A stretch of DNA of 64,000 nt from Arthrobacter hankyongi (GTDB lineage: Bacteria; Actinomycetota; Actinomycetes; Actinomycetales; Micrococcaceae): NCBI RefSeq assembly GCF_022012395.1, contig NZ_JAKLTQ010000001.1:434001-498000 (forward strand). Reading direction: 5' to 3'. Every line of letters starts with the position of its first letter. Position 1 is the first letter of the stretch. The notes beneath the pieces were generated by a model. That model did not search any database. It was not told the origin of the DNA and saw nothing but the letters and a program-made list of their open reading frames with translations. The position numbers and the translations under genes are program-made. Shown here piece by piece: positions 1 to 64,000 of this stretch.

Positions 1-1041
1 CTTCTCGGCCCCGCGGGCAAGCAGGCGGTCCAGCTCGGCCGGATCGTCCAGCAGCCCGTGCGCGCGCTGCTGGATCGGCGTCAGCGTCTCGACCACCAGC
101 TCGGCCAGGTCCACCTTTAGATGCCCGTACATCCTGCCCTCGTACTCGGCAACGAGCTGCTCCACGCTCTTGCCGCTCAGGCTCGCGTAGATGGTCAGCA
201 GGTTGGAGATGCCCGGCTTGGTCTCGCGGTCGAAGCGGATCTCGGTGCCGGCATCGGTCACCGCCGACTTGATCTTCTTGGCCGCCTGCTTGGGGTTGTC
301 CAGGATGTTGATCAGGCCGGCCGGGGATTCGGCGGACTTGGACATCTTCGCGGTGGGCAGCTGCAGATCATAGATCTTCGCCCCCTCCTTCTGGATCACC
401 GGCTCCGGCACCACGAAGGTTTCGCCGAAACGGTAGTTGAAGCGCTGCGCCAGGTTGCGGGCCAGCTCCAGGTGCTGGCGCTGGTCCTCGCCCACCGGGA
501 CGCCGTTCGGGCGGTAGAGCAGGATGTCCGCGGCCATCAGCACCGGATAGGCGAACAGGCCCACACTGGCGACGTCGGACCCGTGCTTCTGCGTTTTGTC
601 CTTGAACTGGGTCATCCGCGAGGCCTCGCCGAAGCCCGTAATGCAGTTCAGCACCCAGGCCAGCTCGGCGTGCTCGGGCACGTGCGACTGCACGAAGAGC
701 GTGCACTTATCCACGTCGATGCCGCCGGCGATGTACTGGGCTGCGGTGACGCGGGTGCGGGTGGCCAGCTCGGCCGGATCGTAATCCACCGTGATGGCAT
801 GCATGTCCGGGACGAAGTAGATCGCCTCGTACTCGTCCTGCATCCTGACCCAGTTCACCAAGGCGCCCAGGTAGTTGCCCAGGTGCAGGGAATCGGCCGA
901 GGGCTGCATGCCGGAAAGCAGGCGCTGGCGCCTGCCCGCGGCCTGCGGCGACGGCGCGGCGCCCTCTGGAGCGGTGGCAGTGCCCTCCGCGGGGGCTGCG
1001 CCGTCCGTGGAGCCGGTGGATTCAGTGGTGCTGGCAGTCAT
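1..1041 (-). CDS. trpS: Tryptophan--tRNA ligase (3' end beyond window)
   Basis: Charges tRNA-Trp in the cytoplasm. 347 codons are visible and the frame is open to the window edge, so the C-terminus is missing. Class I aminoacyl-tRNA synthetase signatures are present: a HIGH-like SLHLGN at residues 51-56 and KMSKS at about 232-236, with the family's GEDQRQH and LLYRP segments between them. About 36 Ala/Thr/Ser/Pro-rich residues precede the conserved core, an N-terminal extension that many actinobacterial TrpS proteins carry. The ATG follows an AAGG about 12 nt upstream. It lies 16 bp downstream of xthA on the same strand, so the two are probably co-transcribed. Confidence 0.96.
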
Positions 1042-1057
1042 GGAATATGGAAACCTT

Positions 1058-1915
1058 CTAGAACTGGTAGTCGATAACCAGGGGGGCGTGGTCGGAGAAG
1101 CGGGCATCGTAGGACGCGGCGCGGTCCACCACAGCGTCCGCCGCGAGCGCGGCGAGTTCCGGGGTGGCCATGTGGTAGTCGATGCGCCAGCCGGTGTCGT
1201 TGTCGAAGGCCTGCCCGCGCCAAGACCACCAGGTGTACGGGCCGTCCACCTCGCCGGCGAGCGAACGGTGTACGTCCAGGTAGCCGATCTCCTCGCCGAA
1301 GAACCGGTCGAAATAGGCGCGTTCCTCGGGCAGGAAACCGGCCCGCTTCACATTGCCCTTCCAGTTCTTGATATCCAGGGTGGTGTGGCCCACGTTCAGG
1401 TCCCCGACCACCAGCACGTGGTCGCGGCTGGCCTTCAGCGCGGGCAGCCGCTCCACCATGACGTCCAGGAAACGGTACTTGTCCACCTGCTTGGGCGTGT
1501 CCACTTCGCCGGAGTGGACATAGGCGCTGACCACCGTCAGCACGCTGGTGCCCGCCGCGCCGGGGACCTGGAAGTCCGCCTCGACCCAGCGGCCGGCGGT
1601 GGCGAAATAGTCGTGGCCGATGTGTTCGCGTGTGGCCACCGGCGCCTCGCGGGAGGCGATAGCGACGCCGGCGCGGCCCTTGGCCTCTGCCTCGGCGTGC
1701 AGGATGTGCCAGCCGTCGCCGAGCAGTTCGCGCACCACCGCATCGGGGGCGCGGACCTCCTGCAGGCACAGGATGTCCACCCCGCGGTCGGCCAGCCACG
1801 CATCCATGCCCCGCTTGTAGGCGGCGCGGATGCCGTTGACGTTCACGGATGCGATCCGCAGCCGGGTTCCGGCCGCTGCTGTCGCCTGCACGCTTGCTTC
1901 GGTTGCCAAACTCAC
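1058..1915 (-). CDS. xthA: Exodeoxyribonuclease III
   Basis: Base-excision-repair nuclease of the exonuclease-endonuclease-phosphatase family; cleaves at abasic sites and removes nucleotides from 3' ends. The 285-residue length is normal. Family motifs are in order: SVNVNGIR near residue 24, LQE at 51-53 (metal-binding Glu), GDLNVG at 171-176 (catalytic Asp/Asn), WRIDYHMAT and the C-terminal SDHAPL with the catalytic His. About 17 extra residues precede the conserved start, so initiation could be slightly internal. trpS follows after 16 bp. Confidence 0.96.
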
Positions 1916-1941
1916 TCGACTACCTTACCCGCGCCGGATGA

Positions 1942-2499
1942 TCAGTTGACAACCGTGCCGGTAACCGGCTCGCCGCCGTCGTCGTTCTTGATCATGCCCC
2001 GGCCGTTGTGGGCGGTGATTTCAATGGTTTCGAGGGCGCGCTCGACCATGCCGGTGTCCTTGCCGAGGTAGTCGCGGATGACGCGGACCTGGACCTGGAC
2101 GATCTTGAAGCTGTGGTCCAGCTTCTGGTCCCGGACGGCGTTGACCCGGGTGACTTCCTCCTCGACCAGCTCGGTGCCGCCGTTCGGTCCGGCAGGTCCG
2201 CCTGCGGCCCGGCTGGCGAGGTCCGCCTGGATGGTGGCGAACTTCTCCTGGGCCTTCCGGGTGGCCCCGCGGACGCCGAACACCACAAACACGGCCAGCA
2301 GCAGCCAGCCCAGCGCGATGATCGCGATGATCCAGCCGATCACGTCGTTCTGGTTCGCGGCGAAGACCACGGCGAACAGGAACACCAGCACCATCACGGC
2401 CATGCCGATGCTTCCTGCCTTGAAAGGCCAGCCGCGGGGCGTGGGGTTGGCGGAGGTGGACGAGGAGGACTGGACGGGGTTGTTGCCGAGCGATCGCAT
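1942..2499 (-). CDS. Small two-helix membrane protein, uncharacterised
   Basis: 185 residues. A polar N-terminus rich in Ser/Thr (1-28) is followed by two adjacent hydrophobic helices (about 31-48 and 54-75) and a soluble, charged C-terminal half with heptad-like spacing (about 80-160). This suggests a membrane-anchored cytoplasmic protein with a coiled segment. No enzyme motif is visible. It lies 26 bp upstream of xthA in the same direction and may share its transcript. I do not recognise a named family. Confidence 0.75.
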   Translation of the reverse strand: MRSLGNNPVQSSSSTSANPTPRGWPFKAGSIGMAVMVLVFLFAVVFAANQNDVIGWIIAIIALGWLLLAVFVVFGVRGATRKAQEKFATIQADLASRAAGGPAGPNGGTELVEEEVTRVNAVRDQKLDHSFKIVQVQVRVIRDYLGKDTGMVERALETIEITAHNGRGMIKNDDGGEPVTGTVVN

Positions 2500-2570
2500 G
2501 GGTATATTCTCTCAAATCCGCGCACCGGCTGCGGCGCCTTCCACCTGAAGCGAAACGCCCCGCGCCGTCG

Positions 2571-3650
2571 TCAGCGGGCCGGACTCCAACCCAGCTGCGG
2601 GGCGATGTGTTCGGTGACCAGCTGCAGGGTCCGCCGGTGCAGTTCCGGCGAGGCCAGCGAGGGCAGCGTCACGACCAGCTGGGTGGCCTCCTGCAGCGCG
2701 TCGTCGGCCATCAGCGCGTCCAGGATGGCCTCCGGGTCCCCATGGTAAGCCGGGCTGAAGCGCATCGAGGCGCCCGTGCGGGGCCTGCCCTGCTCGTCCA
2801 TGCGCCCGGCATAGAACTTCAGCCAGTCCTGCAGTTCCGCGCCGTCCTCGTCCTTCAGGTACGGCAGCATGATCCGCGACACGCTGACCCGGGGGCCGCG
2901 GTCCGGCTCGAGCTCGGCCAGCAGCTTCTTGTAGGCCCGGACCTGCTCGGCCTGGCGGACCTCGAACGGGTCCCCGGTCTCTTCGGTATTCAGCGTGGAT
3001 ACCTGCAGGTCGAATCCCTGCCGCGCGGCGCGTTCGGCCGAAGCCAGGCTGCCGGCGCCGTACCACAGCCGGTCCGCCAGGCCGGGCGCCGGCGGGGTCA
3101 GGGTCAGCTCGTCGCCGGCGGGCAGGGTGGAGAACGGCTCGTCCAGGACCGCCAGGACCTCCCCGCGCAGCGCCGCGAGCAGCCGGCCCAGCCGGCGCTG
3201 CACCTCGCCGCGGAAATCCGCCACGCCGTTCGGCGGCCCCGACTCGAAGAGCTCCTCGAGCACCGCCGCCGGGTAGCCACTGCTCAGGCCCAGTTCGAGC
3301 CGGCCGCCGCTGAGCAGGTCCAGGTTGGCCGCGTCTTCGGCCAGCCGGATCGGATCCTCGTAGCGGACCGGCACGACGGCGGTGCCCAGCCGCAGCCGGC
3401 TGGTGCGCTGGGAAACCGCGGCCAGGAACACCAGCGGCGAGGACAGGAACGGCTCGAAGTGGCGGTTCCGCACCCAGCCGGTGTCATAGCCGAGTTCCTC
3501 CGCCCGGCGGAACAGGCCGATGCCGTCCTGCAGTGCCCGGGCCGCATCCACCGGACTGGTGCGCCGGCCGGTGTTGTGGACAAAGCTGAGGAAGCCCAGT
3601 TCCAGGCGCCGTCCCGCCGGCGGACGGTTTGTTGACGTGTCAGTAGTCAC
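2571..3650 (-). CDS. LLM-class flavin-dependent oxidoreductase
   Basis: Bacterial-luciferase-like TIM-barrel monooxygenase of 359 residues, expected to use reduced FMN. The N-terminus shows the family pattern LGFLSFVHN, then FRRAEELGYD, NRHFEP, the LRLGTAVVPVRYEDPIRLAED block and the Gly-rich LSGGRLELGLSSGYP. The start is GTG. The substrate cannot be read from sequence. The gene lies 18 bp after the upstream VOC gene, so the two are likely co-transcribed. Confidence 0.9.
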   Translation of the reverse strand: MTTDTSTNRPPAGRRLELGFLSFVHNTGRRTSPVDAARALQDGIGLFRRAEELGYDTGWVRNRHFEPFLSSPLVFLAAVSQRTSRLRLGTAVVPVRYEDPIRLAEDAANLDLLSGGRLELGLSSGYPAAVLEELFESGPPNGVADFRGEVQRRLGRLLAALRGEVLAVLDEPFSTLPAGDELTLTPPAPGLADRLWYGAGSLASAERAARQGFDLQVSTLNTEETGDPFEVRQAEQVRAYKKLLAELEPDRGPRVSVSRIMLPYLKDEDGAELQDWLKFYAGRMDEQGRPRTGASMRFSPAYHGDPEAILDALMADDALQEATQLVVTLPSLASPELHRRTLQLVTEHIAPQLGWSPAR

Positions 3651-3668
3651 GCCACCAGCGTACAGCGG

Positions 3669-4025
3669 CTACCACCGGACCAGGCAGAAGGGGTGCCCCT
3701 GGGGATCGACGTAGACCCGGAACGTCCCGGTGCCGGCGTCCATGCTTTCGGCCCCGAGCTGCAGGACCAGCTCCTCGGCGATGTCCAGGTCCCGGACCTT
3801 CACATCCACGTGCATCTGCTGCGGATGCTCCTGGCCCGGCCACTGCGGTGGCTCGTAGTTCGCCACCTGCTGGAAGGCGATGGCCGGGCGGTCCGGCGCA
3901 TCCCCGATGCTCACCCAGCCGTCGTCCTGCTGGAGCCGGATCATGCCCAGCAGCTGTTCGTAGAACGTGGCCAGCTTGTCCGGATCCGCGCAGTCGATTA
4001 CCAGTGCCTGCCACTTGCCGATCAT
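3669..4025 (-). CDS. VOC-fold (glyoxalase/bleomycin resistance-like) protein
   Basis: 118 residues with the vicinal-oxygen-chelate pattern of two beta-alpha-beta-beta-beta modules: an N-terminal ALVIDCADPDKLATFYEQLLG, a central HVDVKVRDLDIAEE and a C-terminal YVDPQGHPFCLVRW. That final motif is typical of the glyoxalase-like subfamily. I chose the ATG at 4025 because an AAAGGAG sits 6 nt upstream; an in-frame TTG six bases earlier overlaps that ribosome site and is less likely. Substrate unknown. It precedes the LLM oxidoreductase gene. Confidence 0.88.
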   Translation of the reverse strand: MIGKWQALVIDCADPDKLATFYEQLLGMIRLQQDDGWVSIGDAPDRPAIAFQQVANYEPPQWPGQEHPQQMHVDVKVRDLDIAEELVLQLGAESMDAGTGTFRVYVDPQGHPFCLVRW

Positions 4026-4132
4026 CGCCAACTCCTTTGTCCGTGCAGGGCGCCATCATGCAGGATGCTCGCGTGCGGTGTGTCCGGATGCCGCGGGGCC
4101 ATTCCATCATGGCCCGTTCCCCGGACGGTTGG

Positions 4133-4170
4133 CTAGCGCGTCGCTCCGGCCACTCGCTGCGCTAGCTGAG
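4133..4170. repeat. Dispersed hairpin repeat, short copy
   Basis: Arms CTAGCGC and GCGCTAG enclose a short GC-rich loop, and the right end continues as GCTGAG. The right arm overlaps the last codons and stop of the ABC permease gene on the minus strand, which therefore ends Leu-Ser-stop. The same ends recur at 28034-28099 and 50355-50420. The interval 4026-4132 before it contains no gene I can support. Confidence 0.7.
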
Positions 4171-5007
4171 GAAGAGCTTGCGCAGCCGGCCGGTGGTCAG
4201 CAGCAGGCCCAGCAGGATCATCACCACGTAGTAGAGCACGTGGATGGCCGTAGCCGCGTTGAAAACCCCGGCGTTGAGCTGGCGCAGCAGCTCGACGCCA
4301 TGCCAGAGCGGCAGGGCCTGGATCAGCCGCTGGATCGGTTCCGGGTAGACGCTCAGCGGATAGAACGTCGCGGAGAACAGGAACATCGGCAGCATCAGGA
4401 AGGTGATCCAGTCCATCTGCTGGAAGGTCTTCATGTAGCTGGTGATACCCATCCCGAACGACGCGAAGCCGAAGGCGATCAGTACCGCCGCCGGGATCAT
4501 CAGCAGCGCCCACGGCGTCGTGATCAACCCCATCACCCCCATCACGGCGGTGAAGCCGGTCGCATAGAGCGCGCCGCGCAGCAGCGCCAGCAGGATCTCG
4601 CCCAGCGCCACATCCAGCGGACCGAGCGAGGTATTGAGCATCCCCTCGTAGAGCCTGGCGAAGTTCAGCTTGAAGAACACGTTCCAGGTCGAGTCATAGA
4701 CGGCCCCGTTCATGGCGGACACGGCCAGCAGGGCCGGCGCGATGTAGCTGGCGTAGCCGATCTGCTCCCCGCCCGGCCCCTGGACGGTGCCGATCAGCGA
4801 GCCCAGGCCGATGCCCATCGCCACCAGGTACAGCACCGGTTCCACGAATCCGCTGGCCATGATGGCCCAGTTGCTCGACCAGGTGGCCCGCAGACCGCGG
4901 CCGACGACGGCGCGCACGTTGCCGGCGTACAGCGAGGCCAGCGGCCGCCGGGACGGCACCGGGGCGGCGGCCGCACGGCCCGGGCCGGTGATGGTGCGCT
5001 GGCTCAT
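4162..5007 (-). CDS. ABC-2 type transporter permease (second subunit)
   Basis: 281-residue NodJ/DrrB-type permease with about six membrane helices. A cytoplasmic N-terminus (1-50) is followed by helices through the C-terminal LFLS. The family segment with FLFSATFYPL and PLWHGVELLRQL is present. The start ATG overlaps the upstream permease stop by 4 bp (ATGA), so the two are translationally coupled. With the neighbouring permease and ATPase it should form a heterodimeric exporter. The stop codon lies inside a dispersed hairpin repeat. Substrate unknown. Confidence 0.92.
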   Translation of the reverse strand: MSQRTITGPGRAAAAPVPSRRPLASLYAGNVRAVVGRGLRATWSSNWAIMASGFVEPVLYLVAMGIGLGSLIGTVQGPGGEQIGYASYIAPALLAVSAMNGAVYDSTWNVFFKLNFARLYEGMLNTSLGPLDVALGEILLALLRGALYATGFTAVMGVMGLITTPWALLMIPAAVLIAFGFASFGMGITSYMKTFQQMDWITFLMLPMFLFSATFYPLSVYPEPIQRLIQALPLWHGVELLRQLNAGVFNAATAIHVLYYVVMILLGLLLTTGRLRKLFLS

Positions 5008-5897
5008 TTGCCCAGCCTCCTGGCATAGATCCGCCGGGCAGCGAGCCAGCCGGCGACCGCCAGCAGCGCCAGGTAGCCGAGGTGGACCGCCGTCAACCAG
5101 GCCGGCTCGGCCTGGCCGTAGCTGAGCACCCTGCCCAGCTCGGTCGAGTGCCACAGCGGCGAGATCCAGCCGATCCAGCGCACCACCAGCGGCATCGCTT
5201 CCAGCGGGAAATAGGTTCCGGAGAACAGGAACAGCGGCATCACGATGAACCGCTGGACCAGGGCGAACTGCCCCTTGTCCTCCTCGATCCGCGCGGCATA
5301 GGCCATCACCGGCAGGCCGAAGGCCAGCCCGCCCAGCGCCGAGGTCAGGATCATCATCCAGCCGCTGGCTTCGAGCACGGCGCCGGCCGGCAGCAGGAAC
5401 AGGAAATACAGTCCGGTGGTCAGCAGCAGCCGGCACAGCACGCCCAGGCAGTGGCCGTTGACCAGCTGGTGGCTGGAGAGCGGGGACGCATTGGGACCGT
5501 AGTAGGTCCGCCGCCACTTGAAGCCGGACATCACCGGATAGGTGTTCTCGTCCGTGGCCACCATGATGGCGGCGGTGGCCAGCAGGGCCGGGGCCACAAA
5601 GACCAGGTACGGGACCGGGCGGCCGGATCCCAGGGAAGCCGCGGCCGAGGTATTGGCATCGACCAGGGCGGCCAGGCCCACGCCCAGGCCGAACAGGTAC
5701 ACCAGCGGTGTGCCGACGGCGGTCAGGGCCACCGTCCAGCCGTAGCCGCGCATCGCCCGCAGCCAGTGCTCCAGGTAGTACAAGGACCCGAACCGGCGCG
5801 CCCGGGCCGCGGACTGCAGGGGGTCCAGCGGCGGGCGCAGGCCCGCGCGCTGCCGGCCGGCGGCAGCGGCGTCCGCCGGCTGCCAGGTCCTAGTCAA
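5004..5897 (-). CDS. ABC-2 type transporter permease (first subunit)
   Basis: 297 residues, related to the downstream permease: a polar N-terminus (1-45), about six helices, and the parallel motif FLFSGTYFPLEAMP then PLWHSTELGR. It starts at TTG; this is supported by AGGAG placed 6 nt upstream and by an 8-bp overlap with the ATPase stop, an arrangement typical of coupled operons. Together the three genes resemble NodI-NodJ or daunorubicin-type exporters. Confidence 0.92.
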   Translation of the reverse strand: MTRTWQPADAAAAGRQRAGLRPPLDPLQSAARARRFGSLYYLEHWLRAMRGYGWTVALTAVGTPLVYLFGLGVGLAALVDANTSAAASLGSGRPVPYLVFVAPALLATAAIMVATDENTYPVMSGFKWRRTYYGPNASPLSSHQLVNGHCLGVLCRLLLTTGLYFLFLLPAGAVLEASGWMMILTSALGGLAFGLPVMAYAARIEEDKGQFALVQRFIVMPLFLFSGTYFPLEAMPLVVRWIGWISPLWHSTELGRVLSYGQAEPAWLTAVHLGYLALLAVAGWLAARRIYARRLGK

Positions 5898-6864
5898 TGA
5901 GGCTCCTGCCGGTCAGGCGGAGGAAGACATCCTCCAGGCTGGAACGGCGCACCAGCGTGGTGAGCGGGCGCAGGCCCCGCGCGGAAACCTGCTCCAGCGC
6001 CGCCTCGCCGTCGTCGGCATAAATCAGCACGCGGTCCGGCAGGGTCTCCTGCCGCTCGCCGATGCCGGCCAGCTCGGCAGCCACGCTCGCGTTGCGTTCG
6101 GAGCCGAACCTGAGCTCGAGTACTTCGCGGGTGGAATGCTCCCGGATCAGCGCCGCCGGGGATCCCTCGGCCATGATCCGTCCCTTGTCCACCACAATCA
6201 GCCGGTCGCACAGCTGCTCCGCCTCGTCCATGTAGTGGGTGGTCAGGATCAGCGTAACCCCGCTCTCCTTGAGCCGGAAGAGCCGGTCCCAGAGGATGTG
6301 CCGCGCCTGCGGGTCCAGCCCGGTGGTCGGTTCGTCCAGCAGCAGCATCCGGGGTTCGTTGATCAGCGACCGGGCGATGGTCAGCCGCCGCTTCATCCCG
6401 CCGGAGAGCGCATCGATCTTGGACTTGGCCTTGTCCGTCAGCTGGGCAAACTCCAGCAGTTCGTCCGCCTTGGGCCGCAGGTAGCTGTGCGGCAGGCCGA
6501 AGTAGCGCCCGTAGACGATGAGGTTGTCCCGCACCCGCAGTTCCTCGTCCAGGTTGTCCTGCTGCGGCACGACGCCGAGGTGGGCGCGGACTTCCGGACC
6601 GTACCGGTCCGGGTCCAGGCCCATGATGGCCAGTTCGCCCGAACTGCGCCGGGAGACGCCGCCGATCATGCGCATGGTGGTGGACTTGCCCGCGCCATTC
6701 GGGCCGAGCAATCCGAAGGATTCGCCGGCCCGGACCTCGAACGAGATGCCGTCGACGGCGGCGACGTCGCCGAACTTCTTGGTCAGGTTCCGGGCCGAAA
6801 TCACGATCCCGCCGCCACCGCGGGTGCCCGGGCCGGGGGAATCTGAAAGATTTGTTTGAGGCAC
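5890..6864 (-). CDS. ABC transporter ATP-binding protein (DrrA/NodI type)
   Basis: 324-residue ATPase driving the two permeases encoded next. Walker A GPNGAGKST is at 54-62, the signature LSGGM at 153-157, Walker B LLLDEP at 174-179, followed by the D-loop and a switch His in LTTHYMDEAEQL. The C-terminal 90 residues form the DrrA-type accessory domain. The start is GTG. About 20 Gly/Pro-rich residues precede the conserved ATPase start, so initiation could be internal. Exporters of this class move drugs, lipids or glycans; the cargo here is unknown. Confidence 0.95.
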   Translation of the reverse strand: MPQTNLSDSPGPGTRGGGGIVISARNLTKKFGDVAAVDGISFEVRAGESFGLLGPNGAGKSTTMRMIGGVSRRSSGELAIMGLDPDRYGPEVRAHLGVVPQQDNLDEELRVRDNLIVYGRYFGLPHSYLRPKADELLEFAQLTDKAKSKIDALSGGMKRRLTIARSLINEPRMLLLDEPTTGLDPQARHILWDRLFRLKESGVTLILTTHYMDEAEQLCDRLIVVDKGRIMAEGSPAALIREHSTREVLELRFGSERNASVAAELAGIGERQETLPDRVLIYADDGEAALEQVSARGLRPLTTLVRRSSLEDVFLRLTGRSLID

Positions 6865-6925
6865 GCGAACAGCTTAGCCGCCCCCGGCGGGGCGGGAAAC
6901 CGTCCGCGTGCGGCAGCCCCTTCGG

Positions 6926-7855
6926 CTACTTCAGCTGCGTCCGCGGCGGACCCAGGGCAGCCGGAACCGCGCCGGCGGCGAATTCGACCATGGCCCGGGC
7001 GCGGTCGGTCGGCCGGATCGCCTCGGGCCAGATCATTCGCACCGCGATCGGCTTCACGGCCGGGACAATCGGCCTCGCCACCACGGGCCGGCCCTCGTAG
7101 CTGGCGTCCACCGCCGGACGCTGGACCAGCACCGAATAGCCGGTTCCCCGGCCCACCAGCGACCGGGTCAGTTCGAAGTCGGTGGTGCGGTAGCGGATCA
7201 GCGGCGACACGCCGGCGTCCTCGAACAGCGACAGGGTGTGGTGGCTGCTCGGCGGGGCGTCCAGCAGGATCATCGGCTCGGCGGCGAGTTCGGCCAGGGA
7301 AACCTTGTCCCGCCGGGCCAGCGGGTGGTCCTCGGGCAGCAGGGCATAGGCCGCCACCTCGTAGAGCAGCACCGAACCCAGCCCGGGCCGCAGGTCCATG
7401 TCGTAGACCACCGCCAGGTCCAGCTCGCCGGCGAAGAGGCGTTCCTGCACCTCGTCCTGGGTGCCCTCGACGAAGTCCAGCTGCACCTTCGGGTGTTCGG
7501 CAGTGAAGCCTTCAAGCAGCACCGGCAGAATGGTCGGCGCCACGGTCAGGTAGCAGCCGACCAGCAGCGGGCCGGCCAGTTCCGTCCCCCCGGCGGCGGC
7601 GCTCAGCTCCAGCTCCTCCGCATCCCGGAGCAGGGCCGCGGCACGGGAGTGCAGATGCGAGCCGGCCGGAGTGAGCGAGACACCATGGGCCTTGCGCCGC
7701 ACCGTGAGCTGGGTATCGAAAATCCGCTCCAACTCCCCCAGCGCCGCCGCCACCGCCGTCGGGGACACCCGCAGCTCGTCCGCAGCCGCCGAGATGGCGC
7801 CGGTTTCCGCGACGGCAACGAAGTAGGCCAGCTGGCGCAGGGTGTAGCGGGCCAC
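6926..7855 (-). CDS. LysR-family regulator, divergent from P450 operon
   Basis: 309 residues. The N-terminal winged helix-turn-helix (about 1-60, TLRQLAYFVAVAETG with AADELRVSPTAVAAAL) is followed by a LysR substrate-binding domain (about 90-290). I chose the GTG start because GGAAGGAG sits 5 nt upstream; two ATGs 15-18 bases earlier have no ribosome site. It is divergent from the P450 gene across 132 bp containing a perfect palindrome, so it probably autoregulates and controls that operon. It is clearly paralogous to the LysR protein at 10815-11726 (shared VRRKA-G-LTPAG and AIVYDM/AVVYDM segments). Confidence 0.93.
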   Translation of the reverse strand: MARYTLRQLAYFVAVAETGAISAAADELRVSPTAVAAALGELERIFDTQLTVRRKAHGVSLTPAGSHLHSRAAALLRDAEELELSAAAGGTELAGPLLVGCYLTVAPTILPVLLEGFTAEHPKVQLDFVEGTQDEVQERLFAGELDLAVVYDMDLRPGLGSVLLYEVAAYALLPEDHPLARRDKVSLAELAAEPMILLDAPPSSHHTLSLFEDAGVSPLIRYRTTDFELTRSLVGRGTGYSVLVQRPAVDASYEGRPVVARPIVPAVKPIAVRMIWPEAIRPTDRARAMVEFAAGAVPAALGPPRTQLK

Positions 7856-7987
7856 GACTGCTCCTTCCATCATTTTTATTTGGATATATCCAACTTTTAT
7901 GAACTTTACCCGAGGATATGACGGGTGCCACACTCGGAGGCAAGCCAGATCACACGGGCAGCCGCCCGCCAACATGAGGAGTCCAGG
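7856..7987. promoter_or_regulatory. Divergent LysR/P450 control region with palindrome
   Basis: Contains the perfect 14-bp palindrome TTGGATATATCCAA at 7880-7893 within an AT-rich stretch that stands out from the GC-rich surroundings. Just downstream, TTTTATGAACTTTACC (7895-7910) resembles TTTTCTGAAGTTTACT at 11757-11772 in the second LysR control region. These are candidate LysR operators overlapping the promoters. The P450 ribosome site GAGGAG lies at about 7975-7981. Confidence 0.6.
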
Positions 7988-9184
7988 ATGAGCGTCCAGG
8001 CCGAGGCCCGCCCCGTTCCCACCGCAGACTGGGTCACCATTGAAGACCTGCACCGGGACCCGTTCCCGATCTACCGCAGGATGCGCGAGGAGGCCCCGGT
8101 GCACTGGGTGCCGGCCGTGAACCGCTACATGGTGACCAGCTACGAGGCCTGCCACATCATCGAGAACGACCAGGAAATCTACTCGGCCAACGAGACCAAC
8201 TCGCTGATGAAGCGCGCGATGGGCCATTCCATGCTGCGCAAGGACGACCCCGAGCACGATGTGGACCGCAAGTCCTACGGCTCGGTGCTGCGCCCGAAGG
8301 CGATCAAGGAAACCTGGAACGCGATCTTCCAGGCCAATAGCGACAAGTACCTGGCCCGGCTCAAGGCTGCAGGCCCCGGCGCGGATCTGATCTGGGAGTA
8401 TGCCGCGCCCTATGCGGCCGAGAACCTGCGCCTGATCATGGGCTTCCACAATGCCACGCAGGAGGACCTGCAGCGCTGGTCGCAGACCATGATCAACGGC
8501 ACCGGCAACTATGCCGACGATCCGGAGGTCTGGGCGGCGTCGGAAAAGTCCTACAACGAGGTCGACGACGCGATCGACGAGATCCTGCCGTACCTGCTGA
8601 AGAACCCGGACAACAGCCTGCTCTCGGGACTGGCCGGCATGCCGATCCCGATGGAAGCCATCCGCGCCAACATGAAAATGACCATCGGCGGCGGCCTGAA
8701 CGAGCCGCGCGACGTCCTCGGCGTGGCCGTCTGGGCCCTGCTGTCCAACCCGGAACAGCTGGCCCAGGTGCTGGCCGACCCCTCGCTCTTCCCTGCGGTG
8801 TTCGAGGAGTCGGTCCGCTGGGTGGCTCCGATCGGCATGTACCCGCGCGAAGTCACCCGCGATACCGTGCTCGAAGGCATGGCCCTGCCCCGGGGCGCCC
8901 GGCTCGGTGTCGTCGTCGGGGCGGCCAACCGGGACCCGAAGGTCTTCGAGGATCCGGAAGTCTTCGACATCAACCGGCCGAAGAAGCCGCACCTGGCCTT
9001 CGGCGGCGGCAACCACTACTGCGCCGGGGCCTGGGTCGCCAAGGCCTCCGTGGCCGGCATCGCCCTGCCGCAGCTCTTCGCCGAACTGCCCAGCCTGCGG
9101 CTGGATCCGGGGCACCCCGCTGTGGATGCGGGCTGGGTCTTCCGCGGCATGACCGAATTGCCCGTCCTGTGGGACCGGAAGTAG
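7988..9184 (+). CDS. Cytochrome P450 monooxygenase
   Basis: 398-residue soluble bacterial P450, receiving electrons from the ferredoxin and reductase encoded next. The heme-binding loop is FGGGNHYCAG with the thiolate at Cys345, and the K-helix ExxR is Glu274-Ser-Val-Arg277. The I-helix region reads GGGLNEPRD (about 234-242) where most P450s carry an A/G-G-x-D/E-T-T oxygen-activation motif, so the usual Thr is replaced and Glu-Pro follows. GAGGAG lies 6 nt before the ATG. The substrate is unknown; the adjacent MFS gene suggests an imported small molecule. Confidence 0.95.
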   Translation: MSVQAEARPVPTADWVTIEDLHRDPFPIYRRMREEAPVHWVPAVNRYMVTSYEACHIIENDQEIYSANETNSLMKRAMGHSMLRKDDPEHDVDRKSYGSVLRPKAIKETWNAIFQANSDKYLARLKAAGPGADLIWEYAAPYAAENLRLIMGFHNATQEDLQRWSQTMINGTGNYADDPEVWAASEKSYNEVDDAIDEILPYLLKNPDNSLLSGLAGMPIPMEAIRANMKMTIGGGLNEPRDVLGVAVWALLSNPEQLAQVLADPSLFPAVFEESVRWVAPIGMYPREVTRDTVLEGMALPRGARLGVVVGAANRDPKVFEDPEVFDINRPKKPHLAFGGGNHYCAGAWVAKASVAGIALPQLFAELPSLRLDPGHPAVDAGWVFRGMTELPVLWDRK

Positions 9185-9198
9185 GAAAGGAAACCATC

Positions 9199-9522
9199 AT
9201 GGCAAAGATCACTTTCAATCATGCCGGCGGCGATGTGGATGTGCTGGAGGTGGAGCCGGGGACCTCGCTGATGCGCGCCGCGGTGACCAACGGTGTGGCC
9301 GGGATCGTCGGGGAGTGCGGCGGGCAGGCGATGTGCGCCACCTGCCACGTCTACGTCCGCGAGGAATACCTCGACGCGCTGCCGGAGATCAGCGACGACG
9401 AGGACGAGATGCTCGACTGCACGGTCGAAGAGCGCACGGACCGCTCGCGGCTGGGCTGCCAGGTCACGGTCGGCGAGGGCCTGGACGCGGTCGAGGTCGA
9501 CCTGCCCGAGAGCCAGGTCTGA
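9199..9522 (+). CDS. [2Fe-2S] ferredoxin (adrenodoxin/putidaredoxin type)
   Basis: 107 residues. Cluster ligands are Cys40, Cys46, Cys49 (C-x5-C-x2-C) and Cys87, the vertebrate-type pattern used by bacterial P450 redox chains. An acidic stretch DDEDE near residues 66-70 is the usual docking surface. It lies 14 bp after the P450 stop with AGGAAAGG as ribosome site and 3 bp before the reductase, so the three form one operon. Confidence 0.95.
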   Translation: MAKITFNHAGGDVDVLEVEPGTSLMRAAVTNGVAGIVGECGGQAMCATCHVYVREEYLDALPEISDDEDEMLDCTVEERTDRSRLGCQVTVGEGLDAVEVDLPESQV

Positions 9523-9525
9523 GCC

Positions 9526-10800
9526 GTGGACACTACGGCTCGGGACCGCATTGTCATCACCGGCAACGGCCAGGCCGGCGTCCAACTGGCCGACTCGCTG
9601 CGCGCCGCGGGCTTCACCGGGGACATCACCCTGGTCGGCGACGAGGCGGCCTTCCCCTACCAGCGCCCGCCGCTGTCCAAGGACTACCTGGCGGTGCGCG
9701 ACGGCGGCGCGGCCCCGGCGCCGCTGCCGCTGCGTGGGGAGAAATTCTTCGCCGACGCGCGCCTGGACTGCCGCACCGGGGTGGCGGTGACCGGCATCGA
9801 CCGTAACGGGCACACCGTGAACCTGTCCGACGGGTCCGTGCTGGCCTACACGAAGCTGGTGCTGGCCACCGGCGCGGCCAACCGGGAACCGGCGGTGCCC
9901 GGGGCCGGTCTGGCCGGCATCCACGGACTGCGCACGCTGGCCGACGCCGAGGCCGTCCACCGGCGCCTGGACACGGTGCGCAACGCCGTCGTGATCGGTG
10001 CCGGGTTCATCGGCCTGGAGTTCGCTGCCGCCGCCCGCGCCCGCGGCATCGCGGTCACCGTGCTCGAATACGCCGACCGTCCGATGGCCCGGGCCCTGTC
10101 CCGTCCCACGAGCGAGTGGTTCGCCGCCGCCCACCGGCAGATGGGCACCGCCCTGCGCCTGGGCGAGGGAATCGCCTCGTTCACCGGCGACGGCGCGGGG
10201 CAGGTGGCCGCCGCGGTGTCCACCGCCGGGCACACCTACCCGGCGGACCTGGTGCTGGCCGGCATCGGCGTTACCCCGCGCACCGAGCTGGCCGAGGCCG
10301 CCGGGCTGGCGGTGGACAACGGCATAGCGGTCGATGCGTCCCTGCAAACGAGCGACCCGGACATCTACGCGCTCGGGGACTGCGCCAGCTATCCGCAGGC
10401 GCATGCCGGCGCCCGGCTGCGCCTGGAATCGGTGCAGAACGCCACCGACCAGGCCCGCCACCTGGCCGGCACCCTGACCGGCACCGTACCGGCCGGACCC
10501 TACGCCGAGCTGCCCTGGTTCTGGTCCACCCAGGGGGCGCTGAAGCTGCAGATCGCCGGGCTGTCCGCCCCCGGGGACCAGACCGTGCTGCGCGGGGATC
10601 CCCGGACCGGCAGGTTCTCGGTCTTCTGCTACCGCGATGGCGCCCTGGCCGCCGTCGAGTCCGTCAACCAGCCGGCCGACCACATGGCCGCCCGGCGCCT
10701 GCTGGCCGCCGGCCGGACGCTCACCCCCGGACAGGCCGCCGACCCGGACTTCGACCTGAAGGCCTACGCCAAACGCGTCCCGACATCCCTGGGCACCTAG
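9526..10800 (+). CDS. FAD-dependent ferredoxin reductase
   Basis: 424-residue NAD(P)H:ferredoxin reductase of the rubredoxin/putidaredoxin reductase family, passing electrons to the neighbouring ferredoxin. The N-terminal FAD-binding Rossmann segment is ITGNGQAGVQLADSL, where the second Gly-x-Gly is slightly atypical. PYQRPPLSK, the central NAD-binding VIGAGFIGLEFAAA and the late FAD motif IYALGDCA are all present, followed by the family's C-terminal domain. The start is GTG, 3 bp after the ferredoxin stop. Confidence 0.94.
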   Translation: MDTTARDRIVITGNGQAGVQLADSLRAAGFTGDITLVGDEAAFPYQRPPLSKDYLAVRDGGAAPAPLPLRGEKFFADARLDCRTGVAVTGIDRNGHTVNLSDGSVLAYTKLVLATGAANREPAVPGAGLAGIHGLRTLADAEAVHRRLDTVRNAVVIGAGFIGLEFAAAARARGIAVTVLEYADRPMARALSRPTSEWFAAAHRQMGTALRLGEGIASFTGDGAGQVAAAVSTAGHTYPADLVLAGIGVTPRTELAEAAGLAVDNGIAVDASLQTSDPDIYALGDCASYPQAHAGARLRLESVQNATDQARHLAGTLTGTVPAGPYAELPWFWSTQGALKLQIAGLSAPGDQTVLRGDPRTGRFSVFCYRDGALAAVESVNQPADHMAARRLLAAGRTLTPGQAADPDFDLKAYAKRVPTSLGT

Positions 10801-10814
10801 CGACCTCCCCGCCG

Positions 10815-11726
10815 CTAGCCTGCCGGCAACTGCAGCACCTCAACCGCATAATCCAGCAGGGCTTCGGCACGGCGGGTGAGTTTGGTCTGGTCCGGCCAGA
10901 TCGCCACCACCGAGGTGCGGCTGGCCGGCGGGGACAGCGGCCGGACCACCACCTGCCGGCCTTCGATGGTCTGCGGCGGCTGGTTCGGCCGGGACATCAG
11001 CAGGGCATAGCCCAGCCCCCGGCCGACCAGCGCCTGGACGAGCACCACCTCCGGCATGGCGGTGGCGACGTTGGGGCGCAGGCCGCGCTCGGCGAAAAGC
11101 CGCTGCGTGTTGGACGTGCTCGGGCTGGATTCGTACATGATCAGCGGCTCGGGGGCCAGCAGGGCCAGGTCGATGGCTTCCAGGCCTGCGAACCGGTGGT
11201 CCGGCGGCAGCACGGCCATCAGCTCGGTCGCGTAGATGTCCCGCTGCGCATAGCCCGGCGGCAGGAGCATGTCGTACACGATGGCCAGATCCAGCAGCCC
11301 GGCGTCCAAGGCCGGCAGCAGGTCATCGTGGGTGCCAACCGTCACGTCCACGATGACCTCCGGGTGCCGCGCCGGGAAGCCTTCCAGGATGGCCGGCACC
11401 ACGTTGCTGGCAAAGCTGGCGAAGACACCGAGTTTGACCGGGCCCTTGAGCCGGCCGGAGGTCCCGGCCAGGTCGCTGACCAGTCCTTCGGCGTCGTGCA
11501 ACAGGCGGCGGGCGCCCTGCGCGAAGAACTGCCCGGCCGGGGTCAGCTGCAGACCGCGCGCCTTGCGCCGGACGCACAACTGCTCGCCGACGGCCTGTTC
11601 CAGCGCGGAGATGGCCTGGGAGAGGGCGGACTCGGAAATGTGCAGCGCGGCCGCGGCGGCGCTGAGGGTGGGATGCTCCGGCAGGGCGGCAAAGAGCTCG
11701 AGCTGTCGCAGGGTGAAGTCAGCCAA
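10815..11726 (-). CDS. LysR-family regulator, divergent from MFS transporter
   Basis: About 303 residues: winged helix-turn-helix (TLRQLELFAALPEHP, LHISESALSQAISALE) and LysR ligand-binding domain. The start is uncertain. I take the TTG at 11726 because it aligns with the start of the paralogous regulator at 6926-7855; a longer form from a GTG at 11801 would run through the divergent promoter. It is convergent with the reductase gene and divergent from the MFS gene, so MFS control is the likely role. Confidence 0.88.
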   Translation of the reverse strand: MADFTLRQLELFAALPEHPTLSAAAAALHISESALSQAISALEQAVGEQLCVRRKARGLQLTPAGQFFAQGARRLLHDAEGLVSDLAGTSGRLKGPVKLGVFASFASNVVPAILEGFPARHPEVIVDVTVGTHDDLLPALDAGLLDLAIVYDMLLPPGYAQRDIYATELMAVLPPDHRFAGLEAIDLALLAPEPLIMYESSPSTSNTQRLFAERGLRPNVATAMPEVVLVQALVGRGLGYALLMSRPNQPPQTIEGRQVVVRPLSPPASRTSVVAIWPDQTKLTRRAEALLDYAVEVLQLPAG

Positions 11727-11890
11727 TATTTCGGTCCATCCGAAGAAGTTCCATAGTTTTCTGAAGTTTACTAAATGAAGGAGAAGTGTGACACTGGACA
11801 CCTAGGAAACTCAATAGTTGAGACCTTCAAATATTTTCTGAATCGCGGCGCCGGCCACCGAGCGTGGTCTTCGAGCAAGGAATTCTGAAC
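11727..11890. promoter_or_regulatory. Divergent LysR/MFS control region with inverted repeats
   Basis: AT-richer than its surroundings. Inverted repeats visible are TCGG-N5-CCGA at 11731-11743, GTGT-G-ACAC at 11786-11794, and the perfect CTCAA-TAG-TTGAG at 11810-11822. TTTTCTGAAGTTTACT (11757-11772) matches 12 of 16 bases of a stretch in the first LysR control region. These are candidate LysR operators and promoters; none is proven. Confidence 0.5.
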
Positions 11891-13282
11891 ATGAGCACAA
11901 AGTCACAAGGCCATTCCTCGGCCGCCAACCAGCGGCGTGTGGCCTTCGCGACCATCATCGGGACCACCGTCGAGTGGTACGACTTCTTCATCTACGCCAC
12001 GGCCGCCGGTTTGGTCTTCGCCCACCTGTTCTTCGAGCCGGCCGGTGAGTCGATCGGCCTGCTGCTGGCATTCGCATCCGTGGGCATCAGCTTCCTCTTC
12101 CGCCCGCTGGGAGCGTTCCTGGCCGGCCACTACGGGGACAAGATCGGCCGGCGCTGGATGCTGGTCATCACCCTGATCCTGATGGGTGCAGCGACCACCC
12201 TGATCGGCGTGCTTCCCACCTACGAAAACATCGGTGTCATGGCCCCGGTCCTGCTGCTGCTGCTGCGCATCCTGCAGGGCGTCTCTGCCGGCGGCGAATG
12301 GGGCGGTGCGGTCCTGATGGCCGTCGAGCACTCCCCGGCGGACCGCCGCGGCCGTGCGGGCGCATTCCCCCAGCTGGGCGTGCCGCTGGGCATGCTGCTG
12401 GCTTCCGGCGTGACCACGCTGATGACCGGCGTCATCTCTCCCGGCCAAGCGTTTCTCGAGTGGGGCTGGCGCGTGCCGTTCCTCCTCAGCTTCGTGCTGA
12501 TCATCGTCGGCTACCTCGTCCGCCGGGCCGTGGACGAGTCCCCGGTGTTCCTGGAGATCGCCGAGAAGAAGCAGCAGACCAAGGTCCCGATCGCGGAGCT
12601 GTTCCGCAAGCACTGGCTGCTGGTCATCCTCGCCGCCTTGGTGTTCGCCGGAAACAACGCCGCCGGCTACATGGCCACCGGTGGCTTCATCCCCAGCTAC
12701 GCCACCAGCCCGGCCGTGGGCCTGGAGCGCACCGACGTGCTGCTCGCGATCACTTTTGCCTCCGCATGCTGGTTCTTCTGGACCGCGATGGCAGGGTTCC
12801 TCGCGGACAAGATCGGCCGCCGCAAAACCTACCTGATCGGCTTCACCGCCCAGCTGCTGACCGTCTTCCCGCTGTTCTGGCTGATCAACACCGGCTCGCT
12901 GGCCATGCTCTACCTGGCGCTGGCCCTGTTCACCGTCGGCCTCGGTCTCGGCTACGGTCCGCAGGCCGCCTGGTATGCGGAAATCTTCCCGGCCTCGGTC
13001 CGCTTCTCCGGCGTCTCGATCTCCTACGCTCTCGGCGCGATCCTCGGCGGCGCCTTCGCCCCGACTATTGCCCAGGCGCTGATCAACGCCACCGGCACCA
13101 GCACCGCCGTTTCGCTCTACCTGCTAGGCATGACGGTCGTGTCAATCCTGGCTGTGCTCGCCCTGCGCGACCGCCGCGGCATCGACCTGTCCATCACTAA
13201 CCAGGCCGAGCAGGAAGTCGGCGCCACCGTGTTCGACAAGCGCCGGCCCGCCGTGAACGAACGGGCCAAGGCCACCGTCTAA
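11891..13282 (+). CDS. MFS transporter, metabolite:H+ symporter family
   Basis: 463-residue inner-membrane importer with 12 predicted helices. MHS-subfamily hallmarks are GTTVEWYDFFIY in helix 1, the loop 2-3 signature GHYGDKIGRRWML, LLLLRILQGVSAGGEWGGA and WRVPFLLSF. Such proteins take up organic acids, betaines or aromatic acids with protons. It follows the P450 operon and its own LysR gene, so it may import the P450 substrate. The ATG has AAGGA about 10 nt upstream; an in-frame GTG at 11864 is a less likely start. Confidence 0.93.
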   Translation: MSTKSQGHSSAANQRRVAFATIIGTTVEWYDFFIYATAAGLVFAHLFFEPAGESIGLLLAFASVGISFLFRPLGAFLAGHYGDKIGRRWMLVITLILMGAATTLIGVLPTYENIGVMAPVLLLLLRILQGVSAGGEWGGAVLMAVEHSPADRRGRAGAFPQLGVPLGMLLASGVTTLMTGVISPGQAFLEWGWRVPFLLSFVLIIVGYLVRRAVDESPVFLEIAEKKQQTKVPIAELFRKHWLLVILAALVFAGNNAAGYMATGGFIPSYATSPAVGLERTDVLLAITFASACWFFWTAMAGFLADKIGRRKTYLIGFTAQLLTVFPLFWLINTGSLAMLYLALALFTVGLGLGYGPQAAWYAEIFPASVRFSGVSISYALGAILGGAFAPTIAQALINATGTSTAVSLYLLGMTVVSILAVLALRDRRGIDLSITNQAEQEVGATVFDKRRPAVNERAKATV

Positions 13283-13297
13283 GGTCCTGAACGCGGC

Positions 13298-13340
13298 GAG
13301 GGGGCGGTTCCGGGTGTCCGGGACCGCCCCCTCGTTGTTG
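13298..13340 (+). terminator. Rho-independent-type terminator after MFS gene
   Basis: Stem GAGGGGGCGGT (13298-13308) pairs with ACCGCCCCCTC (13323-13333), with a smaller inner pairing in the loop, followed by CGTTGTTG. It separates convergent genes and may serve both strands. Confidence 0.8.
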
Positions 13341-13379
13341 TCCGGACCGCCCGGGCCTGGTACACCGTCGGGCTGACGG

Positions 13380-15458
13380 TCAGCGGTCCGGTCCGCCCGG
13401 GCCGCCGGTCGCACGCGACGTATCCACACGGCCGCGGCCAAAGGCGTCGATCCTCCCCCAGCGGCCCGCAATGTCAAGCAGTTCAAGCCGGCCGATGGTA
13501 TAGGGCAGCGCCGGATCCACCACGAGGTGCTCGCCCACCGGTTCCAGGCCGAGCATGGTGCGCAGCAGCAGCAGCGGCGCCCCCGTGGACCATGCCTGGG
13601 GGCTGCACGCGGTGGGATACTGCACCGGGTACTTCGTCATCGACCGCGGATATCCTCCGAACGCCTCGGGCAGCCGTCCGTCGAAGAACCTGGACGCCTC
13701 GAGGATGCCGGCTGCCACCACGGCGGCCTCGTCCTTGAAGCCGTAGCGGCGCAGTCCCCACGCGATGAACGAGTTGTCGAACGGCCAGATGGTCCCGTTG
13801 TGGTAGCCGATGGGGTTGTACCGGCTCTCCCCCGTGGCAAGCGTCCGGATCCCCCAGCCGGTGAAGAGCCGGTCGCCCATCAGGTGCCCGGCCACGGCCC
13901 TGGCCTTCGACTCATCGACGATGCCGCTCCACAGGAGGTGGCCATTGTTCGAGGTAAGCGAGTCGACCTGGCGCCCGTCGGCGTCGAGGGCGATCGCAAA
14001 GTACCCACCATCGGCGACCCAGAAGTCACGGTTGAAACGCTGCTTCAGCTCGGCGGCCTGCTTTTCGAGCCGGGCGGCAAGTACGGGATCGTGCCACACC
14101 TCGCGTGCCAGCCGCGCGCCGCGGACCTTCGCGTCGTAGGCGTAGCCCTGCAGCTCGCAGGTGGCGCGCGGAAAGCCGGGCAGTGTGCCGTCGCGGTAGG
14201 AGATCGAGTCCCAGGAATCCTTCCAGCACTGGTTCTCGAGGCCGGTCTGGACATTGCGCCGCTGGTAGGCGATGTAACCGTTGCCCTGGAGATCGGCGTA
14301 GGTATCGATCCAGTGCAGCGCGGCGCGTGCCTCATGCTCGAGCTCGCGCACGAGGTCGGCGTCGCCGGTCCACCGCTCATACTCGTCGAGCAGGACCACG
14401 TACAGCGGCGTGGCGTCGGCGGCCCCGAAATACGGGGAGTGCGGGCGCTCCTCGAACGCGGTCATCTCGCCGTAGCGCATCTCATGCAGGATCCGGCCGG
14501 GGTCCTCGTCACGGAAGTCGTCGACTCGGGTGCCCTGGCGCAATCCGAGCTCGCGCAGCGTCGTCGCCGCCAGCTCCGCGGTGAACGGCAGCGCCTGCAG
14601 GCTCGTGAAGATACTGTCGCGCCCGAACATCGTCATGAACCACGGCAGACCGGCGGCCGGAAGGCTGCGGCCCCCTGCGGTCAGCGGCGAGAAACGGAGC
14701 GCCGCCAGGTCGATCAGGCTCCGCCGGTAGGTCCTGGACAGTGTCTCCCAGTCACACTCGAGCCGCGGCGCACCGTCGAGCCACCGGGCGAGATTCCTTG
14801 CCATGTTCGTGATCGGCCGCTTCACCTGGTCCCTGATTGACCGGGTGTCGCCCTCCGCTATCTGTCCGGGTACATCGATGGCGACATCCAGTTCGGTCGT
14901 CCAGGACTCATGCGGTTCGATCCTGACCGCAAACGTCAGCCCGCCGTCGTCGAACGCGCAGGGCTGTGACGACGAGATCGCCGTCGACCGCTCATACGTG
15001 TCGCGGCGGTAGGTCAGGACCAGCGACCCTTCATCCGCCTGCCTGCTGTAGGACCCCTTCTTCTGCAGCGCGTCCTTGATCTCGAACAGATCCGCGAAAT
15101 CGCAATCAGCCTCGATCCGCACCGTCAGATCGACCGGCGCGGCGTCGTGGTTCAGGAACAACATCTCCTCGTGGAATCCGTTGCCAACCGAACGCCGGCG
15201 GATTACCGACAGGGTCGCGTTCACATAGACGCTGCCCACCCCGGGGACGAGGAAGAACCGGGACTCGTAGTACTGCAGGTCGTCGGTCGACAGCGACGTC
15301 AGACGGTCGCCGTTCACGGTGAGCACCCACTTCGACAAGAACCGTGTATCGAAGGAGAACAGCCCCGTCGGGTCCGACGGGGAAGCCTCGATGTCACCCC
15401 GCTCATCGCTGACGACGAAGGTGTTGCCGTTGAGGATCTTCACCAGCTGCTCGCCCAT
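13380..15458 (-). CDS. Glycogen-debranching-type amylo-alpha-1,6-glucosidase
   Basis: 692 residues. An N-terminal beta-rich GDE_N-type domain (about 10-210, starting VVSDERGDIEAS) precedes an alpha/alpha-barrel glycosidase domain (about 260-650) with the family blocks PWFMTMFGRDSIFTSLQ, HEMRYGEM, YFGAADATPL, and NPIGYHNGTIWPFDNSFIA. Members act on alpha-glucans or related oligosaccharides; the exact substrate is not readable. The ATG overlaps the upstream stop (TGATG) with GAGGAG 6 nt before it, so it is coupled to the SCP2-like gene. Confidence 0.9.
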   Translation of the reverse strand: MGEQLVKILNGNTFVVSDERGDIEASPSDPTGLFSFDTRFLSKWVLTVNGDRLTSLSTDDLQYYESRFFLVPGVGSVYVNATLSVIRRRSVGNGFHEEMLFLNHDAAPVDLTVRIEADCDFADLFEIKDALQKKGSYSRQADEGSLVLTYRRDTYERSTAISSSQPCAFDDGGLTFAVRIEPHESWTTELDVAIDVPGQIAEGDTRSIRDQVKRPITNMARNLARWLDGAPRLECDWETLSRTYRRSLIDLAALRFSPLTAGGRSLPAAGLPWFMTMFGRDSIFTSLQALPFTAELAATTLRELGLRQGTRVDDFRDEDPGRILHEMRYGEMTAFEERPHSPYFGAADATPLYVVLLDEYERWTGDADLVRELEHEARAALHWIDTYADLQGNGYIAYQRRNVQTGLENQCWKDSWDSISYRDGTLPGFPRATCELQGYAYDAKVRGARLAREVWHDPVLAARLEKQAAELKQRFNRDFWVADGGYFAIALDADGRQVDSLTSNNGHLLWSGIVDESKARAVAGHLMGDRLFTGWGIRTLATGESRYNPIGYHNGTIWPFDNSFIAWGLRRYGFKDEAAVVAAGILEASRFFDGRLPEAFGGYPRSMTKYPVQYPTACSPQAWSTGAPLLLLRTMLGLEPVGEHLVVDPALPYTIGRLELLDIAGRWGRIDAFGRGRVDTSRATGGPGGPDR

Positions 15459-15868
15459 CACGCGCTCCTCGTGCCGGCCGCCGGGTCCCAGCCCGGGGGC
15501 GGGGCCGGAAAAATCCGCTGGATCGCGAGCAGCAGCTCGAGATCACCGTGGCACACCACGGCACCCCGCAGCACCGCCGCCATCAGGTTCCTGCGGCCCC
15601 CGACCAGCTCCTGGAAGACCGATCGTTCGCCACGGATGATGCAGTCCGCCGGGGCGGACCCGCGCGCAACGGTGAGCTCGCCCTGGTCCACGGTCAGGTG
15701 CCAGGACTCGGTGGCTGCGCCGTCAACCAGGTCGAACCGGATGCGCCCCGAGACCTTGCGCAACAGTGGCTCGCTGCCACGCCGGCCAAGGTCCTCGAAG
15801 AACGTCGCGGCGGTACCGTCGGTGGATGGGTTCCGGGCTGCCGAGTCGATCACCCACCCATGGTGCAT
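15458..15868 (-). CDS. SCP2-like sterol-carrier-fold protein
   Basis: 136 residues. The stretch from about 20 to 115 has the SCP2 pattern: GRIRFDLVDG, WHLTVDQGELTVARG, ADCIIRGERSVFQELVGG, ending in a hydrophobic AAVLRGAVVCHGD. SCP2 folds bind hydrophobic ligands. Why one is coupled to a debranching-type enzyme is unknown; the TGATG overlap indicates co-translation. Family assignment is by pattern only. Confidence 0.72.
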   Translation of the reverse strand: MHHGWVIDSAARNPSTDGTAATFFEDLGRRGSEPLLRKVSGRIRFDLVDGAATESWHLTVDQGELTVARGSAPADCIIRGERSVFQELVGGRRNLMAAVLRGAVVCHGDLELLLAIQRIFPAPPPGWDPAAGTRSA

Positions 15869-15927
15869 GCCCGCGGGTGCGGACGCATCATCCGATCGGG
15901 ATGAGCCCCTCCCGGCGCCGCAGACGC

Positions 15928-15967
15928 GGCAAGGGGAGGCACTCCCACCGGAGTACCTCCCCTTGCC
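15928..15967. terminator. Hairpin between SCP2-like gene and folD
   Basis: Perfect 12-bp stem GGCAAGGGGAGG / CCTCCCCTTGCC with a 16-nt loop, located 38 bp past the folD stop. No U-tract is obvious, which is common for actinobacterial terminators. It probably ends the glyA-folD transcript. Confidence 0.75.
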
Positions 15968-16004
15968 TTCCTACCGTTTCCCTGCGTTGCGGGTGCCCGG
16001 CGGG

Positions 16005-16907
16005 TCAGCCGGCCTGGCGCTCGGCGGCCTCCACCACATTGGCCAGCAGCATGGCGCGGGTCATCGGTCCGACGCCGCCCGGGTTCGGCGACAGCCAGCT
16101 GGCCACGCTGCGGGCCTCCGGATCGACGTCGCCGGTCACGCGGGACTTGCCGGTGTCCTCGTCCTCGACGCGGCTCACGCCTACGTCCAGCACCACGACG
16201 CCGGGCTTGAGGTCCTCGGCGCGGATCATGTGCGGCATCCCGGCGGCGGCGATCACGACGTCGGCCTGGCCCAGTTCTGCGGCGAGGTCCTCGGTACCGG
16301 TGTGCGCCAGCGTGACCGTGGCGTTGATGCTGCGCCGGGTCAGCAGCAGGCCCAGCGGGCGGCCCACGGTGACACCGCGGCCGACCACGAGGACCTTCTT
16401 GCCCTTCAGCTCGATGTCGTGGCGCAGCAGCAGTTCCACGCAGCCGTGCGGGGTGCACGGCAGCGGCGAATCCAGCGGCTCGTTCACGTTCAGCACCAGC
16501 CGGCCCAGGTTCGTCGGGTGCAGCCCGTCCGCGTCCTTGGCCGGATCGATCTTCTCGAGTATGCGGTTGGTGTCGATGTGCTTGGGCAGCGGCAGCTGCA
16601 CGATGTAACCGGTGCAGGCCGGGTCCGCATTCAGCTCGTCCAGGACGGCCTCGAGCTCTTCCTGCGAAATGTTCTCCGGCAGGTCGCGGCGGATGGACTC
16701 GATGCCCACCTCGGCGCAGTCGCGGTGCTTGCCGGCCACATACCACTGGCTGCCCGGGTCCGCACCCACCAGCACAGTGCCCAGACCGGGGACGATGCCG
16801 CGGGCGCGCAGCGCGGCCACACGCTCGGCCAGCTCGGATTTGATCGCTGCCGCCGTGGCCTTGCCGTCCAGGATCCGGGCCGGCTGCGGGTTCGTGTAGA
16901 TGTTCAT
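16005..16907 (-). CDS. folD: Methylenetetrahydrofolate dehydrogenase/cyclohydrolase
   Basis: Bifunctional one-carbon enzyme interconverting 5,10-methylene-THF and 10-formyl-THF. About 300 residues, slightly longer than the usual 280-290. Family signatures are [12 protein letters not shown], the dinucleotide-binding stretch [16 protein letters not shown] and the C-terminal [15 protein letters not shown] chose the ATG at 16907: GAGGA lies 9 nt upstream, inside the end of glyA. An ATG at 16916 overlaps that site. It is coupled to glyA and belongs to the same ZTP-riboswitch transcript. Confidence 0.96.
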
Positions 16908-16909
16908 GT

Positions 16910-18193
16910 TCACCATTCCTCGTGGCCCGGGTACAGCGGGAAGTCCTGGGCCAGCTTGGCCACACGCTTGCGCAACACCTCGACGTCGGCACCGCCCTTG
17001 AGCGTGGTGGCGATGACGTCCGCGACCTCTTCGAACTCGGTGGCGCCGAAGCCGCGGGTGGCCAGCGCGGGGGTGCCGATGCGCAGGCCGGAGGTGACCA
17101 TCGGCGGGCGCGGGTCGAACGGGACGGCGTTGCGGTTGACCGTGATGCCGACCGAATGCAGCAGGTCCTCGGCCTGTTTGCCGTCCAGTTCGGAGTTGCG
17201 CAGGTCCACCAGGATTAGGTGCACGTCGGTGCCGCCGGTGAGTACGGAGACTCCGGCTCCGGCGACATCGGGGGCGGCCAGACGGTCGGCGAGGATGCGG
17301 GCGCCTTCCAGCACGCGCTCCTGGCGCTGGCGGAACTCCTCCGACGCGGCGATCTTGAAGGCCACGGCCTTGGCCGCGATGACATGCATCAGCGGGCCGC
17401 CCTGCTGGCCCGGGAAGACGTTGGAGTTGATCTTCTTGCCGAACTGCTCCTTGGCCAGGATCACGCCGGAGCGCGGCCCGGCGAGCGTCTTGTGCACCGT
17501 GGAGGTCACGACGTCGGCGTGCGGCACCGGGTTCGGGTGCAGCCCGGCGGCCACGAGGCCGGCGAAGTGCGCCATGTCGGTCCAGAAGAAGGCGCCGACC
17601 TCGTCGGCGATGGACCGGAACGCCTCGAAGTCCAGCTGGCGCGGGTAGGCGGACCAGCCGGCGATGATCACGTTCGGCCGCTCTGCCAGGGCCTGCTCGC
17701 GCACCCGGTCCATGTCGATCCGGTGGGTGTCTTCTTCCACGCCGTAGGCGGCCACTTCGTAGAGCTTGCCGGAGAAGTTCAGCTTCATGCCGTGGGTCAG
17801 GTGCCCGCCGTGGGCCAGCGACAGGCCCATGATCTTGTCCCCCGGCTCGATCAGCGCCGCGAGGGCCGCGGCGTTGGCCTGCGCACCGGCATGCGGCTGG
17901 ACGTTGGCGAACTCGGCACCGAAGAGGGCCTTCACCCGCTCGATGGCCAGGTTCTCGGCCACATCCACGTACTCGCAGCCGCCGTAGTAGCGCCGGCCCG
18001 GGTAGCCCTCGGCGTATTTATTGGTCAGGACCGAGCCCTGGACCTCCAGCACCGAACGCGGCGCGAAGTTCTCGGAAGCGATCATTTCCAGCGTGTCCCG
18101 CTGGCGGCCGAGCTCGTCCTTGAGGACAGCAGCAATTTCTGGGTCGACTTCGGACAGCGGAAGGTTGGTGACCGAGGTGGTGGAAGACGTCAC
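16910..18193 (-). CDS. glyA: Serine hydroxymethyltransferase
   Basis: PLP enzyme converting serine and THF to glycine and 5,10-methylene-THF, the substrate for FolD encoded next. 427 residues, normal length. The PLP lysine is Lys235 in [11 protein letters not shown]. Other conserved blocks are [34 protein letters not shown] and [10 protein letters not shown]. It is first in the operon, about 105 nt downstream of a ZTP riboswitch aptamer, which ties its expression to purine and folate status. Confidence 0.97.
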
Positions 18194-18297
18194 GGAGATC
18201 TCCTGGATGGGGTTGTTTTGCTACAGGTCAGGCTACCGGCTGCAGACGGGCTCGCGCATTGCGTGTCCGCCGGATGACAGGATCCGGTTACGACTTG

Positions 18298-18416
18298 ACC
18301 CCCGGCCCAGGCGTGCGATCCGTGGTCTGCACTGTGCATCCCGCGGCCGGGACCCGCCCGCCGCGCTCCGCTGCCGCTTCCTGATGGTGCCCCACCTAAC
18401 GCCAGTCGCGACACGG
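18298..18416 (-). promoter_or_regulatory. ZTP (pfl) riboswitch in the glyA-folD leader
   Basis: On the minus strand the leader reads CGCGACTGGCG (18400-18410), then a short GGTGG...CACC stem and CAGGAAGCG, a variable GC-rich linker, and the 3' pseudoknot element ACGCCTGGGC (conserved core at 18305-18312). This order matches the pfl motif, which senses ZTP/AICAR phosphates and typically activates folate and purine genes such as folD, glyA and purH. A hairpin CCGGAT-N6-ATCCGG (18270-18287) lies between aptamer and gene and may be part of the expression platform. No covariance search was run. Confidence 0.85.
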
Positions 18417-18515
18417 CCCATCCTATCCGAGCGCGCGGAATATCGGTCCGGCCCGCGCGGTTACACGGCATGAATGTTGATCCTTCAACAAATTCTGCAG
18501 CGGGAGGCACTGTCC

Positions 18516-19625
18516 ATGGACACACGCAGTGTGGTCGTCATCGGCGCGGGACAGGCAGGCCTGAGCGCCGCCTGGCACCTGCAGCGGCTCGGTTTGGCCG
18601 CGGAGCGGGACTACGTCATCCTGGACGCCAATGCCGGCCCCGGCGGCGCCTGGCGCCACCGCTGGCCGTCACTGACCTTCGACGCCGCGCACGGGCTGCA
18701 TGACCTGCCCGGACTTCCCCTCGGGGTGCCGGACCCCGCCGAGCCGGCCTCCGCCGTCGTCGCACGCTACTACGGCAGCTACGAACGCCGCTTCGGCCTG
18801 CCGGTGCACCGGCCAGAGCGCGCCGAGGCGGTGGGGGACGCCGGCAGCGGCCGGCTGCGCGTGCGCACAGCCGGCGGCGAATGGCTGGCGCGGACGGTCA
18901 TCAACGGCACCGGAACCTGGGACCGCCCGTACTGGCCGTGGTACCCGGGGCGCGAACAGTTCCGCGGCCGCCAGCTGCACACCCACGACTTCCGCAGCGC
19001 GGACGAGTTCCGCGGCCAGCGCGTGCTGGTGGTCGGCGGCGGCACCTCGGCGCTGCAGTTCCTGCTCCAGCTCGACGCCGCCGGCGCCCGCACCCTGTGG
19101 TCCACCCGCCGCCCGCCCGAATTCACGACCGCCCCGTTCGATGCCGGCTGGGGCGTCGAGGTCGAGCGCAAGGTCAACGAGCGGACCCGGGCCGGACTGC
19201 CGCCGCTGAGCGTGGTGGCTGCCACCGGGCTGCCGCTGAACCAGATGTACCGGGCCGGGATCGAGTCCGGCGTCTTGGTCTCCCGTGGCCGGCTCGAACG
19301 CCTTACCGCCGACGGTGTGGTCTTCGCCGATGGGTCGGCCGAGCCGGTGGATGCCGTCCTCTGGGCCACCGGCTTCCGCGCCGCGCTGGACCACTTGGCT
19401 CCGCTGCACCTGCGCGAACCCGGCGGCGGCATCCTGATGGGCACGGACGGCGTCACCGTGCCCCGGCGGCCGGGACTGTTCCTGGTCGGCTACGGGGCGT
19501 CGGCCTCCACGGTGGGCGCTACCAGGGCCGGGCGCGCCGCTGCGGCCGCGGCGGTCCGCTTCCTGGCCGCGGACCGGCACGACGGCGCGGCTGCCGCGCC
19601 GGCTTCCGTCCCGGCCGGGGCCTGA
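18516..19625 (+). CDS. FAD-dependent NAD(P)H monooxygenase-like oxidoreductase
   Basis: 369 residues resembling flavin-containing monooxygenases. The FAD Rossmann motif VIGAGQAGLSAAWH is near residue 8 and the NADP Rossmann VVGGGTSALQFLLQL near 170. A late ATGFR motif (ALWATGFRAALDH) is typical of FMO-like enzymes. The ATG is preceded by GGGAGG at 8 nt; an in-frame ATG at 18474 is less likely. It is transcribed away from glyA; the shared 322-bp intergenic region holds the ZTP riboswitch. Substrate unknown. Confidence 0.88.
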   Translation: MDTRSVVVIGAGQAGLSAAWHLQRLGLAAERDYVILDANAGPGGAWRHRWPSLTFDAAHGLHDLPGLPLGVPDPAEPASAVVARYYGSYERRFGLPVHRPERAEAVGDAGSGRLRVRTAGGEWLARTVINGTGTWDRPYWPWYPGREQFRGRQLHTHDFRSADEFRGQRVLVVGGGTSALQFLLQLDAAGARTLWSTRRPPEFTTAPFDAGWGVEVERKVNERTRAGLPPLSVVAATGLPLNQMYRAGIESGVLVSRGRLERLTADGVVFADGSAEPVDAVLWATGFRAALDHLAPLHLREPGGGILMGTDGVTVPRRPGLFLVGYGASASTVGATRAGRAAAAAAVRFLAADRHDGAAAAPASVPAGA

Positions 19626-19697
19626 GCGCGACCCCGGCAAGAAAGCCTCCCGGGGCCGCCGTGCCGAGCCTGTGAGGCCTGGGGCAGGCGGCGAACG

Positions 19698-19803
19698 CTA
19701 CCGCTCCGCCACACCCCCACCCTCGCTTCGCTCGGGCGGGGCCCCTGCGGCTACCGCTCCGCCACACCCCCACCCTCGCTTCGCTCGGGCGGGGCCCCTG
19801 CGG
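19698..19803. repeat. 53-bp tandem direct repeat, two copies
   Basis: Copies at 19698-19750 and 19751-19803 appear identical. Each contains CCCTCGCTTCGCTCGGG, able to form a small hairpin, and ends GGGGCCCCTGCGG. A truncated third start (CTACGCT) runs into purU. The second copy ends 14 bp before the purU start codon, so the array occupies its leader. Confidence 0.9.
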
Positions 19804-19817
19804 CTACGCTGGGGTCC

Positions 19818-20699
19818 GTGAGCGAAACACCCACGGCCGGCCCCCGGCCCAGCACCGAGATTGCCTACAACCTGACCCTGTCCTGCGCGGACCGGCCGGG
19901 GATCGTTGCCGCCGTCGCCGGCGTGCTGGCCGACGCCGGCTGCAACATCGTGGATTCGCAGCAGTACGGCAACCCGGCCTCGGGCCGATTCTTCATGCGC
20001 GTGGCCGTCAGTACGGGGATGGACCAGGCCCAGCTGCAGGAGCGGCTGCGGCCGGTTGCCGAATCCTTTGACATGGAGTGGGGCCTGCACCGCGAGGGCG
20101 CGAAGATGCGCACCTTGCTGATGGCCTCCACCTCCGCGCACTGCCTGAACCACCTGCTCTTCCTGCAGCGCTCTGGCACGCTGCCGATCGACATCCCGGC
20201 GATCGTCTCCAACCACACGGACCTGGCCGGGCTCGCCGAATTCTACGGCGTCCCCTTCCACCACATCCCGGTCACCGCGGACACCAAGGAACAGGCCGAA
20301 CAGCAGCTGCGCAAACTGGTGACCGAACACGACGTCGAACTTGTGGTGCTGGCCCGCTACATGCAGATCCTCAGCAACCAGCTGTGCACCGATCTGCAGG
20401 GCAAGGCCATCAACATCCACCATTCCTTCCTGCCCTCGTTCAAGGGCGCCCGGCCGTACCACCAGGCCCATGAACGCGGCGTGAAGCTGATCGGCGCCAC
20501 CGCCCACTACGTCACCCCGGACCTGGACGAAGGGCCGATCATCGAGCAGGAGGTCATCCGGGTCGACCATGCCCGCTCCGCCGAACAGTTCGTGGCCCTG
20601 GGCCGGGACGTGGAGGCGCGCACGCTGGCCCAGGCGGTGCAGTGGCATGCCGAGCACCGGGTGCTGCTGGACGGCACCCGCACCGTCATCTTCAACTGA
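19818..20699 (+). CDS. purU: Formyltetrahydrofolate deformylase
   Basis: Hydrolyses 10-formyl-THF to THF and formate, balancing one-carbon pools made by FolD. 293 residues: an N-terminal ACT domain (about 15-95, LTLSCADRPGIVAAVAGVLADAG) and a C-terminal formyltransferase-fold hydrolase domain with NIHHSFLPSFKGA and the catalytic-region VTPDLDEGPIIEQ. The start is GTG, just after a 53-bp tandem repeat. Confidence 0.96.
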   Translation: MSETPTAGPRPSTEIAYNLTLSCADRPGIVAAVAGVLADAGCNIVDSQQYGNPASGRFFMRVAVSTGMDQAQLQERLRPVAESFDMEWGLHREGAKMRTLLMASTSAHCLNHLLFLQRSGTLPIDIPAIVSNHTDLAGLAEFYGVPFHHIPVTADTKEQAEQQLRKLVTEHDVELVVLARYMQILSNQLCTDLQGKAINIHHSFLPSFKGARPYHQAHERGVKLIGATAHYVTPDLDEGPIIEQEVIRVDHARSAEQFVALGRDVEARTLAQAVQWHAEHRVLLDGTRTVIFN

Positions 20700-20750
20700 C
20701 CACGCCAGGCGGGACCTGATCCGCCCCGGAACGTGCCGTAGAGTCTGTGC

Positions 20751-21293
20751 ATGGGCAACCAGGAGCTGCATCATCCGGACCCGAGGCTGACGGCCGAACG
20801 GGACTCCTTCATCGACGCCCTGGTTGCCGCCCACCGGCACCAGGTGCTGGAAATCGGCTGCGGTACCGGCGAGGACGGCCTCGCCTTCGTCGCCGCCGGG
20901 ATCAACTACGTGGGTCTGGACCCCTCCGAGGAGAACATCCACCTGGCCCGGGCCAGGCACCTGGAGGCCGTGGTGGGCACCCCGGCCGAACTGCCCTTCG
21001 CGGGCGGAACGTTCGACGCCGCCTGGGCCATGGATGCGCTGGTGGAGGTGTCCAATACCGACATGTACGGCGTGATGACCGAGATCATGCGCGTGCTCAG
21101 GCCCGGTGCCCCGCTGGCGATAGGTCTGCGCACTGGGCTTCAGGGCCAAGACACCGGCGGGTTCGACAGTCCGCGCAGCGACGAAATGGTCAAGAGCCTC
21201 TTCGAGCCGCACGGGGATATCCGCAGCTTCACCGCATGGGACCTTGCCGACGGCGCCGGCCGGTACCGGTTCCTCGTCCTCGCCAAACCCTGA
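20751..21293 (+). CDS. SAM-dependent methyltransferase (class I)
   Basis: 180 residues. Motif I is VLEIGCGTGEDGLAF (about 33-47), followed by the acidic loop VGLDPSEENI and the post-motif AWAMDALVEVSNTDMYGVMTEIMRVLRPG typical of methyltransferase type 11 proteins. It is shorter than average and has no recognisable substrate domain. It lies between purU and the carbonic anhydrase gene in the same direction. Confidence 0.88.
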   Translation: MGNQELHHPDPRLTAERDSFIDALVAAHRHQVLEIGCGTGEDGLAFVAAGINYVGLDPSEENIHLARARHLEAVVGTPAELPFAGGTFDAAWAMDALVEVSNTDMYGVMTEIMRVLRPGAPLAIGLRTGLQGQDTGGFDSPRSDEMVKSLFEPHGDIRSFTAWDLADGAGRYRFLVLAKP

Positions 21294-21314
21294 GCGTCCC
21301 TTAGGCTTGGTGCC

Positions 21315-21833
21315 ATGGCCCACATTATTACCATCGCCGGGCAGACCCCGGCCGTCGACCCGTCAACCTTCGTCGCGCCCACCGCCACGCTCAGCGGGGA
21401 CGTTGTCCTCGCCGCCGAGTCGAGCGCCTTCTACGGTGTCTCCGTCCGCGGCGACAGCGCCCCCATCCGGGTCGGCCGTGGCAGCAACCTCCAGGACAAC
21501 GTGGTCCTGCACGCCGATGCCGGCTTCCCCTGCACCGTCGGCGACGGCGTCAGCGTGGGCCACTCCGCGGTCATCCACGGTTGCACGGTCCAGGACAACT
21601 GCCTGGTAGGCATGAGCGCCACCATCATGAACGGCGCCGTCATCGGCGCAGGCTCGCTGGTGGCCGCCGGCGCCGTCGTGCTCGAAGGCACCGAGGTCCC
21701 GCCGCGCTCGCTGGTGGCCGGTGTGCCTGCCAAGGTGCGCCGGGAACTGACCGATGAGGAATACCAGTCCGTGCTGCGCAATGCCTCCCACTATGTGGAG
21801 CTGGCCAAGGCGCACCGCGAAGCCAACGCCTGA
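21315..21833 (+). CDS. Gamma-carbonic anhydrase family protein
   Basis: 172 residues of left-handed beta-helix hexapeptide repeats (for example VRVGRGS-like, VGDGVSVGHSAVIHGC, VGMSATIMNGAVIGAGSLVAAGAVV). The metal-site histidines expected in YrdA/CaiE-type proteins are visible (VLHADAG, GHSAVIHG). It may hydrate CO2 or act as an acyltransferase; sequence alone does not decide. It starts 21 bp after the methyltransferase gene. Confidence 0.9.
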   Translation: MAHIITIAGQTPAVDPSTFVAPTATLSGDVVLAAESSAFYGVSVRGDSAPIRVGRGSNLQDNVVLHADAGFPCTVGDGVSVGHSAVIHGCTVQDNCLVGMSATIMNGAVIGAGSLVAAGAVVLEGTEVPPRSLVAGVPAKVRRELTDEEYQSVLRNASHYVELAKAHREANA

Positions 21834-21871
21834 CCGTCCCCACACTCCCTCCCGTCCCCCCAATCCCCCCA

Positions 21872-21956
21872 AACTTGGGCGGGATAGATGCTGTTATCCG
21901 GCCGGATAACTGCAACTATCCCGCCCAAGTTGCAGGGGGCATCCCGCCCAGGTTGC
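21872..21956. repeat. Nested palindromic element
   Basis: Outer arms AACTTGGGCGGGATAG (21872-21887) and CTATCCCGCCCAAGTT (21916-21931) are perfect inverted repeats. Between them lies an 18-bp perfect palindrome GTTATCCGGCCGGATAAC (21893-21910). A third, imperfect copy of the right arm (ATCCCGCCCAGGTTG) follows at about 21941-21955. It lies 39 bp past the carbonic anhydrase stop and could be a terminator, a protein-binding site or a mobile palindromic repeat. Confidence 0.85.
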
Positions 21957-22033
21957 CGGGGGCCGGCGACGGCGACGCACCCGCCGGGGTCCGGCCCATG
22001 GACGCCGGCGGCACCGGCGTGAATGATTGACCC

Positions 22034-23113
22034 ATGACGCACATCGTGCCTCCGCCCAGCGCCGAACCGGGGGCGCCCAGCCCGCTGGAGGCCACCGGCC
22101 GCCCGCTGCGCTGGGGCGTGGTCTCCACCGGACGGATGGCAGGCCGGGTCACCGAGGACATCGACCGGCTCGAAGACGCCGTGCTGCAGGCGGTCAGCTC
22201 GCGCAGCGAGACCAACGCGCTCGACTTCGGCGCACGTTTCGGCTTCGCGGCCAGCTACTTCGACACCGAACGGTCCCGCGGCTACGACCAGCTCTTCGCC
22301 GACCCCGCGGTGGACGTGGTGTACGTGGCCACTCCGCACGGGCAGCACTACGAGATCGCCCGGCGGGCCCTGGAAGCGGGCAAACATGTGCTGTGCGAAA
22401 AGTCCCTCGCCATCAATGCACGCGAGGCTGCCGAACTGATCGAGCTGGCCCGAAGCCGCCGGCTGTTCCTGATGGAGGCCATCTGGAGCCGTTTCCTGCC
22501 GGCCATCAACCGGGCCTGGCAGATCATCGCCTCGGGCGAGCTGGGCACCGTCCACTGGGTCCAGGCGGACCTGGGCTTCCCCGCCCCGTACGATGTCACT
22601 TCCCGGTTGTGGAATCCGGCGGCCGGCGGCGGCGCCCTGCTGGATCTGACCGTCTACCCGCTGACTTGGGCGCTGGGGTCATTGGGCTACCCGCAAACCG
22701 TCACTGCCATAGGGCACGTGAACGATGACGGCATCGACGACCAGAACGCGCTGACCCTGACCTACAGTTCCGGCGCGCAGGCCCAGCTGACCTCTTCCCT
22801 GCTGGCCTGGTCCCCACGCACGGCCACCGTGGCAGGCTCGCACGGCTGGCTGCGCACCGATTCGCCGCTGCACAACCCCACCGAACTTGTCATCGAACAA
22901 CACCGCGGCCCGTCACGGACCGAACGGTTCGGGCAGATCGGCAACGGCTTCACCTACCAGCTCCGCGAAGTCACCCGCTGCATCCAGGCCGGTCTGGTTG
23001 CCAGCCCCACCATGCCGTGGGAACACACCCTCAAGACCATGCGGCTGTTCGACGGTGTGCGGGCCCAGCTGGGCGTCAGCTACGTCAACGACCGCATCCC
23101 CGCAGTGGACTGA
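22034..23113 (+). CDS. Gfo/Idh/MocA family oxidoreductase
   Basis: 359 residues. The N-terminal NAD(P)-binding Rossmann domain starts at RWGVVSTGRMAGRV (about 28-41) and includes DVVYVATPHGQHYEIARRALEAGKHVLCEKS, the family's EKP-like segment (EKS here). The C-terminal alpha/beta domain includes FLMEAIWSRFLPAI and GGGALLDLTVYPL, the pattern of trans-dihydrodiol dehydrogenase-like members. Likely acts on a sugar or cyclitol; substrate unknown. Confidence 0.93.
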   Translation: MTHIVPPPSAEPGAPSPLEATGRPLRWGVVSTGRMAGRVTEDIDRLEDAVLQAVSSRSETNALDFGARFGFAASYFDTERSRGYDQLFADPAVDVVYVATPHGQHYEIARRALEAGKHVLCEKSLAINAREAAELIELARSRRLFLMEAIWSRFLPAINRAWQIIASGELGTVHWVQADLGFPAPYDVTSRLWNPAAGGGALLDLTVYPLTWALGSLGYPQTVTAIGHVNDDGIDDQNALTLTYSSGAQAQLTSSLLAWSPRTATVAGSHGWLRTDSPLHNPTELVIEQHRGPSRTERFGQIGNGFTYQLREVTRCIQAGLVASPTMPWEHTLKTMRLFDGVRAQLGVSYVNDRIPAVD

Positions 23114-23244
23114 GTTTCCCAGCAAGCTCCCAGCCGGCGCACAGCTAAGTGCTACAACTGCCACCAGCTGCGCACAGATTGCCTTGCCAGACTCGCATTC
23201 GCGGCATCCCATCAGGGGTGCCGCACAAGCGACCTGGAGGATTT

Positions 23245-24657
23245 ATGAATGTCTTGGCCCGGAGTGTGGGCAATGCGTTCCGCAACAAAGTGCGCAGCGG
23301 CGCCGTCGTGATCATCCTGGCCGTGGCCATCGGCCTGGCCCTGTCCATGCTGGTGGCAAACCAGGCAGTGGCCGGGAAGATCACCGAGTTGAAGTCCAGC
23401 GCGGGCAACGCGCTGACCATCAACCCGGCCGGCGCCCGCGGCTTCCAGGGCGGCGGCGAACCGCTCACGACGGCGGACGCGGAGACCGCCGCTGCAGCCG
23501 ACCATGTCTCGGCGGTCATCCCGACCCTGGCGGTCCGGCTGGGCAGCGAAGACTCCACGGCCGGCACCTCGGCGCAGGGCTCCGGTGGTTTCGGTCCGGG
23601 CGGCGGTACCGCAGGCACCACCAGTCTGGAATCCGCCGTTGTTCCGGGCACGCTGGGCAACCGGCAGAACCAGTCCGGCGCCGGCGGCTCCGGCACGGAC
23701 GCAGGCGCGGCCGGCACGGCCAGGCCCGCCTTCACACTGCCAGTCACCGCCACCGGCATCGGCAGCGCCGTCGATGCTTCCGGGCAGGCTATCAGCATCA
23801 CCTCCGGCAGCATGCTGACCGACTTCAAGACCACCTCCACCCAGGCCCTGATCGGCACCGGACTGGCCGAGAAGAACAAGCTCGCCGTCGGCGACACGTT
23901 TACCGCGTTGGAACGAAAGTTCACCGTAGCCGGCATCTTCGACGCTGGCACCGCCTTTGACAACAACGCCGTCTACCTGCCGCTGGCCGCGGTCCAGAAG
24001 CTCGCCGGCCAGACGGGCGAGCTCAGCACCATCACCGCTGTGGTGGACAGCATCGACAACATGGACTCCGCCCAGCAGTCGCTCACCGCGGCTCTCGGCG
24101 ACGGCGCCGACGTCAGCGCCGGCTCCCGGGGTCTGGATTCGGCGGTGGACTCGCTGGCCAGCGTCCAGAAGATCTCCCTGACCGGTTTCATTGTCTCGCT
24201 GGTCACCGCCGGACTGATCATCCTGCTGGTCATGGTGATGATCGTGCGCGAACGCCGGCACGAGATCGGCGTGCTCAAGGCCATCGGCGCCCCGAACCGG
24301 ACCATCGGCGTACAGTTCGTGTTCGAGTCCCTGGTGCTCGTCATCCTCGCTGCCGTGCTGGGCACCGGCGTCGCGGCCGCCGGCAGCAGCGGCATTGCCG
24401 GCGCCCTGGTCTCCTCCGGCACCGCTTCCGCAGCCGCGGCCGGCCCCGGCGGCCCCGACGGCGGGTTCGGCGGTCCCGGCGGCGGGGGCGGCTTTGGCCA
24501 GGGCACGGCCCTGATCGGTGACCTGGCCGCCACTCTGGGTCCGGGCACGCTGGCCCTCGGCCTGCTGGCCGTACTGCTGGTAGCCGTCCTGGGCTCGCTG
24601 GTGCCGGCCCTGCTGACCGCGAAGATCCGTCCCATCGAAGTACTCCGAGGTGAATGA
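23245..24657 (+). CDS. ABC transporter permease, MacB/FtsX type
   Basis: 470 residues. One N-terminal helix (about 17-37) is followed by an extracytoplasmic MacB_PCD-like domain (about 40-300) and three C-terminal FtsX-type helices with the coupling stretch RERRHEIGVLKAIGAPNRTI. Two Gly-rich insertions are notable: one in the external domain (about 112-155) and one between the last two helices (about 393-420). The ATG follows CTGGAGG. Its ATPase partner is encoded 3 bp downstream. Members perform mechanotransmission or export rather than classical import. Confidence 0.9.
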   Translation: MNVLARSVGNAFRNKVRSGAVVIILAVAIGLALSMLVANQAVAGKITELKSSAGNALTINPAGARGFQGGGEPLTTADAETAAAADHVSAVIPTLAVRLGSEDSTAGTSAQGSGGFGPGGGTAGTTSLESAVVPGTLGNRQNQSGAGGSGTDAGAAGTARPAFTLPVTATGIGSAVDASGQAISITSGSMLTDFKTTSTQALIGTGLAEKNKLAVGDTFTALERKFTVAGIFDAGTAFDNNAVYLPLAAVQKLAGQTGELSTITAVVDSIDNMDSAQQSLTAALGDGADVSAGSRGLDSAVDSLASVQKISLTGFIVSLVTAGLIILLVMVMIVRERRHEIGVLKAIGAPNRTIGVQFVFESLVLVILAAVLGTGVAAAGSSGIAGALVSSGTASAAAAGPGGPDGGFGGPGGGGGFGQGTALIGDLAATLGPGTLALGLLAVLLVAVLGSLVPALLTAKIRPIEVLRGE

Positions 24658-24660
24658 CCC

Positions 24661-25344
24661 ATGCTGCAGGTACGCAATATCGTCAAGCAATTCCGCAGCG
24701 GCGACACGCTGCTCACCCCCGTCAACGACGTCTCGCTGACGCTGCCGCAGGGCTCCTTCGCCTCGATCGTGGGCAAGAGCGGCAGCGGCAAGTCCACGCT
24801 GCTGTCCATCCTCGGCGCCCTGGACAAGGCCGACAGCGGCCAGGTGCTCGTCAACGACGTTGATATCACCTCGCTGCCGGACCGCAAGCTGACCGCCTAC
24901 CGCCGGGACGATATCGGGTTCGTGTTCCAGCAGTACAACCTGATGCCCAATCTCTCGGCCAAGGAGAACGTCATGCTGCCGATGGAGTTCGCGGGGGTTC
25001 CCAAGGCCGAACGCGCGGCGCGGGCAGCCGAGCTGCTGACTACGGTGGAGCTGCCCCCGGAGGTCCATGACCGCAAGGCCAACCGGCTGTCCGGCGGCAT
25101 GCAGCAGCGCGTTTCCATCGCCCGGGCGCTGGCCAACCACCCGAAGCTGATCCTCGCGGACGAACCCACCGGCAACCTGGACGAGCAGACCGGGGACCTG
25201 ATCATCGAGCTGCTGCGGAACCTGTCCCGGAAGCAGGAGACCACCATCCTGGTGGTCACCCACGACCGGTCTCTGGCCGCGCGCACGGACCGGCGCTTCC
25301 GGCTCTCGCAGGGGAAGCTGGAGGAAATCACCCGCGAGACCTGA
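24661..25344 (+). CDS. ABC transporter ATP-binding protein, MacB/LolD type
   Basis: 227-residue ATPase. Walker A is GKSGSGKST (about 40-48), the signature LSGGMQQRVSIARAL, Walker B LILADEPTGNLD and the switch His in VVTHDRSLAA. The TGNLD after Walker B is typical of the MacB/LolD/FtsE group. It pairs with the permease 3 bp upstream. The 383 bp downstream of it consist of repeats. Confidence 0.94.
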   Translation: MLQVRNIVKQFRSGDTLLTPVNDVSLTLPQGSFASIVGKSGSGKSTLLSILGALDKADSGQVLVNDVDITSLPDRKLTAYRRDDIGFVFQQYNLMPNLSAKENVMLPMEFAGVPKAERAARAAELLTTVELPPEVHDRKANRLSGGMQQRVSIARALANHPKLILADEPTGNLDEQTGDLIIELLRNLSRKQETTILVVTHDRSLAARTDRRFRLSQGKLEEITRET

Positions 25345-25350
25345 CTGGCG

Positions 25351-25680
25351 GCCACCGGAAAGTGAGGCGGCAGGGGTCCCCGCCCCGAAGCAAGCGCCGA
25401 GGGACCCGCTGCGAGCTTGCGAGCAGCGGGGAGGCGTGAAGCGCTGCGAGGGTCGGGGCGGCTGCCGGAAAGTGAGGCGGCAGGGGTCCCCAGCCCGAAG
25501 CAAGCGCCGAGGGACCCGCTGCGAGCTTGCGAGCAGCGGGGAGGCGTGAAGCGCTGCGAGGGTCGGGGCGGCCGCCGGAAAGTGAGGCGGCAGGGGTCCC
25601 CAGCCCGAAGCAAGCGCCGAGGGACCCGCTGCGAGCTTGCGAGCAGCGGGGAGGCGTGAAGCGCTGCGAGGGTCGGGGCG
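25351..25680. repeat. 110-bp tandem repeat, three copies
   Basis: Copies begin at 25351, 25461 and 25571 and differ at only a few positions; a fourth copy is cut off after about 7 bases. Each begins near GCCGGAAAGTGAGGCGG and contains, at offsets 43-94 (25393-25444, 25503-25554, 25613-25664), a hairpin stretch with core CTGCGAGCTTGCGAGCAG. That stretch is the reverse complement of the dispersed repeat at 28034-28099 and 50355-50420. The array fills the gap between the ABC ATPase and the ligase gene. Open frames through it reflect repetition, not genes. Confidence 0.93.
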
Positions 25681-25727
25681 GCCGCCGAACGCTATGCAAG
25701 CGGCCGCCATCATGGTTACCCTCAAGC

Positions 25728-27197
25728 ATGGGCGCAGAAGTCAAGTCCAAGACCTTCAGCCGGGAGCAGCGGACCAGGTACCGGCAGCGCCTGCTGGAGA
25801 ACCTCGAAACCCTCGCCGGCTACCTGGCCACCGGGCAGTTCGCCGCCACCGGCACCATCGGAATGGAACTGGAGCTGAACCTGGCCAACGCGGACTTCTC
25901 CCCCGCCCTGCGCAACGCGGCGGTGCTGGAGGCCATCGCCGATCCGGCGTTCCAGACCGAGATCGGCAAGTTCAACATCGAGCTGAACCATCCGGCCCTG
26001 TCCATCGGCGGCCAGGGACTCAGGCAGCTCGAAGACAGCCTGCGATCCCAGCTCAACCGCGCAGACGAGCGTGCCGCCGCGGCCGATGCGGACATCCTGA
26101 TGATCGGCATCCTGCCCACGCTCAAGCGCGAACTGGTGGAGGACATGTCCTGGCTCAGTGCCGGCAAGCGCTATGCGGCCCTGAATACCTCGGTGCTTCA
26201 GGCCCGCGGCGAAGACGTACTGCTGGAGCTTCGCGGCATCGAGTCGCTGTCCTTTTATGCCAAGAACATCGCCCCGGAGGCAGCCTGTACCAGCGTGCAA
26301 CTGCACCTGCAGGTCCGGCCGGAGGAATTCGCCCCGGTCTGGAACGCCGCCCAGGTCATCGCCGGCCCGCAGGTGGCGCTGGCAGCCAATTCCCCCATCT
26401 TCATGGAGACCCTGCTCTGGCACGAGACACGAATCGAACTGTTCAAGCAGGCGATCGACACGCGGCCGCCGGAGATGCGCAATCAGGGCGTGCGGCCGCG
26501 CGTCTGGTTCGGGGAGCGCTGGATCACCTCCATCTTCGATCTGTTCGAGGAAAACGTCCGCTACTTCCCCGCCCTGCTGCCGGAACTCGCGCGCGGCGCC
26601 AGCCGGCGCACTCCCGCCGGCGCCCCGCTGCTGCCCGAACTGCTGCTGCACAACGGCACGGTCTACCGCTGGAACCGGCCGATCTACGATCCGGGGAAGG
26701 ACCAGGCCCACCTGCGGCTGGAAAACCGGCTGCTGCCGGCCGGCCCCACGGTGCTGGACACCGTTGCGAATGCGGCCTTTTTCTTCGGCCTGGTCCGTGT
26801 GCTCCGGACCGCGGACCGCCCGCTCTGGACCCGGATGGCCTTCAAGACCGCCGCCGACAACTTCCTCGCCTGCGCCCGGAACGGGCTGGAAGCCTCGGTG
26901 TACTGGCCGGGCGTCGGCGACATGCCGGTCACCGAGCTGATCCTGCGCCACCTGCTGCCAATGGCCGCCGACGGCCTGTCGCAGCTGAAGGTGGACGAGG
27001 AACTGATCGGCAGGTACCTGGACGTGCTGCGCGCCCGGACACAGTCGGAACAGAACGGGGCGGCCTGGCAGATCGCCACCGTCCGCCGGTTCGAAGGCAA
27101 AGGTCTGGACCGCAGCGCCGCGCTGACCGAGATGACCCGCTGTTACTGGGAGAACATGCATCGCAACGTGCCTGTCCATGACTGGCCGCTGCCGTAG
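25728..27197 (+). CDS. GCS2-type glutamate--cysteine ligase family protein
   Basis: 489 residues with the glutamate-cysteine ligase fold signature IGMELELNLANAD near residue 44 (acidic metal-binding Glu residues), FNIELNHPAL and the later HLRLENRLLPAGPT block. Proteins like this in Actinobacteria are annotated as carboxylate-amine/glutamate-cysteine ligases, and the true substrate is often untested. I chose the ATG at 25728 because the upstream frame runs through the tandem repeat. No strong ribosome site is visible. Confidence 0.82.
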   Translation: MGAEVKSKTFSREQRTRYRQRLLENLETLAGYLATGQFAATGTIGMELELNLANADFSPALRNAAVLEAIADPAFQTEIGKFNIELNHPALSIGGQGLRQLEDSLRSQLNRADERAAAADADILMIGILPTLKRELVEDMSWLSAGKRYAALNTSVLQARGEDVLLELRGIESLSFYAKNIAPEAACTSVQLHLQVRPEEFAPVWNAAQVIAGPQVALAANSPIFMETLLWHETRIELFKQAIDTRPPEMRNQGVRPRVWFGERWITSIFDLFEENVRYFPALLPELARGASRRTPAGAPLLPELLLHNGTVYRWNRPIYDPGKDQAHLRLENRLLPAGPTVLDTVANAAFFFGLVRVLRTADRPLWTRMAFKTAADNFLACARNGLEASVYWPGVGDMPVTELILRHLLPMAADGLSQLKVDEELIGRYLDVLRARTQSEQNGAAWQIATVRRFEGKGLDRSAALTEMTRCYWENMHRNVPVHDWPLP

Positions 27198-27364
27198 GCA
27201 CGATCAACCCCGGTGACGGCCGCAATGCGTCGCGGCATGCCGCCAAGTTTCCGGTGCAGCAGTATGGGGGACGACATGTCGCCCAGCTCCTTCACGCAGG
27301 ACCGACGGATATCCCTGGGCCTGACCGCCGTCGCGCCTGTTCGCCCACAGCAGGAAAAATCCCT

Positions 27365-27391
27365 CTGGCACTCCCCCAACTGGAGTGCTAA
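27365..27391 (+). promoter_or_regulatory. CIRCE element (HrcA operator) before hsp20
   Basis: CTGGCACTC-N9-GAGTGCTAA. The right half matches the CIRCE consensus exactly (TTAGCACTC-N9-GAGTGCTAA) and the left half differs at two bases. The spacing is exact. It lies about 97 bp before the hsp20 start, immediately upstream of a HAIR-like site. HrcA is the known repressor for CIRCE. The rest of 27198-27364 holds nothing I can name. Confidence 0.85.
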
Positions 27392-27403
27392 CCTCTAAAA
27401 ATA

Positions 27404-27424
27404 GTTGAGTAAAGATGACTCAAC
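27404..27424 (+). promoter_or_regulatory. HAIR-like element (HspR operator) before hsp20
   Basis: GTTGAGT-N7-ACTCAAC, a perfect inverted repeat. The inner TTGAGT-N7-ACTCAA equals the HAIR consensus CTTGAGT-N7-ACTCAAG except for the outermost pair. Its TTGAGT could also serve as a -35 box, so HspR binding would block the promoter directly. Confidence 0.8.
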
Positions 27425-27487
27425 TAACTAGACATCCACCTTGATAGCCGCTCCGGCGAGGGGCGACACTGCGAAGGAGTTGACACA

Positions 27488-27940
27488 ATGGCCGTGCGAT
27501 TTGACCCATTCCGTGAACTGGACCGCGTCGCCGGGTCCCTGCTGGAGGGCCGCCCGGGCCTGCGCCAGATGCCGATGGACCTGTACCGCGAGGGCGACCA
27601 CTACATCCTGGCCGCGGACCTGCCGGGCATCGACCCCGGCTCGGTGGACATCGACGTCGACGGACAGCTGCTCACCATCCGCGCCGAGCGCACGCTGCGC
27701 AGCGCCGAAGGGGTAAAGTGGCTGACCCGCGAGCGTGAGAGCGGCTCGTTCCTGCGCCAGCTCAACCTCGGCCAGGGCATCGACATCGATGCCATCTCGG
27801 CACGGTATGAGAACGGCGTCCTGAGCGTGACCATCCCGGTCAGCGAACGGGCCAAGCCGCGCAAGATCGAGGTCGCTACCGCGGCACCGGTGATCGAGGC
27901 GGCAGCGGAGGAGAACGTCACCGACTCCCCGACGGCGTAG
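27488..27940 (+). CDS. hsp20: Small heat-shock protein, Hsp20/alpha-crystallin family
   Basis: 150-residue ATP-independent holdase. The alpha-crystallin domain spans about 28-125, starting at MDLYREGDHYILAADLPGI, and ends with the conserved YENGVLSVTIPVSE. The N-terminal arm (FDPFRELDR) is short, as is usual for bacterial Hsp20. AAGGAG sits 8 nt before the ATG. Upstream CIRCE- and HAIR-type operators predict repression by both HrcA and HspR and strong heat induction. Confidence 0.95.
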   Translation: MAVRFDPFRELDRVAGSLLEGRPGLRQMPMDLYREGDHYILAADLPGIDPGSVDIDVDGQLLTIRAERTLRSAEGVKWLTRERESGSFLRQLNLGQGIDIDAISARYENGVLSVTIPVSERAKPRKIEVATAAPVIEAAAEENVTDSPTA

Positions 27941-27983
27941 CAGCCCGGAGCCGCCAAAACCGGACACGAACGGACGAAACGAC

Positions 27984-28021
27984 GGCGGCCCCGCACCTCC
28001 CGAGGGAAGTGCGGGGCCGCC
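27984..28021. terminator. Bidirectional terminator between hsp20 and icd
   Basis: Perfect 13-bp stem GGCGGCCCCGCAC / GTGCGGGGCCGCC with a 12-nt loop, 43 bp after hsp20 and between two convergent genes. Confidence 0.85.
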
Positions 28022-28033
28022 GTGCCGTGCGGC

Positions 28034-30334
<2,301 letters not shown>

Positions 30335-30401
30335 CTACGGGTATCAGGAAATCTGGTCTGATCTCAACATTCCCAATTTACCCGAGGAGACCGTCCGGAC
30401 G

Positions 30402-30453
30402 CGTACGACGGCGGGTGCCCGGCTTAACAAAGCCGGGCACCCGCCGTCGTACG
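30402..30453. terminator. Very stable hairpin terminator of purH
   Basis: 24-bp perfect inverted repeat (30402-30425 and 30430-30453) with a 4-nt loop AACA, ending 8 bp from the purH stop codon. It lacks a U-tract and is strong enough to insulate purH from icd. Confidence 0.9.
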
Positions 30454-30460
30454 GACCTCG

Positions 30461-32134
30461 CTAGTGGAAGAAGTGGCGTGCGCCGGTGAAGTACATGGTG
30501 ATACCGGCCGCCTTCGCGGCCTCGACCACTTCCTCGTCGCGAACCGAGCCGCCGGGCTGGACCACGGCCTTGACGCCTGCATCGATCAGGATCTGCAGGC
30601 CGTCGGCGAACGGGAAGAACGCATCCGAGGCGGCGACGGCGCCGCGGGCCCGCTCCGGAGCCGCGGAACCTTCGACGTTGGCGGCACCGCCTGCGGCGTC
30701 GGCGCCGGACTCGACCGCCACGCCCAGCGTGTTGGCCCGCTCCACGGCCAGCCGGCAGGAGTCCAGGCGGTTGACCTGGCCCATGCCGATGCCCACGGCG
30801 GCGCCGTTGGCGGCGAGCAGGATGGCGTTGGACTTCGCTGCCCGCACCGCACGCCAGGCGAAGGCCAGGTCCGCCAGGGTTGCCTCGTCGGCGGCCTCGC
30901 CGGCGGCCAGCGTCCAGTTCGCCGGGCTGTCGCCGTCGGCATCGATCCGGTCCGAGGCCTGCAGCAGCATGCCGCCGGAGACCTGCTTGTATTCCACGGC
31001 GTCCCGCGCGAAGCCCTCGGGCAGGGCGAGCAGGCGGATGTTCTTCTTGGCGGAGAGGATCTCCACGGCCTCGGGCTCGAACGCCGGGGCAACGACGACC
31101 TCGGTAAAGATACCCTTCACGGTCTCGGCCATCGCCTTGGTCACCGGGCGGTTCGCGGCGATGACGCCGCCGAAGGCGGACACCGGGTCGGTCGCGTGGG
31201 CCTTGGCATGCGCATCGGCGATCGGGTCCGCGGCATCCGGGGAAGCGACGGCGATGCCGCACGGGTTGGCGTGCTTGACCACGGCCACGGCAGGATCGGC
31301 GAAATCGAAGGCGGCACGTACGGCGGCATCGGCGTCGACGTAGTTGTTGAAGCTCATCGCCTTGCCGTGCAGCTGCTCGGCCTGCGCGATGCCGGGCTCC
31401 GCGCCCACTTCCACGTAGAGCGCCGCGGCCTGGTGCGGGTTCTCGCCGTAGCGCAGGGACTCGGAGCGCTCCAGCGCCAGGCCCGCGTACGGCGGGAAGG
31501 CGGGCACCTCGGCCGCTTCGGCGTCGTCGCCAAACTGCGCGGCGGTCCACTTGGCCACCGCCGTGTCGTAGGCGGCCGTGTGGGCGAAGGCCAGGGAGGC
31601 CAGCCGGCGGCGGGTCTTCAGGTCGAAGCCGCCGGACGTGGCGGCCTCCACAACCTCGCCGTACTTGGCCGGGTCGACCACGATCGCCACGGACGGGTGG
31701 TTCTTGGCCGCGGCGCGCACCATGGACGGCCCGCCGATGTCGATCTGCTCCACCACCTCGTCCTGGCTGGCGCCGGACTTCACCGTCTGCACGAACGGGT
31801 AGAGGTTCACCACCACCAGGTCGAAGGGCTCCACCTCGAGGTCCTTGAGCTGCTGCACGTGGTCCTCCAGCCGGCGGTCCGCCAGGATGCCGGCGTGCAC
31901 CTTCGGATGCAGGGTCTTCACACGGCCGTCCAGGCATTCCGGGAAGCCGGTGATCTCGGACACCTCGGTGACCGGAACGCCCGCGGCGGAAATCCTGCTG
32001 GCCGTGGACCCGGTAGAGACAATGCTGACCCCGGCCGCGTGCAGGCCCTGCGCCAGCTCCTCCAGCCCGGTCTTGTCGTACACCGAGATCAGGGCCCGGC
32101 GGATGGGAACACGGTCAAGCTGGTTCAAGCTCAC
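30461..32134 (-). CDS. purH: AICAR transformylase/IMP cyclohydrolase
   Basis: Bifunctional enzyme for the last two purine steps: AICAR + 10-formyl-THF to FAICAR, then IMP. 557 residues: an N-terminal MGS-like cyclohydrolase domain (about 1-160, [33 protein letters not shown]) and a C-terminal transformylase domain with [34 protein letters not shown] and the terminal [13 protein letters not shown] chose the GTG at 32134 because GGAG is 7 nt upstream. Its substrate AICAR is a precursor of ZTP, the ligand of the riboswitch before glyA. Confidence 0.97.
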
Positions 32135-32325
32135 GCAAATCTCCGTAAGAGTCAAAGGGTGGGATGTGATCAGTTTAGAACACCCGCGGCCGCCGGCCGC
32201 CGGAGGGACCAGCCGGGCACCGGCAGTAGAGTTTTCCTGAGGGACCGCGCAGGCCCGCCCGCGCCGTCGGCGCGCCGCGCAGCCGCCCGCTCCCCCGCCC
32301 CTGTCCTCCAGCCGGGAAGGCCGCC

Positions 32326-33678
32326 ATGACCGAGACCCAGCAGCTGCCCTCGGGCGACCAGATTGTCCAGGACCTGCCCTGGCGTTGGAAGGTCCAGGGC
32401 AAAATCTTCCTGATCGGCGGTCTGGGCTTTATGTTCGACGCCTGGGACGTCACCCTCAACGGCGTGCTCATCCCGCTGCTCTCCGACCACTGGGACCTGG
32501 CGCCGGCGCAGGCGGCCTGGATCGGCACCGCGAACCTGATCGGCATGGCCGTCGGCGCTTTCGTCTGGGGCTCCATCGCGGACGTGATCGGACGCCGCGT
32601 GGCCTTCACTGCCACACTGCTGGTCTTCTCCATCTTCACCGTCTGCGGCGCCCTCGCCCCGGACATCGTGTGGTTCTGCGTCTTCCGGTTCATTGCCGGC
32701 TTCGGCCTCGGCGGCTGTGTGCCGGTGGACTACGCCTTGGTAGGCGAGTTCACCCCGCGCCGGCAGCGCGGCCGGGTCCTCACTGCCATGGACGGCTGGT
32801 GGCCGGTGGGCGCCGCCCTGTGCGGCTTCGTCTCCGCCGGCGTCATGGCCACCGTGGCGGACTGGCGCTGGACCATGCTGATCATGGTGCTGCCCGCCCT
32901 GCTGGTGTTCTGGGTCCGGCGCTCGGTGCCCGAATCCCCGCTCTACCTGGTCAGCAAGGGCCGGACCGAGGAGGCCAGGCGCGTCATCGACGGCCTGGTC
33001 GAACGCACCGGCGGCACCGTGCAGGCATGGCGCCTGCCGGAGCCGGAGCAGGCGCCCAAGCTTTCCTTCGGCAACATCTTCGTCAAGTTCAGCGACGTTT
33101 GGAAGTTCAACTGGAAGATCACCGCGGCGGCCTGGGCCCTGTTCTTCAGCATCCTGCTGGTCTACTATCTGGCGCTGACCTGGATGCCCCGGATCCTGAT
33201 CGGGGCCGGCTTCGAATCGGTCCGCGCCTTCCTGACGACGGCGGGCATGGCCGCCGTCGGAATCCTCGGCGTCGTCGTCGCCGCGTTCCTGGTGGAAAAA
33301 ACCGGACGCAAGTGGATCCTGGCGATCACCGGCCCGCTGTCGGCGCTGATCCTGGTTGTGGTCGCCCTGGTGCTCGAAGTGCCCGCGGCCGTCGTCTTCT
33401 GGCTGCTGGTGTACGGGTTCGTGGTGCAGATTGCCATCCCGGTGCTGTACGCCTATGTCTCCGAGCTGTATCCGACGGCGCTGCGCGGCTCCGGCTTTGG
33501 CTGGGCGTCCACCTTCTCGCGGATCGGCGCCGGCTTCGGCCCGCTGATCTTCGTCTCCTTCATGTGGCCGAACCTGGGCCTGGCCTGGTCCTTCGCGATC
33601 GCCGGGGTGCTGGTGGTCCTGTCGGTGCTGTGGATGGCCCGCTTCGCGCCGGAAACCAAGGGAACGGTGCTGCACTAG
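32326..33678 (+). CDS. MFS transporter, sugar/aromatic-acid porter type
   Basis: 450 residues with 12 predicted helices. Signatures are [16 protein letters not shown] in helix 1 (the acidic residue pattern of aromatic acid:H+ symporters), [13 protein letters not shown] in loop 2-3, [22 protein letters not shown] and VPESPLYL in the middle, and [15 protein letters not shown] near the end. Likely proton-coupled uptake of an organic acid or sugar. It is divergent from purH. The downstream gap (33679-33854) shows no gene. Confidence 0.9.
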
Positions 33679-33854
33679 AGTGCCTGCTCATTGCCGCCCA
33701 CTCATGCGGCTCCGCTGTGGGGCAGGTATTGCATGTGCCCACGTATCGCGGGCAGATGCTGGGCAGCTTGTACCGCCGGCTGACCCGGAACGGCGGCGGC
33801 GCCCCGCCGACATGCCTGGGCATGCTTCGCGGGACGCCGTCGTGTTGGCGTGCC

Positions 33855-34277
33855 TTACCGGGGCAGCTGCGCGTCCGGGGTTTCCTTGATGGAGAGCATC
33901 TGCCACGCGCCGTGCGCATACTTGGCCTTGACCGTCAGCACCGTCCCGTCCGGATCCCATTCCTCCGAGTCGACGAGCTTTCCACCCTTGGCCATGGTGG
34001 TGCCAGCATCCTCCATGAACGGCACGAGGGCGCTGAGGACACCCTTCTTGTCCTGTTTCCCGACCGGGACGACGTTCAGTGCCTTGGGCTGGCCGCCGAC
34101 GATCCAGCCGCCGCCGTCGTAAACCGTCTCGATGGCGTCAGCCTCGGCCAGGCACGATGCGCACCCCTGGGCGATGCCGCGCAGCAGCCGGGCGTCGCCG
34201 GTCTGCAGCGCATAGTTCTTCGCGTCGAAGTAGTAGTAGGTGAAGGACGCCAGCCCCTCTGCGCTGTCTTGGTACAT
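33855..34277 (-). CDS. DUF6318-like protein without signal peptide
   Basis: 140 residues. The pattern ASFTYYYFDAKNYALQTGDARLLRGIAQGCASCLAEAD, a wheel of aromatic residues then Cys-x-x-Cys, matches the DUF6318 family, which I know mainly as Micrococcaceae lipoproteins. This copy begins directly at the domain, and no lipobox or signal peptide is seen upstream in frame before the glycosyltransferase gene ends 28 bp away. It may be an N-terminally truncated paralog. Function unknown. Confidence 0.65.
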   Translation of the reverse strand: MYQDSAEGLASFTYYYFDAKNYALQTGDARLLRGIAQGCASCLAEADAIETVYDGGGWIVGGQPKALNVVPVGKQDKKGVLSALVPFMEDAGTTMAKGGKLVDSEEWDPDGTVLTVKAKYAHGAWQMLSIKETPDAQLPR

Positions 34278-34305
34278 CCGCTCATTACGGTGGCCCGGCA
34301 GGAGC

Positions 34306-35541
34306 CTAGACCTGCGGAACCTGGTTCAGCAGATAGTCTTCGATGGCGTCGGCAGCCGCGCGGGCTCCCCCGGAACCGCGGACGCTTTTGCTCATTGCCT
34401 TAAGGTTCCCCCGGATCACCTGGTCGCCGCCAACCTCGATGACCGTTTGCCGGATCAGACCGGGGGTGAGCCCTTCCCGGGCGAGGCGCCGGCCAAGTCC
34501 GAGGTCCTGGATCCGCCGGGCGTTGGCTTCCTGTTCGGGCTGCAACGGGAAGGCGACCAGCGGTACGGCGAAGTACAGCGCCTCCATGGTCGAATTCATC
34601 CCGGTGTGGGAAAGAAAGACGGCGGCGTGGCGCAGGACGTCGAGCTGCGGAAAGAAGGGGCGTACGTCGATATTGCTCGGGATGTGCCCCAGCTCGGATG
34701 CCTCGACGTATTCTCCGATGGCCATGGCCACCTGCCAGCGGGTGCCTGCGAATCCTTCCAGGCACATCCGGAAGAAGTCCGGCTGGTCATTTAACGGGGT
34801 AGTGCCCAACGAGATGAACACCAGCGGCGTGTCCGTCGCCCGGGGTTGCCAGGCATCCACATCACCCCGCGGGCCGAGGCACGGGCCGACGAAGTGGAAC
34901 CTGGCATCGAAGGTTTCTCCCGCGGGCTGGAATTCCCTCGGGATGAAGGAGATGTTCAACGACGCAGGGGGGCCTCCCATGAACTGGAGGTGCCCCAGGC
35001 CCTGCCCGGCGGCGAAATCATTGAGCTCTTCACTAATCTTCTGCCAGGCCGCGAGCATGCCTGCCGGCGGCTGGCCCGGCATCAGCTCCCTCATCGAGAA
35101 ATGTTCATTAGCGGCATAGGTCGGCAGGAGCGCAACATCGGGCAGAGCAAGCTTCGCGGCCGCCATCTTCCCCGACAAGGTCATGGCGTCGTAACACACC
35201 GCGTCCGGCGGGTCCTCTGCCAGGCGGGCGAGCAGCGCGGGGAATTCCCGCCTGGCTCCCTCAAGCATCCGCTCCAGCAGTCCGGACATCATTCCGCCGA
35301 ACATCCCCGACATGGGTGACTGCGCCGGTCCGCCCTCGGGGGAAGACACGCGCCGGGTGAAGTGGGCGGCTAAATCCTCCCCGCTGGGAACAAAGGCGGC
35401 GCCGGTAGATTCAACTGCCTTCGCATACTTCTCGGAGGTGGCATAGGTGACCCGGTGGCCTCGACGGACCAGCTCTGAAACGACCGGCAGCGTCGGGTTC
35501 ACGTGGCCCGCGGCCGGCAAACAGATGAAAGCGATATGCAT
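34306..35541 (-). CDS. MGT-family (GT1) glycosyltransferase
   Basis: 411 residues resembling macrolide/UDP-sugar glycosyltransferases. The N-terminal Rossmann part starts MHIAFICLPAAGHVNPTLPV (acceptor domain). The C-terminal donor site has FLSHTGMNSTMEALYF followed by VPLVAFPLQPEQEANARR, the GT1 signature. AGGAG lies about 9 nt before the ATG. With the DUF6318 and MFS genes it forms a block between purH and purN, two genes usually close together in this lineage. The acceptor could be a macrolide or lipid. Confidence 0.92.
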   Translation of the reverse strand: MHIAFICLPAAGHVNPTLPVVSELVRRGHRVTYATSEKYAKAVESTGAAFVPSGEDLAAHFTRRVSSPEGGPAQSPMSGMFGGMMSGLLERMLEGARREFPALLARLAEDPPDAVCYDAMTLSGKMAAAKLALPDVALLPTYAANEHFSMRELMPGQPPAGMLAAWQKISEELNDFAAGQGLGHLQFMGGPPASLNISFIPREFQPAGETFDARFHFVGPCLGPRGDVDAWQPRATDTPLVFISLGTTPLNDQPDFFRMCLEGFAGTRWQVAMAIGEYVEASELGHIPSNIDVRPFFPQLDVLRHAAVFLSHTGMNSTMEALYFAVPLVAFPLQPEQEANARRIQDLGLGRRLAREGLTPGLIRQTVIEVGGDQVIRGNLKAMSKSVRGSGGARAAADAIEDYLLNQVPQV

Positions 35542-35873
35542 GGCGGCCACTCCTACGGCGGGCAAGGACGGCAGTTTCCGCACCAAGGCGCCCGCTCCGA
35601 ATTCTGGAACCTCCTTCATCGTACGTACCGGCCACCCAGTTGGCCATCATGCCCGGGAAGCCCAGGCCATGGGCCGCGCCCTGCGGAAGGAGGCACCAGA
35701 AAACCCCGGCAACGTGTGTCGGGTTCGACAGTCCCGGTGATTGGCTCGGCTGGCACCACCGCGCCGCTCCGGCCACCGCATCCCACCTGTTCGCCACCAC
35801 GGTCGATCCGGCCCGGACCCCAAAGCCCGGCAGCCGGCCTGAGCCTTTCACCCGGCGCGGCCGGACTGTCGGC
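35542..35873. other. Intergenic stretch before the glycosyltransferase gene
   Basis: 332 bp between purN and the glycosyltransferase gene. Minus- and plus-strand open frames cross it, but they overlap conserved genes in other frames or show no recognisable protein pattern. I see no tRNA, terminator or promoter that I can support. Confidence 0.5.
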
Positions 35874-36440
35874 TCAGCGGGACGACGACAGCGCGCGCAG
35901 CGTCTGGACGAGCAGTTTCCGCTCCTCCACCTTGATCCGCTCGTGCAGCTCTTCCTCGGTGTCCCCGTCCAGCACGGGCACCGCCGCCTGGGCCAGGATC
36001 GGGCCGGTGTCCACGCCGGAATCGACCAGGTGCACCGTCACCCCGGTGACTTTTACGCCGTGCCGGAGCGCGTCCCGGACCCCGTGGGCACCGGGGAAGG
36101 ACGGCAGCAGCGCAGGATGGGTGTTGACCATCCGGCCCTCGAATGCGGCGACGAATTCGGCATCGAGGATGCGCATGAAGCCGGCCAGCAGCACCGCATC
36201 CGGCGCGTGCCCGAGCACGGCGGCCTGGAGCGCACGGTTCCATTCCGACCGGTCCGGGTAGTCTGCGGGCGGCACCGTGAAAGTGGCGATGCCGGCGTCG
36301 GCGGCGCGCTTGAGGCCGAGGCAGCCGGGCACATCGGAGCCCACGGCGGCGATCTCCAGGTCCAGCTCCCCCGCCTTGACCGCGTCGATGACGGCCTGGA
36401 GGTTGGTGCCTGAACCGGAAACGAGAACCACAATGCGCAT
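35874..36440 (-). CDS. purN: Phosphoribosylglycinamide formyltransferase
   Basis: Transfers the formyl group of 10-formyl-THF to GAR, step 3 of purine synthesis. 188 residues, normal. The N-terminus MRIVVLVSGSGTNLQAVID binds the phosphate. The catalytic cluster NTHPALLPSFPGAHG and the VDSGVDTGPI segment carry the catalytic Asn/His/Asp. It follows the DUF6350 gene on the same strand, a normal actinobacterial arrangement. Confidence 0.97.
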   Translation of the reverse strand: MRIVVLVSGSGTNLQAVIDAVKAGELDLEIAAVGSDVPGCLGLKRAADAGIATFTVPPADYPDRSEWNRALQAAVLGHAPDAVLLAGFMRILDAEFVAAFEGRMVNTHPALLPSFPGAHGVRDALRHGVKVTGVTVHLVDSGVDTGPILAQAAVPVLDGDTEEELHERIKVEERKLLVQTLRALSSSR

Positions 36441-36527
36441 GGGTTCAACTTTAGGGCTGAGCCTCGCCTACCGCCCAACCGCCTCCCCGTTCGCAGCCTC
36501 CCCACACGCTTCGCGCGCGGGTACCCC

Positions 36528-36578
36528 TGCTGCTCGCTTAGCCCGCGGGCTCGCGACGGGGCCCTCGGCGGTTAGGCT
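36528..36578. repeat. Possible diverged copy of the dispersed hairpin repeat
   Basis: The segment contains GGGCTCGCGACGGGGCCCTCGGCGGTTAG-type sequence that parallels the repeat at 50355-50420 (GCTCGCAGCGGGCCCTCGGCGCTAG). The arms are not conserved, so membership is uncertain. It ends 7 bp before a start codon, unlike the gene-end position of the other copies. Confidence 0.35.
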
Positions 36579-36585
36579 TAAACCC

Positions 36586-36996
36586 ATGCGCGAACAGACC
36601 CAGCCGCAGCCCACGGCAGAACAGCAGAGTTCCACGCGGTTGTATCTGCGCATGCTGCTGCTTCTGGTGCTGGCCACGCTGCTGGCCCATGCGCTGCCGC
36701 TGCCGTGGAAGGTCGCCTCCCCGGTCCTAGGAATCGCGGCCGCCGTGGTGGCGATCATCGGGCTCACCCGGGCGCTGCGGATGAAGGCGTCGGGCAATCT
36801 GCGCGCAATCTTCGTCGTCGGCCTGGTGACGTCCCTGTTCCTGATGGTCATTTCCCTGGCGCAGGTGGCTTTCTGGCCGATGACGGCCGAATACGAGCAG
36901 TGCGTCCGGTCGGCCCTGACCCGCTCGGCCCAGGAAAGGTGCATGGTCGAGTACCAGCAGCATCTTCAGGACCTGAGCAACGTCCTCAGACCTTAG
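36586..36996 (+). CDS. Small three-helix membrane protein, uncharacterised
   Basis: 136 residues. A Gln/Thr-rich N-terminus is followed by three hydrophobic segments (about 21-40, 46-63, 76-97) and a polar C-terminal tail with two Cys residues. No family motif is recognised. It is divergent from purN. Its last 11 bp overlap the end of the DUF6350 gene on the opposite strand. Confidence 0.8.
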   Translation: MREQTQPQPTAEQQSSTRLYLRMLLLLVLATLLAHALPLPWKVASPVLGIAAAVVAIIGLTRALRMKASGNLRAIFVVGLVTSLFLMVISLAQVAFWPMTAEYEQCVRSALTRSAQERCMVEYQQHLQDLSNVLRP

Positions 36997-38317
36997 TACG
37001 ACGCCGGGATCCAGCCTTGGTGCCGCGCCGGCGGCGCGGTTCGCGCTCGAGCCACGGCCCGGCGGCGGCACCGATAACGACGCCGACGGCGGCTTCGGCC
37101 GCCACCCACAGGGCCGCCTGCCAGGGATCCGGCCCGATATCCACGAGCCGGCCGATGCCCAGGGAGCCGTTGGTCAGCCAGGCTGCCAGTGCGGCGCAGC
37201 AGCCGGTGACGGAACCGACCAGCATGCCCAGGAACAGCGTGGACACCGTTGCGGTGAACCAGCGCGCGCGGACCTTGATCGCCAGCCATTCGTCGAAGTG
37301 GTTTTCGCCCTCCCGCACGAACCACCAGCCGGCCAGCACGCCGGCCAGCACGGGCAGCATCAGCGCGGCCAGGCCGAAGGACAGTTCCCCGGTGGGCAGA
37401 GCGCCCAGGACCGGCACCGAGGGCAACGGTCCCACCGTGGTGGCCAGCGGTGTCAGCGAACTGCCCGCCCCGATGGCGAAGCCCGCCCCGGAAGCCCAGG
37501 CCAGCGTCCAGCCGACGAAGTTCGGGACCAGGCCCAACTGCACCACCGTCAGCACCGATCCGCCGACGACGCCGGGATCGAGCTTTTCGTAAATCTCCAC
37601 GATTTCGGCCCAGTGGATGGCGATGGTGGCGGCAAGCAGGACGGCGGAGAGGCAGACTGCGGCGGCGATGGCCAGCAGCCCGGCGCGGATGACTGCCCAG
37701 AGGTAGGAGCCGGCCCAGCGGGAATGCTGGCTGGTCCGGCGCACCCAGGCAGCGGCGTCGACACCGATCAGCCGTGCCCACGAACCGGCCTCGCGGTAGG
37801 CGCCGACCAGCAGCCCGGAGCCCGCCGCGGCCAGTGGGATCAGTGCCCCGGCCAGCACCGATACCTCCACCTCGTCGGTGCGGACCAGATAGGCCGTGGC
37901 CGCGCCGACGAGGGCATAAACAGTCAGCGCGCCCAGCAGCGCCTGCCATAGCTGGTCGGTATAGGAGGCCCGCGCCAGGCGGCGGCCGGCGCGCCAGGAC
38001 AGAAAGAACGGAATCAAGGTCAGGCCCAGCGGGACCAGGGACAGTGTGCCGCTGAGGCCGTCCGGACCGCTGCCGTCGGACGGGCGCAGCTGCAGCGGCA
38101 CGCCGTGGATCAGCAGCCAGGCCTGTCCGGCCAGGCGGCCGAGCGATTCGAAGGTGCGGTCCTTGAAGCCGTCGGCGAACCAGACGCCGACCAGCGGCAG
38201 CACCACCACGAGCGCGGACAACAGGGCGCATTGGAAGAATTCGAAGCCGCCCTGCAGCCACAGGGGCATGGGCAGCTCCGCCTGCCCCAGGCGCCGTTTG
38301 AGTTTCATCTTTTCCAT
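36986..38317 (-). CDS. DUF6350 multi-pass membrane protein
   Basis: 443 residues with about eight or nine hydrophobic helices and the loop GPLPSVPVLGALPTGELSFG, plus a basic C-terminal tail rich in Arg/Lys. This matches the actinobacterial DUF6350 (PerM-like) family found upstream of purN. The exact start (ATG at 38317 or 38308) is not settled. It probably forms a transcription unit with purN. Function unproven. Confidence 0.85.
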   Translation of the reverse strand: MEKMKLKRRLGQAELPMPLWLQGGFEFFQCALLSALVVVLPLVGVWFADGFKDRTFESLGRLAGQAWLLIHGVPLQLRPSDGSGPDGLSGTLSLVPLGLTLIPFFLSWRAGRRLARASYTDQLWQALLGALTVYALVGAATAYLVRTDEVEVSVLAGALIPLAAAGSGLLVGAYREAGSWARLIGVDAAAWVRRTSQHSRWAGSYLWAVIRAGLLAIAAAVCLSAVLLAATIAIHWAEIVEIYEKLDPGVVGGSVLTVVQLGLVPNFVGWTLAWASGAGFAIGAGSSLTPLATTVGPLPSVPVLGALPTGELSFGLAALMLPVLAGVLAGWWFVREGENHFDEWLAIKVRARWFTATVSTLFLGMLVGSVTGCCAALAAWLTNGSLGIGRLVDIGPDPWQAALWVAAEAAVGVVIGAAAGPWLEREPRRRRGTKAGSRRRTKV

Positions 38318-38406
38318 GGTGCCACCCGATGTCTCCGGGACGGCTGACCGACGCGGCCAAAGCATCCCGGCACCGAAACGGCGGCGAGCCTTGACAGAAT
38401 GGCCGC

Positions 38407-39153
38407 GTGAACGATTCGACAACGCGTCCCCACCCTTCGCATCTCGTCTTCATTCATGGCGGGGGTGTCGGACCGTGGATGTGGCGACGGCAACTGGAGG
38501 CCTTCGCCGACGGTTTCCAGGTTCATACGCCGGTCCTGCCCGGTCATGACCCGTCCGGGACCGATACCTACACCACGCACGCCGCGGCTGCACGGTCCAT
38601 CGCCCGGCAGACCGGCCTCGACACCCTCAGGGGCGGCGTGGCCGCCATCGGCTTTTCGGCTGGCGGCCAGGTCGCCATGGAACTCGCGGCGGCCTATCCG
38701 CAACGCATCACCGCAACGGCGGTGGTGAGCTCGCTCGTGCAACCGCTGAGGGGTGCCGCACTGCTTGGCGCTGCAGCGGCGTGGGCTGCCCCGCTGGCGC
38801 GGCATAGGGCATTCGCCCGCGCGCAGGCCAGGCAGCTATCCATTCCCGACGAAGATTTCGACCGGTACTTTGCGCTGTCCCGCTCCCTCTCGAACAGGAC
38901 GCTGAAGAACCTGCTGACCGCCAACTTCTCCTTCGTTGTCCCCGCCGCCTTCCTCCACTCCTCCCGGCCTGCCTTGCTGGTGGCTGGCTCGAAGGAACAG
39001 CGCACACTTGTCCGGTGTATGGAAAAGCTGAGCAGGGAACTGCCTGACGCCCGCTTCGCAACCGTCGACGGGGCAGCCCACGGGATCCCGCTGGCCGAGC
39101 CCTCGCACCTCAACGGACTGCTTCGTTCCTGGCTGGCAGGCTGGGCCGGTTAA
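38407..39153 (+). CDS. Alpha/beta hydrolase
   Basis: 248 residues. The oxyanion-hole segment is FIHGGGVGPWMW (about 14-25), the nucleophile elbow GFSAGG with its serine near residue 85, and the catalytic His is in DGAAHGIPL near 222. The acidic partner is probably the Asp before RFATVDG. The start is GTG with no strong ribosome site. It is divergent from the DUF6350 gene. Substrate unknown. Confidence 0.9.
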   Translation: MNDSTTRPHPSHLVFIHGGGVGPWMWRRQLEAFADGFQVHTPVLPGHDPSGTDTYTTHAAAARSIARQTGLDTLRGGVAAIGFSAGGQVAMELAAAYPQRITATAVVSSLVQPLRGAALLGAAAAWAAPLARHRAFARAQARQLSIPDEDFDRYFALSRSLSNRTLKNLLTANFSFVVPAAFLHSSRPALLVAGSKEQRTLVRCMEKLSRELPDARFATVDGAAHGIPLAEPSHLNGLLRSWLAGWAG

Positions 39154-39209
39154 TCGTGCCGGCCGCCGACGTCTCCGGTGCAATTAGCCACCGATCAAGA
39201 CAATAAAGA

Positions 39210-39245
39210 GGGCGGCCGGTTCCTTTATTTAGAAACCGGCCGCCC
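39210..39245. terminator. Terminator after the hydrolase gene
   Basis: Perfect 12-bp stem GGGCGGCCGGTT / AACCGGCCGCCC with an AT-rich 12-nt loop. It lies between convergent genes (hydrolase and a small basic protein). The surrounding 39246-39355 and 39494-39585 are AT-richer and hold no other gene. Confidence 0.9.
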
Positions 39246-39355
39246 GAGGCGGAAATTGAACACGGATAATCAACGCGGAAAATACCATCGCGGATACAAT
39301 CCGGATTTCCGCCAGCCTTTTTGTTCCGCGTTTTTATTCGCGGTCCGCAGCTGTC

Positions 39356-39493
39356 CTAGCGGAGGGCATCCTTGCGGCGCTTGGGGGCCAATTCGTTCTC
39401 CACAACTGCCTTCGCGCGCTTGTCCGCGCGCTTTTCCTTGATGGATTTGCCCTGTTTCTTGACATTCGAACTCTGCGGGGACTTTCCGGACAT
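39356..39493 (-). CDS. 45-residue basic protein
   Basis: Very small and lysine/arginine-rich, with the central stretch KKQGKSIKEKRADKRAKA and ending LAPKRRKDALR. AAGGAG is placed 5 nt before the ATG, an almost ideal ribosome site, which is why I call it a gene. I recall short proteins of the form GKSIKEKRA-KRAKA as common hypothetical genes in Micrococcaceae. The charge suggests nucleic-acid or ribosome binding; this is inference. Confidence 0.8.
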   Translation of the reverse strand: MSGKSPQSSNVKKQGKSIKEKRADKRAKAVVENELAPKRRKDALR

Positions 39494-39585
39494 TCCAGCT
39501 CCTTAGCTCAACATGAAATTCCTTAGGTCCTAAAGACCATACCCGATTTAAAAATAAATGCCAGTCCCGGTCCGGGCTGTTGGAG

Positions 39586-40764
39586 CTACGGCGTCAGCAC
39601 CACCTTGATGCAGCCGTCTTCCTTCTTCTGGAACTTCTCGTACATCGCCGGCGCATCCGCCAGCGGCGCCCGGTGCGTGACCAGGTCGCCGATGCCCAGC
39701 GGATCCGCGTCGTCCTCGACCAAGGGCAGCAGATCACTGATCCAGTGCTTGACGTTGCACTGACCCATCCGCAGCTGGAGTTGTTTGTCGAACATGGTCA
39801 TCAGCGGCATCGGGTCGGCATGGCCGCCATAGACGCCGGACACTGAAATGGTCCCGCCGCGACGGACGGCGTCGATGGCGGTGTGCAGTGCCGAGAGCCG
39901 GTCCAGGCCAGCCGTCTTGATGGCAGTCTTCGCCAGCGGCGGCGGCAGCAGCCCGACGGCGGCCTGGGCGGTGGCGGCACCGGGCGAGCCGTGCGCTTCC
40001 ATACCGACGGCGTCGATCACCGCGTCCGGCCCCCGGCCGCCGGTCATGCTGCGTATGTCCTCGGCGCATTGGCCGCCCCAGTCCAGCGTGGCGATGCCGT
40101 GCCGCTCGGCCATTTCGCGGCGTTCCCGGACGCCGTCCACGCCGATCACCCGGAACCCGAGGTGCTTGCCGATGCGCGTGCAGAACTGGCCCACCGGGCC
40201 CAGTCCGAGCACGGCCAGCGTTCCCCCGCCGGGTACGTTAGCATAGTCCACCGCCTGCCAGGCGGTAGGCAGGATGTCGGAAAGGAACAGGTAGCGCTCG
40301 TCGTCGGCGTCGGGATTGGCGACCTTGACCGCCGCGTAGTCGGCGAAGGGCACCCGGAGGTATTCGGCCTGGCCGCCCGGAATGGAGCCGTAGAGCTCGG
40401 TGTAGCCGAACAGCGAGGCGCCTGTGCCCTGGTCCCGGTTCTGCGTGGTTTCGCACTGGGACTGCAGGCCCAGCCCGCACATGTAGCAGTTGCCGCAGGC
40501 GACGTTGAAGGGCACCACAATCCGGTCCCCGGGCTTGATCCCGGAGACCTCGGAGCCGACCTCCTCGACAATCCCCATCGGTTCGTGGCCGAGGATGTCG
40601 CCCTTGTGCAGGAAGGGGGTGAGCAGTTCGTACAGGTGCAGGTCCGAACCACAGATGGCGGTGGAGGTGACACGGATGATGGCGTCGGTGGGTTCCTGGA
40701 TCTGCGGATCCGGCACCTCTTCCACGCTCAGGTGCCGCTTTCCCTGCCAGGTCAGTGCTTTCAT
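39586..40764 (-). CDS. Zinc-dependent alcohol/formaldehyde dehydrogenase family
   Basis: 392 residues, medium-chain dehydrogenase. The catalytic zinc site is ICGSDLHLY with GHEPMG, the structural zinc loop is CGNCYMCGLGLQSQC, and the NAD-binding motif is VLGLGPVGQFC. It resembles glutathione-independent formaldehyde dehydrogenase-like proteins (YjgC/'SorB-type' annotations vary). The C-terminal PLVEDDADPLGIGDLVTHRAPL is typical of that group. It is divergent from the mannosyltransferase gene. Confidence 0.92.
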   Translation of the reverse strand: MKALTWQGKRHLSVEEVPDPQIQEPTDAIIRVTSTAICGSDLHLYELLTPFLHKGDILGHEPMGIVEEVGSEVSGIKPGDRIVVPFNVACGNCYMCGLGLQSQCETTQNRDQGTGASLFGYTELYGSIPGGQAEYLRVPFADYAAVKVANPDADDERYLFLSDILPTAWQAVDYANVPGGGTLAVLGLGPVGQFCTRIGKHLGFRVIGVDGVRERREMAERHGIATLDWGGQCAEDIRSMTGGRGPDAVIDAVGMEAHGSPGAATAQAAVGLLPPPLAKTAIKTAGLDRLSALHTAIDAVRRGGTISVSGVYGGHADPMPLMTMFDKQLQLRMGQCNVKHWISDLLPLVEDDADPLGIGDLVTHRAPLADAPAMYEKFQKKEDGCIKVVLTP

Positions 40765-40945
40765 CGGGGTCTCCTGTCCGTGGACGTCCATCCCGCACAC
40801 CGGGCGCGGGCCGGTTCGTCCCCACGCTACCGCGATGGCTTTGCCCCGGCCAGAGCCACCGGCTGCCGCAAGTCTTCGCCCGCCGTTCACCGGCGGGACA
40901 CGGTGCGCTCCCCCGGTGTCCGCCGTCGTCGGCCACGGTAAAGAG

Positions 40946-42106
40946 GTGCGGATTGCTGTGGTTGCCGAGTCCTTCCTGCCCCATATGAACGGGGTCACCC
41001 ATTCCCTGCTGCAGGTCATTGCGCACCTGCGCCGGCGCGGGGACGAAGTCAGGATCATTGCCCCGACCTCGTCCTGGCTCGACGATGAGGCGCCGTCCGC
41101 CGTCGAGGGTTACCCGGTGCTGCGGCTGCCCTCGATCCCGCTGCGCGGCTACCCCAGCGTCCGTGTGGCCGCCGGCACCGTGGCCCGGGTCCGCCGGCTG
41201 CTGGCCGATTTCGCCCCCGACGTGGTGCATGTGGCTTCGCCGTTCATCCTCGGCTGGCGCGCCGTCCAGGCCGCCCACCAGCTCGGCATCCCGGTGGTGT
41301 CCATCTACCAGACCGAGATTCCGGCCTATGCCGCACGCTACGGCCTGCCCTGGCTGGAGCAGCTGCTCTGGCAGCGGGTGGAGAACATCCACCAGCTGTC
41401 CACGCTCACGCTGGCCCCGTCCAGTTTCGCGCTGGAACAACTGCACTCCCGCGGGATCCAGCGTGTACACCTGTGGCGGCGCGGAGTGGACACGGTGCGT
41501 TTCTCCCCGGCCAAGTACGACGGCGCGTGGCGGGCTTCGGTGGCACCGCGCGGCGAGCGCATCATCGGCTATGTTGGCCGGCTGGCGGCCGAGAAGCAGG
41601 TGGAGGACCTGGCCGTGCTGGCGGACATCCCGGGCACCAAGCTGGTGATCGTCGGCTCCGGCCCGCTGAAGCAGATGCTGCAGGCGAAGCTGCCGGGGGC
41701 GCACTTCGCCGGCTTCCAGGGCGGGGAGCAGTTGGCCCGGACGATGGCGTCGCTGGACCTGTTCGTCCACCCCGGCGAGTCCGAAACCTTCTGCCAGACC
41801 ATCCAGGAAGCCTATGCCTCCGGAGTGCCGGTGGTCGCCGTCGGCCGCGGCGGGCCGCTGGACCTGGTGGATCCCTCGCGCACCGGCTGGACCTACCGGC
41901 CGGGCCGGCTGGACGAACTGCGGGCGCGGGTGCTGGACCTGGTCGGCGACGATATCAAGCGCCAGGCCTTCGGCCGGGCCGCCTGCCAGGCGGTGCAGGG
42001 CCGGACCTGGCCGGTGCTGTGCGAACAGCTGGTGGGGTACTACGCGAAGGCGATCGAGATCAAGCGCCGGGTCCGGAATATGGAGGCACACGCCCGGCAG
42101 CACTGA
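40946..42106 (+). CDS. GT4 glycosyltransferase, MgtA/PimB-type mannosyltransferase
   Basis: 386 residues. The N-terminal half starts RIAVVAESFLPHMNGVTHSLL, as in GDP-mannose-dependent alpha-mannosyltransferases. The C-terminal donor domain has GYVGRLAAEKQVEDLAVL and the E-x7-E motif within HPGESETFCQTIQEAYASGVPVVA. Such enzymes mannosylate diacylglycerol-linked glycolipids in Actinobacteria. The start GTG at 40946 follows a purine-rich stretch (AAAGAG) that is too close to be ideal. Confidence 0.9.
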   Translation: MRIAVVAESFLPHMNGVTHSLLQVIAHLRRRGDEVRIIAPTSSWLDDEAPSAVEGYPVLRLPSIPLRGYPSVRVAAGTVARVRRLLADFAPDVVHVASPFILGWRAVQAAHQLGIPVVSIYQTEIPAYAARYGLPWLEQLLWQRVENIHQLSTLTLAPSSFALEQLHSRGIQRVHLWRRGVDTVRFSPAKYDGAWRASVAPRGERIIGYVGRLAAEKQVEDLAVLADIPGTKLVIVGSGPLKQMLQAKLPGAHFAGFQGGEQLARTMASLDLFVHPGESETFCQTIQEAYASGVPVVAVGRGGPLDLVDPSRTGWTYRPGRLDELRARVLDLVGDDIKRQAFGRAACQAVQGRTWPVLCEQLVGYYAKAIEIKRRVRNMEAHARQH

Positions 42107-42107
42107 G

Positions 42108-42141
42108 CCGGCGGGCCCCGGCACACTGCGGGGCCCGCCGG
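42108..42141. terminator. Bidirectional terminator between convergent genes
   Basis: Perfect stem CCGGCGGGCCCCG / CGGGGCCCGCCGG (42108-42120, 42129-42141), directly after the mannosyltransferase stop and 6 bp before the hpaI stop. Confidence 0.85.
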
Positions 42142-42147
42142 GTCCGG

Positions 42148-42969
42148 TCAGTAGCTGGCCGGTGTGCCCGCGGGCTTGGCGTCCTGCCCGGCGGCAATGA
42201 ACTTGGCCGCCAGCGCCTCGGTGCCGCGCGCCAGCAGGGCCACGTCCGCGCCGACGTTGACGAAGTCCGCACCCGCGTCGATGTAGCGGCGGGCCTGGGC
42301 CTCGACGAAGGCATTGACCCCGGCGAACTTGCCGGCGGCCTTGACCGCCTTGATGGTGCGGATGACGGCGTCGACCACGTCCGGGTGCTCCTGCTGGCCC
42401 AGCAGGCCCATCGTGGCGGCCAGGTCCGAGGGACCGATGAACACGCCGTCGATGCCGTCGACGGCGGCAATCTCCGCCGCGTTCTCCACCGCTTCGGCGG
42501 ACTCGATCTGGACCACCAGGGTGATGAACTCCCCGGCCCGGTTCAGGTAGTCCGGCACCCGGTTCCAGCGGGCCGAACGGGCCAGCGCCGAGCCGACGCC
42601 GCGGATGCCGCGCGGCGGATAGTGCACGGCAGCCACCGCCTCGCGGGCCTGCGCGGCGGTGTTGACCATCGGCACGATCAGCGACTGCGCGCCCAAATCC
42701 AGGAACTGCTTGATCAGCACCGGGTCGTTGAACGGCACCCGGACCACCGCCGTCGTGGGGTAGCCGGCCACCGCGCGCAGCTGCGCGAGCACGGACTCCA
42801 GGCCCATCGGGCCGTGCTCGGCGTCGATGAGCAGGTAGTCCAGGCCGGCGCCGGCGCAGATTTCGGCCACGCCGGCGTCCCCGGAGCAGACGAACATGCC
42901 CGCGACGGTGCGCCCGGCGCCGGCGAAGTGGTCCTTGAAGGACTTCGGCGGGTCTACTCGAAACGGCAT
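42148..42969 (-). CDS. hpaI: HpcH/HpaI aldolase
   Basis: 273 residues. Class II pyruvate aldolase; in homoprotocatechuate breakdown it splits 4-hydroxy-2-oxoheptane-1,7-dioate to pyruvate and succinate semialdehyde. The signature LLIDAEHGPMG, then PVVRVP-like VVRVPFNDPVLIKQFLDLGAQSLIVPMV, QIESAEAVENA and VFIGPSDLAATMG are present. The ATG overlaps the end of the hydratase gene by 16 bp, so the two are coupled. Other 2-oxo-3-deoxy acids remain possible substrates. Confidence 0.9.
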   Translation of the reverse strand: MPFRVDPPKSFKDHFAGAGRTVAGMFVCSGDAGVAEICAGAGLDYLLIDAEHGPMGLESVLAQLRAVAGYPTTAVVRVPFNDPVLIKQFLDLGAQSLIVPMVNTAAQAREAVAAVHYPPRGIRGVGSALARSARWNRVPDYLNRAGEFITLVVQIESAEAVENAAEIAAVDGIDGVFIGPSDLAATMGLLGQQEHPDVVDAVIRTIKAVKAAGKFAGVNAFVEAQARRYIDAGADFVNVGADVALLARGTEALAAKFIAAGQDAKPAGTPASY

Positions 42970-43739
42970 GTGACCGTCCCCAGCTGTCCGTAGTCGGCCA
43001 CCACGGTGTCGCCCTCGTACACCCACATCGGGCGGGTGAAGGAGCCGGCCAGGATGATTTCCCCGGCCTTGAGCCCGTCCCCGTGGGCGGAGATCTTGTT
43101 GGCCAGCCAGTACACGCCGGCGGCCGGGTGGTTGAGCACGCCGGCGCCGACGCCGGTCTCCTCCACCGTCTGGTTCTTGTACAGGATCGCGGCGATCCAG
43201 CGCAGGTCCACGTCGGACGGGCGCACCGGATTGCCGCCGATGACCATCGCGCCCATCGCCGCGTTGTCGGAGATGGTGTCCACGATGGTGCGGCCCTCCA
43301 TCTCGATGCGCGAGTCCAGGATCTCCAGCGCAGGCACCACGTACTCGGTGGCGTCCAGGACGTCGAAGATGGTGGCGTTCGGGCCGGTGATGTCCTTGCC
43401 GAGCTTGAAGGCCAGCTCCACCTCGATGCGCGGGTGGGTGTACCGGTCCCACTTCACCGTGCAGCCGTTTTCCAGCACCATGTCGTCGAAAATGATCCCG
43501 TAGTCCGGCTCGGTGATGCCGGTGGCCATCTGCATGGCACGGGAGGTCAGCCCGATCTTGCGCCCGACCAGGGTGCGGCCGTTCTCCTCGCTGCGCTTGC
43601 GCCACAGGTTCTGCACCTGGTAGGAGTCCTCGACCGTCATCTCCGGATAGCGGGCGGTCAGGCGCGGGACGGGAGTGCGGGTCCGGCCGGCCTCCACCAG
43701 CTCATCCGCAATCTTCTCAATGGTCGACTGGTCTAGCAC
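42954..43739 (-). CDS. hpaH: 2-oxo-hept-3-ene-1,7-dioate hydratase
   Basis: 261 residues of the fumarylacetoacetate-hydrolase-like hydratase family. Segments GRKIGLTSRAMQ, EPDYGIIFDDM, PRIEVELAFKLGKD and NHPAAGVYWLANK fit HpaH/MhpD. It hydrates the product that HpaI cleaves. Only these two terminal steps are visible here; no ring-cleavage dioxygenase or semialdehyde dehydrogenase is nearby. The start is GTG without a close ribosome site; the GAGG is about 14 nt upstream. Confidence 0.88.
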   Translation of the reverse strand: MLDQSTIEKIADELVEAGRTRTPVPRLTARYPEMTVEDSYQVQNLWRKRSEENGRTLVGRKIGLTSRAMQMATGITEPDYGIIFDDMVLENGCTVKWDRYTHPRIEVELAFKLGKDITGPNATIFDVLDATEYVVPALEILDSRIEMEGRTIVDTISDNAAMGAMVIGGNPVRPSDVDLRWIAAILYKNQTVEETGVGAGVLNHPAAGVYWLANKISAHGDGLKAGEIILAGSFTRPMWVYEGDTVVADYGQLGTVTCRFE

Positions 43740-43955
43740 GCGCGTTACACCACTTCCTCATAGCGTTCAGGGCACGGCTCAGCCCGGGATCTCGTCCGGA
43801 CGCCGCGGTTCCGCCGGCTTCTGCGGCCGGGTAGCACCATAGTACGGTCCTGCCGGGCGGTTCATGACCACGGTTACGCCGCCCGGAAAACCGGCCGGGA
43901 GGGGCCGCCGCCGGACACCGGCGACACGACGGGTCTGCCCCGCTATGGTGGAGCC

Positions 43956-44372
43956 ATGACCGAACATGGCGCAGCGAGTCATTTGCCCATCCTGCCGGTG
44001 CAGCTGGCCGAGCAGTTCAAATCCTTCGGCGTGGCCAGGTCCTTCGGGGAACCGGTGCGGCTCGGCGACGAGACCGTGGTCCCGGTGGCCCTGGTGCAGT
44101 ACGGTTTCGGCGGCGGGCAGGGGCATGCCGACGACGAGGACAAGCACGGCGCTGACGACGGCGGGGCCGCGCGCAAGGGCAAGCCGCAGGCCGCCGAAGG
44201 CAGCGGCGGAGGAGGCGGCGGCATCGTCATTCCGGTCGGCGTGCTGGCCCCCGGCCGGAGGTGCCGGGCCGTGTTCCGCCCGAATCCCCTGGCGGTGCTG
44301 GTCTGCCTGGTGCCGGTGCTCTGGGCCGGCGGGCACGCCGTGGCCAGGGTGGCCAAGGCACTGCGGTCCTAG
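43956..44372 (+). CDS. GerW/YtfJ-like protein
   Basis: 138 residues. The segment SFGEPVRLGDETVVPVALVQYGFGGGQG matches the core of YtfJ/GerW proteins, first known in Bacillus sporulation. A charged, Gly-rich linker follows (about 50-92), then IVIPVGVLAPG and a C-terminal hydrophobic helix (about 113-130). This genome type does not make endospores, so the role must be another. TGGAG precedes the ATG. Confidence 0.75.
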   Translation: MTEHGAASHLPILPVQLAEQFKSFGVARSFGEPVRLGDETVVPVALVQYGFGGGQGHADDEDKHGADDGGAARKGKPQAAEGSGGGGGGIVIPVGVLAPGRRCRAVFRPNPLAVLVCLVPVLWAGGHAVARVAKALRS

Positions 44373-44459
44373 ACCAGCGGGGCCCGGACCAGTAGCCGCC
44401 GGTGGGCCGCGGCCGTACGCTCTAAATGGCACTACCTACCGATTCCGGAAGGACCTCCC

Positions 44460-44885
44460 ATGAAGCTCAGTCACGTTCCCCTCCGCCTGGCCACCGGCGC
44501 CTTCATCCTCAACGCCGGCATCGGCAAAATGGAGCTGGACCCGGATTCTGCGGCGGGCATGCAGTCCATGGCTGGCCAGGTGTTCCCGCAGGTCAAAGAC
44601 CTGGATCCGGTGAAGTTCGGCAAGCTGCTCAGCTACGGGGAGATGACTGTGGGCAGCCTCCTGCTCGCGCCGTTCGTGCCCAGCAGGATCGCCGGGCTGG
44701 CGCTGGCCGGATTCTCCGGTTCGCTGCTGGCGATGTACCTGAAGACCCCCGGGATGACCCAGCCGGACGGCATCCGCCCCACGCCGGAGGGCACGCCCGT
44801 GGCCAAGGACGTGTGGATGCTCGGCATCGCGCTCGCGCTGCTGCTCGATTCCAGCGGCAGGAAGCGCAGGACCGCCCGGACCTGA
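44460..44885 (+). CDS. DoxX-like membrane protein
   Basis: 141 residues. The N-terminal PLRLATGAFILNAGIGK and three or four hydrophobic helices, with GLALAGFSGSLLAMYLKTPGM, resemble DoxX/DoxD family proteins. The exact family is uncertain. AAGGACC lies before the ATG. A strong hairpin follows at 44925-44987. Confidence 0.65.
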   Translation: MKLSHVPLRLATGAFILNAGIGKMELDPDSAAGMQSMAGQVFPQVKDLDPVKFGKLLSYGEMTVGSLLLAPFVPSRIAGLALAGFSGSLLAMYLKTPGMTQPDGIRPTPEGTPVAKDVWMLGIALALLLDSSGRKRRTART

Positions 44886-44924
44886 GCCTTACCGGGCCTT
44901 GTAGTGTTTGGGGCCGGCTCCACG

Positions 44925-44987
44925 CGCAGGCCGCTCCCGTACACCCCGGGCCGCTGCCTGTTCCGGGGTATACGGGAGCGGCCTGCG
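44925..44987. terminator. Long hairpin after the DoxX-like gene
   Basis: 25-bp arms (44925-44949 and 44963-44987) pair with a single mismatch that would be a G-U pair in RNA; the loop is 13 nt. No U-tract. Its length exceeds most terminators, so it could also be a repeat element. Confidence 0.75.
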
Positions 44988-45201
44988 TCCACTACGCTGT
45001 AACCACTCCAAAACCACACCGCAGGGGCACGTTGTGAGGCGCCGGAGGCATGGATCCTCCGGGGCGCCTTGGAATTTGTCCGGCACCAATGAGCGGCAGC
45101 GGCGACAAGACGCCGGTGGCCCGCCAACGCCGCTCGCCGAGCATGAGGAGGACGCGCGCTCCGCGTCCAGGCCACCTGGAATCACAGAAGCAGTTGGCGC
45201 C

Positions 45202-45588
45202 ATGAAACCTGCACTGAGGTGGCGCCTGTGGTTGATGACCACGGGCGCGGTACTGGGACTTCTGGCCACCATCGGCGTCGCGCCACCGGCCAGCGCCAGC
45301 ACGGCTGCGAGCCAGGGCTGGGGCGATGCAGATCTCACCCTGCGCATTTTCGACGACGGCGACTATCGCGTCAGGGGCGAAGGCTACGAGGCGCACCGCG
45401 TCCAGATCTGGATTATCAATGAGTCGCAGAACCGCGTCGTCGATGAGTTCAGCGCCCGAACCGATGATGACGGGGACTTCGCCATCCGCGATGACGGCCT
45501 GCGCTGCGACCGGACTTACCGGGCAGTCAGCTACAGCGGCGATGACGACTGGAACGTGAGCAGCGCGGTCCGCTTCCATTGCGACTGA
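45202..45588 (+). CDS. Small secreted protein, uncharacterised
   Basis: 128 residues with a clear signal peptide: basic RWR near the start, hydrophobic core to about residue 30 and a likely cleavage after APPASA. The mature part is small, acidic and beta-rich (DLTLRIFDDGDYRVRGEGY, DDDGDFAIRDDGLRC) with two Cys near its end. No family recognised. Upstream (44988-45201) I see no gene, and no strong ribosome site before the ATG. Confidence 0.7.
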   Translation: MKPALRWRLWLMTTGAVLGLLATIGVAPPASASTAASQGWGDADLTLRIFDDGDYRVRGEGYEAHRVQIWIINESQNRVVDEFSARTDDDGDFAIRDDGLRCDRTYRAVSYSGDDDWNVSSAVRFHCD

Positions 45589-45690
45589 CGGCGACCACAT
45601 GCCGCTCCACCGCCCCAGCAGATAGTGGATAGGCATGCCGGGACCGTCCGGCCCTGCCCGCCGTGCAGGAGCCGGTGCCAGACTGGCTGC

Positions 45691-46452
45691 ATGCCCTTCC
45701 ACCAGGACGCCGCCGCGACTCAGCCGCTGACCGCCATCCACCTTGTGCAGCGGACCCGGCGGCTGTTCCAGCTCGCGGAACCGATCTACTACAGCCATCC
45801 GGACGGCACCGGCGTCGTGACGGTCCACGCCCACGACCTCGCCCGCGGCCCGGCGGGCAACTCATCCGATCTGGCCTCCGTCCCGACCTTCATGTGGGGG
45901 CTCGTGGCCAGCTATGGACGGCAGAGTGCGCCGGCCCTGCTGCACGACCAGCGCATGACCGAAACCGCCCTGCTCCCGGCCGCGGCGGCACTGGCCCAGC
46001 GGCGGATCTTCGATGAGGAATTCCGGCTGGCCCTGCTGGATACGGGCGTGGCACAACTGCGGGCCCGTCTGATGTGGGCGGCAGTGTCGGCGCAGAACCA
46101 GTGGATGCACACGCGCCTACGGGGCAAGCTGATGGCAGCCTGCATCGCCGCCGGCGCCCTCGCTCTGGCCGCCGGCATCCTCCTCTGGGCCACCACCGGA
46201 AACCCACTGTCCGCGGCGGTGGCGCTGGCCGCAGCGGCGGCCGTTTCGGCCCTGTGGGCGCGGGACTGGGCCGTCGTCGCCGTCCTGGCTGCGGCCACCT
46301 GCCTGCTAGGTCCCGTGCTGCTGGCCACCTGGGTTGGACAGCTGCTGCTGTGGGTCTGTGAATCCCTGTGGTGGCTGGCCGCGGCGGCGGTTTCACGCCG
46401 GCCGGCGCCGCCTCCGGTCCCCGGTCCGCTGGCACGCATCCGCGAACTTTAA
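45691..46452 (+). CDS. DUF1353-like protein with membrane domain
   Basis: 253 residues. The N-terminal part carries the DUF1353 pattern SSDLASVPTFMWGLVASYG...LLHDQRM (about 50-85). The C-terminal half contains three or four hydrophobic helices (about 145-235). The family's function is not known. It is transcribed in the same direction as the secreted-protein gene, about 100 bp downstream of it. Confidence 0.75.
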   Translation: MPFHQDAAATQPLTAIHLVQRTRRLFQLAEPIYYSHPDGTGVVTVHAHDLARGPAGNSSDLASVPTFMWGLVASYGRQSAPALLHDQRMTETALLPAAAALAQRRIFDEEFRLALLDTGVAQLRARLMWAAVSAQNQWMHTRLRGKLMAACIAAGALALAAGILLWATTGNPLSAAVALAAAAAVSALWARDWAVVAVLAAATCLLGPVLLATWVGQLLLWVCESLWWLAAAAVSRRPAPPPVPGPLARIREL

Positions 46453-46693
46453 CCCCGGCGGCAGACGCCGTCGGACAGGAACCCGGACGAATGTGCCGAA
46501 AATCACAATTGTGGCAGCTGGTTCCTGTGCCGGAGCCAATTCAGCGAGAACTAAGATGGAGTTCAGAACCCCGGCCTTCGAGGCACCTACCCGGAACCTG
46601 AGGTTCACCAAACCCCCTATCCGCCCTTACGGGCGCCTTTGGCGTACCCGGATTACGAACCGTCAGCACCAGTTTTGGAGGAAGAAAGCAGTC

Positions 46694-47032
46694 ATGTCAT
46701 CGCAAGCTCTTGCGCATGGTGGCAACCGCGGCAACAAGGACCTGCCCGGGCGGATTAAAACAGCGGTGCAGGGCCTGCACCGCCGGGCCAAAGCAGCCGA
46801 CCTGCGCCTGCCGCTGTGGGTCCTTGGCCTGACCTTCGGATTCTGGTTCGCGATTTTCTGGGCCGATGCCCCCCAGATCGGCCTCATCTCCCCCGTTGCC
46901 ACGCTGCTGAAGATCTACGGCGCGGGCATTGCGGTTGCGGCCACCCTGGCCGTTGTGGCCGGCTCGGTCTGGAGCATTATCCGGCGGATGGGCTACGCCG
47001 ACGTCTTCGCTCCCGACACCGACGACAACTGA
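46694..47032 (+). CDS. Small two-helix membrane protein
   Basis: 112 residues. A basic N-terminus is followed by two helices (about 42-58 and 64-92) and an acidic C-terminus. GGAGGAAG lies about 11 nt before the ATG. No family recognised. The 241 bp upstream (46453-46693) contain no gene I can support. Confidence 0.72.
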   Translation: MSSQALAHGGNRGNKDLPGRIKTAVQGLHRRAKAADLRLPLWVLGLTFGFWFAIFWADAPQIGLISPVATLLKIYGAGIAVAATLAVVAGSVWSIIRRMGYADVFAPDTDDN

Positions 47033-47082
47033 ACCGGCAGGCACAGAGCTGCCAGCAGTCCCGGGGCACTGAGCGTCCGGGT

Positions 47083-47125
47083 CAGTGCGTCCGGCTGCGG
47101 CGAATCGCCGCGGCCGGACGCACTG
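47083..47125. terminator. Hairpin after the small membrane protein gene
   Basis: CAGTGCGTCCGGC pairs with GCCGGACGCACTG (13 bp, perfect), and an inner CGGCGA...TCGCCG pairing extends the structure. It lies 50 bp past the gene and 68 bp before the TetR gene, so it could also be a repressor site. Confidence 0.7.
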
Positions 47126-47192
47126 CCGTTCCGGCGGCGTGCATAGGATAGGGAAACAGTGCCCACCGCCGGAGATTGCGAGGAGCAACCCG

Positions 47193-47885
47193 ATGACAGC
47201 CGAGGCAGCGCCCCGGAAAAACCGTCCCGCTGGACGCCCTGCGCAGAAGATCCTGTCCAAGGAGGGCATTACCCTCGCGGCGCTCAAGCTCATCGCCGCC
47301 GGCGGCTACGAAGCGCTGACCATGTCGGGACTGGCCCGCAAGCTCGGCGTCGCCCCCTCGGCGCTGTACAACCATGTGACCTCCAAACATGACGTCCTGG
47401 TGCTGGTCCAGGACCATGTCATGTCCGGTGTGGACGTCTCGGGCTTCGGTACCGTGCCGTGGGCGGAGGCGGTCCGCCGCTGGGCCTGGTCCTACCGGGA
47501 CGTCTTCAGCCACCACACCCCGCTGATTCCGGTCATCGCCGTGCTGCCGGTGACCGGTGCCCCGCGCACCCTGGCCATGTATGAAGAACTCACCGCCGGG
47601 TTCCTGGCCGCCGACTGGCCGCAGCCGCTGATCGTCCCGGCCATCGTGGCGCTGGAATCCTTCATTTTCGGCTCCGCCTATGACGTCACGGCGCCGGAGG
47701 ACATCTTTGAATCCGGGGAACTGGCCGACGCCAATCCGAAATTCACTGCCGCGGTGCGGGCCCGGCAGCGCGGTGAGGGTGGCACCGGTTCGCGGACAGC
47801 GGACGCGGCCTTCCGGCTGGGACTGGAGGGCCTGATCAGCGGGCTGGAAACGCAGCGCCGGAGTTGGCCCGGCGACAGCGCGTAG
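47193..47885 (+). CDS. TetR-family transcriptional regulator
   Basis: 230 residues. The helix-turn-helix lies at about 20-66 (ITLAALKLIAAGGYEALTMSGLARKLGVAPSALYNHVTSK split across the recognition helix ALYNHV), with the C-terminal TetR ligand domain after it. GAGGAG stands 7 nt before the ATG. Its targets are unknown: it precedes the Ter operon by about 160 bp on the same strand but has no divergent partner. Confidence 0.92.
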   Translation: MTAEAAPRKNRPAGRPAQKILSKEGITLAALKLIAAGGYEALTMSGLARKLGVAPSALYNHVTSKHDVLVLVQDHVMSGVDVSGFGTVPWAEAVRRWAWSYRDVFSHHTPLIPVIAVLPVTGAPRTLAMYEELTAGFLAADWPQPLIVPAIVALESFIFGSAYDVTAPEDIFESGELADANPKFTAAVRARQRGEGGTGSRTADAAFRLGLEGLISGLETQRRSWPGDSA

Positions 47886-48046
47886 GTCCCGGCGCGCCGG
47901 ATGGAAACAAACCTGTCGGTCCAGCCGTTAGGGTGTTAACTAAGAGCGTCTCGGGGGGAAGACCACCTATTGGGCGCCACCGACTACCGGTTTCTCCCGG
48001 AGCAACTGCCCCGTGGGGAAACGGCACCCAAAGGAGTACCCTAGGC
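47886..48046 (+). promoter_or_regulatory. Leader of the Ter operon with possible RNA structure
   Basis: 161 bp without a gene. GTTTCTCCC near 47990 and GGGGAAACGG near 48015-48025 can pair as a hairpin that would sit just upstream of the AAGGAG ribosome site (48031-48036). The sequence did not match the Mn2+ yybP-ykoY consensus that I could recall, although TerC-family genes often have that switch. Regulatory role is conjecture. Confidence 0.35.
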
Positions 48047-49159
48047 GTGTTTTTCAAGACCTTCGGCTGGTCCCTGGCCATCACCGCCATTGCCTTGGTT
48101 GTGGCCTTCCTGTACGGGGGACCGACCGCGCTGATCCTGTGCGCCATCCTGGGCGTGCTCGAGGTCAGCCTCAGCTTCGACAACGCCGTGGTGAACGCGC
48201 GGATCCTGGAGCGGATGAGCCCGTTCTGGCAGAAGATGTTTTTGACCGTGGGCATCGTGATCGCCGTGTTCGGCATGCGGATCGTGTTCCCGCTGCTGAT
48301 CGTGGGCGTCACCGCGCAGCTGAACCCGGTCGAGGCGGTGACCCTGGCCCTGGAGAAGGGCGACCCGCACACCCCGGGCACCTACGCCTACCTGCTGCAT
48401 GAGGCCCACCCGCAGATCGCCGCGTTCGGCGGGATGTTCCTGCTGATGCTGTTCCTGGACTTCATGTTCGAGGACAAGGACATCCACTGGCTGCACTGGC
48501 TGGAGAAGCCGATCGCCAAGATCGGCCGGCTCAACGGCGCCTCGTTCATCGTGGGCCTGCTGGCGCTGCTGCTGATCGCCAACCTGGCCGCCGAGCACAC
48601 CGTCACCGTGCTGGTCGCCGGCATCGCCGGGCTGGTCACCTACTTCCTGGTCACCGCCCTGGGCGACCTGTTCGACGTCGACGGGGACGAGGATACCGAC
48701 GCCGAGGACACCGCCGCGGTCGCCGCCCGGGACGCCGGCCCGAACCCGGCCGCGAAGGTGGTCGGCAAGGCCGCGTTCATGCTCTTCCTCTACCTGGAGG
48801 TCATCGACGCCTCGTTCTCCTTCGACGGGGTGATCGGCGCGTTCGCGATCACCGCCGACCCGATCATCATCGCCCTGGGCCTGGGCCTGATCGGGGCGAT
48901 GTTCGTCCGCTCGCTGACCGTGTTCCTGGTCCGCCAGGGCACCCTGGACGAGTACGTCTACCTGGACCACGGCGCGCACTGGGCCATCGGCGCCCTGGCC
49001 GCGATCCTGCTGATCACCATCAGCGTCGAGGTCAACGAGGTCATCACCGGCCTGATCGGCGTGGTCTTCATCCTGGCCGCGTTCCTCAGCTCCGTCCGCC
49101 GGAACAAGCGCCTGGCCGCGACCGAGCATGCCGAAGCACTCACCGCAGCAACCAAATAG
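48047..49159 (+). CDS. DUF475 (TerC-superfamily) membrane protein
   Basis: 370 residues with about nine helices. The TerC-family hallmark LEVSLSFDNAVVNARIL (about 33-49) is repeated in the second half as YLEVIDASFSFDGVIGAFA. Acidic residues in these helices fit metal-ion transport or sensing. An acidic cytoplasmic loop (DVDGDEDTDAED, about 208-219) separates the halves. The GTG start has AAGGAG about 10 nt upstream. It opens the Ter operon; a TerD gene follows after 14 bp. Confidence 0.9.
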   Translation: MFFKTFGWSLAITAIALVVAFLYGGPTALILCAILGVLEVSLSFDNAVVNARILERMSPFWQKMFLTVGIVIAVFGMRIVFPLLIVGVTAQLNPVEAVTLALEKGDPHTPGTYAYLLHEAHPQIAAFGGMFLLMLFLDFMFEDKDIHWLHWLEKPIAKIGRLNGASFIVGLLALLLIANLAAEHTVTVLVAGIAGLVTYFLVTALGDLFDVDGDEDTDAEDTAAVAARDAGPNPAAKVVGKAAFMLFLYLEVIDASFSFDGVIGAFAITADPIIIALGLGLIGAMFVRSLTVFLVRQGTLDEYVYLDHGAHWAIGALAAILLITISVEVNEVITGLIGVVFILAAFLSSVRRNKRLAATEHAEALTAATK

Positions 49160-49173
49160 GAAAGAGGAAAACC

Positions 49174-49764
49174 ATGGCATTGAGCCTGCAGAAGGGCCAG
49201 TCCCTGTCCCTGACCAAGAGCGACGGTAATTCCCTGACCAAGGTCCGGCTCGGCCTGGGCTGGGATGCGGCGGCGCCCGCCAAGCGCGGCCTCTTTGGCG
49301 GCCTCAAGAGCGTGGAGGTGGACCTGGACGCCTCGGCGATCCTGTTCGACGCCGCCGGCAAGGCGCTGGATGTCGTCTTCTTCAACCAGCTCAAGAGCCA
49401 GGACGGCTCCACGCAGCACACCGGTGACAACCTCACCGGCGAGGGCGACGGCGACGACGAGACCATCCTGGTGGACCTGCCGGCGGTCTCCCCCTCGGTG
49501 GCCCACCTCGTGTTCGTGATCAGCAGCTACAGCGGCCAGACCTTCGACAAGGTGGCCAACGCGTTCACCCGGCTGCTGGACGATTCCGCTCCGGGAAGCC
49601 CCGAGGTGGCCCGCTTCCAGCTCACCGACTCGGGCAGCCACACCGCCATGATCATGGCCAAGGTTTCCCGCCAGGGCGCCGGCTGGACCTTCCAGGCCAT
49701 TGGCGAGCGGGCCACCGGCCGCACGGTCAAGGACCTGATCGCCCCGGCAGCCCGGGTGCTCTAA
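49174..49764 (+). CDS. TerD-family protein (paralog 1)
   Basis: 196 residues. The N-terminal LSLTKSDG and LGLGWD are the usual TerD opening. Calcium-binding acidic motifs are VDLDASAIL (about 49-57) and [13 protein letters not shown] (84-96). Compared with the other paralogs it has a Lys-rich insertion (KRGLFGGLKS), similar to TerZ-type members. Ter proteins are linked to tellurite, phage and oxidative stress tolerance. Ribosome site AGAGGAAAA precedes the ATG. Confidence 0.95.
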   Translation: MALSLQKGQSLSLTKSDGNSLTKVRLGLGWDAAAPAKRGLFGGLKSVEVDLDASAILFDAAGKALDVVFFNQLKSQDGSTQHTGDNLTGEGDGDDETILVDLPAVSPSVAHLVFVISSYSGQTFDKVANAFTRLLDDSAPGSPEVARFQLTDSGSHTAMIMAKVSRQGAGWTFQAIGERATGRTVKDLIAPAARVL

Positions 49765-49781
49765 ACGAAGGGAATGAATAA

Positions 49782-50363
49782 ATGGCATCACTGACACTTG
49801 GCAAGGGCGCCAACCTGTCCCTGACCAAGGCGGATCCCGGGCTGCGCCAAGCCATGGTCGGGCTCGGCTGGGACCCGCGCACCACCAGCGGCGCTGCGTT
49901 CGACCTGGACGCTTCGGCCCTGCTGCTGGGGGCCAACGGCAAGGTCCGTTCCCAGGACGACTTCATCTTCTACAACCAGCTCGCCACCCCGGACGGCTCG
50001 GTCGTGCACCAGGGCGACAACCGGACCGGCGAGGGCGACGGCGACGACGAGCAGATCCTGATCGACCTGGGCCTGGTCGCCGCCGACGTCGAGCGCATTG
50101 TGATCGCCGTTTCGATCGACCAGGCGGACGCACGCGGGCAGAACTTCGGCCAGGTGCGCGACGCCTACTGCCGCGTGCTCAACCAGGAAACCGAGCAGGA
50201 GATCGTCCGCTTCGATCTCAGCGAAGACGCCGCGTCCGAAACCGCGATGATCTTCTCGGAGCTCTACCGCCGCGACGGCGAGTGGAAGTTCCGGGCCGTC
50301 GGCCAGGGCTACGCCAGCGGCCTGTACGGGATCGCCACGGACTTCGGCATCGCGCTCAGCTAG
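49782..50363 (+). CDS. TerD-family protein (paralog 2)
   Basis: 193 residues, canonical TerD fold. Motifs are [12 protein letters not shown] (about 27-38), [14 protein letters not shown] (41-54) and [13 protein letters not shown] (78-90), which bind calcium in characterised TerD proteins. About 70-75 percent of visible residues match paralog 3, indicating recent duplication. The C-terminus ends -LS because the stop codon lies inside a hairpin repeat (50355-50420). Confidence 0.96.
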
Positions 50364-50420
50364 CGCGTCGCGCCTTCCCTCTGCTCGCAAGCTCGCAGCG
50401 GGCCCTCGGCGCTAGCTGAG
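50355..50420. repeat. Dispersed hairpin repeat, complete copy
   Basis: Perfect 12-bp inverted ends CTCAGCTAGCGC (50355-50366) and GCGCTAGCTGAG (50409-50420) enclose a hairpin core with CTGCTCGCAAGCTCGCAG. The left end provides the final Leu-Ser codons and the TAG stop of TerD paralog 2. The unit is 66 bp long and aligns with 28034-28099. The following 50421-50496 hold no gene. Confidence 0.88.
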
Positions 50421-50496
50421 TGGGGCGCTCCACGCAGTGGGAAGGCGGGACGCGCTTACCGTCAGCATCCATCCCCAGAAGCAAAGGAATTGATCA

Positions 50497-51078
50497 ATGG
50501 CAGGCCTCACCCTGGACAAGGGCAGCAACCTCTCCCTGACCAAGACGGACCCCGGACTGCAGAAGGCCGTGGTCGGCCTCGGTTGGGATCCCCGGACCAC
50601 CACCGGGGAGGCATTCGACCTGGACGCCTCGGCCCTGCTGCTCGGGGCCAACGGCAAGGTCCGCTCCTCGGCGGACTTCATTTTCTACAACCAGCGTGCC
50701 GCCGCGGACGGCTCCGTGGTGCACGAAGGCGACAACCGCACCGGTGAAGGCGGCGGCGACGACGAAACGATCCTGGTGGACCTGTCCGCGGTGGCCGCGG
50801 ACGTGGAGCGCGTGGTCTTCGTGGTCTCCATCGACCAGGCCGAGGCCCGGGGGCAGAACTTCGGTCAGGTCCGCGGCGCCTACTGCCGGGTGGTCAACCA
50901 GGCCACCGAGCAGGAGATCGTCCGCTTCGACCTCAGCGAGGACGCGGCCCCCGAAACGGCCATGATCTTCTCGGAGATCTACCGGCACAGCGGCGAATGG
51001 AAGTTCCGCGCCGTCGGCCAGGGCTACGCCACCGGCCTGGCCGGCATCGCCACCGACTTCGGCGTGCAACTGGGCTGA
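50497..51078 (+). CDS. TerD-family protein (paralog 3)
   Basis: 193 residues, nearly the same as paralog 2: [34 protein letters not shown] and the calcium motif [13 protein letters not shown]. Ends FGVQLG, the more usual terminus, while paralog 2 ends in repeat-derived codons. The ATG has AAAGGAA upstream. A stable hairpin lies between this gene and TelA. Confidence 0.96.
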   Translation: MAGLTLDKGSNLSLTKTDPGLQKAVVGLGWDPRTTTGEAFDLDASALLLGANGKVRSSADFIFYNQRAAADGSVVHEGDNRTGEGGGDDETILVDLSAVAADVERVVFVVSIDQAEARGQNFGQVRGAYCRVVNQATEQEIVRFDLSEDAAPETAMIFSEIYRHSGEWKFRAVGQGYATGLAGIATDFGVQLG

Positions 51079-51092
51079 GAACCGGTCCACAC

Positions 51093-51124
51093 TGCTGCGG
51101 GACCGGCCCGCCGGTCCCGCAGCA
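51093..51124. terminator. Intra-operon hairpin between TerD and TelA genes
   Basis: Perfect 14-bp stem TGCTGCGGGACCGG / CCGGTCCCGCAGCA with loop CCCG. It would attenuate transcription of downstream Ter genes relative to TerD, or mark the end of a TerC-TerD unit. No U-tract. Confidence 0.7.
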
Positions 51125-51169
51125 CCAGTTTCGCAACACTCCCGCAGCTTTTACCGGAAGGAAGACACC

Positions 51170-52363
51170 ATGACATCGCCCCTGACTCCCCCGGATGTCA
51201 CCGAGGGAACCCTGGTCCTGCAGGCCCCGGAGGCCCCGGCCCTGGTCCAGCCGGACGATGCCCCCGGCATGGTGCCGGTTCCCGCCGAACGCCAGCAGGA
51301 AATCAACCAGCAGGCCGCCGCTTTCATCGCCGACGTCGCCAAGCTGGATTCGCGCAGTCCCGATTTCGCGCAGCGCGTGGACGGCATCGCCAAGCTCGGC
51401 CGTGACGAGATGCTCGAGTCCGGCACGTTCTCCAGCCGGATGCTGGAGCGCTCCTCCACCTCGGTGGCCGGTGCCAAGCGCAACGGCAACAGCGCCCAGG
51501 CCGCAGTGGCCAGCACCCTGGGCGAACTGCGCAGCACGGTCGAGGACCTGGCCCCCACGAACGAGCACTTGAGCGTGGGACGCAAGATCCTGGGTTTCCT
51601 CCCCGGCGGCAACAAGCTGGCCAAGTACTTCCAGCGCTACGAAAGCGCCCAGCAGCAGCTCGATGCCATCATCAAGTCCCTGATGGCAGGCCAGGACGCG
51701 CTGCTCAAGGACAACGCCGCGCTGGCCAACGAGAAGGTCCAGCTCTGGGACAACATGCAGAAGCTCAGCGAATACGCCGTGTTCGCCCAGGCCATCGACA
51801 ACGCCTGCGTGGCCAAGATTGACGAATCACGCGCCCAGGGCCGCCTCGACGATGCCCAGAAGCTCGAGTCCGATGTGCTCTTCCCGGTGCGCCAGCGGCA
51901 CCAGGACATCCTGACCCAGCTGGCCGTGTCGGTGCAGGGCTATCTGGCGATGGACCTGATCCGCAAGAACAACACCGAACTGGTCAAGGGTGTGGACCGC
52001 GCGCGCACCACCACCATTGCAGCGCTACGTACCGCCGTGATTGTGGCCGAGGCACTGGCCAACCAGAAAATGGTGCTGGACCAGATCGACGCGATCAACA
52101 CCACGACGAACAACATGATCCTCAAGACCAGCGAGATGCTGAAGGACCAGACCGCACGCATCCACCAGCAGGCCGCCAGCTCCGGCGTCAGTGTGGAGAC
52201 CCTGCAGAAGGCCTTCGACAACGTCTTCCAGACCATGGATGCGATCGACACTTTCCGGTCCCAGGCCGCGAAGAACATGGAGGGCACCGTCCACGCGCTG
52301 GAGGCCGGGCTTCAGAAGGCCAAGCCGTACCTGGAGCGCGTCCGCCAGGCCGAGGAACAGTAG
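51170..52363 (+). CDS. telA: TelA-family toxic anion resistance protein
   Basis: 397 residues, mostly alpha-helical with long coiled-coil stretches (about 100-380). Conserved family segments include PTNEHLSVGRKILGFLPGGNKLAKYFQRYESAQQQLDAIIKSL (within residues 120-165) and DMIRKNN-like MDLIRKNNTELVKGVDRA. TelA proteins co-occur with TerD in tellurite and stress loci. The ribosome site AAGGAAG precedes the ATG. Localisation is likely cytoplasmic. Confidence 0.94.
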   Translation: MTSPLTPPDVTEGTLVLQAPEAPALVQPDDAPGMVPVPAERQQEINQQAAAFIADVAKLDSRSPDFAQRVDGIAKLGRDEMLESGTFSSRMLERSSTSVAGAKRNGNSAQAAVASTLGELRSTVEDLAPTNEHLSVGRKILGFLPGGNKLAKYFQRYESAQQQLDAIIKSLMAGQDALLKDNAALANEKVQLWDNMQKLSEYAVFAQAIDNACVAKIDESRAQGRLDDAQKLESDVLFPVRQRHQDILTQLAVSVQGYLAMDLIRKNNTELVKGVDRARTTTIAALRTAVIVAEALANQKMVLDQIDAINTTTNNMILKTSEMLKDQTARIHQQAASSGVSVETLQKAFDNVFQTMDAIDTFRSQAAKNMEGTVHALEAGLQKAKPYLERVRQAEEQ

Positions 52364-52379
52364 GCGGGACTGATCCGGT

Positions 52380-52880
52380 TTGGTAGCACGGTTTTTCGGT
52401 TCGCTGTTCGGCACCCCGCGCCCTGAGGACGGTGCCGGGCCGGAGCCTGCCCCGGAGCCCGACGACGACGCCCGCACGGCGGCGGCGCTGGACCGGCTGC
52501 GGTCGGCGGTGCGCGCCGCCGGCCGCGACCTGCCCGGGATCATTTCCTCCCAGCTGCGCCAGATTGACGATGTGCTGCAGCCGCTGGCCGAGTACGCCCA
52601 GGCGCAGGGCGCTTCCACCGAGCAGCGCGTACTGCTCGAAGCGATGGTCGTGGACTACATCCCCACCCCACTGAACGCCTACCTGGCCCTGCGCGAGGAG
52701 GACCGGGACGAGGGAACCCGGGCCACCGCCATGTTCGCCGAGCAGCTGACCATCCTGTTCGACACGGCCCAGGACCTCAACCACCAAGTAAGAAGCGGAG
52801 CGATCACCGAGTTGTCCACCTACGCACGATTCCTCGATGACAAGTTCGGGCCGTCCATGCTGACCCGGGGAGGCAACTGA
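52380..52880 (+). CDS. Ter-operon helical protein, uncharacterised
   Basis: 166 residues starting at TTG. A short N-terminus FFGSLFGTP is followed by an acidic linker and a helical domain (about 30-160) with no enzyme motif (IISSQLRQIDDVLQPL, MVVDYIPTPLNAYLAL). It lies 17 bp after telA and its stop overlaps the start of TerD paralog 4. Helical companions of TelA are common in such loci; the name is unknown to me. Confidence 0.75.
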   Translation: MVARFFGSLFGTPRPEDGAGPEPAPEPDDDARTAAALDRLRSAVRAAGRDLPGIISSQLRQIDDVLQPLAEYAQAQGASTEQRVLLEAMVVDYIPTPLNAYLALREEDRDEGTRATAMFAEQLTILFDTAQDLNHQVRSGAITELSTYARFLDDKFGPSMLTRGGN

Positions 52881-53431
52881 TGGCCTCCATGGTGGCCGGC
52901 GCCAATGCCGCCCTGACGGCGGAGAACCCGCAGCTGGCCACCGTGGTGGTCGGTCTTGGCTGGTCGGTGATCCCCTCCCGGGGGCCGCAGACCGAGCCGG
53001 TGGCCGCGGCCATCCTCTGCGACAGTTCGGGCCGCGCGGTCTCGGATGAGCACATGGTCTTCTTCAACCAGATCGCCTCCCCCGACGGTTCGGTGCAGTT
53101 CCTCGGCGACGAAGACCAGGAACAGATCGACGTCGACCTGCCCGGGGTGCCGGAGGCGGTTGCCAAGATCACCTTCATCGTCTACATCGACCCGGACCTG
53201 CGCGGGCCCGGCACGTTCGCCTCGGTGCGCGATGCCTACATCCGGCTGGCGGATCCGCAGAACCGCGAGCTGTTGCGCTTCGAGATCCCGTCCGGGACGG
53301 CACAAAACATCAATGCGATGGTGTTCGGGGAACTGTACCGGCACTCGGGCGGCTGGAAGTTCCGTGCCGTCGGCCAGGGCTATACCACGGGCCTGCGCGG
53401 CGTGGCGGACGACTTCCGGATTGCCCTCTAG
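52880..53431 (+). CDS. Divergent TerD-family protein (paralog 4)
   Basis: 183 residues. Overall TerD pattern is kept: VVVGLGWSV (about 22-30), [32 protein letters not shown] near the end. The calcium-binding GDNxTGEGxGDDE is replaced by GDEDQEQ (about 76-82), and the first acidic site DLDAS is changed to AAAILCD. So it probably cannot bind calcium like its paralogs. The start overlaps the preceding stop (TGATG). Confidence 0.9.
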   Translation: MASMVAGANAALTAENPQLATVVVGLGWSVIPSRGPQTEPVAAAILCDSSGRAVSDEHMVFFNQIASPDGSVQFLGDEDQEQIDVDLPGVPEAVAKITFIVYIDPDLRGPGTFASVRDAYIRLADPQNRELLRFEIPSGTAQNINAMVFGELYRHSGGWKFRAVGQGYTTGLRGVADDFRIAL

Positions 53432-53435
53432 CACC

Positions 53436-54347
53436 ATGGCAGTGAACAGGACCGCGATCCGCCACGACCTTGCCTTCCTGCGCCGCCGCCTGAAGCCGGC
53501 CGCGGCAGCTCCCGCCGCGGCGCAGCCGGCGGCAGCCGCACCCCTGGTCCCGCCACCGGCTCCCCCGGCGCCCGCCGTACCTGCGGCACCGGCTGTTTCG
53601 GCGGGGCTGGACCTCGGCCGCCCGGCCGCCCCGGCCCCCGCACCGGCGCCGGCTGCGCCCGCCCAGGCTCCGGTCCAAGCACCGGCCAGCGCGTCGGCCG
53701 CGCTCAGCCTGTCCCGCCCGACGCCGCCCGCGGCGTCACCGGCGCCCGCCGCGGTGCCGCTGAACCTGTCCCGCCCGTCCGCGGCACCGGCCGGCACCCC
53801 GGCGGCCGGCCCTCCCCGCTCCGGTGACAGGCTGCCGCAGCTGTTTCCGGCGCCGGACACGAGCCAGCTGCATGAGCTGACCCGGGCCCGGCCGCTGGTC
53901 AGGCTCAACCCGCGCCAGTCCGCCGTCGGCAGCCTGCGGGTAGCCGGGGCCACCTCGGCCGTCTGGGAATCCTCAACCCGCATCACCGGTGCCCTGACCC
54001 GGGACGGCCAAGGCACCGGCCGGCCCGTACCCACCGCGGGCAACCGGCCGCTGGTGGATTTCGAGGACGGCGAGGCGCTGATCGCCCTGCGGCACCTGAA
54101 GGAATTCCGCCGCGCGCTGTTCGTCGGCGCCGACGACGCACCGCTGGCGGTGCGGGTCTACGGCGGTGCCTCCGTGGTGCTGCCGCCGGAAACCGGGCAC
54201 CGCAATGTCCTGCTGGTCTCGCGGATCGGCTCCGTGCTGGAACTGCGCTCGGATCCGGTTCCGGCAGGGGCGCCGGCCGAGGCCCTGTGGCAGGCCTTCG
54301 GCTTCCGGATGTCCGTCGCGCTGCCGGCCGGCGGATGGTCCGCCTGA
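53436..54347 (+). CDS. Ter-operon protein with LxLxRP repeats, uncharacterised
   Basis: 303 residues. A basic N-terminus (RRRLK) is followed by a Pro/Ala-rich linker (about 21-130) that contains LDLGRP (58-63), LSLSRP (90-95) and LNLSRP (109-114), and then a folded domain (about 140-303) with ALFVGADDAPLAVRVYGG and no known motif. The repeated LxLxRP resembles the LSLTK strand of TerD N-termini, so it may be a docking motif. Its end overlaps the next gene by 13 bp. Confidence 0.75.
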   Translation: MAVNRTAIRHDLAFLRRRLKPAAAAPAAAQPAAAAPLVPPPAPPAPAVPAAPAVSAGLDLGRPAAPAPAPAPAAPAQAPVQAPASASAALSLSRPTPPAASPAPAAVPLNLSRPSAAPAGTPAAGPPRSGDRLPQLFPAPDTSQLHELTRARPLVRLNPRQSAVGSLRVAGATSAVWESSTRITGALTRDGQGTGRPVPTAGNRPLVDFEDGEALIALRHLKEFRRALFVGADDAPLAVRVYGGASVVLPPETGHRNVLLVSRIGSVLELRSDPVPAGAPAEALWQAFGFRMSVALPAGGWSA

Positions 54348-55534
54348 CCGTGCGCCATTTCAGTTTCCTCGCCGAAGAGCAGCTGGCCCGGCTCTTCCAC
54401 CGCCGGCCCGCCGAGCTCAGCCTCGAAACCGATCCGGCCCTGCTCGCCGCCGCCCTCGGCGCCACGCTCTACAGCCCCGGCACGCGGCCGGGGCTGGCCG
54501 ACGACGTGGTCAAGCTCGGCGCCCGCGGCTGCGTCAGCCAGGTCCTCTGCCTCGAGGACTCGGTACCGGACCAGGAGCTCGCCGCGGCGGAGGAGAATGT
54601 CCTGGCCGCGCTCAGCCGGCTGCAGGACCGCAGCGCGGCACACGATGCCGGCAGCCTGCAGACGCCGATGCTCTTCATCCGGACCCGCAGCCCGGAGCAG
54701 ATGCTGGCACTGGCCCGCCGCGGCGGTCCGGCGCTGCGGGCGGTTTCCGGTTTCTCCATCCCCAAATTCGAGAACGAAACCGGGCTGGCCGAACGGTATT
54801 TCGAAGCCCTCGGGGAGGTCCGCCGGCTGGTCGGGGGCGGTCACCGGATGTGGGTCATGCCGATCCTGGAATCCCCGGCCATCATCCACCGCGAGACGCG
54901 CACGCGGGCCCTGGCGCATGTCTTCGACGTGATCAAGCAGCACCGCGAGGATGTCCTGGCCGTGCGGATCGGGGCCACGGACTTCTCCAGCGCCTTCGGG
55001 CTGCGCCGGTCCCGGGACCTGACCATCTACGACGTGCAGGTGGTCGCCTCGGTCATCGCCGACATCGTCAATATCCTCGGCCGGCCCGGGGACGGCCTGG
55101 TGATCACCGGCCCGGTCTGGGAGCACTTCGTCAACACCGAGCGGCTGCTGCGCCCGCAGCTGCGCTCCACTCCCTTCGAGGCAGCGGACGAGGCAGCCCT
55201 GCGCCAGCGCCTGCTGCGCTCCAACCTGGACGGGCTGATCCGGGAAACCGAGCTGGACCACGCCAACGGGCTGCTCGGCAAGACGGTCATCCATCCCAGC
55301 CACGTCCCGGTGGTCCATGCGCTCTCCGTGGTCAGCCATGAAGAATACCTGGACGCCCAGGACATCGTAGATCCGGCCAACGGCGGGGCCAAGGCGTCCC
55401 CGTACAGCAACAAAATGAACGAGATCAAACCCCACCGGGCCTGGGCCGAACGGACCCTGCTCAAGGCGGCCGCGTTCGGCGTGGCCGCCCCCGACGTCAA
55501 TTTCGTAGACCTGCTGGAAGCGAGCATGCAGTGA
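54335..55534 (+). CDS. CitE-like (HpcH/HpaI-fold) lyase of the Ter module
   Basis: 399 residues. TIM-barrel C-C lyase/aldolase superfamily: LCLEDSVPD (71-79) is the acidic CitE motif, and SIPKFEN, MWVMPILESPAII and RIGATDFSSAFGLRR (about 208-222) carry substrate- and metal-site residues. CitE-like enzymes are known members of Ter-associated biosynthetic modules. The next gene starts inside its last codons (GTGA overlap), so the products are made together. Confidence 0.85.
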   Translation: MVRLTVRHFSFLAEEQLARLFHRRPAELSLETDPALLAAALGATLYSPGTRPGLADDVVKLGARGCVSQVLCLEDSVPDQELAAAEENVLAALSRLQDRSAAHDAGSLQTPMLFIRTRSPEQMLALARRGGPALRAVSGFSIPKFENETGLAERYFEALGEVRRLVGGGHRMWVMPILESPAIIHRETRTRALAHVFDVIKQHREDVLAVRIGATDFSSAFGLRRSRDLTIYDVQVVASVIADIVNILGRPGDGLVITGPVWEHFVNTERLLRPQLRSTPFEAADEAALRQRLLRSNLDGLIRETELDHANGLLGKTVIHPSHVPVVHALSVVSHEEYLDAQDIVDPANGGAKASPYSNKMNEIKPHRAWAERTLLKAAAFGVAAPDVNFVDLLEASMQ

Positions 55535-58224
55535 CCATAACAAGCACCGGGGACCCGGCGGAGACCGCCGTGCTGCCGTGGACCGGCGGCCACGTCGAGT
55601 CCGTGCTGGAGATCGGCGTCGGCACGGACACCTCCGGCAGCCTCTTCGACGTCCGGGAGCTGGTGGGGCTGGCCCTGCGGCGCAACCCGAAGCGGGCGCA
55701 TCTGCTGGTCTCCCGCGTCCTGGGCAAGCACCGGCCCAGCGATCCGGGACTGGTCATCGCCGCCGGCGAACTGCTCGGCGTGCTCGCGGCCCAGGCCCTG
55801 GACGGAACCCTGCCGGACGGCGCCGCAGCGGTCCGGCAGGCGGCCGGCCACCTCTCGGCGGTGCTGCGGCTGGCCCAGACACGGCCGGAATCCCCGGAAG
55901 CGGCGGCCGAGCGCGCCCGGCTACTGCACGCCGCGCGCGGCCTGCTTGCCCCGCTGCGTGCCTCGCATCCGGAGGCGGCCACCCTCGGCTATGCCGAGAC
56001 AGCCACCGGCCTGGGCCGCCTGGTGGCCGGGGCCGTCGGCTCCTACTACATCCACTCCACCCGGCACAGCGGCAACGGCACCGCCGCGTACGGCGCCTTC
56101 GAGGAAGCGCATTCCCACGCCACCTCACACCGGCTGCTGCCCGCGGACCCGGCCCGGCTCGACCGTGCCCGGGTGCTGGTGCTGGTCGACGACGAGCTGA
56201 GCACCGGGGCCACCATTATCAACACCATCCGCGAGCTGCATGCCCGGTCGCCGAAGGAACAGTACGTGGTCGCCGCGCTGGTCGATCTGCGCACCGACGC
56301 GGACCGGGCCCGCTTCGAAGCACTGGCCGCCGAACTGGGCACCGTGATCCGCACCGTTGCGCTGGCCCGCGGGTCTGTGACCCTGCCGCCGGATGTGCTG
56401 GACCGCGCGCGGCAGCAGCTGGCCGCGCTGCCCGCCGCGAACGACGGCGCGGCAGCGGGCGGCCCGGCAACAGGCAGCACCGCAGCGGCCACCGGCCGCG
56501 TGGTGCTGCTACCGGTGGCGGCCAGCGACCTGCCGGTCGGGCCGGCGGCCCTGCTGGACCGCTACGGCAGTGCGCCCGCCGGATTCGGCGCCGCGGCCCG
56601 GACGGCTGCCGCCGTCGGCCGCCGCGTGCTGGAGGCGCTGGACAGGCTGGACGTTCAGGCCGCCGCGGACGGCATCCTGGTGCTCGGCACCGAGGAATAC
56701 CTCCATCTGCCGCTGGCGCTGGCCGACTGGCTGGCCGGCGAGGTTCCGGCCGGCGTGCCCGTCCGGTTCTCCTCGACCACCCGCTCCCCGATCGTGGCGC
56801 TGGCGCGGCCGGACTATGCCATCAACACCGTCCTGTCCTTCGCCAGCCACGACGGCACCATCGATGGTCCCGGCCCGCGCTACGCCTACAACGTCCACCG
56901 TCCCGGCGAACGCCGCGGCACCGTCGTCGTCGTTCCCGAACCCGGCACCGATCCGGCCTCGGTGACCGGCCCCGGAAGCCTCGCCGAGGCGCTGGGCGCG
57001 GCCTGCGACCGCGTCCTCGTCGTCCAGCTACCCGGCCCGGCAGGCAGCGGGACGGCCGGCCCGCTCGCAACCCGCGCGGATGCCGAAGCACCGGCCGGAG
57101 CCCTCCCGGACCCGCTGTACGGGCCGGAATTCGGGTCCTACGCCGCCGGCGAGGTGGCCTGGCTGCTGAAGGACCTCAGCCGGGTGCAGCTGGAGGCCCC
57201 CACCGCCGAGCGCGAGCGGGCCATCCAGGCCGGCACCGCCCACTACGCCGAGTCGCTGCCGGTGGAATACCATCCGAGCCCGGAATACCTGGCCCTCTTC
57301 GAGCAGGCGCTGGAACGCTCGGCCGGACGGGTGGCGCAGGCCATCGGCGTCGTGGCGGAAATGGCGCTGGCGGCCCGGGACGGCCGGCCGGTGCTCGTCT
57401 CGCTCGCCCGCGCCGGCACCCCGGTGGGCATCCTGATGAAGCGCTGGCTGCGCGACTTCCACGGCCTGGACGTGCCGCACTACACGATGAGCATCGTCCG
57501 CGGGCGCGGGATCGACGAAACCGCGCTGCGCTACCTGGCGGCCCGCCACGACCCGGCACGGGTCCTCTTCGTGGACGGCTGGACCGGCAAGGGCGCCATC
57601 AGCCGCGAGCTGCAGGAGGCGCTGGAACGCTTCGCCGCCGAGCACGGCCCCAGCTTCAGCCCGGAGCTGGCTGTGCTGGCGGACCCGGGACACTGCACCA
57701 CGCTGTTCGGCACCCGCGACGACTACCTGATTCCCTCGGCGTGCCTGAACTCCACCGTCTCCGGCCTGGTGTCCCGCACCGTACTCAACGCGGACTACAT
57801 CGGGGCCGGGGACTTCCACGGCGCCAAGTTCTATGCCGAGCTCGCCGGTTCGGACCGGTCCGCCCGGTTCCTCGACGCCGTTTCCGCCCGCTTCGCCGAC
57901 GTCCGGGACGCCGCCGCGGCCGAGGCAGGCCAGCGTCTGGCCGAGGTTCCCACGGTGGACTGGAGCGGCTGGAAGGCAGTGGAGCGGATCGCCGCCGAGT
58001 ACGGCATTCCCAGCCCCAACCTGGTCAAGCCCGGAGTCGGCGAGACCACCCGGGTGCTGCTGCGCCGGGTGCCGTGGCAGGTGCTGGTCAACCCCGAAGC
58101 CACCGCGGACCTGGGCCATGTGCTGCTGCTGGCCGAACAGCGCGGGGTGACGGTGGTCGAAGTGCCGGGCCTGCCGTACAGCTGTGTCGGGCTGATCAGG
58201 CCCGAGCCGGAAGGCAGCCGATGA
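55531..58224 (+). CDS. Fused phosphoribosyltransferase-TRSP / StiP-PELOTA protein
   Basis: 897 residues with a composite layout. First is a PRPP-binding phosphoribosyltransferase with VLVDDELSTGAT (about 218-229). Then a TRSP region with Thr417-Arg-Ser-Pro420 in FSSTTRSPIVALARP. From about 527 follows a StiP-like region with LVSLARAGTPVGILM (622-636), FVDGWTGKGAI and PSACLNSTVSGLVSR, and the C-terminus (about 820-895) resembles a PELOTA RNA-binding fold. These parts are usually two proteins in Ter loci. The start is GTG, overlapping the lyase by 4 bp. Probable role: making a nucleoside-like metabolite. Confidence 0.88.
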   Translation: MTITSTGDPAETAVLPWTGGHVESVLEIGVGTDTSGSLFDVRELVGLALRRNPKRAHLLVSRVLGKHRPSDPGLVIAAGELLGVLAAQALDGTLPDGAAAVRQAAGHLSAVLRLAQTRPESPEAAAERARLLHAARGLLAPLRASHPEAATLGYAETATGLGRLVAGAVGSYYIHSTRHSGNGTAAYGAFEEAHSHATSHRLLPADPARLDRARVLVLVDDELSTGATIINTIRELHARSPKEQYVVAALVDLRTDADRARFEALAAELGTVIRTVALARGSVTLPPDVLDRARQQLAALPAANDGAAAGGPATGSTAAATGRVVLLPVAASDLPVGPAALLDRYGSAPAGFGAAARTAAAVGRRVLEALDRLDVQAAADGILVLGTEEYLHLPLALADWLAGEVPAGVPVRFSSTTRSPIVALARPDYAINTVLSFASHDGTIDGPGPRYAYNVHRPGERRGTVVVVPEPGTDPASVTGPGSLAEALGAACDRVLVVQLPGPAGSGTAGPLATRADAEAPAGALPDPLYGPEFGSYAAGEVAWLLKDLSRVQLEAPTAERERAIQAGTAHYAESLPVEYHPSPEYLALFEQALERSAGRVAQAIGVVAEMALAARDGRPVLVSLARAGTPVGILMKRWLRDFHGLDVPHYTMSIVRGRGIDETALRYLAARHDPARVLFVDGWTGKGAISRELQEALERFAAEHGPSFSPELAVLADPGHCTTLFGTRDDYLIPSACLNSTVSGLVSRTVLNADYIGAGDFHGAKFYAELAGSDRSARFLDAVSARFADVRDAAAAEAGQRLAEVPTVDWSGWKAVERIAAEYGIPSPNLVKPGVGETTRVLLRRVPWQVLVNPEATADLGHVLLLAEQRGVTVVEVPGLPYSCVGLIRPEPEGSR

Positions 58225-59090
58225 TGGCCCCGCTGGTCTGCTGCGACCTGGACCGCACGCTGATCTATTCGGCCGGCGCGCTGCTGCTCGACGGCGAAGA
58301 CCGGCTGGCCCCGGCCCTGACCGTGGCCGAGGTCTACCAGGGCCGCCCGCTGTCCTTCCTGACCCGGGCCGCGGACGTGCTGCTGGCGGAAATCGCCGCC
58401 GCCTGCACGTTCGTCCCGGTGACCACGCGGACCATGGCCCAGTACGAGCGGATCCGGCTGCCCGGGCCGCCGCCGCGCTACGCGGTCACCACCAACGGCG
58501 GACGGATCCTGGTCGACGGCGAGCCGGACCCGGTCTGGTCCGACCACCTCGCGCAAACGCTGGACAGCAACTGCTCGCCGTTGGCGGAAATTGCCGCCAA
58601 ACTGGCCGGGCCCGGGTATGCGCACTGGATGCTGCGGCTGCGCGACGCCGAGGAACTGTTCGTCTATGCGATCGTGGAGCGGGACCTGCTCTCCCCCGCG
58701 GACCTGGCCGGACTGGAACTGTGGTGTGCCGAGCGCGGCTGGACCGTCTCGCTGCAGGGGCGCAAGCTGTACTGCGTGCCCGAGGCCATCACCAAGGAAG
58801 CGGCGGTCGCCGAGATCGCGGTCCGGAGCGGCGGCAGCCCGCTGATCGCGGCGGGCGATTCGCTGCTGGACCGCGGCATGCTGCTGGCCGCGGACCACGG
58901 CCTCCGCCCCGCCCACGGCGAGCTGGAAGCGGCAGGATTCCTCGCCCCGCAACTGGCCGTCACCGCGGCCCGCGGCGTGCTGGCCGGCGAGGAGATCGCC
59001 CGCCGCATCCACGAACTGGTCTTCGCGCCGGACGCCGCTGCGGTAGCTGGTGCCGGACTGACTGCCGCTCTGCAACCCGCCCCGCATTGA
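58221..59090 (+). CDS. HAD-family phosphatase of the Ter module
   Basis: 289 residues. Motif I is DLDRT (9-13), with the acceptor Asp at 9; the conserved Lys is near 192 (EAITKEAA), and motif IV is GDSLLD (212-217). A cap region lies between. This is the Cof/sucrose-phosphatase-like group. It overlaps the preceding stop by 4 bp (ATGA) and closes the operon. It could dephosphorylate the product of the phosphoribosyltransferase step. Confidence 0.9.
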   Translation: MMAPLVCCDLDRTLIYSAGALLLDGEDRLAPALTVAEVYQGRPLSFLTRAADVLLAEIAAACTFVPVTTRTMAQYERIRLPGPPPRYAVTTNGGRILVDGEPDPVWSDHLAQTLDSNCSPLAEIAAKLAGPGYAHWMLRLRDAEELFVYAIVERDLLSPADLAGLELWCAERGWTVSLQGRKLYCVPEAITKEAAVAEIAVRSGGSPLIAAGDSLLDRGMLLAADHGLRPAHGELEAAGFLAPQLAVTAARGVLAGEEIARRIHELVFAPDAAAVAGAGLTAALQPAPH

Positions 59091-59101
59091 CTGAAGGATA
59101 G

Positions 59102-59233
59102 GCGTCGCTTGGGGTCCGTTTTGGCTCCACCGGCGTCGTCGAACGCGCGCTGGCCTCCGATGATGCGGAACCGGAGCCGTTGAAGCGGATCGCCTCCGGC
59201 GAACCGCTGGAGCAGCTGCCCTACCTGGGGTAA
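59102..59233 (+). pseudogene. Possible C-terminal gene remnant
   Basis: A short frame of 43 codons reads ...FGSTGVVERALASDD and ends EPLEQLPYLG-stop. It follows an in-frame stop and has no plausible start codon or ribosome site, while amino acid composition looks protein-like. It may be the tail of a deleted gene. The parent family is not recognised. Confidence 0.35.
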
Positions 59234-59264
59234 CGCGTCGGCGTCCGCGGTCCACGGCAAAACC

Positions 59265-59287
59265 TTGACAGATCGGCCCGGGCCGAT
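59265..59287 (+). promoter_or_regulatory. Promoter with palindromic operator before FMN reductase
   Basis: TTGACA (59265-59270) is a perfect -35 box. The following 17 bp contain the perfect 16-bp palindrome ATCGGCCCGGGCCGAT (59272-59287). No good -10 box follows at normal spacing, so an activator may be needed, or a repressor could sit in the spacer. Confidence 0.55.
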
Positions 59288-59331
59288 GGAATGGGAGGAC
59301 CAAGCGTTAACGGCCGGAAGGACTGAGGCCC

Positions 59332-59910
59332 ATGCCCGCTCCGAAGATCGCCATCATTCTGGGCAGCACCCGGCCCGGCCGGCTGGGCAAGGGCGTGGCC
59401 GACTGGGTCTATGGCCACGCCCGCAAGCGCACGGACGCGGAATTCGAGTTCATCGACCTGGCCGATCAGGGCCTGCCGTTGCTGGACGAGCCGGTGCCCC
59501 CGATCGCCGGCCGGTACACCGAAGACCACACCAAGGCGTGGGCGGCGAAGATTGCCGCGTTCGACGGCTACATCTTCGTCACGGCCGAATACAACCACTC
59601 AGTGCCCGCGGCGCTGAAGAACGCCATCGACTTCCTGTACGCGGAGTGGAACAACAAGGCGTGCGGCTTCGTCAGCTACGGCAGTGCCGGCGGCACCCGC
59701 GCCGTCGAGCATCTGCGCCTGATCGCCGCCGAACTGCAGATGGCCGACGTGCGTGCCCAGGTCTTCCTGCCGTATTCCCGCCAGTTCGAGGGCCGCGAGT
59801 TCAGACCCACCGAAAATGCCGCCAAGGCCCTGGAGCCGCTGTTCGACCAGGTCATTGCCTGGGCCGGCGCGCTGAAGCCCGTGCGCGACGCGCCCTCCAC
59901 GCCTGAATGA
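59332..59910 (+). CDS. NADPH-dependent FMN reductase family protein
   Basis: 192-residue flavodoxin-like protein. The FMN phosphate loop is ILGSTRPGRLGKGVADW (about 8-24), and the middle carries VTAEYNHSVPAALKNAIDFLY, the flavin-contact segment typical of this family, then SYGSAGGTRAVEHLR. Likely supplies reduced flavin or reduces quinones or azo dyes. GGAAGGA sits before the ATG. It is followed by a VOC gene after 7 bp. Confidence 0.93.
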   Translation: MPAPKIAIILGSTRPGRLGKGVADWVYGHARKRTDAEFEFIDLADQGLPLLDEPVPPIAGRYTEDHTKAWAAKIAAFDGYIFVTAEYNHSVPAALKNAIDFLYAEWNNKACGFVSYGSAGGTRAVEHLRLIAAELQMADVRAQVFLPYSRQFEGREFRPTENAAKALEPLFDQVIAWAGALKPVRDAPSTPE

Positions 59911-59917
59911 GGCCGCC

Positions 59918-60319
59918 ATGACCGTTGCGTTCAACCACACGATCATCTTTGCCAAGGACAAGGTCCTTTCTGCGGAATTCTTCGCCCGGATCTTCGGGGT
60001 CGCCCGGCCCAGGCCCATGTGGTCCTTCATGACGGTGATGCTGGCGGACGGGGTCGCGCTGGACTTCGCGAACTCGAGCCGGGACATCACCGCCCAGCAC
60101 TACGCGTTCCTGGTCAGCGAAGATGATTTCGACGGGATCCTTGGCCGGATCGAAGCAGAGCACCTCCCCTACTGGGCCGACCCGGCCAAATCCGTGCCGC
60201 AGCAGATCAACCGCAACGATGGCGGACGCGGCGTCTACTTCCATGACCCGGCCGGGCACCTCTTGGAGGCCATCACGCGGCCCTACGGCTCCGGTGGCAC
60301 GCCGCCCGGCCCGGTGTGA
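59918..60319 (+). CDS. VOC-fold protein
   Basis: 133 residues with glyoxalase-like repeats: FNHTIIFAKDKVLSAEFFARIFG at the start and GRGVYFHDPAGHLLEAITRPYG at the end, each carrying likely metal ligands (His and Glu). Seven base pairs follow the FMN reductase stop, so it is likely co-transcribed. Substrate unknown. GGCCGCC only precedes the ATG, with no strong ribosome site. Confidence 0.87.
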   Translation: MTVAFNHTIIFAKDKVLSAEFFARIFGVARPRPMWSFMTVMLADGVALDFANSSRDITAQHYAFLVSEDDFDGILGRIEAEHLPYWADPAKSVPQQINRNDGGRGVYFHDPAGHLLEAITRPYGSGGTPPGPV

Positions 60320-60360
60320 GAACGGAGCGCCGCCCGGCAATGCCCGGCTAAAATCATCTG

Positions 60361-60828
60361 ATGCTTCCGGATCCGGTAACGGCCGTCAGGTCCGCGCTCG
60401 TCAGCCTCGGCGCCCGCGACACAGTCACGGTCTTCGACAACGATGTGCCGACGGCCGCTGCCGCGGCCGCCGAACTCGGCTGCGACGTGGCCGCCATTGC
60501 CAACAGCCTGGTGTTCGACGTCGACGGTTCGCCGCTGCTGATCCTGGCCAGCGGCGCCGCCCGCGTGGACACGCAGCTGGTGGCCGCGCAGCTGGGTACC
60601 GGGCGCATCCGCCGGGCCGCACCCGAATTTGTCCTGGCCCACACCGGCCAGCAGGTCGGCGGCGTCGCGCCGGTGGGGCATCCGGCACCGATCCCCACGG
60701 TCCTCGACGAGTCCCTGAGGAATTATCCGGTACTCTGGGCCGGCGCGGGCGACCACAGGTCCATGTTCTCCATCGGCTTCGACGAACTCCGCCGCGTCAC
60801 GGACGCTGAAGTCATGCAGGTGCGCTGA
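60361..60828 (+). CDS. YbaK/EbsC-type aminoacyl-tRNA deacylase
   Basis: 155 residues. The pattern AAAELGCDVAAIANSLVFD, then AAQLGTGRIRRAAPEFVLAHTGQQVGGVAPVGHP and ETFFSAG-like ALWAGAGDHRSMFSI fits the YbaK/ProXp family, which removes mischarged amino acids from tRNA. The substrate residue cannot be assigned from sequence. It has no clear operon partner. Confidence 0.9.
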   Translation: MLPDPVTAVRSALVSLGARDTVTVFDNDVPTAAAAAAELGCDVAAIANSLVFDVDGSPLLILASGAARVDTQLVAAQLGTGRIRRAAPEFVLAHTGQQVGGVAPVGHPAPIPTVLDESLRNYPVLWAGAGDHRSMFSIGFDELRRVTDAEVMQVR

Positions 60829-60883
60829 CCCGGTCCCGGCTCCCAGCCCGCACTGCCATCCTGCCTGCGATGCGCGCGGAGGG

Positions 60884-62200
60884 TCAGCTCAGGTCCTTGG
60901 CCTTGGTCTCCGGGATGGTGAAGATGAAGGTAAAGCTGATGAGCAGCAGGACCACCGTGTAGAGGCCGAAGGCGTTCGGGCCGACGGAGGCGGTCAGCCA
61001 GCTGTTCAGGTACGGAGCGGTGCCGCCGAAGATCGCGACGCAGATGGAGTAGGGCACGCCCACGCCGATGGTGCGGATGTGGGTTGGGAACAGCTCCGCA
61101 TACACGGCCGGCACGATCGCGGCCGAGCCGGCGATGAAGACCAGCATCACCGACATGGACACGGCCAGCTGCCAAGGTGAGTCCTTCAGCAGCCAGGTCA
61201 TCGGGAAGTGCATCACCGCAGCCCCGAGGGCGCTGATCCACAGCACCGGCTTGCGGCCGAACCGGTCCGAGGCCTTGCCCCACAGCGGCAGGACCGCCAG
61301 GAAGACCAGGTTGGCGACGACACCGGCCCATAGGGCCGCCCCGCGGTCGATGCCCAGGCTGGTGGCGGCGTAGGTCGGCGCCAGCACGCCCCAGGTGTAG
61401 TAGACGACCGTCAGGCCGACGGTCAGGCCAATCACCTGCAGGGCCTGCTTGCGGTGGCGGACAATCTGGGGCCACATCGGCTCGCGCTTCTCGACCGTCG
61501 TTTCATGCTCGAAGACGTCCGTCTCCTTCAGCCGCGACCGCATGACCAGGGCGTACAGGCCCATCACCGCGCCGATCAGGAACGGGATCCGCCATCCCCA
61601 GGCCAGCATCGCCTCGTCGCTGAGCACCACCGTCAGCACCGCGCCGAGCAGCGTGCCGAACAGGATGCCGACGGTGCCCGAGAAGTAGATCAGGGTGGCC
61701 CAGAAACCGCGCTTCTCGCGCGGGGCCATCTCCGAGAGGTAGGTCTGGGAGGAGGGCAGCTCGCCGCCGTGGGCCAGGCCCTGGATCAGCCGGGCGATCA
61801 GCAAGGTCAGCGACGCGATGGCTCCCACCGCCGCGTAGGTGGGGGCGATGCCGATGATCAGGCTGCCCAGCGCGGACAGGGCGACGGCGAGCGTCATCGA
61901 ATACTTGCGGCCGATCCGGTCGCCCAGCCAGCCGAAGACGAAACCGCCGAAGGGCCGGGCCAGGAAGCCGACGGCGAAGATCGCCAGGGTGGACAGCACC
62001 GCCGACGCCTTGTCCTGGTTGTTGAACAGCTGGCCGGCGAAGAACGGGGCGAAGGTCGCGTAGACCGCCCAGTCGTACCATTCGACGGCGTTGCCCATGC
62101 CGGTGCCGATGATGGTCCGGCGCTGGCTGACCGGCGGGGCCTGCGGTGCGTGTTTGGCCGGGTGTCCGGGATGGACCGAGGCTTCGGGTTTGGTCTTCAT
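60884..62200 (-). CDS. MFS transporter, metabolite:H+ symporter (KgtP-like)
   Basis: 438 residues with 12 helices. MHS hallmarks are GMGNAVEWYDWAVYATFAPFF, the loop FGWLGDRIGRKYSM, GLAHGGELPSSQTYLSEMAP and WRIPFLIGA. It resembles alpha-ketoglutarate and related acid permeases. The Pro/His-rich N-terminus (1-25) is cytoplasmic. The M20 gene lies 35 bp upstream on the same strand, so uptake and hydrolysis of the same acylated compound is a reasonable guess. Confidence 0.92.
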   Translation of the reverse strand: MKTKPEASVHPGHPAKHAPQAPPVSQRRTIIGTGMGNAVEWYDWAVYATFAPFFAGQLFNNQDKASAVLSTLAIFAVGFLARPFGGFVFGWLGDRIGRKYSMTLAVALSALGSLIIGIAPTYAAVGAIASLTLLIARLIQGLAHGGELPSSQTYLSEMAPREKRGFWATLIYFSGTVGILFGTLLGAVLTVVLSDEAMLAWGWRIPFLIGAVMGLYALVMRSRLKETDVFEHETTVEKREPMWPQIVRHRKQALQVIGLTVGLTVVYYTWGVLAPTYAATSLGIDRGAALWAGVVANLVFLAVLPLWGKASDRFGRKPVLWISALGAAVMHFPMTWLLKDSPWQLAVSMSVMLVFIAGSAAIVPAVYAELFPTHIRTIGVGVPYSICVAIFGGTAPYLNSWLTASVGPNAFGLYTVVLLLISFTFIFTIPETKAKDLS

Positions 62201-62235
62201 CGGGTAGCTCCTGGGGCGAATGGGGGTCGGCAGGT

Positions 62236-63456
62236 TCAGCCGGCGGCCAGCTCGGCGATGCGGGTCAGGGCCAGCTGGGTGTAGAGGGCGGTGCCGTCGG
62301 CCAGGACGTTGTCGTCGAAGGTGGCGAACGGCGAGTGGTTGAATGGCGCGGTCCGGTAGTCGGCCGCCGGATCCGTTGCGGAAAGGCAGATAAAGCTGCC
62401 GGGCACCGCGTCAAGGATCCGGGAGAAATCCTCGGATCCGCTCAGCGGCCGGGCCATGCGGACGTACCGGTGGCCGCCAAAGAGTTCGGTGATGATCCGT
62501 TCCGCCTTCTCCGTCTCCGCCGCGTCGGTCACGGTCAGCGGATACTCGGCCTGGTAGTCGACCGTGACCTTCAGTCCGTGGGCGGCGGCGATGCCTTCGA
62601 GCAGCCGCGGCACGGCCAGCATCATCTTGTCCCGGTTGGCTTCGGAGAAGGTGCGCACCGTGGCCTCGAACCGGGCAGAGTCCGGGATGATGTTGCGCTT
62701 GGTGCCGGCCTGGAGCAGGCCCACGGTCAGCACCACCGGATCGAACATGTTGAACTGGCGGGTGATCATCACCTGCAGCGCGGTGACCATTTCGGCGGCG
62801 GTCGTGACCGGGTCCTGGGCCGAGTGCGGCGCGGAGCCGTGTCCGCCGGCCCCGTGCACGGTGACGAACAGGCCGTCCGAGGCGGACATCAGGATGTCCG
62901 GCTTGGTGAAGAACCGGGCGTTCGGCTCCAGTCCGGACATGACGTGCAGGGCGTAGGCGGCGTCCGGACGCCGGCCCGCGGCCTGCAGCACGCCCTCGCG
63001 CAGCATCACGCCGGCGCCGTCGCACCCCTCCTCGCCGGGCTGGAACATCAGGACGACGTCGCCGGCCAGCTGGTGCCGGCGCTCGGCCAGCAGCGTGGCG
63101 GCCCCGGCAAGCATCGCGGTGTGCAGGTCGTGGCCGCAGGCATCATGCATGGCCCCATCAATCCGGGAACTGTAGGGGACGCCGGTGGCTTCCTGGACCG
63201 GCAGGCCGTCCATGTCCCCGCGCAGCAGCACCACCGGTCTGTCAGCGGCATTGCCGGCGGCGGTGCCGCGCAGCACCGCCGTGACCGAGGTGGTCTCCCG
63301 GCCAAGGATGATCTCGTACGGCAGCCCGTCCAGCGCCTCGAGGACCTTTTCCTGCGTGCGCGGCAGCACCAGCCCGATCTCCGGCTCCTGATGCAGCCGG
63401 TGGCGCAGCCGGACGATGTCGTCCTGGAGTTCGTGCGCATCGGCAATAACCGTCAT
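62236..63456 (-). CDS. M20-family amidohydrolase
   Basis: 406 residues, M20D carboxypeptidase/aminoacylase type. Metal-ligand segments are LRGDMDGLPVQE (about 78-89), DACGHDLH (105-112) and QPGEEGCDGAG, with the C-terminal SGSEDFSRIL. Typical substrates are N-acyl amino acids or indole-3-acetyl conjugates. AGGAG is about 8 nt before the chosen ATG; the frame extends upstream without conservation. It is divergent from an Lrp-type regulator. Confidence 0.94.
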   Translation of the reverse strand: MTVIADAHELQDDIVRLRHRLHQEPEIGLVLPRTQEKVLEALDGLPYEIILGRETTSVTAVLRGTAAGNAADRPVVLLRGDMDGLPVQEATGVPYSSRIDGAMHDACGHDLHTAMLAGAATLLAERRHQLAGDVVLMFQPGEEGCDGAGVMLREGVLQAAGRRPDAAYALHVMSGLEPNARFFTKPDILMSASDGLFVTVHGAGGHGSAPHSAQDPVTTAAEMVTALQVMITRQFNMFDPVVLTVGLLQAGTKRNIIPDSARFEATVRTFSEANRDKMMLAVPRLLEGIAAAHGLKVTVDYQAEYPLTVTDAAETEKAERIITELFGGHRYVRMARPLSGSEDFSRILDAVPGSFICLSATDPAADYRTAPFNHSPFATFDDNVLADGTALYTQLALTRIAELAAG

Positions 63457-63493
63457 GGGCTGGCTCCTGGGGAAAAGCGGTCCAGACAATTAT

Positions 63494-63509
63494 TGAGTGA
63501 CCTGACTCA
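63494..63509. promoter_or_regulatory. Inverted repeat in the M20/Lrp divergent region
   Basis: TGAGT-GACCTG-ACTCA, a perfect 5-bp inverted repeat with 6-bp spacer, in an AT-richer 120-bp gap between the divergent genes. A candidate operator for the Lrp/AsnC regulator encoded next. Confidence 0.45.
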
Positions 63510-63577
63510 CATTCGACTAAAATCCAGAAAAGAAACAACTAATGGATCGGAAACCGAAAAACCGATCAGGGATGGTC

Positions 63578-64000
63578 ATGGATCTCACCGACGACGACCG
63601 CGCGCTGGTCAACGTCCTGCAGTTGGCGCCGCGGATCAGCTGGCAGGATGCCGGCGACGTGCTGGAGCGGCATCCGACCACCCTGGCCGCCCGCTGGGAC
63701 CGGCTCCGGGCCACCGGCGTGGCCTGGGTGACCGCGCACCTGCTTGGCGACCCGGCGAAGATGACCCTGAGCTTCGTGGATGTGGACTGCGAACTGCGCG
63801 GCCGGGACGCCGTGGAGGCGGCCCTGTGCACCATCCCCGAGGTGGTCTCGGTGGAGGAATCGGCACGGAACCGCGACCTGGTCCTCACCGTGGTGACTCC
63901 GGGCTGGGAGGAGTTGACCCGGGGAATCCTGCCCCGGTTCGCCCGGATCCCGGGCATCATCAAGTACCAGAGCGCCATGTGCACGGCCCTGCACGCCGGA
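63578..64000 (+). CDS. Lrp/AsnC-family regulator (3' end beyond window)
   Basis: 141 codons visible, frame open to the window edge. An N-terminal AsnC-type helix-turn-helix (about 3-50, TDDDRALVNVLQLAPRISW with AGDVLERHPTTLAARWDRL) is followed by the start of the ligand-binding RAM-like domain. I take the ATG at 63578; in-frame ATGs at 63572 and 63542 are possible. It probably controls the divergent M20-MFS pair in response to an amino acid or derivative. Confidence 0.85.
   Translation, partial: MDLTDDDRALVNVLQLAPRISWQDAGDVLERHPTTLAARWDRLRATGVAWVTAHLLGDPAKMTLSFVDVDCELRGRDAVEAALCTIPEVVSVEESARNRDLVLTVVTPGWEELTRGILPRFARIPGIIKYQSAMCTALHAG

Follow-up and report, generated by a model that had tools for sequence, protein, structure and literature searches.

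A Ter-dependent stress operon of Arthrobacter hankyongi with fused enzymes, no detected Ter ATP-grasp ligase and a StiP domain whose model resembles phosphoribosyltransferases

Ter-dependent stress systems with a biosynthetic module were reportedly described in 2012 by Anantharaman, Iyer and Aravind, who are said to have predicted that the module makes a nucleoside-like product. TerB or TerF/vWA proteins are common in Ter systems but are not universal. The prediction of a nucleoside-like product is restated in the accessible parts of two papers (PMC7824862 and PMC8115787), the former of which proposes a division between signal-making enzymes, sensing by TerD and TerB, and membrane effectors. 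According to the accessible parts of PMC9933665 and PMC8115787, respectively, ter has been linked to envelope stress in Klebsiella, and terZ-F alone conferred tellurite resistance on E. coli in the Klebsiella work. Our literature search found no publication joining at least three of the terms TRSP, PELOTA, tellurite and phosphoribosyltransferase.

The operon studied here comprises eleven genes, all on the + strand, at positions 48047-59090 of the window, i.e., of the whole 64,000-nt stretch of A. hankyongi DNA that was analysed (G+C content 68.8%; source genome of 5.19 Mb in 67 contigs). With the systems reportedly described in 2012 it shares DUF475/TerC, TerD, TelA, the lyase, PRTase_2-TRSP, StiP/PRTase_1-PELOTA and HAD components. 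It differs from them in that no ATPgrasp_Ter, TerB or TerF was found in the genome, the enzymes are fused in one chain, and two proteins of no known family (g6 and g8) as well as a TerD paralogue without acidic motifs (TerD4) are present. Since it belongs with the stress systems reportedly described in 2012, its core was already known; what our analysis adds is an operon type in which no Ter ATP-grasp was found, the tracking of StiP by g8, the PRTase-like fold of the StiP model, a constant block of genes from g6 to HAD, and an empty site that corresponds to a 12-kb block.

Pfam families could be assigned to the products of eight of the eleven genes. The first gene (48047-49159) encodes a 370-aa integral membrane protein of DUF475/TerC type (Pfam DUF475, 3.5e-127; TerC, 6.3e-16; NCBIfam NF010613, 554 bits). 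It is followed by the genes of TerD1 (49174-49764; Pfam TerD, 3.7e-49), TerD2 (49782-50363; 8.4e-82) and TerD3 (50497-51078; 2.5e-81), and by those of the 397-aa TelA (51170-52363; PF05816, 5.9e-87), g6 (166 aa; 52380-52880), TerD4 (52880-53431; 7e-51) and g8 (303 aa; 53436-54347); g6 and g8 match no Pfam family above cut-off. The remaining three genes encode a CitE-like C-C bond lyase (PF15617, C-C_Bond_Lyase; 54350-55534; 1.4e-112), an 897-aa fusion protein (55531-58224), in which Pfam places PRTase_2 (3.3e-59), TRSP (1.1e-22), StiP, also known as PRTase_1 (2.3e-105), and PELOTA_1 (1.6e-33), and a HAD-type phosphatase (58221-59090). The HAD protein, which matches neither Pfam nor NCBIfam, was assigned by its motifs and by its homology to a HAD-like gene in the proteobacterial Ter locus L131 (BLASTP, 1e-12). 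A frame list filtered for high third-position GC shows nine of the eleven genes; those of g8 and HAD are embedded in longer frames and unlisted. Thus, the profile matches, together with the HAD motifs and homology, support the families proposed in the initial annotation (DUF475/TerC, four TerD proteins, TelA, lyase, fusion and HAD), the frames on the + strand bear out its eleven co-directional genes, and the profile matches and gene linkage in relatives support its connection of the locus to a Ter system with a predicted nucleoside-like product.

Residues typical of the assigned functions are conserved. In the lyase, E195 and D232 (numbered from position 54287), which we take from the CitE superfamily to be metal ligands, are invariant in 82 of 82 aligned sequences. 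The PRPP-type motifs VDDE[LF]STG and [VI]DGWTGKG are kept in all 59 aligned fusion chains (that of the window and those of 58 of the best 80 related loci), while in the aligned HAD homologues DxDxT is present in 82 of 83 sequences and GDSxxD in all 83. The acidic motifs of TerD proteins are metal ligands, as known from the solved TerD structure. TerD1, TerD2 and TerD3 retain them, whereas DLDAS and GDNxTGxGxGDDE are missing in all six TerD4 rows of the TerD alignment; the remaining 14 rows have the loop.

The intergenic distances in operon order are 14, 17, 133, 91, 16, -1, 4, 2, -4 and -4 nt, with the lyase start set to the GTG at 54350, where several relatives begin with MRHFS. Genes from TelA to HAD nearly abut or overlap, and this close packing couples TerD4 to the enzymes. 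The earlier description of the genes as often overlapping holds for this half only, as there are three overlaps in the whole operon. A consensus scan of positions 47000-60000 found no promoters of the sigma-70 type (0.6 expected), and no known RNA family reached the gathering score at positions 40000-64000.

A contig scan with the fusion protein yielded at least 552 relatives, the best 80 of which were analysed. The lyase, the PRTase chain and HAD occur in 80 of these 80 loci, and their association is therefore not a matter of chance. DUF475 was found in 70 and the TerD2-type protein in 73 of them, some of the contigs being short, while TelA, TerD1, TerD4, g6 and g8 were found in nine, all from Micrococcales. 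Twenty further stretches (17 from 16 genomes of the same family and three from other families) were added, and a six-frame check was made on 26 Micrococcales stretches, i.e., the 17 family stretches and the nine named Micrococcales loci. In each of the 26, g6, TerD4, g8, the lyase, PRTase_2, TRSP, StiP, PELOTA and HAD are all present, whereas TelA is present in 25, TerD1 in 23 and DUF475 in 17. No lyase was found in one stretch of another family (L126). Of 296 genomes sampled from the whole phylum, 14 have StiP above cut-off; within the family the figure is 47 of 295 sampled genomes (7 of 32 genera), and within the genus 1 of 10. The best matches among the 100 loci searched come from other genera and reach 60-61% (PRTase chain), 74% (lyase), 86% (TelA) and about 75% (DUF475).

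The chain itself is not uniform. As judged by open frames, it is fused in nine of the 20 further stretches, split into PRTase_2-TRSP and StiP-PELOTA in nine, and broken or unclear in two (L118 and L120). One genome (G501) carries two copies of the operon (L117 and L118), in one of which the StiP frame is broken in two.

The initial annotation had noted that no ATP-grasp ligase is visible at the locus. This is correct and extends to the whole genome, in which the single match to PF15632 (26.9 bits, below cut-off) was rejected as a candidate, being carbamoyl-phosphate synthase. The 47 StiP-positive genomes of the family, this one included, likewise yielded no Ter ATP-grasp. Their PF15632 matches do not exceed 30.2 bits and pass the cut-off of 29.1 bits in 21 of the 47, and in all 47 the frame with the best match is longer than 1,000 aa and, judging by its length, presumably carbamoyl-phosphate synthase, as confirmed in the genome studied here. 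One genome (G398) has an additional match of 27.4 bits, distant from the operon and in a frame of 352 aa. A Ter ATP-grasp query that recovered its source, L131, at 2.3e-232 and a distant Polaromonas gene (L153) at 1.2e-29 matched nothing in 100 actinobacterial loci, in stretches of Tsukamurella, Mycolicibacterium, Prescottella, Curtobacterium, Lactococcus, Alkaliphilus, Brevibacillus and Bradyrhizobium, or in a phage contig (L132), and no such gene was found in six Gram-positive plasmid stretches. TerB (PF05099) and the TerF vWA domain (PF10138) likewise have no matches in the genome studied, in searches that were positive in 4 and 2 of 14 controls, respectively.

That no Ter ATP-grasp was found in this genome, the 47 family genomes or the 100 loci indicates that its absence is usual in the actinobacterial branch. 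Among 72,556 plasmid records, StiP matched 2,566 (in 232 of them over at least 80% of the query) and ATP-grasp 2,498, with nearly equal numbers in Klebsiella (1051 vs. 1050) and the same ones in Escherichia (439), Enterobacter (364) and Salmonella (350). Rhizobium accounts for 41 StiP matches, yet is outside the ten commonest genera for ATP-grasp. According to these results, ATP-grasp accompanies the enterobacterial-type branch, and among the Gram-positive loci seen it is usual that, as here, none is found. The statement that related loci carry an ATP-grasp gene is true of the proteobacterial L131 and L153. The suggestion that the locus is a minimal version can be upheld insofar as the ligase is missing, but not as a description of a reduced operon, as the absence is usual in the 47 genomes, the 100 loci and the six plasmid stretches, and extra genes are present. 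Many of the StiP matches on plasmids come from Klebsiella, Escherichia and Salmonella. The chromosomal operon studied here, whose enzymes share one chain and for which no ligase was found, offers a simple system for seeking the product.

The proteobacterial loci (L131, a contig of a viral collection, and L153, on Polaromonas plasmid pPNAP04) encode the same enzyme families as the operon studied here, but also have a Ter ATP-grasp, and their genes are arranged as ATP-grasp, PRTase_2, HAD-like, StiP, lyase instead of lyase, PRTase chain, HAD. In Lactococcus plasmid pFI430 (L151), where no ATP-grasp was found either, the genes of the lyase, PRTase, StiP and a protein in the HAD position are followed by those of TelA, three TerD proteins and DUF475. 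Unlike here, the enzymes are separate chains, YceG is present, and g6 and g8 were not found. Streptomyces-type loci (71 of the best 80, mostly from Streptomyces) share the fused chain, the lyase and HAD with the present operon, but in the stretches examined have no match to TelA, TerD1, TerD4, g6 or g8. The order TerD1, TerD3, TelA, g6, TerD4, g8, PRTase chain, HAD is the same in Curtobacterium plasmid pCPAA3 (L157), which differs in being a plasmid and in that DUF475 and the lyase were not detected in 18.7 kb; the roughly 1.6 kb that separate g8 from the PRTase chain there (5995-7639 of L157) have no lyase match. Other arrangements were observed as well. The Brevibacillus stretch has the lyase, PRTase and StiP, and no annotated HAD or TerD. 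A phage Ter locus (L132) encodes a TerF-like vWA protein, DUF475, TerD, PRTase_2 and StiP-PELOTA, with no Ter ATP-grasp found in 16.7 kb. One gene of L131 (4808-5944) joins a TerD domain with a trypsin-like protease domain. Genes of the AIM24 family adjoin Ter loci on three plasmids, two of them actinobacterial and one from Clostridia (L149, L150 and L152).

The current name of PF11202 and the PGAP protein names designate StiP as a cysteine protease, as do the names of 21 of 25 listed plasmid genes; the chain would then be an enzyme joined to a protease. In favour of this reading, C738 and H763 are invariant in 59 aligned actinobacterial chains, where C738 is assumed to be the catalytic cysteine. 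However, C738 is replaced by isoleucine in two of 39 aligned StiP domains (37 actinobacterial and two from viral contigs), both of the viral contigs, and by eye it is also absent from the divergent L126, while all 39 retain the RAG and DGWTGKG residues. The AlphaFold2 model of the isolated domain (pTM 0.84), compared with the PDB by Foldseek, has eight matches at E <= 0.001, of which seven are titled PyrR and the eighth is 1ufr, which we take to be PyrR too; HPRT enzymes rank next. No cysteine protease is present among the 50 matches listed of 1,499, which also include NanR and PLP-enzyme structures, and the TM-scores are modest (about 0.34 by query and 0.5 by target). The 2012 authors are said to have meant PRTase_1 in the sense of the PRTase fold. 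A table in the accessible part of PMC13109261 gives PRTase_1 as the former name of PF11202. The StiP gene of phage ME3 is annotated as phosphoribosyl transferase. The protease reading therefore appears highly improbable, and its label steers experiments the wrong way.

From its model, the StiP domain looks like a type I phosphoribosyltransferase fold, with a Rossmann-like core and a PRPP-type loop, a reading that restores an older label and does not introduce a new fold. The model, the old PRTase_1 name and the loss of the cysteine in distant relatives suggest that the fusion probably carries two PRTase-fold domains. The second of them may not be catalytic, as its loop is divergent, with DG for the DD of VDD..TG. 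Relatedness of StiP to PRTase_2 found no support by profile, a comparison of shallow alignments giving 0.3% probability and no match. By sequence, the best match to solved structures was adenine PRTase, with an E-value of 0.16.

The reading that we tentatively prefer, and to which we give a little less than an even chance, is that of a self-contained operon for a stress-induced pathway to a nucleoside-like product that is read out at a membrane assembly of TerD, DUF475 and TelA. The substrates, product and order of steps that we infer would be as follows. Envelope, metal or redox stress would switch the operon on, and the CitE-like lyase would make or trim the carbon skeleton of a base-like acceptor, which PRTase_2, possibly also the StiP domain of the same chain, would attach to the ribose 5-phosphate of PRPP. 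Dephosphorylation by the HAD enzyme would then give a nucleoside-like product, with PELOTA tethering the chain to the ribosome or to RNA. Either this product or the stress itself would act via TerD proteins, of which three have acidic motifs and one lacks them, at an assembly of DUF475/TerC and TelA in the membrane, where g6 and g8 might be lineage-specific scaffold or adaptor parts, and the outcome would be raised envelope tolerance. As no Ter ATP-grasp was found, the product would be made without the ligation step expected in proteobacterial loci.

Instead of a single operon, the genes may form two neighbouring but separate units, one for metal or tellurite (DUF475 to TerD3) and one from TelA or g6 to HAD with an output of its own. 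The block from g6 to HAD is constant in the 26 Micrococcales stretches, whereas the front part from DUF475 to TerD is variable: among the 17 family stretches, 11 have DUF475 and 14 have TerD1, and among the nine named Micrococcales loci the numbers are six and nine. Some absences are due to ends of stretches or contigs (as in L117 and L120), but that in L114 (G500), with no TelA, DUF475 or TerD1-3 within 5 kb before g6, is real within the stretch. In L120, from a genome (G398) of the same genus, opposite-strand genes separate g6 from TelA, which spans two frames, and in Streptomyces-type loci a TerD gene on the opposite strand lies between DUF475 and the lyase. The lack of DUF475 in 6 of 17 and 3 of 9 stretches indicates that the link of the membrane part with the enzymes is not strict, and the variation of the DUF475-TerD part takes weight from the preferred reading and adds it to that of two units. 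The tellurite resistance conferred by terZ-F alone, as reported in the accessible part of PMC8115787, suggests that the enzymes may serve another output, with which the front-part variation agrees. Two wide gaps also point to a division. The 133-nt gap before TerD3 folds at -61.3 kcal/mol and contains, at 50364-50418 on the + strand, a copy of a dispersed palindromic repeat, about 55 bp long, that has 22 matches in the genome, this one among them; in the window it also occurs at 25389-25663 and 28043-28105, with three copies at 110-bp spacing. The 91-nt gap before TelA (51079-51169) contains a perfect 14-pair hairpin, a possible attenuator on the + strand. In relatives, the TerD3-TelA gap has hairpins of different sequence in four of eight folded, but is about 30-35 nt long without a hairpin in three, and the consensus scan, which lists 10 terminator-like sites at 47000-60000 (4.6 expected), has none in either wide gap. 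Since TerD4 also sits within the second unit, we regard two separate units as unlikely.

Somewhat unlikely, in our estimate, is that the PRTase-fold/PELOTA chain makes no free metabolite and instead has RNA or the ribosome as its target, by base exchange, ribosylation or PyrR-like nucleotide-sensing RNA binding, with the lyase and HAD supplying or recycling the ligand. PyrR is an RNA-binding regulator of PRTase fold, and it provides the best PDB matches of the StiP model; PELOTA_1 is fused to StiP here and shares one chain with it in both split loci scanned with Pfam, and the full chain matches, at lower rank, archaeal Pelota and the hibernation factor Balon. On the other hand, PyrR comes first by fold only, with HPRT enzymes next, the constant HAD and lyase partners fit the synthesis of a small molecule, and we know of no RNA target of the chain. 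A more elaborate scheme, which we consider doubtful, is a two-site PRTase machine, in which PRTase_2 and StiP would act in turn, or as an enzyme and a PyrR-like product sensor, tied by PELOTA to RNA, while the Micrococcales set of TelA, g6, TerD4 (without acidic motifs) and g8 would form a dedicated membrane receptor of the nucleotide signal.

The proteins g6 and g8 are entry points to the putative receptor side. While g6 has a conserved N-terminal motif around FFGSLFG, g8 consists of a short conserved N terminus, a Pro/Ala-rich linker and a conserved C-terminal domain. g6 is a constant neighbour in the stretches examined: besides the nine loci among the best 80 of at least 552 relatives, all Micrococcales, it is found in 17 of 17 family stretches and on the Curtobacterium plasmid. 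The presence of g8 tracks StiP in all 67 genomes tested, i.e., in 47 of 47 StiP-positive family genomes and in none of 20 sampled from the 248 StiP-negative ones. The possibilities that g8 is a degenerate TerD (no match in profile comparison) or the tail of the opposite-strand TerD proteins of Streptomyces (not found there) were rejected, as was the assignment of g6 and g8 to phage or defence families, since neither matches PHROGs or PADLOC. TerD1 and TelA do have PHROGs matches. Ten of the eleven proteins (TerD3 left out) were scanned with the PADLOC anti-phage models and gave no match apart from a weak one of a PRTase (14.6 bits).

The operon lies in a 12.0-kb block (47886-59917) between a TetR gene that ends at 47885 and a glyoxalase-like gene that starts at 59918; the block also contains an FMN reductase gene (59332-59910). 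It is missing from G332, one of nine other genomes of the genus, where 17 nt separate the TetR stop from the ATG of the glyoxalase-like gene, and the flanking DNA of the two genomes is 78-88% identical. This empty site with conserved flanks indicates that the block either entered here or was lost cleanly in the other genome. No integrase was noticed among the named genes of the block. The best relatives of the FMN reductase gene in other genomes of the genus are located elsewhere.
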